From: Antedon mediterranea
Taxonomy: Eukaryota; Echinodermata; Crinoidea; Comatulida; Antedonidae
Reading direction: 5' to 3'
Length of the DNA stretch: 64,000 bases
Assembly (NCBI RefSeq): GCF_964355755.1
Contig: NC_092670.1
Location: forward strand, 8,245,201-8,309,200
Positions 1 to 64,000 of this stretch are shown in pieces; the stretch's first letter is position 1, and every line of letters starts with the position of its first letter. Below the pieces are notes generated by a model that was not told where the DNA came from, searched no databases, and worked only from the letters and a program-made list of their open reading frames with translations. The position numbers and the translations under genes were made by a program.

Positions 1-125
1 CCGTGAAATACGCTCCAGTTGAAAATAAAGTTTCAACTGATAGAAAGTTTGATTACAACATCCAAATATTGTGATGTGTGACCGCGTGGACATGCAAACA
101 AGTTTGTCCAATACCTCAAATGCAT

Positions 126-275
126 AATCTCTCTTTGCAGCTTGAGTCTTGATCTCTTTTTGCAGCTTGAGTCTTGATCTCTTTTTGCAGCTTGAGTCTT
201 GATCTCTGTTTGCAGCTTGAGTCTTGATCTCTTTTTGCAGCTTGAGTCTTGATCTCTGTTTGCAGTTTGAGTCCA
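126..275. repeat. 25-bp minisatellite, about 6 units
   Basis: The core CTTGAGTCTTGATCTC recurs at 141, 166, 191, 216 and 241, with a diverged sixth unit at 266, giving an exact 25-bp period. Units differ only by T/G in the pyrimidine run. It lies in the tail of the preceding duplication unit. The equivalent position in unit 1 (around 23.2 kb) has no such array, so the expansion is local. Confidence 0.9.
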
Positions 276-289
276 ATCCAGGTTTCACA

Positions 290-1010
290 TGCATAACATC
301 TAATGGAAATATTCCGGGCTACTACAAACGAAAACATAATCAGATGAACAGAATTAATATTATTATTATTATTCAAACAAAGAAATAGGCATAGGGCTAA
401 ACTCTTTCAATATTACTGTAACTGTAAAAAAAAATATATAAATTACTAGTATTCAGTTGAATTGACGGGGAGGATTAAATCCATATTGGCGACTCAGTAT
501 GATGGCAAAGATATAACAAGTATGATGATCCGTTGGTTGGGGACACACCACGCGACGCGCCAGGTACACAGCACGTGGTTGCAGGAGATGGAGGAGAGAG
601 AGTAGAGACGTGTCATGCATCTTTCAACAGATTGATTTCACTGTAAAGATGTACTTATAATACTTAGGCCTACTAATGATTGGTGAACTTAAGTTAATGG
701 TAGCTAGTTAGTAGTCTATACAGTACTTCTAGGTAGACCTCCTAGGCATGTTAATTTATGGTTAATTAATTTACTACCTAGCAGCAGCAGAAGCTAGATT
801 TTCGCTAGTAACATGATATCCGATCAGTGCTACTGTACAGTTCGGTCGCGATTCAAATCGGCCGTGGTGGTACGTATTCGGTCGCTTCTTCACCGCTTGA
901 CTTATCTCTATGGCTATAATGTGAAGCGCCGCTGGCGAAATTTCTATTTCAAAGCTTGGACGTCTCAGGCAGAAATCATTTATGAAATACAGCATCAATT
1001 GGGACATTAG
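290..1010. repeat. Inter-unit spacer block (tail of preceding unit)
   Basis: This stretch is homologous to 23215-23955 and to 58640-59046 plus 60904-61071. Shared landmarks are the AACAGAAT/AATTATT stretch, GATTTCACTGTAAAGAT, CCGATCAGTGCTACTGTACAG and GACGTCTCAGGCAGAAA. It marks the junction between tandem units and shows that another unit lies to the left of the window. No coding region is supported. Just after 1010 about 1.5-2 kb present in the other units (61.05-63.1 kb) is missing, and the sequence jumps to the region upstream of ZNF-A. Confidence 0.75.
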
Positions 1011-1553
1011 GGGGTACTATATAATAAGTATTTATATCAGAGAGTTACAGTACCTACTTTTGCTGTCTGGAATAATAATAATACAGTTTTCTTCCATAGT
1101 TCAACATATTTATAATTTTTTAGGCCAGCCTAGGCCTACTAAAAAGTATCAGTCTTTTTGCCTTTTTAGTTATTTTTATTTCTATTACTTTAAATAAAGT
1201 TATTCACTTTTTTAGAAAAAATAAGCTAATTAATACACATTATAAAAAAAAATATATGATTAAATTTAACTAAAAAAACTGTCGCAATCGACTTCCAATT
1301 GAACATTCTTACTTTAAATTATAGTTTTTAAATTAATTTTTTGGTTCAAATTTTAGTCAAACTGAATAACTATTAGATGGCATATTCAACACACAAATTT
1401 AAAAAAAAAATTTTATTGGGGGAATTGAGTGGGTGGAAATATAAATAAATAAATCAGTGACAAAAAAAATTCTCAAAACCATGAATAGTCTATTATTATT
1501 ATTACCGTAGTTAATTTAACGACATATTTTCTTTCAGAATTACAGAATACAAC

Positions 1554-2288
1554 ATGAAATATAAATGTGAACACTGTGGAGTTAAGTTGGAATTCAGTGA
1601 CTTGAAAGAACATTTAGGATTACACAATCATTCTAAAGAAATAAAATGTGAGCTCTGTGACGATACAATTGACAAGTGTAACCTACATAACCAGACACCA
1701 TATGAATGTGAGCATGAGGAGAAAGGAAATCAGAATTTGAAAAAACATTTGAGGACAAACACAGCTGGAGAGACACCATATGAATGTCAACATTGTGGTA
1801 AGAAATTTAAACAAAATGGAAATTTGAAGATACATTTGAGAATACACACAGGAGAGACACCATATGAATGTGAACATTGTGGTAAGAAATTCAAACAAAA
1901 TGGGGATTTGAAAAGACATTTTAGAATACACACAAGAGAGACACCATATGAATGTGAACATTGTGGTAAGAAATTTAAACAAAATGGAAGTTTGAAGATA
2001 CATTTGAGAATACACACAGGAGAGACACCATATGAATGTGAACATTGTGGTAAGAAATTTAAACAAAATGGAAATTTGAAGATACATTTGAGAAAACACA
2101 CAGGAGAGACACCATATGAATGTTAACATTGTGGGAAGAAATTTAAACAGAATGGAAATTTGAAGATACATTTGAGAACACACACAATAGAGACACCATA
2201 TGAATGTGAACATTGTGGAACGAAATTTACACGGAATGCTACTTTGAAAGCACATTTAAAAACACATAACACACCTTATGAAATTTAA
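1554..2288 (+). pseudogene. ZNF-A1: C2H2 zinc-finger gene truncated by a stop codon
   Basis: Probable nucleic-acid-binding nuclear protein of a non-KRAB C2H2 family. The ATG at 1554 follows a clear acceptor (TTTTCTTTCAG, AG at 1536-1537), so this is an internal or last exon with unseen 5' exon(s). Residues 1-47 form the family N-terminal module. Residues 48-73 are one decayed finger (CEHEEKG, no second Cys), and four canonical fingers follow. GAA of the next finger has become TAA at 2124-2126, stopping the protein at 190 residues. The frame would otherwise stay open through two more fingers to TAA at 2286-2288, so one base change separates it from a 244-residue protein. Compared with A2 it lacks the 25-residue repeat expansion and most fingers. 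Either a short functional protein or a recent pseudogene. Confidence 0.8.
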
Positions 2289-3760
<1,472 letters not shown>

Positions 3761-4012
3761 TAAATGTTAATGTTCTGTGTGTTGCTGTTTTTTGTTTTGT
3801 TTAAAGTACACACACACTTTCAATTCTAAATGTACACTCTTTTACTTATTAGTTAGTAAATTGTTGTTATAACATTTATTATAGTACTATGATACCTAGG
3901 ACTTAATTATTGTATTATTTTAATTCACTTTATTATAACATTATGCATTTTTGGTTTTGTTTACACTTTGTTTCGTTTGTGATATTTTGTTGGTCAAAAA
4001 TTATAATAAACC

Positions 4013-4250
4013 CTTTCTATGATTTATAATGTACAGTAGCCTTCCTATGTAATAAAGCCTTTCTATGATTTATAATGTACAGTAGCCTTCCTATGTAATA
4101 AAGCCTTTCTATGATTTATAATGTACAGTAGCCTTCCTATGTAATAAAGCCTTTCTATGATTTATAATGTACAGTAGCCTTCCTATGTAATAAAGCCTTT
4201 CTATGATTTATAATGTACAGTAGCCTTCCTATGTAATAAAGCCTTTCTAT
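4013..4250. repeat. 46-bp minisatellite carrying AATAAA, 5 units
   Basis: GTACAGTAGCCTTCCTATG recurs at 4031, 4077, 4123, 4169 and 4215 (46-bp period), and each unit contains AATAAAGCCTTTCTATG, i.e. a poly(A)-signal hexamer on the + strand. Unit 2 has a single copy at about 38970-39030. The location downstream of the ZNF-A remnant fits a 3' end region. Confidence 0.9.
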
Positions 4251-4419
4251 GATTTTTATTTCAAAGTAACAGTTTTCTTTTATATTCGGTTTTTGTAACA
4301 ATAAAATCAAGTTTTATTCATATATATTCAAGATGCTGTATAATTTACTATTTTCTTTGTGTATATTTGTAAACACATGGCGACACAACAAGGGATAGAT
4401 AGATAGTAGTTTGTATTTT

Positions 4420-4530
4420 ATATTTTTAGTCGCGTGGACGCGACTCTATAGTTCACTATGTCGGTCGGTCGGTCTGTCGGTCCGGTATCACTATGCGTTT
4501 TAGCACCCGACTTATGGCTGTTGGCCTTGT
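4420..4530 (+). repeat. Dispersed CGGT-rich hairpin repeat
   Basis: A short hairpin (GTCGCGTGGACGCGAC, 4429-4444) is followed by TTCACTATGTCGGTCGGTCG, a GTCGGTCCGGTATCAC box and GCGACTTATGGCTGTTGG. The same module occurs at 39205-39310, twice in 53550-54312, and inverted at 15973-16070 and 51180-51280. It is a small multicopy element of unknown class; no open reading frame. Confidence 0.7.
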
Positions 4531-4972
4531 TATGTTGAAGTTGAGGTATTCATGAGCAGAGGTACACTATAGGTTATGTTTTGGAAAAAAAAGTGTATAC
4601 TGTAGTCATTAGAATTTTAAAGTACTGTAGTTATATTATAGATAACTGATTTTGCTGCAGTTTTGCAATCGATCAGAATATTCAAAACTTAATGTTGTTA
4701 CGTGTTGTCAAAAGAATTGACACAACAATGTAACACTCAATCCAAGGAGTAACAACTCTCTTCTAAATCCAATTATCTAATTATAGTGGAATTTCAATAC
4801 AATTCTACATAATTGGCGTTATACAGTATACTGTAAAGGCAGTGACGATCCACTATTAGATCTCTAGATAAAGCCTTTCTCCACCCACTCTACACAATGG
4901 TAGAGTGGGTCGATTATAATGTCTCGGGGCGTTACTCAACAAGTACTCTTACGGCATCTAAATAGATAATTC
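4531..4972. other. Noncoding interval upstream of ZNF-B1
   Basis: AT-rich sequence with no supported gene. It contains an imperfect palindrome (CCACCCACTCTACACAATGG against GGTAGAGTGGGT, 4881-4910). It is almost base-for-base identical to 39311-39751 in unit 2. Confidence 0.6.
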
Positions 4973-5122
4973 AATTTGCTTAATTATACTCTCAACCAAT
5001 CAAATACCGTAAATAAGTACTTGTCTGCCAGTCTATGATCCTATTTATTGCTGAGGAATGCCATTCAGTTGTATACAGTGGCAGCGAGAGAACGACTGAG
5101 GAAGACGATAATTATCATTGAG
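4973..5122 (+). promoter_or_regulatory. Putative promoter and 5' noncoding exon of ZNF-B1
   Basis: The motif AATTTGCTTAATTATA followed by CTCTCAACCAATCAAAT (4973-5005) matches motifs upstream of ZNF-C and ZNF-D. About 80 bp downstream lies GGCAGCGAGAGAACGACTG followed by AAGACGATAATTATCATTGAG and a GTAGGT splice donor with GT at 5123-5124. The same exon-like string (GCAGCAAGTGGATGACTGAT, then GACGATAATTAG|GTAGGT) precedes ZNF-D. The matching acceptor is TTTTTTTATAG at 5772-5773. Transcription start is not determined. Confidence 0.45.
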
Positions 5123-5773
5123 GTAGGTACACGTTCCTAAACTGAAATATTGATTATGAGACAATCGGCGTGTGTGTTTCTTATAATTGTTAGCAGGATA
5201 CTCGAAAATGTATTGCCGATTTTCTTAAGATTTTAAAGGATAGGTTCATAGCTGTATGGGAACACGTTATTCAATTTCATATGACTAGTAGATCAAATAT
5301 CAAGCTGACCACAGCAATGGAAAGTTTCACCATAGGGATTTTCATTGCTTATTACGTATTTGTTGATATGTGGCATTGGCCCTCGCAATTAACACTCTAA
5401 CTATCTATTTTGTTTGTAACGTATTGTATAGGGCTTGGTTCTATTTGATACGGCTTGGTAATTAGGAGGACCCCGATTTATGTTTCTTTTCCCAGAAAAA
5501 TAGTAGGCCTAATGCCTTAAAATAACGCAAGCTAATATCACTCAAATTAATCCGTTACCATTAGGCCTCAGTAAATCTAATTAAAACAAAAGCTGTATAC
5601 ACGACATTAAAGTCGAATACGCCAATTTTAAATTCTTTGACATTATTCTGTTACAAAACTACTGTATGTACATAAGTTTGTTTTTCAATATAGTGTAGCT
5701 AACATGAATAGTACTACTAAGTATAGCCTGGAGGAAGTAGAATTATAGTTTTGACAATTGTATTTTTTTATAG
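5123..5773 (+). other. Putative intron of ZNF-B1
   Basis: The interval between the GTAGGT donor and the TTTTTTTATAG acceptor is AT-rich and contains no competing gene. It differs from 39902-40552 at very few bases. Confidence 0.4.
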
Positions 5774-5781
5774 ATTTATTG

Positions 5782-7142
5782 ATGAATGAATATGACTTCA
5801 ACAAAAAAGAATTTAACAGTGTAAATACCAACATGAAATGCAAATGTGAACACTGTGGAGATGAATTTGAGTTCAGGGATTTGAAGGAACATTTAGGAAT
5901 ACACGTACATAGTAAAGAGTTTAAATGTGAAAACTCCGAGGATTTTCTGCTAAATGGCCAAACACCATATTATGACTTTGAACATTGTAGGCCTAGAATT
6001 GAAGAAAGTAAACATTTTGGACTACCCATTGTCGAAAAATCTTCATATGAATTTGAACATTGTCGAAATGACGAAAGTGAGAATTCAAGTAACACTGCCG
6101 TAGAAGCTTCGTATGAATTAGAACATTGTCGAAATGAAGAAAATGAGAATTTGGGAAACACCGTATACTGAATCTGATGAAAATTGTGGAACTGAAGAAA
6201 GGGGTGATTTGGGAATTCACACTTTCGAAGAAACTTCGTTTGGTTGTGAAAATTGTGGGAAAGTGATGATTTAACAAAACCATTTTAAAATTCACACAAG
6301 AGAGACACAACATGAATGTGAACATTGTGGGAAGACATTTAAACAGAATGCGAATTTGAAAAAGCATTTGAGAATACACACAGGAGAAGCACCATTTGAA
6401 TGTAAACACTGTGGGAAGAATTTTAAAGAAAGGGGGAATTTAAACAAGCATTTGCGGATGCATACAGGAGAGAAACCATATGATTGTGAATACTGTGGGA
6501 AGAAATTTAGATCTAGTGTAAATTTGACAAAACATTTGAGAGTACACACAGGAGAGAAGCCATATGAATGTGAACAGTGTCAAAGGAAATTTAAACACAG
6601 TGGGCAATTAAAAATACATTTTAGAACTCACACAGGGGAGACACCGTATGGATGTGAACATTGTGGAAAGAAATTTAAATAGAGAGTGATTTTGAGAGAA
6701 CATTTGATTGAGAATACACACAGGAGAGAAACCATATGAATGTATATTTTGCGCGAAGAACTTTAGAACTAGTAGTTATTTAAATATACATTTGAGATTA
6801 CACACAGGATGCAAATCGTATGAATGTGAATATTGTGGACAGAAATTTATCACTAATGGGACTTTAAAAAAACATTTGATAATTCACACCGGAGAGACAC
6901 CTTATGAATGTGAGCATTGTGGAAAGAAATTTAAACATAATGGATATTTAAAATTACATTTGAGAATACACACGGGAGAGAAACCATATAAATGTGAACA
7001 ATGTGGAATAGAATTTCAATGGGATAAAACCTTCCAAAGGCATCTAAAAACACACACACACAGACACTCTTTAAATGAAAACACTGTGCTATCATCTTTA
7101 AATTCAATTACATTATTACCAATCAATCAATTACAAAATTAG
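5782..7142 (+). pseudogene. ZNF-B1: broken C2H2 zinc-finger gene
   Basis: Two ATGs follow the acceptor, at 5782 and 5833; the latter (ACCAACATGAAATGC) matches the start context of ZNF-D. Residues from 5833 give the family module, then spacer repeats in which the first Cys is lost (YEFEHC, YELEHC). The frame ends at TGA 6169-6171. A +1 shift restores finger coding from about 6176, interrupted by TAA at 6272. Four canonical fingers lie at about 6300-6680, then TAG at 6680-6682 and a frame change, then four more fingers at 6708-7050 and a non-finger C-terminus to TAG at 7140-7142. Lesions total two in-frame stops and at least two frameshifts; all are present in ZNF-B2. Unannotated introns between finger blocks are possible but no consistent GT/AG pairs were seen. 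Confidence 0.8.
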
Positions 7143-7819
7143 AACTTACATATTTCTTTTCACTCTGATTGTTAAAGCATTTGATTGAAAAGATGGAATT
7201 TCTCAATATAAAATATTGTGTTTTGGTAAAGATATGAGGCACATATATTTTTTATTCTGTAGATGGATTCATGACAGAGAAATCAGTTAACTGAACATTT
7301 TGTTTAAGTTTTTCATATCTCCCTTTATTTTATGTTATTGTAAAGTGTATTGATTTTATGTATCGTATTCCTCGTTTTCGTCAGTCACAAAATAGTGTAA
7401 TTATTATTTGTACAGTGTTACCGCTAGAATAGGCCAAAATAGTAACAATCGGTAATATTACGTGTGTTTACTCGCTTTTGAAATCTTTTCAATGCAAATT
7501 AAAGAGAAATAATATCAAATTGTACCATTCTAAAAATATTAACAGTAAATATTCGTGCAACAACTTTTTAAACAAAATTAACTAGGGCAACTACATTGTA
7601 AATTATTGCATCTCTAAATTATTTATGGAGTGCTACGATGACATGACTGATCTATTATATTTAAGTTATTGAAATGTTATTTCAATGTGATTTCATTATA
7701 ACAGTGTTTACAATGTTATAGGCTTTGATTTATTTTTATATTTGCTTTCATTTTAATTACTTATATGTATGCAATCGTGTTTTCAATCAAATAGTTTATA
7801 GGCCAGTGTGTTTTGGAGT
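7143..7819. other. 3' flank of ZNF-B1, no gene seen
   Basis: AT-rich sequence without a convincing reading frame or RNA gene. It matches 41922-42597 with only scattered differences. Confidence 0.5.
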
Positions 7820-8896
7820 ATATCGCAAAAATAATAGCAGTTTGTACAGTAGGTCAGTGGTGTAGGAAAGAGTGGTATCGCACAAAATAATAGCAGTTTG
7901 TACAGTAGGTCAGTGGTGTAGGAAAGAGTGGTATCGCACAAAATAATAGCAGTTTGTACAGTAGGTCAGTGGTGTAGGAAAGAGTGGTATCGCACAAAAT
8001 AATAGCAGTTTGTACAGTAGGTCAGTGGTGTAGGAAAGAGTGGTATCGCACAAAATAATAGCATTTTGTACAGTAGGTCAGTGGTGTAGGAAAGAGTGGT
8101 ATCGCACAAAATAATAGCATTTTGTACAGTAGGTCAGTGGTGTAGGAAAGAGTGGTATCGCACAAAATAATAGCATTTTGTACAGTAGGTCAGTGGTGTA
8201 GGAAAGAGTGGTATCGCACAAAATAATAGCAGTTTGTACAGTAGGTCAGTGGTGTAGGAAAGAGTGGTATCGCACAAAATAATAGCAGTTTGTACAGTAG
8301 GTCAGTGGTGTAGGAAAGAGTGGTATCGCACAAAATAATAGCAGTTTGTACAGTAGGTCAGTGGTCTAGGAAAGAGTGATATCGCACAAAATAATAGCAG
8401 TTTGTACAGTAGGTCAGTGGTGTAGGAAAGAGTGGTATCGCACAAAATAATAGCAGTTTGTACAGTAGGTCAGTGGTGTAGGAAAGAGTGGTATCGCACA
8501 AAATAATAGCAGTTTGTACAGTAGGTCAGTGGTGTAGGAAAGAGTGGTATCGCACAAAATAATAGCAGTTTGTACAGTAGGTCAGTGGTGTAGGAAAGAG
8601 TGGTATCGCACAAAATAATAGCAGTTTGTACAGTAGGTCAGTGGTGTAGGAAAGAGTGGTATCGCACAAAATAATAGCAGTTTGTACAGTAGGTCAGTGG
8701 TGTAGGAAAGAGTGGTATCGCACAAAATAATAGCAGTTTGTACAGTAGGTCAGTGGTGTAGGAAAGAGTGGTATCGCACAAAATAATAGCAGTTTGTACA
8801 GTAGGTCAGTGGTGTAGGAAAGAGTGGTATCGCACAAAATAATAGCAGTTTGTACAGTAGGTCAGTGGTGTAGGAAAGAGTGGTATCGCACAAAAT
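7820..8896. repeat. 56-bp minisatellite, 19 units
   Basis: The word GTAGGTCAGTGGTGTAGG recurs every 56 bp from 7849 to 8857. Each unit also contains ATCGCACAAAATAATAGC. Variants include three consecutive units with GCATTTTGTAC and one with GTGGTCTAGG. The array in unit 2 (42598-44066) has 26 units and accounts for most of the shift in spacing between units here. No spacers, so not a CRISPR-like array; no coding potential. Confidence 0.95.
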
Positions 8897-9400
8897 TCCA
8901 ACAATGCAGAATTACCAATTTATTTGGTTATGTAGTTTGCAATGTTTAATATCTCTGTTTCATTTGATTTAGTAGAAAAGTGGAAATTACAATAAAATAT
9001 TATGATTGCCTTATTTAAATTTAATGTTTCTTCATTTATTTATTTGACCAAAAAACAATAATGTAAAACAAAACTGAGGAGGAGAATCGGTGGTCAGGAC
9101 GGTAAAGCAAAGATTTATAATATTCAAAATCATCATATAAAACAAGGAAAAAAATCATTTAGCGATTTAGAGAAAGATTTATAATTGCCCAGAAGGATTC
9201 AGAGTCAATTGATGATAAAATATAAAGCACTGTCTACATAGCACTATCAACATTTTATGTGACAAAAAATGTGATGAGTGTGGACGTGATGATGTCATAT
9301 ACCATATTTGGGCATTTCACTACCATATTTGGGCAAATCACACTCTTAGTTTGATAAGACAAAGCTATAGGAAGAGATTCAGAAACAGCTAATTAATTTA
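8897..9400. other. Noncoding interval
   Basis: AT-rich sequence with an ACAATAAAATATTATG run near 8990 that could be a poly(A) signal. It contains the duplicated phrase CATATTTGGGCA (about 9302 and 9332), also seen inverted behind ZNF-A at about 3092. No gene seen. Confidence 0.4.
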
Positions 9401-9404
9401 ATTC

Positions 9405-9485
9405 AAATTCAAACTGTTTATTGCAACAAGGTAAGCATTGTTATATTTACAAAATAACAACTACAATTCATTTCGTCACTTTGAC
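9405..9485 (-). mobile_element. Possible 3' end of a non-LTR retroposon
   Basis: Read on the minus strand this ends in CTTGTTGCAATAAACAGTTTG followed by GAATTTGAAT, a tail style typical of CR1/L2-like LINEs or their SINEs. Only the tail is recognisable, and no reverse transcriptase is present. The same fragment is at 44575-44655. Confidence 0.3.
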
Positions 9486-9932
9486 GAATTATTTGTGATC
9501 ATTGTGAAAACACAATTTTACTGACGTTTCATTTTTTTTAAATAAACTATGAGCGCAAAACATTGATGTATTCCATCCATGACTTGATGCATAGGCCTAC
9601 TATTATAGAGTGCTGCTATTAGTGTCGTATTTAATATGTACAGTATATACGGTATATCTATATACAGTGTAGTAGGTGAAATTACGTGACCCACACTATG
9701 TTCTAATGTTTTGGTATGATGATGACAATTTCGGAAGATAATGATTTGAGCAAAAGATATAACTCTTTTAAAATGTTTAGGCCCTATAACTTTGACGAAA
9801 GACATGATAAAACTACATTTTAATTCAACTGACCATTATTATAATGTCAACATTCAACAATTTTTATATGAATTCATATCTACATTTCAGCAGCTTCACA
9901 TTTTCCCAATTGGAAAAACTCGTATCATCAAC

Positions 9933-10082
9933 GTGGCGGCCACCGGAGCACTTTTTGGTAGTGGTTCATCTCGGCCGGTTACAGAACGCGATATTGTATT
10001 GAGCGCCAAAAGTGCCCGTTATGATAGTGTAATAGTGACGACGTGTACAACACAGGCTTTAAAGTTAACGATGTTTTTATGA
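9933..10082 (+). other. Small open frame with GC-rich core, uncertain
   Basis: A compositionally distinct stretch (GGCGGCCACCGGAGC...) keeps an open frame with the peptide ATGALFGSGSSRPVTERDIV. In unit 2 the same frame starts with ATG in a good context (CAACATGGCGG, 45103), but here that codon is GTG. No family is recognised. It may be a fragment of a host exon captured long ago, or chance. Confidence 0.25.
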
Positions 10083-11027
10083 TGTATTTATTTGGATTCG
10101 ATAATAAAGTACTGTATTTGAGAGTGTCTCAAATAAAAATTTTAAACAGTTAGCCAGCTTTATATATAAAATAAATCGAATAGTACAATATGTTTTGTGT
10201 TTTAATGTTAATTAATACTTAATGAGTTACTATATTATTACAATGTATATACTGCTATACTATTATAATATAATTTCAAGTTAACGATGTTTTTATGATG
10301 TATTTATTTTGATTTGAAAATAAAATACTGTATTTAAGAGTGTCACAAATAATATTTTTAAACAGTTAGCAGCTTTATATATAAAATAAATCGAATAGTA
10401 CAATATATTTCGTTTTATGTTTAAATGTGAATTAATACTGAATGAGTTACATTTATTACAGTAGAATGTATATACTGCTATATTATAATATAATTAGTTT
10501 AATAAAAAAACGAAATAAATGATTTAAAATGATATGAGTATCTTTGCGTTGATTCAATCTACTTAGAAAATGCAGTCAACACAACGGCATCATCAAAATG
10601 CGTGCATACTTTCTATAAAACAAATAATACTAATCCCCTATATTGTGCTAATCACAAACAAATCAAAGCAACAATATTGAACAAAAAGAAAGTATGTCTT
10701 TGTGATGACGCTTTGATTTCATTCATTATAGAAACAATACATCATAATTATAGGATAATTGGTCATTTGTCTTTGAGGCGCTTTGATTTAATGCATATAA
10801 TAAAACACATAAGACAAAACATAATGTTCGGTTGCTTTTCGTAAACCAAAAAGTCGGAAGATGCGTAAATCAAAGGTAATTTTGTGTCAATAGTAAAAAG
10901 TGTCCTTTGCGAAAGGCACACAATAGTTGCGCAAATAATGGTCTACTCTCTGTATTAAATGGGGGGGGGGGGGTGCTAGTACGTACATGTTCACTTTCAA
11001 ACTGATTTATCTTCGACTGCAACAAAA
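10083..11027. repeat. AT-rich interval with an internal ~240-bp tandem duplication
   Basis: The segment beginning TTAACGATGTTTTTATGATG (10065) recurs at 10281, and the two copies run in parallel through AAATAAATCGAATAGTACAA and AATGTATATACTGCTATA. A poly-G run at 10962-10974 is shorter in unit 2. No gene is seen until 11028. Confidence 0.6.
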
Positions 11028-11315
11028 ATGAACGACTGTATCCAGTGTAGAGAACCTGTTAATCATCGCCAGGAGGCTGTTTTTTGCGAGGAGTGCCAAC
11101 ATCGAACTTGCGGTACTGGTATAACACGTGCTGCCTATCTTGCTGGTATCCGCGACGGCTACATTGATTGGACGTGTAATAAATGTGTGCGACCTGTTCC
11201 AGAGGAACCTGCAGCCCAACTAGATGTCTTTGTTGGAGACCTTGGAGCATTTGAAGAGCCTGCAGTTGTTGAGGAACAAAACTTACCAAACCCATATCGA
11301 GTACCAAATCAATAA
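11028..11315 (+). CDS. Small PHD-like zinc-binding protein
   Basis: A 95-residue protein with eight metal-ligand candidates: C4, C7, C20, C23, H25, C28, C50 and C53 (C-x2-C, C-x2-C-x-H-x2-C, C-x2-C). The surroundings HRTCGTGITRAAY and IDWTCNKC resemble the N-terminal zinc domain found in invertebrate FLYWCH/MULE-transposase-like proteins (recognition from memory, not a search). The rest is acidic and Pro-rich with no second domain. The ATG follows AACAAAA, and an AATAAA hexamer lies just behind the stop, so it may be a complete single-exon gene; it could also be the first exon of a longer one or a domesticated transposon fragment. The unit-2 copy (46198-46485) encodes an identical protein. 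Confidence 0.6.
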   Translation: MNDCIQCREPVNHRQEAVFCEECQHRTCGTGITRAAYLAGIRDGYIDWTCNKCVRPVPEEPAAQLDVFVGDLGAFEEPAVVEEQNLPNPYRVPNQ

Positions 11316-11957
11316 GAACAATAAAATCGTTGATCGCGTCAGAATATTATTTAGCTGTTTTTTTTTTTTTTTGCTATTTTGAAATTTCCTGTCACTGGAC
11401 CCTAATAGAAATTGTTTCCTTTTGTAATGATGAATTGGGTCGTCCTAAATATATTTTGATTTTGTCTAAAGCCTACATATCATTACAATTTTGTTTTGGC
11501 CTATTTATTAGTGCGTTGTGTTCCTTATCAGTTGATCTTTATCAGTGGTGCTTAATTAACAATGCAGGGCGTACCATTGGGATGTAAGTTTTAATAGAAT
11601 GAGATACACAAAATGACACAAAATGACTAAAGAAAATACTATTATTAATAGCAGTAATAGTAGTATTAATACTACTATTATTTCTTATATAACTTTATAC
11701 ATCTCTATGCAGTTACTAACATTGAATTAATGTTATGTGTATTTTCAGCATTTAAAATAATGATAAAGTTAAAACTATAAATTACTTATACAGTAATGTT
11801 TCATTCTTTTCTTAGTCACGGCTTGTAACAATATTTTCTGTGCCAGCGACTATTAATTGGTTTTATTGTACTTTGGTTTCCATTGATTTTGTTACCCTCA
11901 TTTTTAAAATCTTTTGTTTAATTAAATTCTTGACTACGTCACGTCCACATGTAGATT
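11316..11957. other. Interval between PHD-like gene and ZNF-C promoter
   Basis: It contains a poly-T run (11359-11371) and a short inverted pair of ATTAATA/TAGTAGT words near 11640-11690. No gene or RNA was recognised. Confidence 0.4.
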
Positions 11958-12140
11958 TTCAATAGTCTCGGCCAATCAAAGTACAGTAGGCCAACTATTA
12001 AGCGACGAGATGTCTTTGTCCGTCATTATTTCCGCCTGGTCTGAGTGGATGAAGGCCACTGCTACTTTATTTGTTCATTGTTATTATTTTGTATGCAGGC
12101 AGCGAAAGAAGTGGACAAAAAGGCCGGGAACTGTACCATG
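11958..12140 (+). promoter_or_regulatory. Putative distal promoter and exon of ZNF-C1
   Basis: AATAGTCTCGGCCAATCAAA followed by GTACAG (11960-11986) is preceded by a CRE-like TACGTCAC at 11936. An exon-like segment runs from 12099, after TTTTGTATGCAG, through GCAGCGAAAGAAGTGGAC to ACCATG at 12140, followed by a perfect GTAAGT donor. An ATG sits as the last codon before the donor, so a short upstream coding exon is possible. The unit-2 counterpart ends at 47316. Confidence 0.45.
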
Positions 12141-12486
12141 GTAAGTACAACCACAACTTAATTGTTTTATGTATTTTTTCCCATTCACAATCTGTACAAT
12201 TTAGTGCGGTTTGTTTTACACGTTTACGCATGGAGTGTACTCCATGGTTTACGATGGTTTTCGTAACTAACTCCAAATAGTGAGAGGGAAGTCATGATTC
12301 AACGTATAAATAATTATAACTCCAGGATTTAATAATTATCTAGCCAACCAGCTTGTCAACATTACACAAACAAAAATGGTATATTCAACAACAAACATTT
12401 TTGCTTTCATTACAATTGTAATGTAATTATCAATAATGGCCTTGGGTTGTTATCAAACTGCACTTTTAAAGTTATTGGTTGGTCAA

Positions 12487-12647
12487 TTATTTGCCTATAG
12501 TTTCGACCAATCAAATTTAAGTACAGCATAATCTAATTATAGGTGTTTTTTCTTTGTTAGAATATCCTTGGATAAAACTGTTGTTTGCTAAGTTTTAAGC
12601 AGGAAGTGAAACAATGGCCGCTCACTGAGAAGACGGCAGTGGTATAG
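12487..12647 (+). promoter_or_regulatory. Putative proximal promoter and exon of ZNF-C1
   Basis: TTATTTGCCTATAG with TTTCGACCAATCAAAT (12487-12516) repeats the promoter motif of ZNF-B and ZNF-D. GCAGGAAGTGAAACAATGG starts the exon-like part, which ends GGTATAG with a GTAAGT donor (GT 12648-12649). A second start region for the same gene, 0.5 kb downstream of the first, suggests alternative promoters. The likely acceptor is AACATCAG at 13216-13217. Confidence 0.45.
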
Positions 12648-12815
12648 GTAAGTACCAGGATTTTGTTGTGTATTTTTGTTTATGCAATTGCACTAAACAG
12701 TAACTTGTGTACATTTTAGTGTAGTAAGTTGTGGATTCCGTAAGTTGTTTAAAAATGTTTTTAAATATACATTTATTACTTTAATTCTTCCATACTTTAC
12801 GATCTTTTATATATA

Positions 12816-12990
12816 TATATATCGGTATATCTTTATTCAAATGACACAAACAGCCAATGGCTGAAACCGTAGTCGTACAATATTAAAAACAATCATGATA
12901 AAAACAGGTAAAAAAAAAACATTTAAAAAAGCCGGTACTAGGCTCCTTCAAGCCTAAAGTAATCGATCGATCCAAACCCACAAGTTTTTT
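12816..12990 (-). mobile_element. Possible LINE/SINE 3'-end fragment
   Basis: On the minus strand the segment runs into TTTGAATAAAGATATACCG and then an (AT)n tract, a common non-LTR element terminus. Its body contains AGGCTTGAAGGAGCC. No enzyme domain is present. It lies within the putative ZNF-C intron, and the unit-2 copy is at 47990-48165. Confidence 0.3.
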
Positions 12991-13218
12991 GTTGAACAGT
13001 GCATGTTTATTCAATGTTATTGCCTACTTTACTACTCCCTTATTCAGTACAGTATATGCCACGCTGTACCTTAGGTACATTTTATTTATATTTATTGGAT
13101 TTTTTAAATTTACAGTAGGCCTATAATTATGAAGAAATGTCATCGCAATTAGGACGAACTCAACAGCAACATTAACTTTTAAAAATCATTAAAAAAAGAT
13201 TTTTTATTGAACATCAGC

Positions 13219-15300
13219 ATGGAGTTCAAATGTGAACACTGTGGAGATAAATTTGAGTTAAGTGATTTGAAGGAGCATTTAGGAATACATGTCCGTTTTA
13301 AAGAGTTAAAATGTGAAAACACAAACGATGTTGAACCACAAGATGAGACACCCTATGAGAAAGAAGGTGAGAATTTTGAAATAAACACTGCCATAGAAAC
13401 TTCATATAAATGTGAACATTGTGAGAAGCAATTTGAACAAAAAGAAGATTTGAAACAACATTTGCAAATACACAGAGAAGAGAAACCATATGAATGTGAA
13501 CAATGTAATAAAAGATTTAAACAGAATGCTAATTTCAAAAAACATTTGAGAATTCACACAGGAGAAACACCATATGAATGTGAACATTGTAGGAAGAAAT
13601 TTAAAGAAAGGGGGAATTTGAATAAACATTTGAGAGTACACACAGGAGAGAAACCATATGAATGTGAACATTGTGGAAAGAAATTTAGCTGCAGTCAGAA
13701 TTTGAAAAAACATTTGAGAGTACACACAGGAGAAACACCATATGAATGTGAACATTGTGGGAAGAAATTTGCACAAAGCGGGGAAATGAAAGTTCATGTC
13801 AGAATTCACACAGGAGAAAAACCATATGAATGTGAACAATGTGGGAAGAAATTCGGAGCTAGTGGTTCTTTAAAAAAACATCTGAGAGTACATAGTGGAG
13901 AAAAACCATTTGAATGTAAATATTGTTCAAAGAAATTTAGCTCAAAAAAATATTTAATAGTACACACACGGTTACACACAGGAGAGCAACTATATGAATG
14001 TGAATATTGTGGGAAGAAAATTAACAATAAAGACAACTGGAGAAAACATGTGATGCTACACACAGGAGAGAGACCATATGAATGTGAGCATTGTGGAAAG
14101 AAATTTAGAGGTAATAGAAATTTAAAATTACATTTAAGAATTCACACTGGAGAGAAACCATTTGAATGTGAATATTGTGGGAAGAAATTTAACGATAAAG
14201 GACAATGGAAAAAACATGTGATGCTACACACAGGAGAGAGACCATATGGATGTGAGCATTGTGGAAAGAAATTTAGAGGCAATAAAAATTTAAAATTGCA
14301 TTTGAGAATTCACACTGGAGAGAAACCATTTGAATGTGAACATTGTGGTAAGAAATTCCAATATCGGGAGACCTTCAAAAAACATTTGAGAATACACACA
14401 GGAGAAACACCTTATGAATGTGAACATTGTGGGATGAAATTTAAAGGAGGAAATCAATTGGAAATACATTTGAGAATTCACAATACAATAGCGCCACCAT
14501 CGCATAATTTGGAACAGAACAAAGGTAATGTAAATTTAAAATCACCGTTGAAAATACTCAGAGCGACACCATCTGGATCTTATGGATGTGAACAAAAATG
14601 TATAAATAATTTTATAGCACACAAGAGAGAGACAGAATCTAAATGTGAACATTGTGGAATAAAATTCAAAACTATTGAATATTTAAAATCGCATTTGAGA
14701 ATACACATAAAAAAGGAAATACCGTCTTATGAATGTGAACAGAAATGTATAACTAATTTTATAACATACAAGAAAGAGACACCATATGAAATGGATTGGA
14801 AAGAAGAGACACCATATGGAATGGAACATAAAAGAGAGACACCATATGGAAAGAAACATAAAGAGAAGACACCATATGGAATGGAACATAAAGAAAATAG
14901 TACACCACATGAAATAGAACATAAAGGAGATATACCATATGAAATGGAACATAAAGGAGAGACACCATATGAAATGGAACATAAAGGAGATATACCATAT
15001 GAAATGGAACATAAAGGAGATATACCATATGAAATGGAACATAAAGGAGATATACCATATGAAATGGAATATAAAGGAGATATACCATATGAAATGGAAC
15101 ATAAAGGAGAGACACCATATGAAATGGAATATAAAGGAGAGATACCATATGAATTTGAACATACAGGAGACACATCATATGGAATGGAACATTTAATACA
15201 CAGAACACAGATACCATATGAAATGGAACAATTAATAGGCATAGGCCTACACACAGGAGAAACACCATATGAGATGGGAACATTGTGGGATCGAATTTAA
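13219..15300 (+). CDS. ZNF-C1: intact 14-finger C2H2 protein with 10-residue repeat tail
   Basis: A 693-residue protein, presumably a nuclear DNA-binding regulator. An in-frame TTG at 13207 precedes it, but the first ATG is 13219, directly behind AACATCAG|C. Order: N-terminal module (residues 1-34), acidic spacer, thirteen canonical C2H2 fingers up to about residue 415, a Pro/Ser-rich break, a collapsed finger (CEQKCINNF), one more full finger, another collapsed finger, then about 14 copies of the decamer (D/E)(I/T)PYEMEHKG to the C-terminus. The decamer is a finger linker ([10 protein letters not shown]) whose Cys has become Met. Helices are varied ([30 protein letters not shown]), and fingers 8-9 and 10-11 are an internal two-finger duplication. 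No stops or frameshifts. The unit-2 copy differs by in-frame changes only, suggesting this is the functional member. Confidence 0.9.
14760..15200 (+). repeat. 30-bp coding repeat in ZNF-C1 tail
   Basis: Repeats of GAAATGGAACATAAAGGAGA and (T/C)ACCATAT, 30 bp each, encode 10 residues. The upstream units are more diverged (YGMEHKR, YGKKHKE) and the central ones nearly identical, indicating recent amplification from the middle. Confidence 0.9.
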
Positions 15301-15972
15301 CCAGAATGACAATTACATTATACTATTAATTTAACAATATCAAGTTTACCAGGGGCTATATAAAGTTTATCCTACTGCCGTACACTTAGGCCTACTTGTA
15401 GGAGGGATCGAGAAGAGGGTGTAGTGTTTATTGCAGTGACTATCTCAAATAACCTCATCCGTTCAGTAGTATAACCTTGGACCTGATCCTTAATTTTACT
15501 GTAAATATATTTAGAAGAATTCATTGGTTAGATAATGTTTAAACTATAAGTTACTAATACTGTAAAGATTTATTGTCCGCCAAAGCGGTTAAAATCAATC
15601 AAAAACACATTGTCTTCCAGACAATTTGACAATTGTCTGCTTTAGCTTACAGTTTTTTTACGTTTATATTTTTTTTCCGATCCAATTCATGGTGAAAAGT
15701 GAAGTGAATAACTATTATGTAACATTAAAATGGCATATTCAACAAAACATTTAACGAAATTATTTTTTTCAGATTCAAAATATACCTTTAAACAATTAAT
15801 TAATTTGTGCAGACATATATCTTTTTTTTTCATTTATAAACAATTAGCGTCATTATGACAGGGTACAGATGATGGTTGAAGTTAAACATGTTTGACATTA
15901 AATCTTTCGTTTTTTTATTATTTTTCTTTGTCTTTTTGTTTCAATTTAAAACAAGGCCATATAGATGGCTGC
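15301..15972. other. 3' flank of ZNF-C1, no gene seen
   Basis: AT-rich sequence; the counterpart is 50504-51179 with about 95% visible identity. An inverted pair TTGTCTTCCAGACAATTTGAC...CAATTGTCTGC forms a small hairpin at about 15610-15640. Confidence 0.4.
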
Positions 15973-16070
15973 AGTCGCGTGCTCAAGTTAGTGTTTATGA
16001 CCAACCGACCGACCAACCGACGGACCGACATAGTGAGTTGTAGAGTCGCGCTGCACGCGACTAAAAACTT
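15973..16070 (-). repeat. Dispersed CGGT-rich hairpin repeat, inverted copy
   Basis: Reverse-orientation relative of the repeat at 4420-4530: GACCGACCAACCGACGGACC flanked by TCGCGTGC and GCACGCGACTAAAAA. Its unit-2 counterpart is 51180-51280. Confidence 0.7.
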
Positions 16071-16253
16071 CAGTTCCTGTTTTACTACGGAGGTTGGAGA
16101 AAACGTTTGAAAATGTATTCGTACGTTCATGAAAAGCGGAATAATATCTAATTTTTTCTACATATGCAAAACGTTCAGCGTACATTCGAACACTGTAGCC
16201 TACCTTTTAAAATTATTGTAACAATTGGTAACGTAACAAAAGTCAACCACTAA

Positions 16254-16432
16254 AGCTTGGTTCCCACTAGAACGTAACGCAAGGACGTAAACGCAACGCA
16301 AGCGTTTTAACCAATGACAAGCGAAGTTATAGACAGTTAGCAATCACAAGCGAATAAGCCATCGCTTGTGATTGGTCAATTCACTTGCGTTGCGTTACGT
16401 CCTTGCGTTGCGTCGCTAGTGGGAACCACGCT
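16254..16432. mobile_element. Small MITE with near-perfect terminal inverted repeats
   Basis: The ends AGCTTGGTTCCCACTAG and CTAGTGGGAACCACGCT are reciprocal with one mismatch, and the inner part (AACGCAAGGACGTAA against TTACGTCCTTGCGTT) extends the inverted repeat. TAA on both sides is a plausible 3-bp target duplication, as in PIF/Harbinger-type elements. No coding capacity. It lies in the 3.65-kb stretch absent from unit 2. Confidence 0.65.
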
Positions 16433-16433
16433 T

Positions 16434-17565
16434 AAAGTAAAAACAGTACTTGTGTGTGTGTCTATTTTCTATTATTTGTTTCTTCTGTTGGATATTAATG
16501 GTGCTAAATCTTTTACATGAACGGAAGATGGAATCGTATTAATAGTAATAAAAGAGTATGCAAATTATGATGAATACTTTCGTTTGTCCCTTTTATTCAG
16601 ATAATATTAGAACTAAATATATGATTTCCTTTAATTCAAATAACACAAATTGAAATATATTTATCGTTTTAATTTAGACGTTCTAAAAGGAAAGCATGAT
16701 GGTCAAATGAACAATGTGTAAGTTTATTTGTAGTTATTTGAATTACTGAAACAAATTGTAATACAGTAATTCGTATTAAAAATATATAATTTGCTATTTA
16801 CCACTTTCAGCTGAATATGCCTCACTTTAGTCAAATGAACAATGTGTAAGTTTATTTGTAATTATTTGAATTACTGAAACAAATTGTAATACTTCTTCTT
16901 CTCTAGACTTCTGGTCAATGGCATTTATACAGCACATAGGCCAGAGGCCCGAAGTACATATTATTATATTATTTACAAAAATTAGATGCAGAAAGAAATA
17001 TTTCTTTTTTTAATTCACAAAAAATGTATTTAGACATATTTTCCAGTGATATTTCTGGAAGCCATTAAAATAATGAACTTACTTTCAGAAGGGAAATTAT
17101 AAAACTAAACTGGTAATAACTCATGACGTAACTTATTTAGAATGGACAAATTAACAGAAAGTGATATTCATCATCTATGTTATTGCTATGACTTAATTTA
17201 TATATTCTATAGTAATTCGTATTAAAAATACATAATTTGCTTTTTACCACTTTCAGCTGAATATGCCTCACTTTTTATTGTGGGTAAGTGTTCAATTAAA
17301 ACAGATCAGATGATAATTTAAAAGTTATATTGTTCTGTTTCAAAACAAATTGACTTAATATATAATAGTCAATTAACACAACCTTTACAATTATACACAA
17401 ATATTTTTTTCAAAAGTATTATAAAGGCGTGTATCCTACTGTATTATGCAATTTCTATTGTAGTGTTCAATCAAGTCCACCCAACTTCATCGCCACGCCA
17501 CTCTAACAATTGTTTTATGTTATTGTCCCGGTGGGTGCATTACAATCAATTAGTAAAATAATCTA
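16434..17565. repeat. Unit-1-specific AT-rich block with internal duplications
   Basis: The phrase CAAATGAACAATGTGTAAG with TTATTTGAATTACTGAAAC occurs at 16706 and again at 16834. TTTACCACTTTCAGCTGAAT occurs at 16798 and 17244. Together with the PLE it makes up 16089-19742, which is missing between TTTTACTAC and TCTAATTTGC at 51296 in unit 2. No gene is recognised. It is either an older insertion in unit 1 or a deletion in unit 2. Confidence 0.55.
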
Positions 17566-19734
17566 TAGATGACAAATTTCGTTTTTGTAAAAGCACAAGT
17601 TAACGGAGTACTTACTCGAACGTTTCGATCTCTATCAGAGATCCTTCTCAACTGACTGCGGAGTGTTAATGCAGCTTGGTCATTCTTGACGTCATCTGTT
17701 GATGACGTTGTACGCCTCCGGTTGTAGGTTGGAGGTTGTGCGGGGCTCGGCCAGGTGATGTGTCTATCAAATCATTGTACAAATGCGAGAGTTCGTGGGC
17801 TCCAGTGTCCCGGTTCATGGTCTTCTCTTTATTTCTCCTTATATGTAATGATTCTCTAATCTGTCTGTCTTTGCGTTTAGGCTCTTTGGTTAAGATGGTA
17901 GCCTCCCAGTTCGGTACATGATTGTGTTTTATGACATGTTCTGTAATGGCAGATTTGTGTATGATCGAAGATGTGGATGTTCTGGAGGCCCTAGTCATTA
18001 CTCCCCCCGTGTTTGTTGTAACATCTTTTTTGTGATCATTAATTCGTGTTTGTAATGCCCTCCCTGTTTCCCCAATGTAAACTTGTGGACAGTTGCGGCA
18101 GGTGACTTCGTAGATTACTCCACATGTATCCATCTTCTCGATTTTATCTTTTGGGTGGACGAGGCTATTCTTGATTTTATTTTGGGGTAGGAAATAGGTT
18201 CCGACATTGTGATAGGAGAGAGTGCGTCGTATTCTTTCTGCCATTCCTTTTACATAGGGGATTCCTATGCTACCTCGCATCTTGATCTTTTCCTTCTGTG
18301 GTTCGTGTCCTTTGTTCTTTTTTCTTTTTCGGTTTTCCATAACTCTCTGGAAGGACCACTCTGGATACTGGCAGTTGTGTAACGCTTTCTTGATGTTATC
18401 CATCTCAACTTTCCTCAAATCCATATCTCCCACTACCTTCTCAGCTCTGTCCACAAGCGTGTTTATAAGCCCCAGTTTGTGTTCGAGTGGATGATGTGAG
18501 TTGAAATGTAAATATTGGTCTGTGTGAGTGGGCTTCCGATAGACTGAGGTGGTAACTGTTCCATTGTCATTGAGTGTGATGAGCATGTCCAGGAAAGGTA
18601 TTGTGTTGTTTGTCATCGATTCTGTGGTGAACTTTATATTGTCAGTTATATCGATGTTATTAAGATGTGTGTTAAATGTATGTACTGTACCTATGGGGAT
18701 GATAGCTAATACATCATCAACGTATCGTTTCCAATACACAGGCTTGATGTTAGTGGGTGCCGTGTTTATGGCTTGATGTTCGAGCCACTCTAGATACAAG
18801 TTCGCCAATATAGGACTTATTGGGCTTCCCATAGCAATGCCTTGTATTTGCCTATAAATGTTACCATTGAACGAGAAATAGGTTTTGTTCACAATTAAAC
18901 CGAGCAGCTCCATTATGTCTGTCACATCTAGTTTAGTTCTATCCAGAAGTGTCGGATCTGTTGTTAGGCGATTTTCGACCACTTTGAGGGCCTCTTCTAC
19001 TGGTGTTTTTGTAAACAGAGATACTACGTCAAACGAGACAAATGTTTCACTTGGTTTGACTATTATTTCTTTTAGTTCACTCGCCAACTCTCCTGAGTAA
19101 GTTACATGATGTTCTGTGTTTCCGACAAGCGGACCCAGGATTTTGGTGAGGAATTGTGCAACGGTGTAAAAAACGGTGTTGATGTTATCTACTATAGGTC
19201 TTAATGGCCAATTTGGTTTATGTATCTTCGGAAGACAATACAACCTAGGTACAATTTCAGCCGTGGGAAACAGCCATTCTTTCTCTCTGTAGTTGATTTT
19301 CTTTTCTTTGAACAACCTGCCTATGATGTTGACCACTTTTCGTTTATAGTTTTGTGTTGGATTACGTTTTAGCAGTTCGTAAACATTAGTGTCGCTCACC
19401 ATGGTTCCCACTTTATCTTTGTAATCATTAGTATTTAGGATGACAGTAGATCTACCTTTATCCGCTGGGAGAATAAGAATAGATTTATCTTTCTTCAAGT
19501 TGTTTATGGCCTTTCGTTCTTTGGGGGTTAAATTTGAAACAACCTACAACTGGAGGCGTACAACGTCATCAACAGATGACGTCAAGAATGACCAAGCTGC
19601 ATTAACACTCCGCAGTCAGTTGAGAAGGATCTCTGATAGAGATCGAAACGTTCGAGTAAGTACTCCGTTAACTTGTGCTTTTACAAAAACGAAATTTGTC
19701 ATCTATACAAAATCGAAGCTAAATGAAATTCTTT
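17566..19734 (-). mobile_element. Penelope-like retroelement with 168-bp inverted flanking repeats
   Basis: Flanked by an 11-bp direct duplication AAAATAATCTA (17555-17565 and 19735-19745). Near-perfect inverted repeats of 168 bp lie at 17564-17731 and 19540-19707, the inverted-PLTR arrangement known in Penelope-like elements. Between them is one minus-strand frame for reverse transcriptase plus GIY-YIG endonuclease. Absent from unit 2. The uninterrupted ORF and clear target duplication suggest a fairly recent insertion. Confidence 0.9.
17666..19498 (-). CDS. PLE reverse transcriptase / GIY-YIG endonuclease
   Basis: A 610-residue open frame that would copy element RNA at a nick made by its own endonuclease. 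Reverse transcriptase motifs: ILPADKG near the N-terminus, YCLPKIHKP, FVSFDVVSLF with catalytic Asp, GIAMGSPISPILANL, and the active-site box KRYVDDVLAI. The C-terminal GIY-YIG domain reads CGVIYEVTC then VYIGETGR with following Arg and His. The first codon at 19498 is TTG; the frame stays open upstream to about 19545 without an ATG (LTPKERKAINN precedes it), so the true start is unclear: upstream exon, non-AUG start or 5' truncation. No stops or frameshifts inside. Confidence 0.9.
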   Translation of the reverse strand: MKKDKSILILPADKGRSTVILNTNDYKDKVGTMVSDTNVYELLKRNPTQNYKRKVVNIIGRLFKEKKINYREKEWLFPTAEIVPRLYCLPKIHKPNWPLRPIVDNINTVFYTVAQFLTKILGPLVGNTEHHVTYSGELASELKEIIVKPSETFVSFDVVSLFTKTPVEEALKVVENRLTTDPTLLDRTKLDVTDIMELLGLIVNKTYFSFNGNIYRQIQGIAMGSPISPILANLYLEWLEHQAINTAPTNIKPVYWKRYVDDVLAIIPIGTVHTFNTHLNNIDITDNIKFTTESMTNNTIPFLDMLITLNDNGTVTTSVYRKPTHTDQYLHFNSHHPLEHKLGLINTLVDRAEKVVGDMDLRKVEMDNIKKALHNCQYPEWSFQRVMENRKRKKNKGHEPQKEKIKMRGSIGIPYVKGMAERIRRTLSYHNVGTYFLPQNKIKNSLVHPKDKIEKMDTCGVIYEVTCRNCPQVYIGETGRALQTRINDHKKDVTTNTGGVMTRASRTSTSSIIHKSAITEHVIKHNHVPNWEATILTKEPKRKDRQIRESLHIRRNKEKTMNRDTGAHELSHLYNDLIDTSPGRAPHNLQPTTGGVQRHQQMTSRMTKLH

Positions 19735-19744
19735 AAAATAATCT

Positions 19745-19860
19745 AATTTGCATATACAGTCTCAGCCAATTACATGTCCTGCCGGTCTTGCTGAAGACTT
19801 CTTTTCCTCCCATTCCATTAATAGGCAGCAAGTGGATGACTGATGAGAGACGATAATTAG
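19745..19860 (+). promoter_or_regulatory. Putative promoter and 5' exon of ZNF-D1
   Basis: AATTTGCATATACAG (with an octamer ATTTGCAT) and TCTCAGCCAATTACAT at 19745-19775 match the ZNF-B and ZNF-C promoters. The exon-like part AGGCAGCAAGTGGATGACTG to GACGATAATTAG is followed by donor GTAGGT at 19861. The acceptor before ZNF-D is TTATTTTAG at 20628-20629. The PLE inserted immediately upstream of the octamer, so the element now abuts this promoter. Confidence 0.45.
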
Positions 19861-20629
19861 GTAGGTAGTTAGGGTTGCCACGTTTAAACTTTTATACATT
19901 AATTGTTGCCCTTCCAAGTTTTTACGAATTGTTGTGTTTGCCTAAATTGTCTATACTCTACACTCATTTCTGTTGTTTTCTTTTTCTCCTTACTTTTTGA
20001 AAAGTTTACTTGTGTTCAACATTCTAAATACTATTAGCAGCATAAACATTGAGGTACTCAATTGAGGGACTGTGTATTAGCAAAGGAAAAGAGGAGTTTT
20101 TTATGATTCGTACACGTTTAAATATTTTAGATTTATTCACTATTTCTTTCAATTGAGGGAATCACGGTGTATAATGTTACATGTATGTATTTGGACCATG
20201 TTTCTTACGACGATACGAGAACTAAACAGTACTGTATAAATTAGAAACAGGTTTTCCGATTCCCTATACATTTTCAATTTAAATATAAATTATTCCAATT
20301 TTTAAATAATAGCGGAACCAGAAGGCAGGATATAAAAGTTGTAAAATGAAGTGAAGTGTCCAATATTTTACATTAAAATTGAGGGGTGTGGGGCTTCCCC
20401 TTCCTTCTGGATCCATGACGTGAAAAGTTACCCACTGCGTCCGTTCTTCGATTCTTTCTGCACAGCTTTACCTCAGGCGACTGGTGGATGTTGTTACATC
20501 TCCCTGGTTAAATGTACTAATGGGAACTTTTCCATTTTGATCCACGTGTACCAGTACGTGTACTGAAAAATACAGGGTTTATTATTTCTATTCTTTTTAT
20601 ATTCTTTTTCTTTCAAATTTTTATTTTAG
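19861..20629 (+). other. Putative intron of ZNF-D1
   Basis: Contains a compositionally distinct segment (20385-20510: GGTGTGGGGCTTCCCCTTCC and GGATCCATGACGTGAAAAG) that is duplicated in unit 2 but codes for nothing recognisable. An inverted CACGTGTACC/GTACGTG pair lies near 20540. Confidence 0.4.
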
Positions 20630-20712
20630 ATATATGTGGAGAATGACGATTGAAATTTGACTTTATTGATAAACAAAAACTAATCGATCAAGTAAAAAAT
20701 AGGAAAACCAAC

Positions 20713-21805
20713 ATGAAGTACAAATGTGAACACTGTGGAGATAAATTTGAGTTAAGTGATTTGAAGGAACATTTAGGAATACATGTGCATTTTAAAGAGT
20801 TAAAATGTGAAGACTACGAGCATTTTCAACTACATGATCAAAAACGAAAAGAAATTGAGAATTTGGAAATACACACCACCGAAGAAACTTCATTTGAAAA
20901 TTTTGGGAATAAAGAAAATGAGAATTTAGGAATATGCACCGATGAAGAAACTTCGTATGAATGTGAACATTGTGGAATGCAATTTAACAAAATTGATGTT
21001 TTAAATAAACATTTGAAAATACACACAAGCGAGACACCATATAAATGTGAACATTGTGGAAAAAAATTTAAACAGAAAGCTAATTTCAAAAAACATTTGA
21101 GAATTCACACAGGAGAAACACCATATGAATGTGAACATTGTAGGAAGAAATTTAGCTGCAGTCAGAATTTGAATAAACATTTGAGAGTACACACAGGAGA
21201 AACACCATATGAATGTGAACATTGTGGAAGAAATTTAAACAAAGTGGAGAATTAAAAGTACACGTTAGATCTCACACGTGAGAGACGCCATTTGAATGTG
21301 AACAATGTGGTAAGAAATTCAAAGCTAATGCAAATTTGAAAGATCATTTTAGACTACATACAGAAGAGACACCATGTGAATGTATATTTGGTACAAAGAA
21401 ATTTAAGTCTAATGGGTCTTTAAACTCACATTTGAAATTACACACAGGAAACTTACCATATGAATGTGAGCAATGTGGGAGGAAATGTGCCTCTAATGGA
21501 ATATTAAAAAAACATTTGGGAATTCACAGAGAAGAGAGACCATATGAATGTGAACAATGTGGGAAGACATTTAAAAAAATTAAGGATTAAAATCACATTT
21601 GAAAACACATGGAGAGCCACGGTATAAATGCGAATATTGTGGAGTGAAATAACAAGATAAAAGGTGCTTCCAAATGCATTTGGAAAGACACACAATAGGG
21701 GATGAATGGGAAGATTATATTATCAAATCCAATTGCAATGATATGTTTAACTTACGCACAGAAGAGACATCGCATGGTAACATTTATAACTTGCATACAT
21801 TTTAA
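20713..21805 (+). pseudogene. ZNF-D1: broken C2H2 zinc-finger gene
   Basis: The ATG at 20713 (ACCAACATGAAGTAC) follows a TTG-initiated in-frame extension that is not a likely start. N-terminal module, then decayed spacer repeats (EETSFENFGNKENENLG), then four canonical fingers. A 1-bp loss in TGTGGAAGAAATTT (normally GGAAAGAAATTT) shifts the frame to a stop at 21253-21255. The remaining fingers continue in the next frame but with TGA at 21280-21282 (CACGTGAGAG), another frame loss near 21578 (stop 21588-21590) and a TAA in GTGAAATAACAAG at about 21649. The original stop corresponds to 21803-21805. The first lesion is shared with ZNF-D2, the others are private to this copy. Confidence 0.8.
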
Positions 21806-23214
21806 ATAACATGTGAGAATACACACAGGAGAGCCGAACATTGTGTACACAATGTGTAATGTCTCTCTATTTTAATTTTACAGCGAATAATATTAAGATA
21901 CCAGTGCATTTTAGAATAACAGAAGAAATTGAGCGTTATTTATTTTTTCCATTAAAAGTATTTTTCTTGTATTAAATAAGTTTTAATTTGATTGGCCTTG
22001 ATTGATTTCTTGTAGGAAAGAACATCTATGAATTTTACATCATTTTTAGGAGGTTGATGTTATGACATAGGTTTTAAACGAATAATACTGCTTGTTAATA
22101 AGTGTCAATTTTATCATACAATGTGAATACTGTACGTTGTATTACTATATCAAATCGTTTTCTTTAATATCTGCTTCTTTTTTGTTTGCCCATTTTTGAG
22201 CAACAGTAGTTTTGGCCAATCACAAAACAGTACAAGTTCTACCGTACAGTGTGTACTGTATGAAATCGCAAACAATTTCAATACTGGTATGTTATGTACC
22301 GTACTGTATTTGTTAAGTTATGTTGTTGTGAAGTGTTGGACTTAAACCACACAAAATGATTCATTTTCGTTCTATTGTATATAGCTTTGGTTTTTATTAT
22401 TTATTGTTCTAATTTTGTGGCTGTAACGCTTAACCATCTACTACAATAAATTGAAGATGTCCAATACCATTCTCTATTTGCCTTTACTAATCGCACCGAT
22501 TTTTCTTTACGATAGCTAAATGTGTTAAAATATATTACACAAAAGACAACACAGGCACACTTAAGTTATGTCGTTATTGCTATTTTAATTATATTTAATT
22601 TGGTATATGATGCAAAGGCAAAGTTATTCTTTATTTGCTACTTAAATTTAAAGTTACAATATTCATCACTGATCACTCAGTAGAAATTGTTATTTTCATT
22701 TGCAAGCTTGCATTAAACCTTAAGAAATAACATTTTCATAAATAGGCCTAAAGACATTTTTATAAAATTTCTTAATTTAAAACAATAAAAGGCGTAGGCC
22801 TATAATTGAAAAAAGAATGAGGCCTAAACTAGATTTTTTTTAAATAATTAGGCTATAACATAGAAGAAATGTTTTTCCGATGGCTGACGGCTAGTGACAA
22901 TGAATTGAGACGGATCGCCAACTTGGTCGGTCTTCAGTAAGTTGATATATTATATGAGTAGGTTGTCCAATTTTTATTCTATCAAAGCATCTTGACTTTG
23001 GTCGTCCTGGTCTCCGAGCACTTTTCGATTTTTCCTTGCAAAGGTGTCTTCTAGAGATATGCCATCTTCTAGTAAAATGAACGAAAGTGTTGAGTTTATT
23101 TTGTTTAGTAAATTACTTTTTGGATTTACTTCTTGTAGTACGACAGGCACAGTGGCTCTTTTTTCATTGTTTCAAGTGTGCCATTCCAGGTTGCGAACAA
23201 TGCAAATGCATGGA
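21806..23214. other. 3' flank of ZNF-D1
   Basis: Mostly AT-rich with no large gene. It holds an ACAATAAATTG poly(A)-like site at about 22445 and several CCAATCA/ACAGTAC words near 22215. A 23-codon frame at 22868-22939 (M-F-FRWLTASDNELRRIA...) is followed by TAA and is conserved in unit 2 at about 54973. Matches 53416-55140 in unit 2 except for indels. Confidence 0.45.
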
Positions 23215-23955
23215 ATTGTAAAGAACTAAAGATAGGCTCCTACAAAACGAAAATTATATGAACAGAATAAATTATTCAAATGAAGAAACTCTTTGAATCT
23301 TACTATAATTTCATTTAAATCTACTACTAGTAGTATTCGGTTGACGTTGATTAATTATTCCATTGACGCCTCATGTTTGCAAGATATAATAGTAGGCCTA
23401 TGCTCTTTCGGTCGAGTACACACACCACGCCACACGACACGACACATGGTTGGAGGAGAATAGTAGAGACACATGTGACATACACATTTCAACGGGTTGA
23501 TTTCACCAAAGATAGTGTTTGATTTCACTGTAAAGATAGGTACTGTACTTACAATACTAATGATTGATGAATATTTAAGTTAAGGAAGCTAGGCTAGTTA
23601 CTATACAGTGCTTCTAGGTAGGCCTCCTAGGCATGTTATTTCATGAAGTGATATTACTCAATGGTTAAGTAATTAATTTACTACCTAGCAGCTAGAATTT
23701 CGCTAGTATAGTAGTAACATGATAACCGATCAGTGCTACTGTACAGTTAGGTCGCGATTCAAATCGGTCGTGGTGTTACGTATTCGGTCGCTGCACCGCT
23801 GGACTTTCAGTTTCAGGAAAATATAATATGATTATCTATGGCTATTATTAGTAATATGGAGCGCCGCTGACGAAATTTCTATTACTGGACGTCTCAGGCA
23901 GAAAAATCGTAAATCATTCATGAGATTAAAACGGTTTGATGGCTGGGTGGATTGT
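23215..23955. repeat. Inter-unit spacer block between units 1 and 2
   Basis: Homologous to 290-1010 and 58640-61071. In this copy the sequence TTTCAGTTTCAGGAAAATAT (23803-23825) is the intact empty site of the hAT-type element found at 59047-60895 in unit 2. No gene seen. Confidence 0.75.
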
Positions 23956-23959
23956 TTAA

Positions 23960-24513
23960 AGCCCCATTCCCTACGTTTTTTAGATCTAATTTAAGATCAC
24001 AAACTATATTTAATGTAAAAATAATACTATATGGTCCTATTGCAATAACTTTTTTTGTCTTTAAACGGTTAAAAATGTGAAAAATAAATCGATTCTAATA
24101 ATTATAGCGGCCCGCTATAAATCCCAAAATGCATTGCGCGCGGATTGATATTTTTGTTTTTCACCTGTAATTCGCCCACTTTTCGATCGATCGTGAAGCC
24201 AAAACAAATGGAAGACTCCTAACTTTTCAGCGAAAATACCGGGTTTTCCCCAATTTGTATCAACGGAGTCTGGCAAAAATAGAAAGACAATTAATGCAGC
24301 AACTATACAACGTCAGGCTAGGTATATAGCTAGCGTATGATGTTCGTACGTTATCGATGTTTACCAGCTAGGCCTACAAAACTAAGCCTAGCTAGGCTAG
24401 GCCTAAGACCGTCCACGAGAGGTCGATCGCCGCGAGGTACTTAGGTAGTGCATTGTTTCTCACTTTTTATCATAATTTACCATAAAACGTCCAAAATTGC
24501 AGGGAAGGGGTCT
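23960..24513. mobile_element. TTAA-targeting MITE, copy 1 (554 bp)
   Basis: Flanked by TTAA at 23956-23959 and 24514-24517. The ends AGCCCCATTCCCT and AGGGAAGGGGTCT form imperfect inverted repeats. The TTAA target points to a piggyBac or Kolobok-type source; there is no transposase. The empty site GATTGTTTAAATTGTTTAG survives in unit 2 at about 61071-61089. A second member is at 56585-57212. Confidence 0.8.
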
Positions 24514-24517
24514 TTAA

Positions 24518-24946
24518 ATTGTTTAGTGGAACAGATTTTTTTTCTCTAGATGGCCATAAATCGTGTTTCTGGACTATATAATTTGGTGTAATTTCTTCAC
24601 TAGTCTATATAGAGCGCCATATGCAATTTTTGAAGAATGTGACACTGCCAGACATACGGACGAAAGTATTGAAATAAAAACAAAAGTTCATTGCGGCCTA
24701 CCACGACACACTCGCACACACCCACCACAGATAATACGGCAACTCCCTGCTGTTATCGTTAAAAAGAGCCTGTCATAAACTCGTGCATCCACTTTAGACT
24801 AACTGACTGCGTGAAGTAGGCCTACACGACGTACACGCACGCGCTAGGTGATACATCCTTCCTTCCTGCGCGTTCCATAAGTTCTTTTTAAAAGATCCAA
24901 ACGTCTTGGTGTTTGGTAGTTCAAATTTGTATTTTTAAGCGTAAAA
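24518..24946. other. Noncoding interval before the DIRS insertion
   Basis: Matches 61076-61503 almost throughout, including AGAGCGCCATATGC and CACACCCACCACAGAT. No gene recognised. Confidence 0.4.
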
Positions 24947-25216
24947 TTGAAAATTAAACGAGACTTACCTGTAAGTTGAAGTTTAATTGTAATTCTATGA
25001 GTCATCAGCCGGGAGTGGAGGAGTTGTACGAGAGAGTACCGCGCATGCGTATGCCAGTCTTTAGAGCAGAATACAGGCTCAGTGAGGAGAGTGGAGGAGT
25101 CTGGGTCAGGGCCAAACCTACGTAAGGGAGGGCGTACAACTCCTCCACTCCCGGCTGATGACTCATAGAATTACAATTAAACTTCAACTTACAGGTAAGT
25201 CTCGTTTAATTTTCAA
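24947..25216. repeat. 84-bp perfect hairpin at the left end of the DIRS element
   Basis: The arms 24947-25030 and 25133-25216 are exact reverse complements around a 102-bp loop. The loop begins with AGAGAGTACCGCGCATG, complementary to the right DIRS terminus. Each arm contains ACTTACAG|GTAAGTCTC reading outward, that is, an acceptor-like AG directly followed by a perfect donor. It may be a DIRS terminal/internal complementary structure or a foldback that landed at the end. Confidence 0.8.
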
Positions 25217-25554
25217 TTCTATTTCGTCATCATCCTATGTCGCTACGGAGTAGTACGAGACTTTAGAGCACAGTGAGCCAGTATTCGCAAAACGGTGGAA
25301 AAACACAATAAACAAATTAACAGTCATTCAAGTCGTTTACATTCTTTCAATAGAAAACACTTTATTACCACAAAACTATGTAGTACGGTACTTTAGTCTG
25401 TAAATAACTAACTGAAATCACTGTATTTCCTGTATTATACACTGCTTACAGGAAAAATAACATTCAGGTATTATAACACTGTAAAACATACCCTTGGATA
25501 GTAACTATAAGAAACATTAACTTTAAACAATGCAAACATGGTTTCAATAACACT

Positions 25555-27882
25555 TCATTTCTCGCTTGAGCATGACTCAAGAACTGCAGTACCATAATTA
25601 AAAGTAGGAGGTGCTATACGATTATAATATTTCTGAAAAGTTTCCTCCTTAGCCCAACCAGCTGACTTCATGATGTTGTTTAGATCAACATTTTTATTTA
25701 GAAGATGAGAAGCTGAGACTGATCTGGTACTGGGGCTTATATTGGACTGTATCTATACCCAGGGATGTCACCGCGCTGGTCGGCCCCGATCAGCACTCAA
25801 CATTTCCGACCAGGATTTACAGGCTGCCGACCACCACTATTATTTATTAATCATTTACGATATTTATATTAGGCCTAGGCCTAACTAAAATTCGTACTAA
25901 AACATTTTACCTAGCACATCGTTAATAACAGACAAGCTAGCCTCATATAGATAAGACAAAAGACTACAGCAAATGTTTCCGTACGTTACTTTATTTGTAA
26001 CACAATACCAGGCCTACCCTGCCCTGGTATTCATTGTTACAGCTTGTGAGTCATGGCGAACAACGTGCTACACAGCACAGTGTACAACTACAAGTTTAAA
26101 GTTCACATAGCGACCATTCAAGCGTTTTATTTTGCACAGATTAAAAATACAAACAAGTACGCAGTAATTAAAAATGTACAACTACATAGACCCAAACAAA
26201 ATCATTTTTAATTGCTGAATGTTTTGTCACCCTGCTTTAATTATATTATGTTACTAGTTTTACATTTTTGTACTCTACGAACTATTAAAAAAAATTAAAA
26301 AACATGCGCATGGTTCAGTGAGACCGGGCAAGTTCGTTCGTTTATGATCGCCGAGCATGGTACAATAATTACACGTCCCTGGGATAACTTCAGGTTGCTG
26401 AACTTCAGTTAACCCATAAACACGTGTCTGTTCTTGCCGGCCATGCACTACATGCTTGCCGCACAGTTGTGAAACAAAAAATCCGGAATTCGCTAATACG
26501 CTAAAAAACTCTCGCGCAAAAGAACACGAACATTATATCGAGCAACAAGTAGTAAGGTCTAGGCTAATAATTTATCTACAGTATTTGATTAGGGATTAGG
26601 CCTAAATAAGGAAGCGCCTGTTTTTGTGGAATTCAGATTTTGGGGCATCTATCTAAGCCTTGGCTAGGCCTAGTGGTCGTAGTGTCTACAAGGCTAGGCC
26701 TAAGCCTGACGCGATCTATTGCTATTCATTTCGTAAGCGTTTTTTTGTTTTCGCGAATAATAACGGCGACTCCCCGGTGGTACAAGGTTAGGCCTAGACC
26801 TGACGCAATTTGTTGTTATTTATTTTCATAATTCTTTATGTTTCGCTAAAAAATTTTCCGACCGGCACTCCAAAAAGCTGGTGACATCCCTGTATACCTG
26901 CATTACACATGAATTTCTTTACCCAGTGGGACACTGTATCCTTTGAAATCGGCTTATGTGGGGAAATGTAACTTAACAGTAGCTGTGCCTTATCCTGGCG
27001 AAAAACACTTGTACGTGAAAGATATTCTGTCAACAAAAACACAATGCATAATTTTTTGTCAGATGGAAACGCATTGAATTCCAATGGCTTTTGATGTGAG
27101 CCAACCCGTGTATGCTTTAATTTTTCAGTTACATAGAAAACAATTTTATGATCACTCTTTTCCATATTTGCAATCGAGAGATTTAATATCGTCTGGCACC
27201 TTTGACCACTTAAAAGACACAATAAGAACGCCAATCTTTGTGATATTTCTTTCAGCGATGATTCTTGGATTGATGGTTGCCCTCTGATGTAATCTAGGGC
27301 AACATTGACATTCCAACTGTACCTTAGTAAAGATGGTCTTAATTCAAAAATACCCTTCATAAAGCGTTTCACAATAGGTAATTGACCAAAAGATGCATAC
27401 TCTTGACCTACAGCAAAAAGAGAAGACAGCATACTTCTAGCAGTATTAATAGAACTGTACGATAAACCTGAATTAAACATATCTGATAAAAACTCAAGTG
27501 GTAATGTCACATGTGGTGAAATAATGTCACAATTTTTTCTCTCACAAAATTCAAACCATCTGTTAGCCATAGTTTGATATTGAACCTTTGTTCCTGCTCG
27601 CCACGATGCTAGTATGATCTCTATTGTGCCTGAGGTAAATCCCTTTGATAATAAGCTTCTCCTGATACATGACATATGAGCAGTCGTAGTTTCTTGTGTA
27701 GAGGATGAGTCAAGCCCGGTTGTGCTGGCATCACCAGAAGGTCTGGTGCCGGTTGAATTTGTGTTGCTTCCTTGAGTATCCCCAGCAGCATGGGGTACCA
27801 CGATTGGGATGGCCAATCTGGTACTACTAGAATTCCCTGCGCCTTGTCTTGTATTATTTTCTGTATAACCCTGAGAACACAA
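25555..27882 (-). pseudogene. DIRS tyrosine recombinase, interrupted
   Basis: This enzyme would integrate the circular cDNA. The frame starts at 27882, overlapping the RT frame by 262 bp. It shows a core-binding region (WRAGTKVQYQTMANRWFEFC), then the catalytic domain beginning LAFLLCLLSGQR with the first catalytic Arg. After CNAGI the gene is split by a TIR element (25760-26892), so the open frame ends in element sequence at 26836. The C-terminus resumes at 25753 in a different frame: STRSVSAS carries the second catalytic Arg, and SAGWAKEETFQKYY the nucleophilic Tyr, ending with TGA at 25555-25557. The frame difference near AAGCCCCAGTACC removes the His expected two residues before the Arg. 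Non-functional. Confidence 0.85.
25760..26892. mobile_element. Nonautonomous TIR element inside the recombinase gene
   Basis: The ends CAGGGATGTCACC and GGTGACATCCCTG are perfect 13-bp inverted repeats, with further similarity inward (CTGGTCGG against CCGACCGG). TATACC directly repeats on both sides (25754-25759 and 26893-26898), a 6-bp duplication. The CAGGG end is hAT-like, but hAT elements make 8 bp, so the superfamily is unresolved. About 1.13 kb with no transposase. Rich in TAGGCCTA words. Confidence 0.8.
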
Positions 27883-29453
27883 TTAAAAGGGGGAAAGCAA
27901 TAGAATAATATATTTTGCCATGATATAGTAAATGCATCAATATCTGTTGCATATGGATCTTGCCTGTAAGAGATGTATTTATCAAATTGTTTATTTAGTC
28001 TTGATGCAAATAAATCAATTGTGGGTAGAACATTAAGTTTCGTTAGAACCTCACATAAAGTTTTAGAATTTAGCATCCATTCTGTATCTATATTCTGTCT
28101 TCGAGATTCAAAATCAGCAGTAACATTAAGCACTCCTGGTATGTGGGCTGCAGTAATCCAAATATTATTACTTTCACAAAATGCCCAAATTGTCCGTGTA
28201 ATATGATCATTACAAGGATCACTGTGACATGTTCCCATATTATTTATAATGGAAACAGCAGTAGTATTGTCAATCATGAGCTTTACCTGTTTACCTAGAA
28301 CTTGTTTGGAAAAGGATGTCAGGCCAAAATATGCAGCTAATAGCTCTAAATAATTTATATGGTATTTTCTCTCATTTACTGTCCAATGACCACCTGTAGC
28401 GGCTTCACCCATTGCTGCCCCCCAACCAGAAAGAGAGGCGTCTGTGTAAATAGTTAAATCAGTTGCTAAATGTCCAATTACATTAAAACATTGTGGTAGG
28501 TTTATCAGCCACCATTGTAGATCCTCAATAGCCGAGGATGACAAACACATTTTAGAGTCGAAATTTCCTCTGGCTGTCTTTAAAGCATTAATCTTATCCC
28601 TCTCCACTGCCCGATAATGGCATTTACCATATTGTACAGCAGGGAAGCTTGACACGATATACCCAATAATCTGTGCTATCTTTCGAATTGTTGGAGTAGG
28701 TGTTGCCAATATCCTGGTAATACAGTTAGTAAGTCGATCAATTTTTGGACTTGTCAAAGTAATTTTCATATTACCTGAATTAATATTAAAACCTAAGAAT
28801 GTGATACTTTGTGTAGGTATAAAAACTGATTTTTCAGGATGTATGACAAAACCTAAACTATCAAACATCTTTATTGTTTCCATAATAGTATCAACGCATC
28901 TCTTGTATGTGGATCCTATTAATAGTAAATCATCAATATAGGCACATAAAATATGTCCTCTCGACTTTCTCAGAAAACTAAGTGGTGGTTTTAATAGTTT
29001 GGTGAATGTTCGTGGGCAAAAGGAAAGACCATTTGGATATGCTGTAAATTTATAAAGTTCTCCCTGATAGTGAAATTTTAGATACTTCTGAGAATCCTTG
29101 TGTATTCCCACACTATAATATGCATCCTTTTTAAAGTCAATAGAGGCCATCCAACAATTCTTCATTATCATACTTCATGCGGTATTGATTGTGTCCATTT
29201 TAAAGTGTTTATATTCAATATATTTGTTTAGTGATTTTAAATTTAAGATTATGCGTACCCTATTATCTTTCTTAGGAACTGAAAAAATTGGAGATACATA
29301 TTCCCCTGGTTCATATGCACATTTAACCAGTACACGTTTAGTTAACAGTGTCTGTATTTCATGTTCTACTAAGTTGATGTGATTCTTTGCAATAAAATTT
29401 GATGGACATGTAATGGTTGGTGGTGGAGGACTTAAAAATTGTATATATTTCAC
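27621..29453 (-). pseudogene. DIRS reverse transcriptase / RNase H
   Basis: Two open stretches in one frame (29453-29175 and 29171-27621) are separated by a single TGA at 29175-29177. RT motifs: VSPIFSVPKKDNRVR, then SIDFKKDAYYSV, AYPNGLSFCPRTF and the active-site box AYIDDLLLIG. RNase H: IYTDASLSGWGAAMG, YLELLAAYFG, LMIDNTTAVS and HIPGVLNVTADFESR. The C-terminal part (TIDLFASRLN, FPPFNCVLRV, PDWPSQSWYP) lies where DIRS elements carry a methyltransferase-like region. The N-terminal piece 29715-29359 is in another frame, so one indel near 29450 also breaks the gene. Confidence 0.9.
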
Positions 29454-29715
29454 CCTTCACTGAATTTAGGATTGTATGGTCAGAAGTTAGTTCTTGCCAT
29501 TTTTCTATAAATTTTTTCAATTGGCCACCAACAAAATGTTCTACTCGATAGTCTAAGTATCGTTTAAGATCATTTAACTCAGAGTGTGCCTTTACCTGTG
29601 AATCTATCGTCGGTAATTCTTGAACATCCTGCCTCTTTTTCCCTGGTACTGTCCGGACTGTCCCCTTTGTCCGCTGGCGTGGGGATTTACCTGGTTTTGT
29701 TGATAGTTTTGTCAA
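29359..29715 (-). pseudogene. N-terminal piece of DIRS ORF2
   Basis: 118 residues, basic at the start (KPGKSPRQRTKGTVR), then a predicted helix region and a junction where reading continues in the adjacent frame as the RT piece at 29453. Its ATG overlaps the end of gag by four bases (29712-29715), a usual coupling of gag and pol frames. The frame jump near 29450 is probably a mutation, though programmed frameshifting cannot be excluded. Confidence 0.75.
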
Positions 29716-30812
29716 TATGTCTGAGGGTTGTACCCTCTCTGAGGTAAAAAAGGTCTTCTCTGTGTAGTGTATGGGGCATATCTGCCTACTTGTCCCTGGT
29801 TTTTCATAATCCTCCCTTCCAGTTTTGAATCAGTCATAACCTGTTTTAAGTCATTGCCAAATAGCATTCTTTCAGGTTTGTTTGTTCTTAAACATGCATT
29901 TTTGAGGTCTGTGCTTAGTAGCGGTCTTAATGTGTCCCTCCTTTTATACGATAACTCTTTGTTGACAAAACCCAAGAGGGCTACAGAGTCAAACAGGCGG
30001 GTAGCTGTTAGCTTATAATCAGGAGCCTTTTTGGATTCTTTCGCCTTAAGCATATCTTCGATACAAATAGCAATGGCACTTGTGGCCTTTACAACTGAGT
30101 CCTGTAGGGCTGCTACACGCAGATCCCTTTGTTTATTAAAAGACTTCAGTTCATTCCAAATTTGGTCATTTACTTTTGGTACATATACTTCTTTTAGATT
30201 ACCCAGTATCTTATATCTCTCAATGATAGCCTTGCGCTTATCTAGACTCAGTGCAGATTCAAATTTAGCATTTATTATCTTTGCGATTTTTTCCGATATG
30301 TCAGGCCCAACAGTGTTGTCAATACATAGGGACGAATCTATTAGATTAAGGATGGAGTCTACATTTTCCTCCTCCACCTCTTCAGCCTCTTCAAAATCAT
30401 CCCCTCCGAATATGCTCAAGGCCTCATCCTCCGATATGGGGTGATTATTTGAGTTATCATTAGAGGTATGTGCTGCATGTGCAGTATTTGATGCTTCCTG
30501 TGAAGCTGGAGTGTATGCTTCCTGTGAAGCTAGTGTGTATGCTTCCTGTGAAGCTGGTGTGTTAATTGCTTCATTTGAAGACAATTGAATAGGCTTGGCT
30601 CTACTAAGATCGCCCAACAGTGTATTAGTCTCTGTCATACTACGCTGCATTGCAGCTAACACATTTACAAGCGATGAGCCTTTCGCTGTTGGCGATAGCG
30701 GCGGGGTCTCTTCGGGATCCGTCTCTTCATCGCCTACTACAGCAGGAAGCGCGCCGGCGGGAAAACCCTCGCTTGACCTAGGCCTAGTAGAAATGTAATC
30801 ACTGTTCTCCAT
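29712..30812 (-). CDS. DIRS gag-like protein
   Basis: 366 residues, the first frame of the element, presumed to form the RNA-binding particle. The ATG at 30812 is the first in frame. The N-terminus is Ser/Pro rich and acidic, with a short repeat of QEAYTPAS/QEAYTLAS (about residues 85-115) and an acidic run FEEAEEVEEENVDS near 145. The middle is helical (DKRKAIIERYKILGNLKEVY), and the end is Arg/Tyr/Gln rich (YTTQRRPFLPQRGYNPQTY) without a CCHC knuckle, typical of DIRS gag. No stops, so it is the best preserved part of the element. Confidence 0.8.
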   Translation of the reverse strand: MENSDYISTRPRSSEGFPAGALPAVVGDEETDPEETPPLSPTAKGSSLVNVLAAMQRSMTETNTLLGDLSRAKPIQLSSNEAINTPASQEAYTLASQEAYTPASQEASNTAHAAHTSNDNSNNHPISEDEALSIFGGDDFEEAEEVEEENVDSILNLIDSSLCIDNTVGPDISEKIAKIINAKFESALSLDKRKAIIERYKILGNLKEVYVPKVNDQIWNELKSFNKQRDLRVAALQDSVVKATSAIAICIEDMLKAKESKKAPDYKLTATRLFDSVALLGFVNKELSYKRRDTLRPLLSTDLKNACLRTNKPERMLFGNDLKQVMTDSKLEGRIMKNQGQVGRYAPYTTQRRPFLPQRGYNPQTY

Positions 30813-31002
30813 AGAGAAAACAAGAAATAACCTGTTCTAAAAAACGGTCTGTAGTGTCTATATACTTATCTGAATTGACCAGTCTAGATGGAAATTCTAC
30901 AAAAACTTTGAAAACTGTAGTTTGGAAATTTATTCTTCTATCTGATAAGTGAAAATGACTAGCAGCATGTACATGAAAGGGTACAACTGGCATACATTAC
31001 AC

Positions 31003-31059
31003 ATGCGCGGTACTCTCTCGTACTACTCCGTAGCGACATAGGCTGATGACGAAATAGAA
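31003..31059 (-). repeat. Right terminal inverted repeat of the DIRS element
   Basis: GTACTACTCCGTAGCGACAT and GCTGATGACGAAATAGAA are the reverse complement of 25217-25264 with a single difference, and the outer CATGCGCGGTACTCTCTCG matches the hairpin loop at 25027-25046. Confidence 0.85.
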
Positions 31060-33029
31060 CTAATAATTAATAGTAATAAATGGTTTTGGTTATAATTATT
31101 GACTTGTAAAATATATTCGTAAGTCTTTTGCTAAATGAATGTCGATTTAAATTGAATAGTCTCTTTCTATTAAGGCTTGACTAGGCCTGTAGTAAAAAAT
31201 CGTAGTGTTAGTATGCCCAGCAAAAAAAAAAGTGGGAGGGCAAGCAAAACCCTGATCCCCCTGAGCCTATACCGGACTATATAATAAGTATTTATATCAG
31301 CCTTATTATATATATATATAGTAAATTAAAGAACTACAACATCGTTTTAGTCATATGGTACACTACCACCCATCTTTGAGTGAATATTCCTGGAGTTGAA
31401 TCCTTTGTTATAAAAAAAAATGCATACCGTTCACAAATTTAATATTAAAACAATCCATTTGTTTAAATGTTTTTGTTAAAATAAGTGGTACAGTAATTGG
31501 AAATATAACAAACATAATAAAGTAAAGAAAAAGAGTAATCAAAATTATAAATAGAGAAAATATACTCGTTTTTTGAATTGAACTCGTCACGGTGACGAGT
31601 TAGGCTATCCCGCAATGCATCGTAACATACAGATGCTATATATTAGGCTTAACCTACAGTAAGCTGCACCACAACTATTGTTGAAACAGCATAGCATCGA
31701 TCAAAATCGTTCAACAAGCGTCAACAGTTGACTGTATTGGCATTGTAGACGGTTTAGTTGACGGTTAGTTTTTATTTTACACCGCTCACATTTATTTAAT
31801 TGTTTGAATATGATGAAATTTTCAAATTAAAAATAAAGTTAATGTGTCTGAAGGAGAATGTTTTAAGTAATAACGTTATTGAAAATTGGAAGGAAATTGA
31901 TAACGTGTATGCGATATGCGCTCTATTGAATGTGACGAACTGTGTCGAAAGAGAAAAAATTCCTATATTTTACATTTGTGTGGCCATATGCCCGTGTGTC
32001 ATTATTTTTTCATTCATAATTCATCAAATATGAAAGAAATATATCATAAAACTATAAAAAAACAATATTCAAGCACAAAAACGGGCTTTCTATGCTGCGT
32101 ACGGGCTAAGTGCGCCAAAGCGTGCGCGGAACGCACATCTGAAATGCTTAAAATGTCCTGAAACGTGTAGAAAGTTGATTAGAAATTGATTTTGAGCATT
32201 TTTAACTTTCAAAGCGTGCTTACGCACAAAAATACCAATGTTGAAAATTTTGCTGATGATACAGGAAGATGACCCTTGACATGAAGCATACATGTGTCAA
32301 GTGGTATTTAAAAATATTTATTGGTTTTCAATTTATAGTCAATCTACGCGAAAATATTTTCATTAAACCAAAGTTTCTTGCACAACTACATATATACGCG
32401 CATCTGCTGGCAAACTTACAACATAACTGCTACCGCCGTATTTTAGATCTGCATGCAACAAAAAATGAGCAAAAAAATTGAAATTTTTGACAATAACAAT
32501 AGATAGCGATAGCCTAATAAAAATAATAGAAATCAATTTTAGAAAAGAAAACTTTAAGTTTAAATTTTGCATATTAATTGTATTTTGGAATGAAGTTATT
32601 GACATATTTTTAAAGTTTAAAGTAATATAAGTGCATTCTAGCTTTTAGATGAACGATAAGTAAAAAGGTTTGTTGCCTTGAAAACAATTCCAGGTGGGGA
32701 AAACTAAATCGTATTCTAATAGTATTAAAAGTCAATTTTTACTTCACAAGCTGCATCTATTTCAGCTTCGGTTACAGTACCTGCTTTTGCTGTCTGGAAT
32801 AATAATACAGTACTGTATTTAGTAATGTATTATTATAAATAATTTGTAAACTATGGAAGTTTTCTTCCATAGTTATTTATAATTTTTTTAGCCTACAAAA
32901 GTTTCATTCTTTTTGCCTTTTTAGTTGTTTTTTATGGATATATTATCTTTAAACAAATCAGTGAAAACAATTCTCAAACCATGAATAGTCTATTATTATT
33001 AGTTAATTTAACAACATATTTTCTTTCAG
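31060..33029. other. Region upstream of ZNF-A2
   Basis: No gene supported. Matches 61504-63413 at about 95% or better by eye. Features are a perfect 21-nt palindrome centred on CACGGTG (31581-31601), a GTTGAC/GTCAAC cluster at 31705-31770, and an AT dinucleotide run near 31308. A ZNF-A 5' exon should lie here, but no copy of the CCAAT promoter motif used by B, C and D was found. Confidence 0.5.
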
Positions 33030-33044
33030 ATTACAGAATACAGC

Positions 33045-36000
33045 ATGAAATATAAATGTGAACACTGTGGAGTTAAGTTGGAATTCAGTGACTTGAAAGA
33101 ACATTTAGGATTACACACTCATTCTAAAGAAATAAAATGTGAGCTCTGTGAACATACAATTGACAAGTGTAAGTTACATAACCAGACACCATATGAATGT
33201 GATCATGAGGAGGAAGGAAATCGGAATTTGAAAAAACATTTGAGGACAAACACAGGAGAGACACCATATGAATGTGAGCATGAGAGGGAAGGAAATCGGA
33301 ATTTGAAAAAACATTTGAGGACAAACACAGGTGAGACACCATATGAATGTGAGCATGAGAAGGAAGGAAATCGAAATTTGAACAAACATTTGAGGACAAA
33401 CACAGGTGAGACACCATATGAATGTGAGCATGGGAAAGAAGGAAATCGGAATTTGAAAAAACATTTGAGCACAAACACAGGAGAAACACCATATGAATGT
33501 GAGCATGAGAAGGAAGGAAATCGGAATTTGAAAAAACATTTGAGCACAAACACAGGAGAAACACCATATGAATGTGAGCATGAGAAGGAAGGAAATCGGA
33601 ATTTGAAAAAACATTTGAGCACAAACACAGGAGAGACACCATATGAATGTGAGCATGAGAAGGAAGGAAATAGGAATTTGAAAAAACATTTGAGCACAAA
33701 CACAGGAGAGACACCATATGAATGTGAGCATGAGAAAGTAGGAAATCAGAATTTGAAAAAACATTTGAGCACAAACACAGGAGAGACACCATATGAATGT
33801 GAGCATGAGAAAGAAGGAAATCGGAATTTGAAAAAACATTTGAGAACAAACACAGCAGAGACACCATATGAATGTGAGCATGAGAAGGAAGGAAATAGGA
33901 ATTTGAAAAAACATTTGAGCACAAACACAGGAGAGACACCATATGAATGTGAGCATGAGAAAGTAGGAAATCAGAATTTGAAAAAACATTTGAGCACAAA
34001 CACAGGAGAGACACCATATGAATGTGAGCATGAGAAAGAAGGAAATCGGAATTTGAAAAAACATTTGAGAACAAACACAGCAGAGACACCATATGAATGT
34101 GAGCATGAGAAGGAAGGAAATCGAAATTTGAACAAACATTTGAGCACAAACACAGAAGAGACACCATATGAATGTGAGCATGAGAAGGAAGGAAATAGGA
34201 ATTTGAAAAAACATTTGAGCACAAACACAGGAGAGACACCATATGAATGTGAGCATGAGAAAGTAGGAAATCAGAATTTGAAAAAACATTTGAGCACAAA
34301 CACAGGAGAGACACCATATGAATGTGAGCATGGGAAAGAAGGAAATCGGAATTTGAAAAAACATTTGAGAACAAACACAGGAGAAACACCATATGAATGT
34401 GAGCATGAGAAGGAAGGAAATCGAAATTTGAACAAACATTTGAGGACAAACACAGGTGAGACACCATATGAATGTGAGCATAAGAAGGAAGGAAATTGGA
34501 ATTTGAACAAGCATTTGAGGACAAACAAAGGAAAGACACCATATGAATGTGAGCATGAGAAGGAAGGAAATCAGAATTTGAAAAAACATTTGAGGACAAA
34601 CACAGGAGAGACACCATATGAATGTGGGCATGAGAAGGAAGGAAATCGGAATTTGAAAAAACATTTGAGCACAAACGCAGGAGAGACACCATATGAATGT
34701 GAACATTGCGGGAAGAAATTCAAATGGAAGTCAACTTTTAAAACACATTTGAGAACACACAAAAGAGAGACACCATATGAATGTCAAAATTGTGGAAAGA
34801 AATTTAAACAAAGCTGGAATAGGAAAATGCATTTGAGAAAACACACAAGAGAGACACAATATGAATGTGAACATTGTGGTAAGAAATTTAAACAAAATGG
34901 AAATTTAAAGATTCGTTTGAGAAAACACACAGGAGAGACACCATATGAATGTGAAAAAGAGAAGGAAGGAAATCTGAATTTAAAAAAACATTTGAGCACA
35001 AACACAGGAGAGACACCATATGAATGTGAGCATGAGAAGGAAGGAAATCTGAATTTGAAAAAACATTTGAGCACAAACACAGGAGAGACACCATATGAAT
35101 GTGAACATTGCGGGAAGAAATTCAAATGGAAGTCAACTTTGAAAGCACATTTGAGAACACACAAAACAGAGACACCATATGAATGTCAAAATTGTGCGAA
35201 GAAATTTAAGCAAAGCTGGAATTTGAAAATGCATTTGAGAAAACACACAAGAAAGACACAATATCAACGTGAACATTGTGGTAAGAAATTTAAACAAAAT
35301 GGAAATTTAGAGATTCGTTTGAGAAAATACACAGGAGAGACACCATATGATTGTGAACATGGTGGTTGGAAATTGAAACAAAATGGAAATCGGAAACATT
35401 TGAGAAAACACACAGGAGAGACACCATATGAATGTGAACATTGTGGAAAGAAATTTAAACTAAATGGAAATTTGAAGATACATTTGAGAATACACACAGG
35501 AAAGACACCATATGAATGTGAACATTGTGGTAAGAAATTTAAACAAAGTGGTGATTTGAAAAGACATTTGAGAACACACACAGGAGATACACCATATGAA
35601 TGTGAACATTGTGGTAAGAAATTTAAACTCAATGGAAATTTGAAAAGACATTTGAGAATACACACAGGAGATACACCTTATGAATGTGAACATTGTGGGA
35701 AGAAATTTAAACTAAGCTGGAATTTGAAAATGCATTTGAGAACACACACAGGAGAGACACCATATGAATGTGAACATTGTGGTAAAAAATGTAAACACAA
35801 TGAGGACTTGAAAAGACATTTGAGAATACACACAGGAGAGGCACCATATGAATGTGAACATTGTGGTAAGAAATTCAAACAAAATGGGGATTTGAAAAGA
35901 CATTTTAGAATACACACAAGAGAGACACCATATGAATGTGAACATTGTGGTAAGAAATTTAAACAAAATGGAAATTTGAAAATGCATTTGAGAACACACA

Positions 36001-36776
36001 CAGGAGAGACTCCATATGAATGTCAACATTGTGGACAGAAATTTAAACAAAATGGAAATTTGAAAATGCATTTAAGAACACACACAGGAGAGACACCATA
36101 TGAATGTGAACATTGTGGTAAGAAATGTAAACACAATGGGGACTTGAAAAGACATTTGAGAATACACACAGGAGAGGCACGATATGAATGTGCACATTGT
36201 GGTAAGAAATTTAAACTAAATGGAAATTTCAAGATTCATTTGAGAACACACACAGGAGAGACACCATATGAATGTGAACATTGTGGACAGAAATTTAAAC
36301 AAAATGGAAATTTGAAGATACATTTGAGAACACACACTAGAGACGCACCATATGAATGTGAACATTGTGGTAAGAAATTTAAACAAAATGGAAATTTAAA
36401 GATGCATTTGAGAACACACACAGGAGAGGCACCATATGAATGTGCACATTGTGGTAAGAAATTTAAACACAATGAGGACTTGAAAAGACATTTGAGAATA
36501 CACACAGGAGAGGCACCATATGAATGTGAACATTGTGGTAAGAAATTTAAACAAAATGGGGTTTTGAAAAGACATTTGAGAACACACACAAGAAAGGCAT
36601 CATATGAATGTGAACATTGTGGTAAGAAATTTAAACAAAATGGGGTTTTGAAAAGACATTTGAGAACACACACAAGAAAGGCATCATATGAATGTGAACA
36701 TTGTGGAACGAAATTTACACGGAATGCTACTTTGAATGCACATTTAAAAACACATAACACACCTTATGAAATTTAA
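33045..36776 (+). CDS. ZNF-A2: giant zinc-finger protein with 22 zinc-less finger repeats
   Basis: 1243 residues, uninterrupted. The ATG follows acceptor TTTTCTTTCAG (AG 33028-33029). Residues 1-47: family N-terminal module. Residues 48-547: twenty tandem 25-residue units, consensus [19 protein letters not shown] then STNTGE; the second Cys is Glu and the last His is Asn, and three residues are lost relative to a 28-residue finger, so canonical zinc binding is impossible. Then three fingers, two more 25-residue units, three fingers resembling the first three (a block duplication), and seventeen further fingers. Fingers with KIRLRKH, YQREHC and DCEHGG have lost ligands; about twenty remain canonical. 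Helices are uniform ([27 protein letters not shown]). The absence of any stop in 3.7 kb of repeats argues for recent amplification or selection. Confidence 0.88.
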   Translation: MKYKCEHCGVKLEFSDLKEHLGLHTHSKEIKCELCEHTIDKCKLHNQTPYECDHEEEGNRNLKKHLRTNTGETPYECEHEREGNRNLKKHLRTNTGETPYECEHEKEGNRNLNKHLRTNTGETPYECEHGKEGNRNLKKHLSTNTGETPYECEHEKEGNRNLKKHLSTNTGETPYECEHEKEGNRNLKKHLSTNTGETPYECEHEKEGNRNLKKHLSTNTGETPYECEHEKVGNQNLKKHLSTNTGETPYECEHEKEGNRNLKKHLRTNTAETPYECEHEKEGNRNLKKHLSTNTGETPYECEHEKVGNQNLKKHLSTNTGETPYECEHEKEGNRNLKKHLRTNTAETPYECEHEKEGNRNLNKHLSTNTEETPYECEHEKEGNRNLKKHLSTNTGETPYECEHEKVGNQNLKKHLSTNTGETPYECEHGKEGNRNLKKHLRTNTGETPYECEHEKEGNRNLNKHLRTNTGETPYECEHKKEGNWNLNKHLRTNKGKTPYECEHEKEGNQNLKKHLRTNTGETPYECGHEKEGNRNLKKHLSTNAGETPYECEHCGKKFKWKSTFKTHLRTHKRETPYECQNCGKKFKQSWNRKMHLRKHTRETQYECEHCGKKFKQNGNLKIRLRKHTGETPYECEKEKEGNLNLKKHLSTNTGETPYECEHEKEGNLNLKKHLSTNTGETPYECEHCGKKFKWKSTLKAHLRTHKTETPYECQNCAKKFKQSWNLKMHLRKHTRKTQYQREHCGKKFKQNGNLEIRLRKYTGETPYDCEHGGWKLKQNGNRKHLRKHTGETPYECEHCGKKFKLNGNLKIHLRIHTGKTPYECEHCGKKFKQSGDLKRHLRTHTGDTPYECEHCGKKFKLNGNLKRHLRIHTGDTPYECEHCGKKFKLSWNLKMHLRTHTGETPYECEHCGKKCKHNEDLKRHLRIHTGEAPYECEHCGKKFKQNGDLKRHFRIHTRETPYECEHCGKKFKQNGNLKMHLRTHTGETPYECQHCGQKFKQNGNLKMHLRTHTGETPYECEHCGKKCKHNGDLKRHLRIHTGEARYECAHCGKKFKLNGNFKIHLRTHTGETPYECEHCGQKFKQNGNLKIHLRTHTRDAPYECEHCGKKFKQNGNLKMHLRTHTGEAPYECAHCGKKFKHNEDLKRHLRIHTGEAPYECEHCGKKFKQNGVLKRHLRTHTRKASYECEHCGKKFKQNGVLKRHLRTHTRKASYECEHCGTKFTRNATLNAHLKTHNTPYEI
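33186..34685 (+). repeat. 75-bp coding repeat array, 20 units, with 225-bp higher-order period
   Basis: Twenty units of exactly 75 bp. Variants KVGNQ, RTNTAE and STNTGE fall in a fixed order of three, repeated at units 7-9, 10-12 and 14-16, showing that three-unit blocks were copied. Two further units are at 34938-35087. A1 has one unit, A3 at least five full ones before the window ends. Confidence 0.95.
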
Positions 36777-37420
<644 letters not shown>

Positions 37421-37997
37421 ACCCAGAAACTGATATTTCGGCCCAAGTTAAAAAATGTGCCCAAATATGGTAGTGATATGACATGTCCATAAATGGGTCA
37501 CAATTTTTTTGTCTCATAAATTTTGATAGCGTAGACAGCTTTAGAGCAACAAAAAAATATAAATTTTGTGGGAAAATATTTGTACTTTTGAACACACAGT
37601 GGTGATTTGAAGGAACATTTTAGAAAACAAACAAGAGATACACTACATTATTATAAATGTGAACATTGTGCGAAGAAATTTAAAGTGATAATTTGAAAAG
37701 ACATGTGAGAATTCACATGAGAGAGAATTAATAGGTTAAGTTTGAATATTTTTTGGGGAAAATCAACAGAAATATTTATTTCAGATAAATGAGTTACTAT
37801 AATGCAGTACTCAATAATTTGAGCCATAATAATTGAAGAATATAATTATGTAGATTACTGTATTCCCTGATACAAAAAACTAATACATAGAAGTTTTTAA
37901 AGAGTTTTAAGATTTAATATTATAAAACAATGTCAATCAAGCAAATCAAACAAAATAGATAATAATAAACCATTCCAAAGTGAGAATTTAAAAAAAA
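37421..37997. other. 3' flank of ZNF-A2
   Basis: Contains scattered finger fossils (AACATTGTGCGAAGAAATTT at about 37660) and CCAAATATGGTAGTGATATG. No gene. Confidence 0.5.
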
Positions 37998-38605
37998 AAC
38001 ATTTTAGAACTCGCACAATGAATCTGAATATTGTGAGAATAAAAAAAACATTTTAGAACTCGCACAATGAATCTGAATATTGTGAGAATAAAAAAAAACA
38101 TTTTAGAACTCGTACAATGAATCTGAATATTGTGAGAATAAAAAAAAACATTTTAGAACTCGCACAATGAATCTGAATATTGTGAGAATAAAAAAAACAT
38201 TTTAGAACTCGCACAATGAATCTGAATATTGTGAGATAAAAAAAAACATTTTAGAACTCGCACAATGAATCTGAATATTGTGAGAATAAAAAAAACATTT
38301 TAGAACTCGCACAATGAATCTGAATATTGTGAGAATAAAAAAACATTTTAGAACTCGCACAATGAATCTGAATATTGTGAGAATAAAAAAAAACATTTTA
38401 GAACTCGCACAATGAATCTGAATATTGTGAGAATAAAAAAAAACATTTTAGAACTCGCACAATGAATCTGAATATTGTGAGAATAAAAAAAACATTTTAG
38501 AACTCGCACAATGAATCTGAATATTGTGAGAATAAAAAAAAACATTTTAGAACTCGCACAATGAATCTGAATATTGTGAGAATAAAAAAAACATTTAAAA
38601 ATATA
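37998..38605. repeat. 49-bp satellite derived from zinc-finger DNA, 12 units
   Basis: CATTTTAGAACTCGCACAAT plus GAATCTGAATATTGTGAGAA and an A-run of variable length recur about every 49 bp (first at 38000, last at 38543). The words correspond to a finger's KHFRTHT and NESEYCEN segments, but unit length is not a multiple of three and A-runs vary, so nothing is translated. Unit 1 has a single copy at about 3570-3620. Confidence 0.9.
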
Positions 38606-39204
38606 CACTGCAGAGACACAACACAATATAAATGAAATTTGTGGAAAAAGATTTAAAACTAATATTCAACAACATTTAAGATTACATTTGAGGATACACA
38701 CAAGAGAGAAAACATACTGTACTGTATAAATGTTAATGTTCTGTGTGTTGCTGTTTTTTGTTTTGTTTAAAGTACACACACACTTTCAATTCTAAATGTA
38801 CACTCTTTTACTTATTAGTTGGTAAATTGTTGTTATAACATTTATTATAGTACTATGATACCTAGGACTTAATTATTGTATTATTTTAATTCACTTTTTT
38901 ATAACATTATACATTTTTGGTTTTGTTTACTCTTTGTTTCGTTTGTGATATTTTTTTCAAAAATTATAATAAACCTTTTCTATGATTTATAATGTACAGT
39001 AGCCTTCCTATGTAATAAAGCCTTTCTATGATTTTTATTTCAAAGTAACAGTTTTCTTTTATAGTCGGTTTTTGTAACAATAAAATCAAGTTTTATTCAT
39101 ATATATTCAAGGTACTGTATAATATACTATTTTCTTTGTGTATATTTGTAAACACATGGCGACACAACAAGGGATAGATAGATAGTAGTTTGTATTTTAT
39201 ATTT
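38606..39204. other. Interval with single 46-bp unit
   Basis: Corresponds to 3625-4419 of unit 1, with only one AATAAA-bearing 46-bp unit (38970-39030) instead of five. No gene. Confidence 0.5.
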
Positions 39205-39310
39205 TTAGTCGCGTGGACGCGACTCTATAGTTCACTATGTCGGTCGGTCGGTCTGTCGGTCCGGTATCACTATGTGTTTTAGCACGCGACTTATTGCTGT
39301 TGGCCTTGTT
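39205..39310 (+). repeat. Dispersed CGGT-rich hairpin repeat
   Basis: Orthologue of 4420-4530 with changes at a few bases (ACTATGTGTTTTAGCACGCG against ACTATGCGTTTTAGCACCCG). Hairpin stem at 39210-39225. Confidence 0.7.
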
Positions 39311-39751
39311 ATGTTGAAGTTGAGGTATTCATGAGCAGAGGTACACTATAGGTTATGTTTTGGAAAAAAAAGTGTATACTGTAGTCATTAGAATTTTAAA
39401 GTACTGTAGTTATATTATAGATAACTGATTTTGCTGCAGTTTTGCAATCGATCAGAATATTCAAAACTTAATGTTGTTACGTGTTGTCAAAAGAATTGAC
39501 ACAACAATGTAACACTCAATCCAAGGAGTAACAACTCTCTTCTAAATCCAATTATCTAATTATAGTGGAATTTCAATACAATTCTACATAATTGGCGTTA
39601 TACAGTATACTGTAAAGGCAGTGACGATCCACTATTAGATCTCTAGATAAAGCCTTTCTCCACCCACTCTACACAATGGTAGAGTGGGTCGATTATAATG
39701 TCTCGGGGCGTTACTCAACAAGTACTCTTACGGCATCTAAATAGATAATTC

Positions 39752-39901
39752 AATTTGCTTAATTATACTCTCAACCAATCAAATACCGTAAATAAGTACT
39801 TGTCTGCCAGTCTATGATCCTATTTATTGCTGAGGAATGCCATTCAGTTGTATACAGTGGCAGCGAGAGAACGACTGAGGAAGACGATAATTATCATTGA
39901 G
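39752..39901 (+). promoter_or_regulatory. Putative promoter and 5' exon of ZNF-B2
   Basis: Identical to 4973-5122 over the motif and the exon, with donor GT at 39902. Although the gene body is broken, the control region shows no decay relative to unit 1. Confidence 0.45.
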
Positions 39902-40560
39902 GTAGGTACACGTTCCTAAACTGAAATATTGATTATGAGACAATCGGCGTGTGTGTTTCTTATAATTGTTAGCAGGATACTCGAAAATGTATTGCCGATT
40001 TTCTTAAGATTTTAACGGATAGGTTCATAGCTGTATGGGAACACGTTATTCAATTTCATATGACTAGTAGATCAAATATCAAGCTGACCACAGCAATGGA
40101 AAGTTTCACCATAGGGATTTTCATTGCTTATTACGTATTTGTTGATATGTGGCATTGGCCCTCGCAATTAACACTCTAACTATCTATTTTGTTTGTAACG
40201 TATTGTATAGGGCTTGGTTCTATTTGATACGGCTTGGTAATTAGGAGGACCCCGATTTATGTTTCTTTTCCCAGAAAAATAGTAGGCCTAATGCCTTAAA
40301 ATAACGCAAGCTAATATCACTCAAATTAATCCGTTACCATTAGGCCTCAGTAAATCTAATTAAAACAAAAGCTGTATACACGACATTAAAGTCGAATACG
40401 CCAATTTTAAATTCTTTGACATTATTCTGTTACAAAACTACTGTATGTACATAAGTTTGTTTTTCAATATAGTGTAGCTAACATGAATAGTACTACTAAG
40501 TATAGCCTGGAGGAAGTAGAATTATAGTTTTGACAATTGTATTTTTTTATAGATTTATTG

Positions 40561-41921
40561 ATGAATGAATATGACTTCAACAAAGAAGAATTTAACAGTG
40601 TAAATACCAACATGAAATGCAAATGTGAACACTGTGGAGATGAATTTGAGTTCAGGGATTTGAAGGAACATTTAGGAATACACGTACATAGTAAAGAGTT
40701 TAAATGTGAAAACTCCGAGGATTTTCTGCTAAATGGCCAAACACCATATTATGATTTTGAACATTGTAGGCCTAGAATTGAAGAAAGTAAACATTTTGGA
40801 CTACCCATTGTCGAAAAATCTTCATATGAATTTGAACATTGTCGAAATGACGAAAGTGAGAATTCAAGTAACACTGCCGTAGAAGCTTCGTATGAATTAG
40901 AACATTGTCGAAATGAAGAAAATGAGAATTTGGGAAACACCGTATACTAAATCTGATGAAAATTGTGGAACTGAAGAAAGGGGTGATTTGGGAATTCACA
41001 CTTTCGAAGAAACTTCGTTTGGTTGTGAAAATTGTGGGAAAGTGATGATTTAACAAAACCATTTTAAAATTCACACAAGAGAGACACAACATGAATGTGA
41101 ACATTGTGGGAAGACATTTAAACAGAATGCGAATTTGAAAAAGCATTTGAGAATACACACAGGAGAAGCACCATTTGAATGTAAACACTGTGGGAAGAAT
41201 TTTAAAGAAAGGGGGAATTTAAACAAGCATTTGCGGATGCATACAGGAGAGAAACCATATGATTGTGAATACTGTGGGAAGAAATTTAGATCTAGTGTAA
41301 ATTTGACAAAACATTTGAGAGTACACACAGGAGAGAAGCCATACGAATGTGAACAGTGTCAAAGGAAATTTAAACACAGTGGGCAATTAAAAATACATTT
41401 TAGAACTCACACAGGGGAGACACCGTATGGATGTGAACATTGTGGAAAGAAATTTAAATAGAGAGTGATTTTGAGAGAACATTTGATTGAGAATACACAC
41501 AGGAGAGAAACCATATGAATGTATATTTTGCGCGAAGAACTTTAGAACTAGTAGTTATTTAAATATACATTTGAGATTACACACAGGATGCAAATCGTAT
41601 GAATGTGAATATTGTGGACAGAAATTTATCACTAATGGGACTTTAAAAAAACATTTGATAATTCACACCGGAGAGACACCTTATGAATGTGAGCATTGTG
41701 GAAAGAAATTTGAACATAATGGATATTTAAAATTACATTTGAGAATACACACGGGAGAGAAACCATATAAATGTGAACAATGTGGAATACAATTTCAATG
41801 GGATAAAACCTTCAAAAGGCATCTAAAAACACACACACACAGACACTCTTTAAATGAAAACACTGTGCTATCATCTTTAAATTCAATTACATTATTACCA
41901 ATCAATCAATTACAAAATTAA
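40561..41921 (+). pseudogene. ZNF-B2: broken C2H2 zinc-finger gene
   Basis: Same structure and lesions as ZNF-B1: module from ATG 40561 or 40612, first frame ending at TAA 40948-40950 (TGA in B1), frame change, TAA at about 41051, four fingers to TAG 41459-41461, frame change, four fingers, stop 41919-41921. Replacement differences from B1 are few (KEEFNS against KKEFNS, FEHNGY against FKHNGY, QFQWDKTFKRH against EFQWDKTFQRH). Confidence 0.8.
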
Positions 41922-42597
41922 AACTTACATATTTCTTTTCACTCTGATTGTTAAAGCATTTGATTGAAAAGATGGAATTTCTCAATATAAAATATTGTGT
42001 TTTGGTAAAGATATGAGGCACATATATTTTTTATTCTGTAGATGGATTCATGACAGAGAAATCAGTTAACTGAACATTTTGTTTAAGTTTTTCATATCTC
42101 CCTTTATTTTATGTTATTGTAAAGTGTATTGATTTTATGTATCGTATTCCTCGTTTTCGTCAGTCACAAAATAGTGTAATTATTATTTGTACAGTGTTAC
42201 CGCTAGAATAGGCCAAAATAGTAACAATCGGTAATATTACGTGTGTTTACTCGCTTTTGAAATCTTTTCAATGCAAATTAAAGAGAAATAATATCAAATT
42301 GTACCATTCTAAAAATATTAACAGTAAATATTCGTGCAACAATTTTTAAACAAAATTAACTAGGGCAACTACATTGTAAATTATTGCATCTCTAAATTAT
42401 TTATGGAGTGCTACGATGACATGACTGATCTATTATATTTAAGTTATTGAAATGTTATTTCAATGTGATTTCATTATAACAGTGTTTACAATGTTATAGG
42501 CTTTGATTTATTTTTATATTTGCTTTCATTTTAATTACTTATATGTATGCAATCGTGTTTTCAATCAAATAGTTTATAGGCCAGTGTGTTTTGGAGT
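41922..42597. other. 3' flank of ZNF-B2, no gene seen
   Basis: Nearly identical to 7143-7819; one missing T pair in CAACAATTTTTAAAC is among the rare differences. Confidence 0.5.
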
Positions 42598-44066
42598 ATA
42601 TCGCAAAAATAATAGCAGTTTGTACAGTAGGTCAGTGGTGTAGGAAAGAGTGGTATCGCACAAAATAATAGCAGTTTGTACAGTAGGTCAGTGGTGTAGG
42701 AAAGAGTGGTATCGCACAAAATAAAAGCAGTTTGTACAGTAGGTCAGTGGTGTAGGAAAGAGTGGTATCGCACAAAATAATAGCAGTTTGTACAGTAGGT
42801 CAGTGGTGTAGGAAAGAGTGGTATCGCACAAAATAATAGCAGTTTGTACAGTAGGTCAGTGGTGTAGGAAAGAGTGGTATCGCACAAAATAATAGCATTT
42901 TGTACAGTAGGTCAGTGGTGTAGGAAAGAGTGGTATCGCACAAAATAATAGCAGTTTGTACAGTAGGTCAGTGGTGTAGGAAAGAGTGGTATCGCACAAA
43001 ATAAAAGCAGTTTGTACAGTAGGTCAGTGGTGTAGGAAAGAGTGGTATCGCACAAAATAATAGCAGTTTGTACAGTAGGTCAGTGGTGTAGGAAAGAGTG
43101 GTATCGCACAAAATAATAGCAGTTTGTACAGTAGGTCAGTGGTGTAGGAAAGAGTGGTATCGCACAAAATAATAGCAGTTTGTACAGTAGGTCAGTGGTG
43201 TAGGAAAGAGTGGTATCGCACAAAATAATAGCAGTTTGTACAGTAGGTCAGTGGTGTAGGAAAGAGTGGTATCGCACAAAATAATAGCATTTTGTACAGT
43301 AGGTCAGTGGTGTAGGAAAGAGTGGTATCGCACAAAATAATAGCAGTTTGTACAGTAGGTCAGTGGTGTAGGAAAGAGTGGTATCGCACAAAATAATAGC
43401 AGTTTGTACAGTAGGTCAGTGGTGTAGGAAAGAGTGGTATCGCACAAAATAATAGCAGTTTGTACAGTAGGTCAGTGGTGTAGGAAAGAGTGATATCGCA
43501 CAAAATAATAGCAGTTTGTACAGTAGGTCAGTGGTGTAGGAAAGAGTGGTATCGCACAAAATAATAGCAGTTTGTACAGTAGGTCAGTGGTGTAGGAAAG
43601 AGTGGTATCGCACAAAATAATAGCAGTTTGTACAGTAGGTCAGTGGTGTAGGAAAGAGTGGTATCGCACAAAATAATAGCAGTTTGTACAGTAGGTCAGT
43701 GGTGTAGGAAAGAGTGGTATCGCACAAAATAATAGCAGTTTGTACAGTAGGTCAGTGGTGTAGGAAAGAGTGGTATCGCACAAAATAATAGCAGTTTGTA
43801 CAGTAGGTCAGTGGTGTAGGAAAGAGTGGTATCGCACAAAATAATAGCAGTTTGTACAGTAGGTCAGTGGTGTAGGAAAGAGTGGTATCGCACAAAATAA
43901 TAGCAGTTTGTACAGTAGGTCAGTGGTGTAGGAAAGAGTGGTATCGCACAAAATAATAGCAGTTTGTACAGTAGGTCAGTGGTGTAGGAAAGAGTGGTAT
44001 CGCACAAAATAATAGCAGTTTGTACAGTAGGTCAGTGGTGTAGGAAAGAGTGGTATCGCACAAAAT
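42598..44066. repeat. 56-bp minisatellite, 26 units
   Basis: GTAGGTCAGTGG recurs from 42627 to 44027 at exact 56-bp steps: seven more units than in unit 1. Variants ATAAAAGC (two units) and GCATTTTG (two units) occur at repeated spacing, suggesting that a multi-unit block was copied. Confidence 0.95.
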
Positions 44067-46197
44067 TCCAACAATGCAGAATTACCAATTTATTTGGTTA
44101 TGTAGTTTGCAATGTTTAATATCTCTGTTTCATTTGATTTAGTATAAAAGTGGAAATTACAATAAAATATTATGATTGCCTTATTTAAATTTAATGTTTC
44201 TTCATTTATTTATTTGACCAAAAAACAATAATGTAAAACAAAACTGAGGAGGAGAATCGGTGGTCAGGACGGTAAAGCAAAGATTTATAATATTCAAAAT
44301 CATCATATAAAACAAGGAAAAAAATCATTTAGCGATTTAGAGAAAGATTTATAATTGCCCAGAAGGATTCAGAGTCAATTGATGATAAAATATAAAGCAC
44401 TGTCTACATAGCACTATCAACATTTTATGTGACAAAAAATGTGATGAGTGTGGACGTGATGATGTCATATACCATATTTGGGCATTTCACTACCATATTT
44501 GGGCAAATCACACTCTTAGTTTGATAAGACAAAGCTATAGGAAGAGATTCAGAAACAGCTAATTAATTTAATTCAAATTCAAACTGTTTATTGCAACAAG
44601 GTAAGCATTGTTATATTTACAAAATAACAACTACAATTCATTTCGTCACTTTGACGAATTATTTGTGATCATTGTGAAAACACAATTTTACTGACGTTTC
44701 ATTTTTTTAAAATAAACTATGAGCGCAAAACATTGATGTATTCCATCCATGACTTGATGCATAGGCCTACTATTATAGAGTGCTGCTATTAGTGTCGTAT
44801 TTAATATGTACAGTATATACGGTATATCTATATACAGTGTAGTAGGTGAAATTACGTGACCCACACTATGTTCTAATGTTTTGGTATGATGATGACAATT
44901 TCGGAAGATAATGATTTGAGCAAAAGATATAACTCTTTTAAAATGTTTAGGCCCTATAACTTTGACGAAAGACATGATAAAACTACATTTTAATTCAACT
45001 GACCATTATTATAATGTCAACATTCAACAATTTTTATATGAATTCATATCTACATTTCAGCAGCTTCACATTTTCCCAATTGGAAAAACTCGTATCATCA
45101 ACATGGCGGCCACCGGAGCACTTTTTGGTAGTGGTTCATCTCGGCCGGTTACAGAACGCGATATTGTATTGAGCGCCAAAAGTGCCCGTTATGATAGTGT
45201 AATAGTGATGACGTGTACAACACAGGCTTTAAAGTTAACGATGTTTTATGATGTATTTATTTGGATTCGATAATAAAGTACTGTATTTGAGAGTGTCTCA
45301 AATAAAAATTTTAAACAGTTAGCCAGCTTTATATATAAAATAAATCGAATAGTACAATATGTTTTGTGTTTTAATGTTAATTAATACTTAATGAGTTACT
45401 ATATTATTACAATGTATATACTGCTATACTATTATAATATAATTTCAAGTTAACGATGTTTTTATGATGTATTCATTTTGATTTGAAAATAAAATACTGT
45501 ATTTAAGAGTGTCACAAATAATATTTTTAAACAGTTAGCAGCTTTATATATAAAATAAATCGAATAGTACAATATATTTCGTTTTATGTTTAAATGTGAA
45601 TTAATACTGAATGAGTTACATTTATTACAGTAGAATGTATATACTGCTATATTATAATATAATTAGTTTAATAAAAAAACGAAATAAATGATTTAAAATG
45701 ATATGAGTATCTTTGCGTTGATTCAATCTACTTAGAAAATGCAGTCAACACAACGGCATCATCAAAATGCGTGCATACTTTCTATAAAACAAATAATACT
45801 AATCCCCTATATTGTGCTAATCACAAACAAATCAAAGCAACAATATTGAATAAAAAGAAAGTATGTCTTTGTGATGACGCTTTGATTTCATTCATTATAG
45901 AAACAATACATCATAGAGGATAATTGGTCATTTGTCTTTGAGGCGCTTTGATTTAATGCATATAATAAAACAATAAAACACATAAGACAAAACATAATGT
46001 TCGGTTGCTTTTCGTAAACCAAAAAGTCGGAAGATGCGTAAATCAAAGGTAATTTTGTGTCAATAGTAAAAAGTGTCCTTTGCGAAAGGCACACAATAGT
46101 TGCGCAAATAATGGTCTACTCTCTGTATTAAATGGGGGGGGGGTGCTAGTACGTACATGTTCACTTTCAAACTGATTTATCTTCGACTGCAACAAAA
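44067..46197. other. Interval between minisatellite and PHD-like gene
   Basis: Orthologous to 8897-11027, including the LINE-like tail at 44575-44655 and the 240-bp internal duplication. The small frame at 45103-45273 here begins ATGGCGGCCACCGG and encodes 56 residues of unknown type. A deletion of ATTAT and an extra CAATAAAA distinguish it near 45915-45975. Confidence 0.5.
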
Positions 46198-46485
46198 ATG
46201 AACGACTGTATCCAGTGTAGAGAACCTGTTAATCATCGCCAGGAGGCTGTTTTTTGCGAGGAGTGCCAACATCGAACTTGCGGTACTGGTATAACACGTG
46301 CTGCCTATCTTGCTGGTATCCGCGACGGCTACATTGATTGGACGTGTAATAAATGTGTGCGACCTGTTCCAGAGGAACCTGCAGCCCAACTAGATGTCTT
46401 TGTTGGAGACCTTGGAGCATTTGAAGAGCCTGCAGTTGTTGAGGAACAAAACTTACCAAACCCATATCGAGTACCAAATCAATAA
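46198..46485 (+). CDS. Small PHD-like zinc-binding protein, unit-2 copy
   Basis: Encodes the same 95 residues as 11028-11315 without a single replacement and has the same AATAAA hexamer after the stop, while flanking poly-G and poly-T runs already differ in length. Eight Cys/His ligands retained. Between a broken ZNF-B and the intact ZNF-C, with its own upstream region and no splice acceptor at the ATG. Confidence 0.6.
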   Translation: MNDCIQCREPVNHRQEAVFCEECQHRTCGTGITRAAYLAGIRDGYIDWTCNKCVRPVPEEPAAQLDVFVGDLGAFEEPAVVEEQNLPNPYRVPNQ

Positions 46486-47132
46486 GAACAATAAAATCGT
46501 TGATCGCGTCAGAATATTATTTAGCTGTTTTTTTTTTTTTTTTGCTATTTTGAAATTTCCTGTCACTGGACCCTAATAGAAATTGTTTCCTTTTGTAATG
46601 ATGAATTGGGTCGTCCTAAATATATTTTGATTTTGTCTAAAGCCTACATATCATTACAATTTTGTTTTGGCCTATTTTTTAGTGCGTTGTGTTCCTTATC
46701 AGTTGATCTTTATCAGTGGTGCTTAATTAACAATGCAGGGCGTACCATTGGGATGTAAGTTTTAATAGAATGAGATACACAAAATGACACAAAATGACTA
46801 AAGAAAATACTATTATTAATAGCAGTAATAGTAGTTTTAATACTACTATTATTTGTTATATAACTTTATACATCTCTATGCAGTTATTACTAACATTGAA
46901 TTAATGTTATGTATATTTTCAGCATTTAAAATAATGATAAAGTTAAAACTATAAATTACTTATACAGTAATGTTTCATTCTGTTTCTTAGTCACGGCTTG
47001 TAACAATATTTTCTGTGCCAGGGACTATTAATTGGTTTGATTAAACTTTGGTTTCCATTGATTTTGTTACCCTCATTTTTAAAATCTTTTGTTTAATTAA
47101 ATTCTTGACTACGTCACGTCCACATGTAGATT
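46486..47132. other. Interval between PHD-like gene and ZNF-C2 promoter
   Basis: Orthologous to 11316-11957. No gene seen. Confidence 0.4.
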
Positions 47133-47316
47133 TTCAATAGTCTCGGCCAATCAAAGTACAGTAGGCCAACTATTAAGCGACGAGATGTCTTTGTCCGTCA
47201 TTATTTCCGCCTGGTCTGAGTGGATGAAGGCCACTGCTACTTTATTTGTTCATTGTTATTATTTTGTATGCAGGCAGCGAAAGAAGTGGACAAAAAGGCC
47301 GGGAACTGTACCATGG
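47133..47316 (+). promoter_or_regulatory. Putative distal promoter and exon of ZNF-C2
   Basis: AATAGTCTCGGCCAATCAAA and exon GCAGCGAAAGAAGTGG to ACCATG|GTAAGT are unchanged from unit 1, whereas nearby intronic bases differ (for example CAATGTGTAC against CAATCTGTAC). Confidence 0.45.
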
Positions 47317-47659
47317 TAAGTACAACCACAACTTAATTGTTTTATGTATTTTTTCCCATTCACAATGTGTACAATTTAGTGCGGTTTGTTTTACACGTTT
47401 ACACATGGAGTGTACTCCATGGTTTACGATGGTTTTCGTAACTAACTCCAAATAGTGAGAGGGAAGTCATGATTCAACGTATAAATAATTATAACTCCAG
47501 GATTTAATAATTATCTAGCCAACCAGCTTGTCAACATTACACAAACAAAAATGGTATATTCAACAACAAACATTTTTGCTTTCATTAAAATTGTAATGTA
47601 ATTATCAATAATGGCCTTGGGTTGTTATCAAACTGCATTTTTAAAGTTATTGGTTGGTC

Positions 47660-47821
47660 AATTATTTGCCTATAGTCTCGACCAATCAAATTTAAGTACA
47701 GCATAATCTAATTATAGGTGTTTTTTCTTTGTTAGAATATCCTTGGATAAAACTGTTGTTTGCTAAGTTTTAAGCAGGAAGTGAAACAATGGCAATCACT
47801 GAGAAGACGGCAGTGGTATAG
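47660..47821 (+). promoter_or_regulatory. Putative proximal promoter and exon of ZNF-C2
   Basis: TATAGTCTCGACCAATCAAA here is closer to the distal motif than the unit-1 version (TTTCGACC). The exon has lost part of GGCCGCTCAC (now GGCAATCAC) but keeps the GTATAG|GTAAGT donor at 47822. Confidence 0.45.
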
Positions 47822-48391
47822 GTAAGTACCAGGATTTTGTTGTGTATTTTTGTTTATGCAATTGCACTAAACAGTAACTTGTGTACATTTTAGTGTAGTA
47901 AGTTGTAGATTCCGTAAGTTGTTTAAAAATGTTTTTAAATATACATTTATTACTTTAATTCTTCCATACTTTACGATCTTTTATATATATATATATCGGT
48001 ATATCTTTATTCAAATGACACAAACAGCCAATGGCTGAAACCGTAGTCGTACAATATTAAAAATAATCATGATAAAAACAGGTAAAATAAAACATTTAAA
48101 AAAGCCGGTACTAGGCTCCTTCAAGCCTAAAGTAATCGATCGATCCAAACCCACAAGTTTTTTGTTGAACAGTGCATGTTTATTCAATGTTATTGCCTAC
48201 TTTACTACTCCCTTATTCAGTACAGTACATGCCACGCTGTACCTTAGGTACATTTTATTTATATTTATTGGATTTTTTAAATTTACAGTAGGCCTATAAT
48301 TATGAAGAAATGTCATCGCAATTAGGACGAACTCAACAGCAACATTAACTTTTAAAAATCATTAAAAAAAGATTTTTTATTGAACATCAGC

Positions 48392-50503
48392 ATGGAGTTC
48401 AAATGTGAACACTGTGGAGATAAATTTGAGTTAAGTGATTTGAAGGAGCATTTAGGAATACATGTCCGTTTTAAAGAGTTAAAATGTGAAAACACAAACG
48501 ATGTTGAACCACAAGATGAGACACCCTATGAGAAAGAAGGTGAGAATTTTGAAATAAACACTGCCATAGAAACTTCATATAAATGTGAACATTGTGAGAA
48601 GCAATTTGAACAAAAAGAAGATTTGAAACAACATTTGCAAATACACAGAGAAGAGAAACCATATGAATGTGAACAATGTAATAAAAGATTTAAACAGAAT
48701 GCGAATTTCAAAAAACATTTGAGAATTCACACAGGAGAAACACCATATGAATGTGAACATTGTAGGAAGAAATTTAAAGAAAGGGGGAATTTGAATAAAC
48801 ATTTGAGAGTACACACAGGAGAGAAACCATATGAATGTGAACATTGTGGAAAGAAATTTAGCTGCAGTCAGAATTTGAAAAAACATTTGAGAGTACACAC
48901 AGGAGAAACACCATATGAATGTGAACATTGTGGGAGGAAATTTGCACAAAGCGGGGAAATGAAAGTTCATGTCAGAATTCACACAGGAGAAAAACCATAT
49001 GAATGTGAACAATGTGGGAAGAAATTCGGAGCTAGTGGTTCTTTAAAAAAACATCTGAGAGTACATAGTGGAGAAAAACCATTTGAATGTAAATATTGTT
49101 CAAAGAAATTTAGCTCAAAAAAATATTTAATAGTACACACACGGTTACACACAGGAGAGCAACTATATGAATGTGAATATTGTGGGAAGAAAATTAACAA
49201 TAAAGACAACTGGCGAAAACATGTGATGCTACACACAGGAGAGAGACCATATGAATGTGAGCATTGTGGAAAGAAATTTAGAGGTAATAGAAATTTAAAA
49301 TTACATTTAAAAATTCACACTGGAGAGAAACCATTTGAATGTGAATATTGTGGGAAGAAATTTAACGATAAAAGACAATGGAAAAAACATGTGATGCTAC
49401 ACACAGGAGAGAGACCATATGGATGTGAGCATTGTGGAAAGAAATTTAGAGGCAATAAAAATTTAAAATTGCATTTGAGAATTCACACTGGAGAGAAACC
49501 ATTTGAATGTGAACATTGTGGTAAGAAATTCCAATATCGGGAGACCTTCAAAAAACATTTGAGAATACACACAGGAGAAACACCTTATGAATGTGAACAT
49601 TGTGGGATGAAATTTAAAGGAGGAAATCAATTGGGAATACATTTGAGAATTCACAATACAATAGCGCCACCATCTCATAATTTGGAACAGAACAAAGGTA
49701 ATGTAAATGTAAAATCACCGTTGAAAATACTCAGAGCGACACCATCTGGATCTTATGGATGTGAACAAAAATGTATAAATAATTTTATAACACACAAGAG
49801 AGAGACAGAATCTAAATGTGAACATTGTGGAATAAAATTCGAAACTATTGAATATTTAAAATCGCATTTGAGAATACACATAAAAAAGGAAATACCGTCT
49901 TATGAATGTGAACAGAAATGTATAACTAATTTTATAACATACAAGAAGGAGACACCATATGAAATGGATTGTAAAGAAGAGACACCATATGGAATGGAAC
50001 ATAAAGAGAAGACACCATATGGACTGGAACATAAAGAAAATAGTACACCACATGAAATAAAACATAAAGGAGATATACCATATGAAATGGAACATAAAGG
50101 AGATACACCATATGAAATGGAACATAAAGGAGATATACCATATGAAATGGAACATAAAGGAGAGACACCATATGAAATGGAAAATAAAGGAGATATACCA
50201 TATGAAATGGAATATAAAGGAGATATACCATATGAAATGGAACATAAAGGAGAGACACCATATGAAATGGAAAATAAAGGAGATATACCATATGAAATGG
50301 AATATAAAGGAGAGACACCATATGAAATGGAAAATAAAGGAGATATACCATATGAAATGGAATATAAAGGAGATATACCATATGAAATGGAACATTTAAT
50401 ACACAGAACACAGATACCATATGAAATGGAACAATTAATAGGCATAGGCCTACACACAGGAGAAACACCATATGAGATGGGAACATTGTGGGATCGAATT
50501 TAA
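48392..50503 (+). CDS. ZNF-C2: intact 14-finger C2H2 protein with longer decamer tail
   Basis: 703 residues from ATG 48392 (an in-frame TTG at 48380 is not the start). Same layout as ZNF-C1. Differences are single replacements outside zinc ligands (GRKFAQSG for [14 protein letters not shown] for LHLRIH, NDKRQW for NDKGQW, NQLGIH for NQLEIH) and in-frame changes in the decamer tail, which gains EMENKG variants and one net unit (+30 bp). All fourteen finger ligand sets are preserved in both copies, the strongest sign of selection in the window. Confidence 0.9.
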   Translation: MEFKCEHCGDKFELSDLKEHLGIHVRFKELKCENTNDVEPQDETPYEKEGENFEINTAIETSYKCEHCEKQFEQKEDLKQHLQIHREEKPYECEQCNKRFKQNANFKKHLRIHTGETPYECEHCRKKFKERGNLNKHLRVHTGEKPYECEHCGKKFSCSQNLKKHLRVHTGETPYECEHCGRKFAQSGEMKVHVRIHTGEKPYECEQCGKKFGASGSLKKHLRVHSGEKPFECKYCSKKFSSKKYLIVHTRLHTGEQLYECEYCGKKINNKDNWRKHVMLHTGERPYECEHCGKKFRGNRNLKLHLKIHTGEKPFECEYCGKKFNDKRQWKKHVMLHTGERPYGCEHCGKKFRGNKNLKLHLRIHTGEKPFECEHCGKKFQYRETFKKHLRIHTGETPYECEHCGMKFKGGNQLGIHLRIHNTIAPPSHNLEQNKGNVNVKSPLKILRATPSGSYGCEQKCINNFITHKRETESKCEHCGIKFETIEYLKSHLRIHIKKEIPSYECEQKCITNFITYKKETPYEMDCKEETPYGMEHKEKTPYGLEHKENSTPHEIKHKGDIPYEMEHKGDTPYEMEHKGDIPYEMEHKGETPYEMENKGDIPYEMEYKGDIPYEMEHKGETPYEMENKGDIPYEMEYKGETPYEMENKGDIPYEMEYKGDIPYEMEHLIHRTQIPYEMEQLIGIGLHTGETPYEMGTLWDRI
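49945..50395 (+). repeat. 30-bp coding repeat in ZNF-C2 tail
   Basis: About 15 decamer units. A two- to three-unit block ([20 protein letters not shown]) is repeated three times here but absent in C1, showing independent turnover after duplication. Confidence 0.9.
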
Positions 50504-51179
50504 CCAGAATGACAATTACATTATACTATTAATTTAACAATATCAAGTTTACTAGGGGGCCATATAAAGTTTATCCTTCTGCCGTAACTACACTTAGGCC
50601 TACTTGTAGGATGGATCGAGAAGAGGGTGTAATGTTTATTGCAGTGACTATCTCAAATAACCTCATCCGTTCAGTAGTATAACCTTTGACCTGATCCTTG
50701 ATTTTACTGTAAATATATTTAGAGGAATTCATTGGTTAGATAATGTTTAAACTATAAGTTACTAATACTGTAAAGATGTATTGTCCCCCAAACCGGTTAA
50801 AATCAATCAAAAACACATTGTCTTCCAGACAATTTGACAATTGTCTGCTTTAGTTTACAGTTTTTTTTACGTTAATATTTTTTTTCAGATCCAATTTGTG
50901 GTGAATAGTGAAGTGAATAACTATTATGTAACATTAAAATGGCATATTCAACAAAACATTTAACAAAATTATTTTTTTCAGATTCAAAATATACCTTTAA
51001 ACAATTAATTAATTTGTGCAGACATATGTCTTTTTTTTCGTTTATAAACAATTAGCGTCATTATGACAGGGTACAGATGATGGTTGAAGTTAAACATGTT
51101 TGACATTAAATCTTTCGTTTTTTTGATTATTTGTTTTTGTCTTTTTGTTTCAATTTAAAACAAGGCCATATAGATGGCT
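50504..51179. other. 3' flank of ZNF-C2, no gene seen
   Basis: Orthologous to 15301-15972 with moderate divergence and small indels. Confidence 0.4.
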
Positions 51180-51280
51180 GCAGTCGCGTGCTCAAGTTAG
51201 TGTTTTTGACCAACCGACCGACCAACCGACGGACCGACATAGTGAGTTGTAGAGTCGCGCTGCACGCGACTAAAAACTTC
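51180..51280 (-). repeat. Dispersed CGGT-rich hairpin repeat, inverted copy
   Basis: Orthologue of 15973-16070. About 16 bp further on lies the junction TTTTACTAC/TCTAATTTGC where unit 1 carries 3.65 kb extra. Confidence 0.7.
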
Positions 51281-51299
51281 AATTCCTGTTTTACTACTC

Positions 51300-51413
51300 T
51301 AATTTGCATATACAGTCTCAGCCAATTACGTGTCCTGCCGGTCTTGCTGAAGACTTCTTTTCCCATTCCATTAATAGGCAGCAAGTGGACGACTGATGAA
51401 AGACGATAATTAG
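51300..51413 (+). promoter_or_regulatory. Putative promoter and 5' exon of ZNF-D2
   Basis: ATTTGCAT octamer and TCTCAGCCAATTACG at 51301-51330; exon ends GACGATAATTAG|GTAGGT (GT 51414). Unlike unit 1, no PLE lies upstream. Confidence 0.45.
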
Positions 51414-51895
51414 GTAGGTAGGTAGGGTTGCCACAACTAAGTTTAAACTTTTATACATTAATTGTTGCCCTTCCAAGTTTTTACGAATTGTTGTGTTTGC
51501 CTAAATTGTCTATACTCTACACCCATTTCTGTTGTTTTCTTTTTCTCCTTACTTTTTGAAAAGTTGACTTGTGTTCAACATTCTAAATACTATTAGCAGC
51601 ATAAACATTGAGGTACTCAATTGAGGGACTGTGTATTAGCAAAGGAAAAGAGGAATTTTTTATGATTCGTACACATTTAAATATTTTAGATGTATTCACT
51701 ATTTCTTTCAATTGAGGCAATCACGGTGTATAATGTTACATGTATGTATTTGGACCATGTTTCTTACGACGATACGAGAACTACAGTACTGTATAGATTA
51801 AAAAAAGGTTTTCCGATTCCCTATACATTTTCAGTTTAAATATAAATTATTCCAATTTTTAAATAATAGCGGAACCAGAAGGCAGGATATAAAAG

Positions 51896-52215
51896 TTGTA
51901 AAATGAAGTGAAGTGTCCAATATTTTACATTAAAATTGAGTGGTGTGGGGCTTCCCCTTCCTTCTGGATCCATGACGTGAAAAGTTACCCACTGCGTCCG
52001 TTCTTCGATTCTTTCTGGAAAGCTTGGACAGCTTTACCTCAGGCGGCTGGTGAATGTTGTAAAATGAAGTGAAGTGTCCAATATTTTACATTAAAATTGA
52101 GGGGTGTGGGGCTTCCCCTTCCTTCTGGATCTATGACGTGAAAAGTTACCCACTGCGTCCGTTCTTCGATTCTTTCTGCAGCTTTACCTCAGGCGACTGG
52201 TGGATGTTGTTAATG
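51896..52215. repeat. 161-bp tandem duplication in the ZNF-D2 intron
   Basis: TTGTAAAATGAAGTGAAGTG at 51896 recurs at 52057, followed both times by GGGCTTCCCCTTCCTTCTGG and CACTGCGTCCGTTCTTCG. Unit 1 has one copy (20340-20500). Confidence 0.9.
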
Positions 52216-52405
52216 GGAACTTTTCCACTTTGATCCACGTGTACCAGTACGTGTACTAAAAAATTCTGGGTTTATTATTTCCATTCTATTTATATACTTT
52301 TTCTTTCAAATTTTTATTTTAGATATATGTGGAGAACGACGATTGAAATTTGACTTTATTGATAAACAAAAACTAATTGATCAAGTAAAAAAGAGGAAAA
52401 CCAAC

Positions 52406-53415
52406 ATGAAGTACAAATGTGAACACTGTGGAGATAAATTTGAGTAAAGTGATTTGAAGGAACATTTAGGAATACATGTGCATTTTAAAGAGTTAAAATG
52501 TGAAGACTACGAGCATTTTCAACTACATGATCAAAAACGAAAAGAAATTGACAATTTGGAAATACACACCACCGAAGAAACTTCATTTGAAAATTTGAGG
52601 AATAAAGAAAATGAGAATTTAGGAATATGCACCGATGATGAAACTTCTTATGAATGTGAACATTGTGGAATGCAATTTAACAAAATTGATGTTTTAAATA
52701 AACATTTGAAAATACACACAAGCGAGACACCATATGAATGTGAACATTGTAGGAAGAAATTTAAAGAAAGGGGGAATTTGAATAAACATTTGAGAGTACA
52801 CACAGGAGAAACACCATATGGATGTGAACATTGTGGAAGAAATTTAAACAAAGTGGAGAATTAAAAGTACACGTTAGATCTCACACGGGAGAGACGCCAT
52901 TTGAATGTGAACAATGTGGTAAGAAATTCAAAGCTAATGCAAATTTGAAAGATCAGTTTAGAGTACATACAGAAGAGACGCCATATGAATGTATATTTTG
53001 TACAAAGAAATTTAAGTCTAATGGGTCTTTAAACTCACATTTGAAATTACACACAGGAAACTTACCATATGAATGTGAACAATGTGGGAGGAAATGTGCC
53101 TCTAATGGAATATTAAAAAAACATTTGAGAATTCACAGAGAAGAGAGACCATATGAATGTGAACATTGTGGGAAGACATTTAAAACAAATGAAGGATTAA
53201 AATCACATTTGAAAACACATGGAGAACCACGGTATAAATGCGAATATTGTGGAGTGAAATACCAAGATAAAAGGTGCTTCCAAATGCATTTGGAAAGACA
53301 CACAATAGGGAATGAATGGGAGGATTATATTATCAAATCCAATTGCAATGATATGTTTAACTTACGCACAGAAGAGACATCGTATGGTAACATTTATAAC
53401 TTGCATACATTTTAA
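52406..53415 (+). pseudogene. ZNF-D2: broken C2H2 zinc-finger gene
   Basis: The ATG at 52406 is followed after 13 codons by TAA at 52445-52447 (TTTGAGTAAAGTG, where D1 has TTA). The shared 1-bp loss in TGTGGAAGAAATTT ends the first finger frame at 52864. Beyond it, 52831-53415 is open in the shifted frame for five to six fingers and a C-terminal non-finger tail ending NLHTF, in better condition than in D1. It also lacks two of the fingers present in D1 (FKQKANFKKH and FSCSQNLNKH replaced by [10 protein letters not shown]), so finger composition changed after duplication. Confidence 0.8.
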
Positions 53416-55147
53416 ATAACATGTGAGAATACACACAGGAGAGACGAACATTGTGTACACAATGTGTAATGTTTCTATTTTTAATTTTACAGTGAATAAT
53501 ATTAAGATACCAGTGCATTTTAGAATAATAGAAGAAATTGAGCGTTGAATTGAACTCTATAGTTCACTATGTCGGTCAGTTGGTCTGTCTGTCTGTCTGT
53601 CGGTCTGTCTGTCTGTCTGTCGGTCCGGTATCACTATGCGTTTTATCGCTTTCTGACCTTATCTTGATATCAGTTTAATCTAGCTAAGTCAATTTTTCAC
53701 AGAATATTCCTTATGGCCAGGAATCGATGTGGTTATGTTTTCACGGTGCGCAATAAAAAATTACGCGGTCTACGCACGATTTACCGAAATCACGTTGGTA
53801 ATCATATCTTAACAACCATTAATCACAATTAAATAAAATTTGCTACTCATAAATTTCAGGGCATAAATCATCATATGGCAATACAATTACGTGCGTAACG
53901 CATGTAACGCATGCGTATGCGCGCTTAAAATGTTCAAAATTTATTTTCGATGAAATAATTTCAGTTTCAGTTTCAGACAATTTTTTGCGTTTACAAAATT
54001 GCCATGAGTGCGCAGATTTTTGCGCGCGCACTGCGCGTTAAATGTTATTGCGCACTCTTTTTGCCCGATTTCTGTTTTCTTGACTTACTTTTCAACTCGA
54101 AATTACGTTATACGAGCACGTCAAAAGTTACAGGCTACGCACGTGTAAATTAAAATAAAAATGTTTTTAAACATTTCAACATTTTTAAACATGTTCAGTA
54201 ATTTCGGTCAGTATAGTTCACTATGTCGGTCGGTCCGTCTGTCGGTCTGTCTGTCTGTCGGTCCGGTATCACTATGCGTTTCAGCACGCGACTTATGGCT
54301 GTTGGCCTTGTTTAAATAAGTTTTAATTTGATTGGCCTTGATTGATTTCTTGTAGGAAAGAACATCTATGAATGTTACATCATTTTTAGGTTGATATTAT
54401 GACATAGGTTTTAAACGAATAATGTTATTTTACAATAATTACATTTTAAACGGGTTTAATATTTATTTATTATTATTGCGGTCATCTGTATATAGCTTTG
54501 GTTTTTATTATTTATTGTTCTAATTTTGTGGCTGTAACGCTTATTAACCCTCTACTACAATAAATTGAAAATGTCCTATACCATTCTCTGTTTGCCTTTA
54601 CTAATCGCACCGATTTTTCTTTACGATAGCTAAATGTGTTAAAATATATTACACAAAAGACAACACAGGCACACTTAAGTTATGTCGTTATTGCTATTTT
54701 AATTATATTTAATTTGGTATATGATGCAAAGGCAAAGTTATTCTTTATTTGCTACTTAAATTTAAAGTTACAATATTCATCACTGATCACTCAGTAGAAA
54801 TTGTTATTTTCATTTGCAAGCAGCTTGAATTAAACCCTAAGAAATAACATTTTCATAAAGACATTTCTATAAAATTTCTTAATTTAAAACAATAAAAGGC
54901 GTAGGCCTATAATTGAAAAAAGAATGAGGCCTAAAATGGATTTTTTTAAAAATAATTATAACATAGAAGAAATGTGTTTCAGATGGCTGACGGCTAGTGA
55001 CAATGAATTGAGACGGATCGCCAACTTGGTCGGTCTTCAGTAAGTTGATATTATTATGTGAGTAGGTTGTCCAATTTTTATTCTATCAAACCATCTCCGA
55101 GCACTTTTCTATTTTTCCTTGCATTCTAGTAAAATTTTCGAAATAAT
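53416..55147. other. 3' flank of ZNF-D2 with a repeat insertion
   Basis: Matches 21806-23090 except for 53549-54307, an extra block that begins and ends with the CGGT-rich repeat (GTCTGTCTGTCTGTCGG at 53580-53625 and 54230-54260) and contains a moderately GC-rich segment with GCGCGC words. Conserved 23-codon frame at about 54973. No larger gene. Confidence 0.5.
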
Positions 55148-56579
55148 ATAGGGGAGGATGAGGTAAGTGGTCCAATTAGTGAGTTTTTATCATAAAATAA
55201 ATACAGCCAGTGGTAGTAAAACTTAATATAAATACCATGATTAGATGGTCTATATACTTGGTTACTTATATCCAAAAGTTATTTTGGATTAATTATTTGG
55301 AATTAATTAATTTGAATTAATTGGTGACGACTGCTCTGCTGGATCACTTGCCCCGACAGTGGGGTAACTGGACAAATATACAAAATACATAAAGAAACAA
55401 TTTTTGATGACAGAATATTGTTTTTTATTTATCATAACATATTTACAAAAGCAAGTCATGAACTGTACATGACATTTAATAAAATTTTTCATGTTTAAAC
55501 ATAGCTTATCATACGCAAAAGTTTTTCACAGTATTATTCATGGCTTTTGACAATTGCAAGTTCATTCGATATCATCATCATACCCATATTCATTTATACA
55601 GTTTGTGCAAATAAATGTATGCATCTGTCCTTGGAGTACATTCATCATGATACCATGCACTACATGAGCGACATGATGTCCACGATTCATTGTCAAAATA
55701 TGTTGCACTTTGCGCAAGTGTAGTGTCATCATCATCGCTATATTCACTCACTGGTAATACAGGTCTGTTTGTCTGGTACACCGTAGCGCTTTGCTGCTTC
55801 ACAACTCAGTTCCCCATTCTTTACGGCCTCCACTGCATTCACATTTTGACTCTATGTCCCATTTATTTTGGGCGCCCCGTTTTGTGGGCTTGTATGTTCT
55901 AACCATACTGAAATATGTATAGAAATTTTTAAAAATAATTAAAATTAATACATAAAACAAACAAAAATATCATAATTAAATAATAATAATAATTCATAAT
56001 TGCATATGACACCATCGGCATAACTAACTGTTTTAGAGTGTTTTAATGTAAATTTAAAGCCAAAAATGGTTGGACCACTTACCCCAATACCCACTGGACC
56101 ACTTACCCCAATAATTTTAACATTATTAAAATATGACATTATAAATTCAATTGTTGGTATATATACACTAAAAATGTATTTTCTACAGATGACTAACATA
56201 CATATTTTAGTAATTATTCATAATTAAACCTATTTAACTAATTAGATGGCAAGAATGACCGTTTTTATAGTTTGGCCTATATGTTTTAATAGGCTGGCAG
56301 CCATTTTGAAATTCACGCTTTAGGGGTACGTTAAACAGGGTACAAATCAAGCCTAAAATATGGAATTTTTAATACCAATTAAATCAACAAGATCCACTCA
56401 TATTAATTCTAACTAATTTATATTTTCTATTTATAAAAATATTAACAATAGAACAACAAATTAGGCCATTTAAGCAATATTAATAATGCCTATTGCACAT
56501 AGATGCTGTTTTTGTACTGCCAGTTTTAAAAAATGAGGTCGTAAAAAAAATGATTCTGAACTATTTGGTCCAGCAGTCA
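55148..56579 (-). mobile_element. Relic of a DNA transposon with PHD-finger fragment
   Basis: Unit-2-specific block. The minus strand encodes, in two overlapping frames, a PHD-like motif WTSCRSCSAWYHDEC (55590-55802) of the kind found at the C-terminus of pogo/Tigger- or piggyBac-like transposases. GGTAAGTGGTCC-type words recur: near the left edge at 55161, and inverted at about 56073 and 56097. Element ends are not resolved. Confidence 0.4.
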
Positions 56580-56584
56580 CTTAA

Positions 56585-57212
56585 AGCCCCATTCCCTACG
56601 TTTTTTAGATCTAATTTAAGATCACAAACTATATTTAATGTAAAAATAATACTATATGGTCCTATTGCGATAACTTTTTTCGTCTTTAAACGGTTAAAAA
56701 TGTGAAAAATAAGTCGATTCTAATAATTATAGCGGCCCGCTATAAATCCCAAAATGCATTGCGCGCGGATTGATATTTTTGTTTTTCACCTGTAATTCGC
56801 CCACTTTTCGATCGATCGTGAGGCCAAAACAAATGGAAGACTCCTAACTTTTCAGCGAAAATACCGGGTTTTCCCCAATTTGTATCAACGGAGTCTGGCA
56901 AAAATAGAAAGACAATTAATGCAGCAACTATACAACGCCAGGCTAGGTATATAGCTCGCGTACGATGTTCGTACGTTACCGATGTTTACCAGCTAGGCCT
57001 ACAAAACTAAGCCTAGCTAGGCTAGGCCTAAGACCGTCCACGAGAGAGGTCGATCGCCGCGAGCTACTTAGGTAGTGCATTGTTTCTCACTTTTTATCAT
57101 AATTTACCATAAAACGTACATTTAAGACAAGGAATGACATGGTTTAATGTTTTTAAAGTGATATATATGTATTATTTTCCAAAAAACGTCCAAAATTGCA
57201 GGGAAGGGGTCT
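56585..57212. mobile_element. TTAA-targeting MITE, copy 2 (628 bp)
   Basis: Flanked by TTAA at 56581-56584 and 57213-57216. Same ends as the copy at 23960-24513 and very similar internally, but in a different genomic site, so it is an independent insertion. About 70 bp (57117-57185) near the right end is extra relative to copy 1. Confidence 0.8.
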
Positions 57213-57275
57213 TTAATTAAACAAAGCGCCATTGATACAGGTACAACGCACACTGTCAGCTTTCATTTTTTTCAA

Positions 57276-58336
57276 GGGTGTCACGAAACCTCAGACCACG
57301 AAAGCTCAGACCCCCTAAGACCACGAAAGCTAAGACCCAACACCTAAGATTACAATACTAAGATATACTACAGCTTAAAAACAATACTTGTTTATCCATA
57401 CATAATTTTAAACACAGTAGGTTTCATTTATTACCATAAATATAATTTAATACTACCGCAAAACATAGATAAACTCACATTATTTTCGCCCGTTGAGTAA
57501 ATGTATATTTTTTCTTTACAACAAACAAACTTGACGGGTTGTTTGTTGGTATATATTTACTCCATTGTGTTGCTTCAGAGGATGTTTTTCTTACGCACCT
57601 GCCTTTCTTGTATTTTGACTCCAAATTTGTTGACTAACTTTATCCTGAACACCACACTTTAAAATTAGGACTTATAAGTACTTTCAGAAGGAGAAACACA
57701 TAATAACAAATAAATAAATCCTTTAAATTGATGATTTTACAGATGTGTTTCTTTGTACTGTAATGACAATGTAACTCCTCGAGCTCCCCATGCTCAATGT
57801 TTTTGTTTCTATGGAGCGCCAAAAGAGCAACAATAATAGTACAAGTATAAAAACAGAAAGAAAACGAAACAAAAAAACTTATCATGATTTTTAAATTAAA
57901 ATTTATTTGCCAGTATTTATTTCTTCGTACTTGCATGATTATACTATTGTCATTACAATTTTAATTTTACATTGTTCCATCCACACTGTAGATGGACTCC
58001 ACAGAGTTTTCAGCCCTCTATATAATTTTTGCTCTTTTGACGTTCCATAGAAACAAAAACATTGAACATGGCCCATGGGGTAGGCCTACTGTACTGTAGG
58101 CTAGTCATTTTGTGTGCGAGAAAAACGTCTGTAAAATCATCAATTTAAAAATGTATTTGTTACTTTTTATGTGATTCTTTTTCATGAAAGTGCCAATTCT
58201 AAGGTGTGGTATTCAGAATAAATGTTGGGAGTTAAAATACAAGGCAGGTGCGAAAGATAAATATTTGTAATCTTAGGTGTTGGGTCTTAGCTTTCGTGAT
58301 CTTAGGTCTTAGGGGGTCTGAGCTTTCGTGACACCC
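57276..58336. mobile_element. MULE-like foldback element with 10-bp target duplication
   Basis: Ends GGGTGTCACGAAA and TTTCGTGACACCC, flanked on both sides by TTTTTTTCAA (57266-57275 and 58337-58346). Long imperfect inverted arms include CTAAGACCCAACACCTAAG against its complement, and CATGCTCAATGTTTTTG with GAAACAAAAACATTG deeper inside, so almost the whole 1.06 kb is a foldback. A 9-11 bp duplication fits Mutator-like elements. No transposase. Confidence 0.75.
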
Positions 58337-58639
58337 TTTTTTTCAAGCTACAAAATGTACTAGTCTAGGCTATGCCTAGGATGATTTTTTAATCTTTAAA
58401 GTAGTTAAAAATCACTTTAAACTTACCTTCTTGAAACAATCCTTCTAAGAGTGTATTTTTCAATAGATAACTGATAGACGAAAGTTGAAAAATTGCGATT
58501 TTGATAAGTAAACTAATGAGACAGCGTATTAATGTACTAGTAATTTATGTCAAAGTTCATAATAAAAAATAAGGTCTATAGAGGGTAGTATAGCAGCAAT
58601 TGAAGAAAAACTTTAAAAAAAATAAAAAAATATTTGGTT

Positions 58640-59046
58640 GAGGATACACGTCACACCACGCCACACGACACGTGGTGTGAGGAGAATAGAGACACACGTG
58701 ACATACACATTTCAACGGCTTGATTTCACCAAAGATAGTGTTTGATTTCACTGTAAATATAATGTACTTACAATACTAATGATTGATGAATATTTAAGTT
58801 AAGGTAGCTATGCTAGTTACTATACATTACTTCTAGGTATAGGCCTCCTAGGCATGTTATTTCATGGAGTGATATTACTCAATGGTTAAGTAATTAATTT
58901 ACTACCTAGCAGCTAGAATTTCGCTAGTAATAGTATAGTAGTAACATGATAACCGATCAGTGCTACTGTACAGTTAGGTCGCAATTCAAATCGACCGTGG
59001 TGTTACGTATTCGGTCGCTGCACCGCTCGACCTTCGCAGTTTCAGG
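58640..59046. repeat. Inter-unit spacer block between units 2 and 3 (left part)
   Basis: Homologous to 23420-23822 and to 540-900; continues at 60904 after the inserted hAT-type element. No gene seen. Confidence 0.7.
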
Positions 59047-60895
59047 CAGGGGTGGCGCCAGGATCTTCCCGACGCGGGGGATATGCGAGCATCACAAGGC
59101 TGGGGGTCAGGGGGCCGCCAAGGACCCCCGGTGGAAGCCCCCGGAAGCAACGCGTTCTAGCGTCATTTGAGGTCATTTTAATCAGATTTAGGGTAGCCAT
59201 TTTTTCCATTTGTTATAATGCATAAATAAAATACTGCGTGCAAAAAAACGATGCGCGATGACTGTTTCAATCCATATTTTTCAATTTAAAAAATAAAAGT
59301 TCAAAGAAAATTTAGAAAAATAGAGTTGGAGGTCCTGGAAATTGGACTTACTATACTTCAAAACATGAAACAAAATATATAAGTTGTCATGGTTGTGACT
59401 GAGCTAAGAAATGTTTGAAAAATAGAGATGTTAGGTCCCGGAAAATGCACTTCTTGTACTTCGAAATATGACCAGCTTTATTGTTGGGGCTGAGCTAAGA
59501 AAATGTTTAAAACTAGAGCTGCAGGTCTTCGAAAAATTGCATTTTATACTTTGGAAACATCAGGCCCAGAGGCTTAAAAAACGCAAGCGTACCTTTTTCA
59601 GTCGGGGAAATAAGTTTATTCCTCCCAAGTGTATGCCTGCGTACCATCTGGACTTCCGAGTGGTGAGAAATTCATGACATACAGGACATTGAAAATTTAA
59701 TAACTTAGCTATAATAAGATGTTGGCTAAGCGAAAATGGCATGTTTTTTTGTTTAGTAATGGATGAAATATTTATTTTAGGTGCCCCACGGTACAGAAGG
59801 TTACTTGTCAATTAAAAAATTGGTGAACATACGAACAATTAACATAATTCGTTTTTGCTGTAGTGTAGCGTAGGCTAAACACAGTACACGACGTAACCGT
59901 CGGTAAACTTCGCCTGGAAAATAACTACAGTACACATTTTGGTCCCTGGATGGAACATGATATCACGACCCAATGTTGAACGATTCGTACAAAGGGATAC
60001 CGCCAGACAAGTGGGTACCTATAGCTATTGTTTAGTAGTAAGTTAGATCGCTGGCAATAATGAATGCATATAAAGTGCATAATATCACTCTGACGTACTC
60101 TCACGGTCAATGAAACGTCGAGGTTTTCTAGGCGCTGAAGCTACGAAGTGAACGCGAACGAATTATATTCCCCGACAAAAAGTACCCGAACCGTCGGTAA
60201 ACTTCGCCTGGAAAATAACTACATTACACATTTTGGTCCCTGGATGGAACTTGATATCACGCGTCTCGACCCAACGTTGAACGATTCGTACAAAGGGATA
60301 CCGCCAGACAAGTGCGTACCTAGCTAATGTTTAGTAGTAAGTTAAATCGCTGGCAATAATGAATGCATATAAATTGCATAATAGCACTCTGACGTACTCT
60401 CACGGTCAATGAGACGTCGCGGTTTTCTAGGCGCTGAAGCTACCAAGTGAACGCGAACGTTTTTTACTGTATATTATATTCCCCGACAAAAAGTACCCGT
60501 GTTCCCTTCGGTAACCGTCGGTAAACTTCGCCTGGAAAATAACTACATTACACATTTTGGTCCCTGGATGGAACATGATATCACGCGTCTTGACCCAACG
60601 GTGAACGATTCGTACAAAGGGATACCGCCAAACAAGTGCGTACTAGCTATTGTTTAGTAGTTAGATCTCTGGCAATAATGAATGCATAAAAGTGCATAAT
60701 AGCCCTCTGACGTACTCTCACGGTCAATGGAACGTCGTGGTTTTCTAGGCGCTGAAGCTATATGAAGTGAACGCGAACGTTTTTTACTGTATGTATATTC
60801 CCCGACAAAAAGTACCCGTGTTCCCCGACGGGGGGTCCAGGCCCCCCGACGAGGGGGCTAGAGCCCCCGTAGCCCCCCCGCTGGCGCCACCACTG
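59047..60895. mobile_element. Nonautonomous hAT-type DNA transposon (1.85 kb)
   Basis: Terminal repeats CAGGGGTGGCGCCAG and CTGGCGCCACCACTG, flanked by the exact 8-bp duplication GTTTCAGG (59039-59046 and 60896-60903). The GC-rich ends (CCCCCG runs) contrast with AT-rich surroundings. The interior holds three tandem copies of a ~300-bp segment starting ACCGTCGGTAAACTTCGCCT (about 59898, 60189 and 60516). No transposase frame. The empty site is intact in unit 1 at 23803-23825. Confidence 0.9.
59898..60830. repeat. Three tandem ~290-330-bp repeats within the hAT-type element
   Basis: Each copy runs from ACCGTCGGTAAACTTCG through TTTGGTCCCTGGATGGAAC, ACGATTCGTACAAAGGGAT and GACGTACTCTCACGGTCAAT to CCCCGACAAAAAGTACCCG. 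The first copy is slightly shorter at its end. Confidence 0.85.
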
Positions 60896-60903
60896 GTTTC
60901 AGG

Positions 60904-61503
60904 AAAATATATCTATGGCTATTATTAGTAATACTAATAATATGGAGCGCCGCAGACGAAATTTCTATTACTGGACGTCTCAGGCAGAAAAATCATAAAT
61001 CATTCATGAGATTAAAGCATCAAAATAGGACATTACCAGGTCCGTAACCAGGTTTGATGGCGTGGTGGATTGTTTAAATTGTTTAGTGGAACAGATTTTT
61101 TTTCTCTAGATGGGCATAAATCGTGTTTCTGGACTATATAATTTGGTGTAATTTCTTCACTATTTATAGAGCGCCATATGCCATTTTTGAAGAATGTGAC
61201 ACTGCCAGACATACGGACGAAAGTATTGAAATTAAAAAAAAGTTCATTGCGGCCTACCACGACACACTCGCACACACCCACCACAGATGATACGGCAACT
61301 CCCTGCTGTTATCGTTAAAAAGAGCCTGTCATAAACTCGTGCATCCACTTTAGACTAACTGACTGGGCGAAGTAGGCCTACACGACGTACACGCATGCGC
61401 CAGGTGATACTGTACATCCTTCCTGGGCGTTCCATAAGTTCTTTTTAAAAGATCCAAACGTCTTGGTGTTTGGTAGTTCAAATTTGTATTTTTAAGCGTA
61501 AAA
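60904..61503. other. Spacer continuation and DIRS/MITE empty sites
   Basis: Corresponds to 23823-24946 of unit 1 without the MITE. Holds the unoccupied TTAA site at about 61071-61089 and the unoccupied DIRS site at 61497-61512. No gene. Confidence 0.6.
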
Positions 61504-63413
61504 CTAATAATTAATAGTAATAAATGGTTTTGGTTGTAATTATTGACTTGTAAAATATATTCGTAAGTCTTTTGCTAAATGAATGTCGATTTAAATTGAA
61601 TAATCTCTTTTTATTAAGGCTTGACTAGGCCTGTAGTGAATGAAGTGGGAGGCCAAACAAAACCCTGATCCCCCTGAGCCTATACCGGACTATATAATAA
61701 GTATTTATATCAGCCTTATTATATATATACAGTATATTAAAGAACTACAACATCGTTTTAGTCATATGGTACACTACCAGCCATCTTTGAGTGACTATTC
61801 CACTGGAGTTGAATCCTTTGTTATAAAAAAAAATGCATACCGTTCACAAATTTAGTATTAAAACAATCCATTTGTTTAAATGTTTTTGTTAAAATAAGTG
61901 GTGCAGTAATTGGAAATTATAACAAACATAATAAAGTAAAGAAAAAGAGTAATCAAAATTATAAATAGAGAAACTAGATTTGAACTCGTCACGGTGACGA
62001 GTTAGGCTATCCCGCAATGCATCGTAACATACATATGCTATTTATTAGGCTTAGCCTACAGTAAGCTGCACCACAGCGATTGTACAAACAGCATAGCATT
62101 GTTCAACAAGCGTCAACAGTTGACTGTATTGGCATTGTAGACGGTTTAGTTGACGGTTAGTTTTGATTTTACACCGCTCACGTTTATTTAATTGTTTGAA
62201 TATGATGAAATTTTCAAATTAAAAATAAAGTTCATGTGTCTGAAGGAGAATGTTTTAAGTAATAACATTATTGAAAATTGAAAGGAAATTGATAACGTTT
62301 ATGCGATATGCGCTCTATTGAATGTGACGAACTGTGTCGAAAGAGACAAAATTCCTATATTTTACATTTGTGTGGCCATACGATGTTTGACGTGCCCGTG
62401 TGTCATTATTTTTTCATTCATAATTCATCAAATATGAAAGCAATATATCATAAAACTATAAAAAACAATATTCAAGCGCAAAAACGGGCTTTCTATGCTG
62501 CGTACGGGCGTAAAAAGTCCTGAAACGTATAGAAAGTTGATTAGAAATTCATTTTGAGCATTTTTAACTTTCAAAGCGTGCTTACAGTACGCACGAAAAT
62601 ACGAATGTTGAAAATTTTGCTGATGATACAGGAAGATGACCCTTGACATGAAGCATACATGTGTCAAGTGGTATTTAAAATATCTATTGGTTTTCAATTT
62701 ATAGTCAATCTACGCGACAATATTTTCATTAAACCAAAGTTTCTTGCACAACTACATATATACGCGCATCTGCTGGCCAAGTTTCTACATCTACCGCCGT
62801 TTTTTAGATCTACATGCAACAAAAAATGAGCACAAAAATTGAAATTTTTGACAATAACAATAAGCTATCGCTCTACAGATAGCGAAAGCCTAATAAAAAT
62901 AGAAATCAATTTTAGAAAACAAAACTTTAAGTTTAAATTTTGCCTATTAATTGTATTTTGGAATGAAGTTATTGACATATTTTTAAAGTTTAAAGTAATA
63001 TAAGTGCATTCTAGCTTTTAGATGAACGATAAGTAAAAAGTTTTGTTTCCTTGAAAACAATTCCAGGTGGGGAAAACTAAATCGTATCCTAATAGTATTA
63101 AAAGTCAATTTTTACTTCACAAGCTGCATCTATTTCAGTTTCGGTTACTTTACAGTACCTGCTTTTGCTGTCTGGAATAATAATGCAGTACTGTACTGTA
63201 TTTAATAATGTATTATTATAAATAATTTGTAAACTATGAAAGTTTTCTTCCATAGTTATTTATAATTTTTTTAGCCTACAAGAGTTTCATTCTTTTTGCC
63301 TTTTTAGTTGTTTTTTATGGAAATATTATCTTTAAACAAATCAGTGAAAAAAAATTCTCAAACCATGATTAGTCTATTATTATTAGTTAATTTAACAACA
63401 TATTTTCTTTCAG
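61504..63413. other. Region upstream of ZNF-A3
   Basis: Orthologous to 31060-33029, including the 21-nt palindrome at 61983-62003. No promoter motif or 5' exon could be recognised. Confidence 0.5.
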
Positions 63414-63428
63414 ATTACAGAATACAGC

Positions 63429-64000
63429 ATGAAATATAAATGTGAACACTGTGGAGTTAAGTTGGAATTCAGTGACTTGAAAGAGCATTTAGGATTATAC
63501 AATCATTCTAAAGAAATAAAATGTGAGCTCTGTGAAGATACAATTGACAAGTGTAAGCTACATAACCAGACACCATATGAATGTGATCATGAGGAGGAAG
63601 GAAATCGGAATTTGAAAAAACATTTGAGGACAAACACAGGAGAGACACCATATGAATGTGAGCATGAGAAGGAAGGAAATAGGAATTTGAAAAAACATTT
63701 GAGCACAAACATAGGAGAGACACCATATGAATGTGAGCATGAGAAGGAAGGAAATAGGAATTTGAAAAAACATTTGAGCACAAACACAGGAGAGACACCA
63801 TATGAATGTGAACATGAGAAGGAAGGAAATCGGAATTTGAAAAAACATTTGAGCACAAACATAGGAGAGACACCATATGAATGTGAGCATGAGAAGGAAG
63901 GAAATAGGAATTTGAAAAAACATTTGAGCACAAACACAGGAGAGACACCATATGAATGTGAGCATGAGAAGGAAGGAAATAGGAATTTGAAAAAACATTT
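63429..64000 (+). CDS. ZNF-A3: zinc-finger gene, cut by window end
   Basis: The ATG follows acceptor TTTTCTTTCAG (AG at 63412-63413). The open frame of 190 codons runs off the window. Residues 1-47: family module, but with Tyr in place of the second His (LGLYNH, where A1 and A2 have LGLH), so the N-terminal finger has lost a ligand. From residue 48 the 25-residue zinc-less units begin; five complete units plus a partial are visible. The STNIGE/STNTGE alternation gives a 150-bp two-unit period, unlike the 225-bp period of A2. No stops so far. Confidence 0.85.
   Translation, partial: MKYKCEHCGVKLEFSDLKEHLGLYNHSKEIKCELCEDTIDKCKLHNQTPYECDHEEEGNRNLKKHLRTNTGETPYECEHEKEGNRNLKKHLSTNIGETPYECEHEKEGNRNLKKHLSTNTGETPYECEHEKEGNRNLKKHLSTNIGETPYECEHEKEGNRNLKKHLSTNTGETPYECEHEKEGNRNLKKH

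Follow-up and report, generated by a model that had tools for sequence, protein, structure and literature searches.

Gene A2 carries 22 copies of a 25-residue unit which descends from a C2H2 zinc finger but is no longer one. It lies in the window analysed here, a stretch of 64,000 nucleotides (C1:8245201–8309200) from a 354-Mb assembly with 18 contigs. The 75-bp DNA unit sits in an open frame and occurs in 0–28 copies among paralogs, and by frame and copy number it can be classed as a predicted in-frame coding minisatellite. We consider it probable that this minisatellite arose from a decayed finger and is translated as a flexible, loosely constrained spacer, not as a new folded part of the protein.

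In total, we counted 172 zinc-less units in 14 loci: A1, A2 and 12 further loci (L001–L012, with L006 being the paralog A3). Thirteen of these loci belong to a cluster of fast-changing animal zinc-finger genes at 8.09–8.51 Mb on C1, and one is on C8. Exact matches of the unit motif number 99 in 354 Mb, all in C1:8.09–8.51 Mb or at C8:19.43 Mb, and across the whole genome none lies beyond the loci included in the count. Our similarity searches score part of their candidates (40 of 185 and 150 of 1355) and may therefore overlook units that lie elsewhere and have diverged strongly. When the 25-residue unit was looked for in viral contigs, it was not found.

The A2 open frame spans 33012–36776 on the forward strand (1254 codons), with its first ATG at 33045 and a TAA stop at 36774–36776. 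According to the ORF list and the comparison of loci, the coding exon from ATG to TAA is 33045–36776 (+), encoding 1243 amino acids. This start ATG is common to 15 of the 16 loci compared, and upstream of it is an acceptor-like TTTTCTTTCAG, found in 14 of the 16 loci examined (L004 has the one-base variant TTTTCTTACAG in its place). For L003 no anchor was obtained at the start, which makes its upstream alignment row spurious; the N-terminal alignment omitted this locus and used 15 of the 16 loci.

The exon, read along the forward strand, begins with the N-terminal finger of the family and a short spacer (33045–33185, from the comparison of loci), followed by 20 contiguous 25-residue zinc-less units of 75 bp each (33186–34685, from TRF and unit counts). 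Three 28-residue C2H2 fingers (34686–34937), the third of which has Arg for its first His, separate this block from two further units (34938–35087), and the remainder is a C-terminal C2H2 finger array in which some fingers are decayed (35088–36776). TRF places a 75-bp array at 33184–35108 with a score of 2872. The initial annotation, made from the DNA letters alone, had already reported 20 contiguous and two separate units, and this count stands. In L010, a comparable block made of fingers and units occurs twice.

With 21 finger matches, A2 is a tandem C2H2 ZNF gene (at least five fingers in one frame), and PF00096 matches its protein in 21 stretches (E 1.5e-101). None of the Pfam matches of the A2 coding exon is a KRAB, ZAD, BTB or FiNZ N-terminal effector domain. 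The N-terminal coding parts of A1 and A2 are 96.5% identical, compared with 79% for their upstream DNA, so this part appears to be conserved or else homogenised by conversion.

The unit has lost two of the four zinc ligands. At the place of the second Cys, 160 of the 172 units have Glu and the others Gly (7), Lys (3), Arg (1) or Ala (1), with Cys in none; at the place of the second His there is Asn (163), Lys (8) or Thr (1). The C2H2 spacing C-x2-4-C-x12-H-x3-5-H is thus absent, all 172 units being without the second Cys and the second His. Much else is kept: the first Cys (Cys5) in 169 units, the first His (His18) in 167, His7 in 160, Thr1 in 171 and both Gly11 and Leu15 in 170. The core Phe is absent from the unit consensus (the core Leu is present in 170 of 172). 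Compared with the 28-residue finger of A2's own protein, the unit is 9 nt shorter. It is hydrophilic and of mixed charge, with five acidic and four basic residues in each unit. The initial annotation had described a finger whose second Cys is replaced with Glu or similar, whose last His is replaced with Asn and which has dropped three residues while keeping its linker and helix/His region; this observation is confirmed.

Descent from a finger is visible in the linker (TGE-x-PY) and helix (NLKxHL), in the DNA alignment to the finger consensus and in Pfam. The linker-spanning model zf-H2C2_2 (PF13465) matches the array in 18 stretches (E 6e-38), but the matches listed at E≤10 for these 20 units do not include zf-C2H2 (PF00096); the unit is therefore a finger descendant and a finger no longer. 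Among solved structures, the 60 of 123 matches listed are all ordinary or designed zinc-finger proteins, the best of these being 2i13 (E 1.6e-24). Finger descent is also what L015 points to, a more distant relative on C5 which has an intact finger at the homologous position. The unit consensus aligns to a finger in 21 equally scored ways, so several deletion paths are possible. Over 298 fingers of these loci, the pattern seen most often pairs a gap of 6 nt with one of 3 nt, both near the second Cys and the Phe codon, and in at least 186 of the 298 first-listed DNA alignments of unit and finger, a gap touches the Phe codon.

Copy number varies greatly between paralogs: one unit in A1, 22 in A2, 23 in L001, one in L002, two in L003, ten in L004, 18 in L005, 14 in A3 (L006), one in L007, nine in L008, 28 in L009, 21 in L010, 17 in L011 and five in L012 on C8, where one of the five is an out-of-frame remnant. 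The longest contiguous block is in L009 (23 units, 1.7 kb). Two of these paralogs are in the window together with A2. A1 (1554–2126, +) has the same N-terminus as A2, exactly one unit (1695–1772, with a 3-nt insertion) and then fingers until a stop. A3 begins at 63429 and runs to the window's end at 64000 (+), which includes five whole units and part of a sixth, and it continues in L006, where the frame shifts by 1 nt directly after the array. The copy numbers first given for A1 (1) and A2 (22) were correct, and the 'at least 5' given for A3 becomes 14 in all.

The unit is missing from two sister paralogs, L013 and L014, whose open frames run to 700 and 592 amino acids. In both, the spacer leads directly into the finger which comes after the array in L004, L006, L008 and L011. 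These six loci also share an odd finger (TPYENCGMKFKQNLKILLRKYTGE or near it), which is shortened and without the usual C-x2-C; it is the second finger after the array, or the second after the spacer where the array is absent.

A1, L002 and L007 have exactly one unit, each at the same position, and the array starts with the unit type DHEEEGN in all nine C1 loci that have at least nine units. Because the losses are shared by all 172 units, single units exist in those three loci and the first type is common, the simplest order is decay, then amplification and lastly duplication of the genes, accompanied by more gains and losses of units. This fits the earlier proposal that the defective finger itself was amplified, which is borne out by the identical losses in 172 of 172 units, the single units and the intact finger of L015. 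Turnover is fast, and copy number changes faster than the flanking DNA: A2 and L010 differ at only 2 of 330 upstream sites, with first blocks of 20 and 15 units, respectively. More distant relatives share the N-terminal finger and have different spacers. By eye, several other distant relatives have short finger remnants at the position of the unit, some ending in NTGET or NTEEA, and these may be an older decay of the same finger.

Whether the array is coding cannot be read from the length of its frame. The initial annotation noted that the frame is kept over 1.5 kb; it is indeed open, but this is not evidence by itself because a period that is a multiple of 3 keeps any stop-free frame open. 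The consensus unit is stop-free in the sense frame and in all three antisense frames, and antisense frames of 531 and 518 amino acids span the same A2 array. We therefore rejected the long open frame as coding evidence and used a comparison of stops instead.

That comparison used 169 of the 172 units, dropping L001 at 879, L007 at 700 and the out-of-frame remnant of L012. Among the resulting 77 unit haplotypes, the sense frame has no stop and the three antisense frames have 10, 15 and 4 (Fisher P=0.0014, 3e-5 and 0.12, the third not significant, and all overstating the evidence because haplotypes are related, not independent). When distinct variants are counted instead, 3.5 sense stops would be expected and 0 of 70 have one, compared with 3 of 70 in every antisense frame. 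Approximately 150 inferred changes would be expected to produce 5–10 stops (kappa 4 to 1), whereas none was observed, and all 172 counted units are free of sense stops. Since the sense frame has no stops while equally open antisense frames carry them, the array is probably translated, now or until recently. Seven of the nine C1 loci with at least nine units have a single open frame through array and fingers (891–1684 amino acids). In the other two the frame is shifted, within the array in L001 and immediately behind it in L006, so some loci may be dead genes or carry assembly errors.

Substitutions between units suggest that their residues are constrained weakly, if at all, with replacement change near neutral. 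A minimum spanning tree of the haplotypes has 109.8 replacement and 40.2 silent changes. Omega between units is 0.63, 0.82 and 1.03 at kappa 1, 2 and 4 (170 of 172 units, two rows with less than 16/25 identity, L001 at 879 and L007 at 700, having been dropped). On distinct variants, which have 39 transitions and 40 transversions, it is 0.62–0.91 at kappa 1–3 (169 of 172 units, the out-of-frame remnant of L012 also dropped). The initial annotation had proposed dN/dS as a check, with a value near 1 counting against a new module. At 0.63–1.03 (kappa 1–4), omega approaches this value, but the test has little power because the zinc ligands of canonical fingers in the same genes also look unconstrained by the same count (omega 0.93 at kappa 1, 1.47 at kappa 2). 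Its positive control having failed, we rejected dN/dS as a decisive test.

AF2 gave a mean pLDDT of 41.2 for eight units (with an alignment of 13 rows, taken as sliding windows along that array) and of 44.4 for a single sequence containing four units, three canonical fingers and most of another unit. The canonical control fingers in the second model failed too, so AF2 is uninformative here and we conclude nothing from it on the fold; nothing else in the analysis pointed to a folded module. By the charge-hydropathy rule the unit falls among disordered sequences, but so does the canonical finger, i.e., the rule does not separate them.

The explanation we favour starts with a single decayed C2H2 finger, placed behind the conserved N-terminal finger and ahead of the finger array in one zinc-finger subfamily. 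This decayed finger became the unit of a 75-bp in-frame tandem repeat. Slippage or unequal exchange, helped by linker DNA that hardly varies from one unit to the next, would make the repeat grow and shrink in the way of ordinary finger arrays. The product of the repeat would be a hydrophilic, mixed-charge, probably unstructured tether linking the first finger to the finger array, with the length of the array and most of its residues under loose constraint. Selection against stops and frameshifts would mainly protect the finger array behind the units, because that array would otherwise be cut off.

Other explanations must be weighed against this one. It is possible, if somewhat unlikely, that these genes are mostly dead (recent pseudogenes or untranslated) and that the array is an ordinary minisatellite whose period is divisible by 3 by chance. 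This would suit the broken frames of L001, of L006 and, in its later part, of L012, the stops inside the finger arrays of A1, L002, L003 and L007, the decayed fingers within arrays and the 49-bp finger repeat which adjoins A2. It sits badly with 77 haplotypes that have no sense stop where the antisense frames have 4–15, with the long open frames (891–1684 amino acids) of seven of nine loci and with the 96.5% N-terminal coding identity of A1 and A2 compared with 79% upstream. The same absence of sense stops could instead indicate a selected new module, in which selection tunes the copy number of a unit that folds, forms oligomers or has a binding partner. Omega below 1 at kappa 1–2, a unit that is hydrophilic and regular, the constancy of the first type DHEEEGN in nine C1 loci with at least nine units and the two other finger-derived repeats made by the same cluster could be read in this way as well. 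However, replacements are close to neutral and paralogs have anything from 0 to 28 units, with L013 and L014 keeping open frames without any. We therefore consider such a module quite improbable, and the initial annotation's suggestion of a new folded, oligomerising or repeat-binding module is not supported.

We give little credence to the idea that the units still bind metal by pooling Cys5, His7 and His18 between neighbours. All three residues are well kept (169, 160 and 167 of 172 units), but Thr1, Gly11 and Leu15 are kept equally well or better (171, 170 and 170), neither the C2H2 spacing nor, in the consensus, the core Phe is left, and PF00096 does not appear in the array's match list at E≤10. 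An assembly artefact is hardly credible: although tandem repeats are prone to misassembly and two loci are frameshifted, the units occur in 14 separate loci, most with their own unit order, and the longest block (23 units, 1.7 kb, in L009) comes from an assembly that covers 354 Mb with 18 contigs.

The 25-residue unit is not the only finger-derived repeat here. A 10-residue repeat of a finger's start, TPYEMEHKG(E/D), with Met mostly at the place of the first ligand Cys, ends genes of a different type from A2. Located by TRF and unit count, it forms the tail of neighbour gene B1 (14779–15171, +, at least 12 units) and is also in neighbour gene B2 (49952–50404, +, at least 15 units). It was counted in seven genes of the cluster, with 11–26 units each; once 31 rows which were starts of canonical fingers are taken out, the units total at least 103. 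Cys occurs in 2 of the 103 units, and a sense stop in none of 33 haplotypes. One other open frame has stops in 6 of 33, but the antisense frames have few (1, 0 and 2), so the stop control says little for this repeat.

A 15-residue repeat of a finger's start is found at L040:398–1485 (C1:8029697–8030784), with 19 copies counted and 24.8 given by TRF. One Cys remains in it, though not where a zinc ligand would be, and the copies are nearly identical, the 19 units comprising three haplotypes. Downstream of A2, at 37991–38596 (+), TRF finds approximately 12 copies of a 49-bp tandem repeat of finger DNA without the linker and middle. Since this period cannot be divided by 3, amplification by itself does not point to selection. 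Because 10-residue, 15-residue and 49-bp finger repeats occur besides the 25-residue one, finger DNA here seems prone to tandem amplification in general, and we infer that the repeats surviving inside genes are the in-frame fraction of a general process. In L043 (C6:20342700–20343800), fingers are cut before the helix and followed at once by the next linker; they are not amplified in the stretch seen.

These repeats allow a bolder proposal, which we regard as rather unlikely: the cluster may repeatedly turn pieces of fingers into translated repeats without a zinc site (25, 10 and 15 residues, linker kept), the length of which is selected, quickly adjustable and sets the function of the finger array. 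If so, the selected length could act through tether length, self-association or nuclear condensation.

Several known systems resemble parts of this case. The PRDM9 finger minisatellite is in-frame and coding, and its copy number shifts by unequal exchange. The A2 array is likewise an in-frame coding minisatellite of varying copy number, for which we infer unequal exchange; PRDM9 units are working fingers selected for DNA contact, whereas the units here have no C2H2 site. The U-box is a zinc-less derivative of the RING finger whose fold is stable through other bonds. Both it and our unit are a zinc-binding fold minus its ligands, but the core Phe is also missing here.

Tandem ZNF clusters gain and lose 84-bp finger units. 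Lineage-specific growth of tandem C2H2 ZNF clusters (KRAB-ZNF in tetrapods, FZNF in fish) is well known (PMC10547256). The cluster described here is like them in its clustered duplicated genes, long finger arrays and surrounding mobile elements. Unlike them, it multiplies a zinc-less 75-bp unit instead of a finger, and its coding exon matched no effector domain and has a conserved N-terminal finger. Individual degenerate, non-functional fingers are also contained in ZNF proteins (PMC2865497). Our unit is similar to these in having lost at least one of four zinc ligands while still in the reading frame, but unlike the individual degenerate fingers described there, one defective finger is here the amplified unit, with identical losses in 172 copies. 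Among the open-licence papers listed, we recognised no description of a zinc-less finger amplified as a unit, which does not imply its absence from print.

Degenerate fingers in zinc-finger arrays are usually taken as passive debris, yet here one became a replicating unit that now accounts for 500 contiguous residues in a predicted protein, and two other finger fragments were treated similarly in this cluster. The case lends itself to studying how a new region, probably one that does not bind DNA, is made from a DNA-binding domain via deletion and tandem amplification. Natural paralogs with 0, 1, 9 and 28 copies allow comparison.

The surroundings of A2 contain other repeats and mobile elements. 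Copies of a 56-bp satellite (99% matches) are at 7821–8896 (19 copies) and 42599–44066 (26 copies), and this satellite and other repeats recur approximately 35 kb apart, which suggests a duplicated block. On the reverse strand, an open frame at 17669–19543 matches reverse transcriptase and, weakly (below the curated cut-off), GIY-YIG, and we take it to resemble Penelope elements. Also on the reverse strand, frames at 26839–29174 have reverse transcriptase, RNase H and an integrase of tyrosine-recombinase type, presumably resembling DIRS elements. Elsewhere in the genome, a homeodomain query found a homeobox gene cluster at C2:7.83–8.21 Mb (L048–L052 and L054–L059), the posterior members of which may be deuterostome-like.
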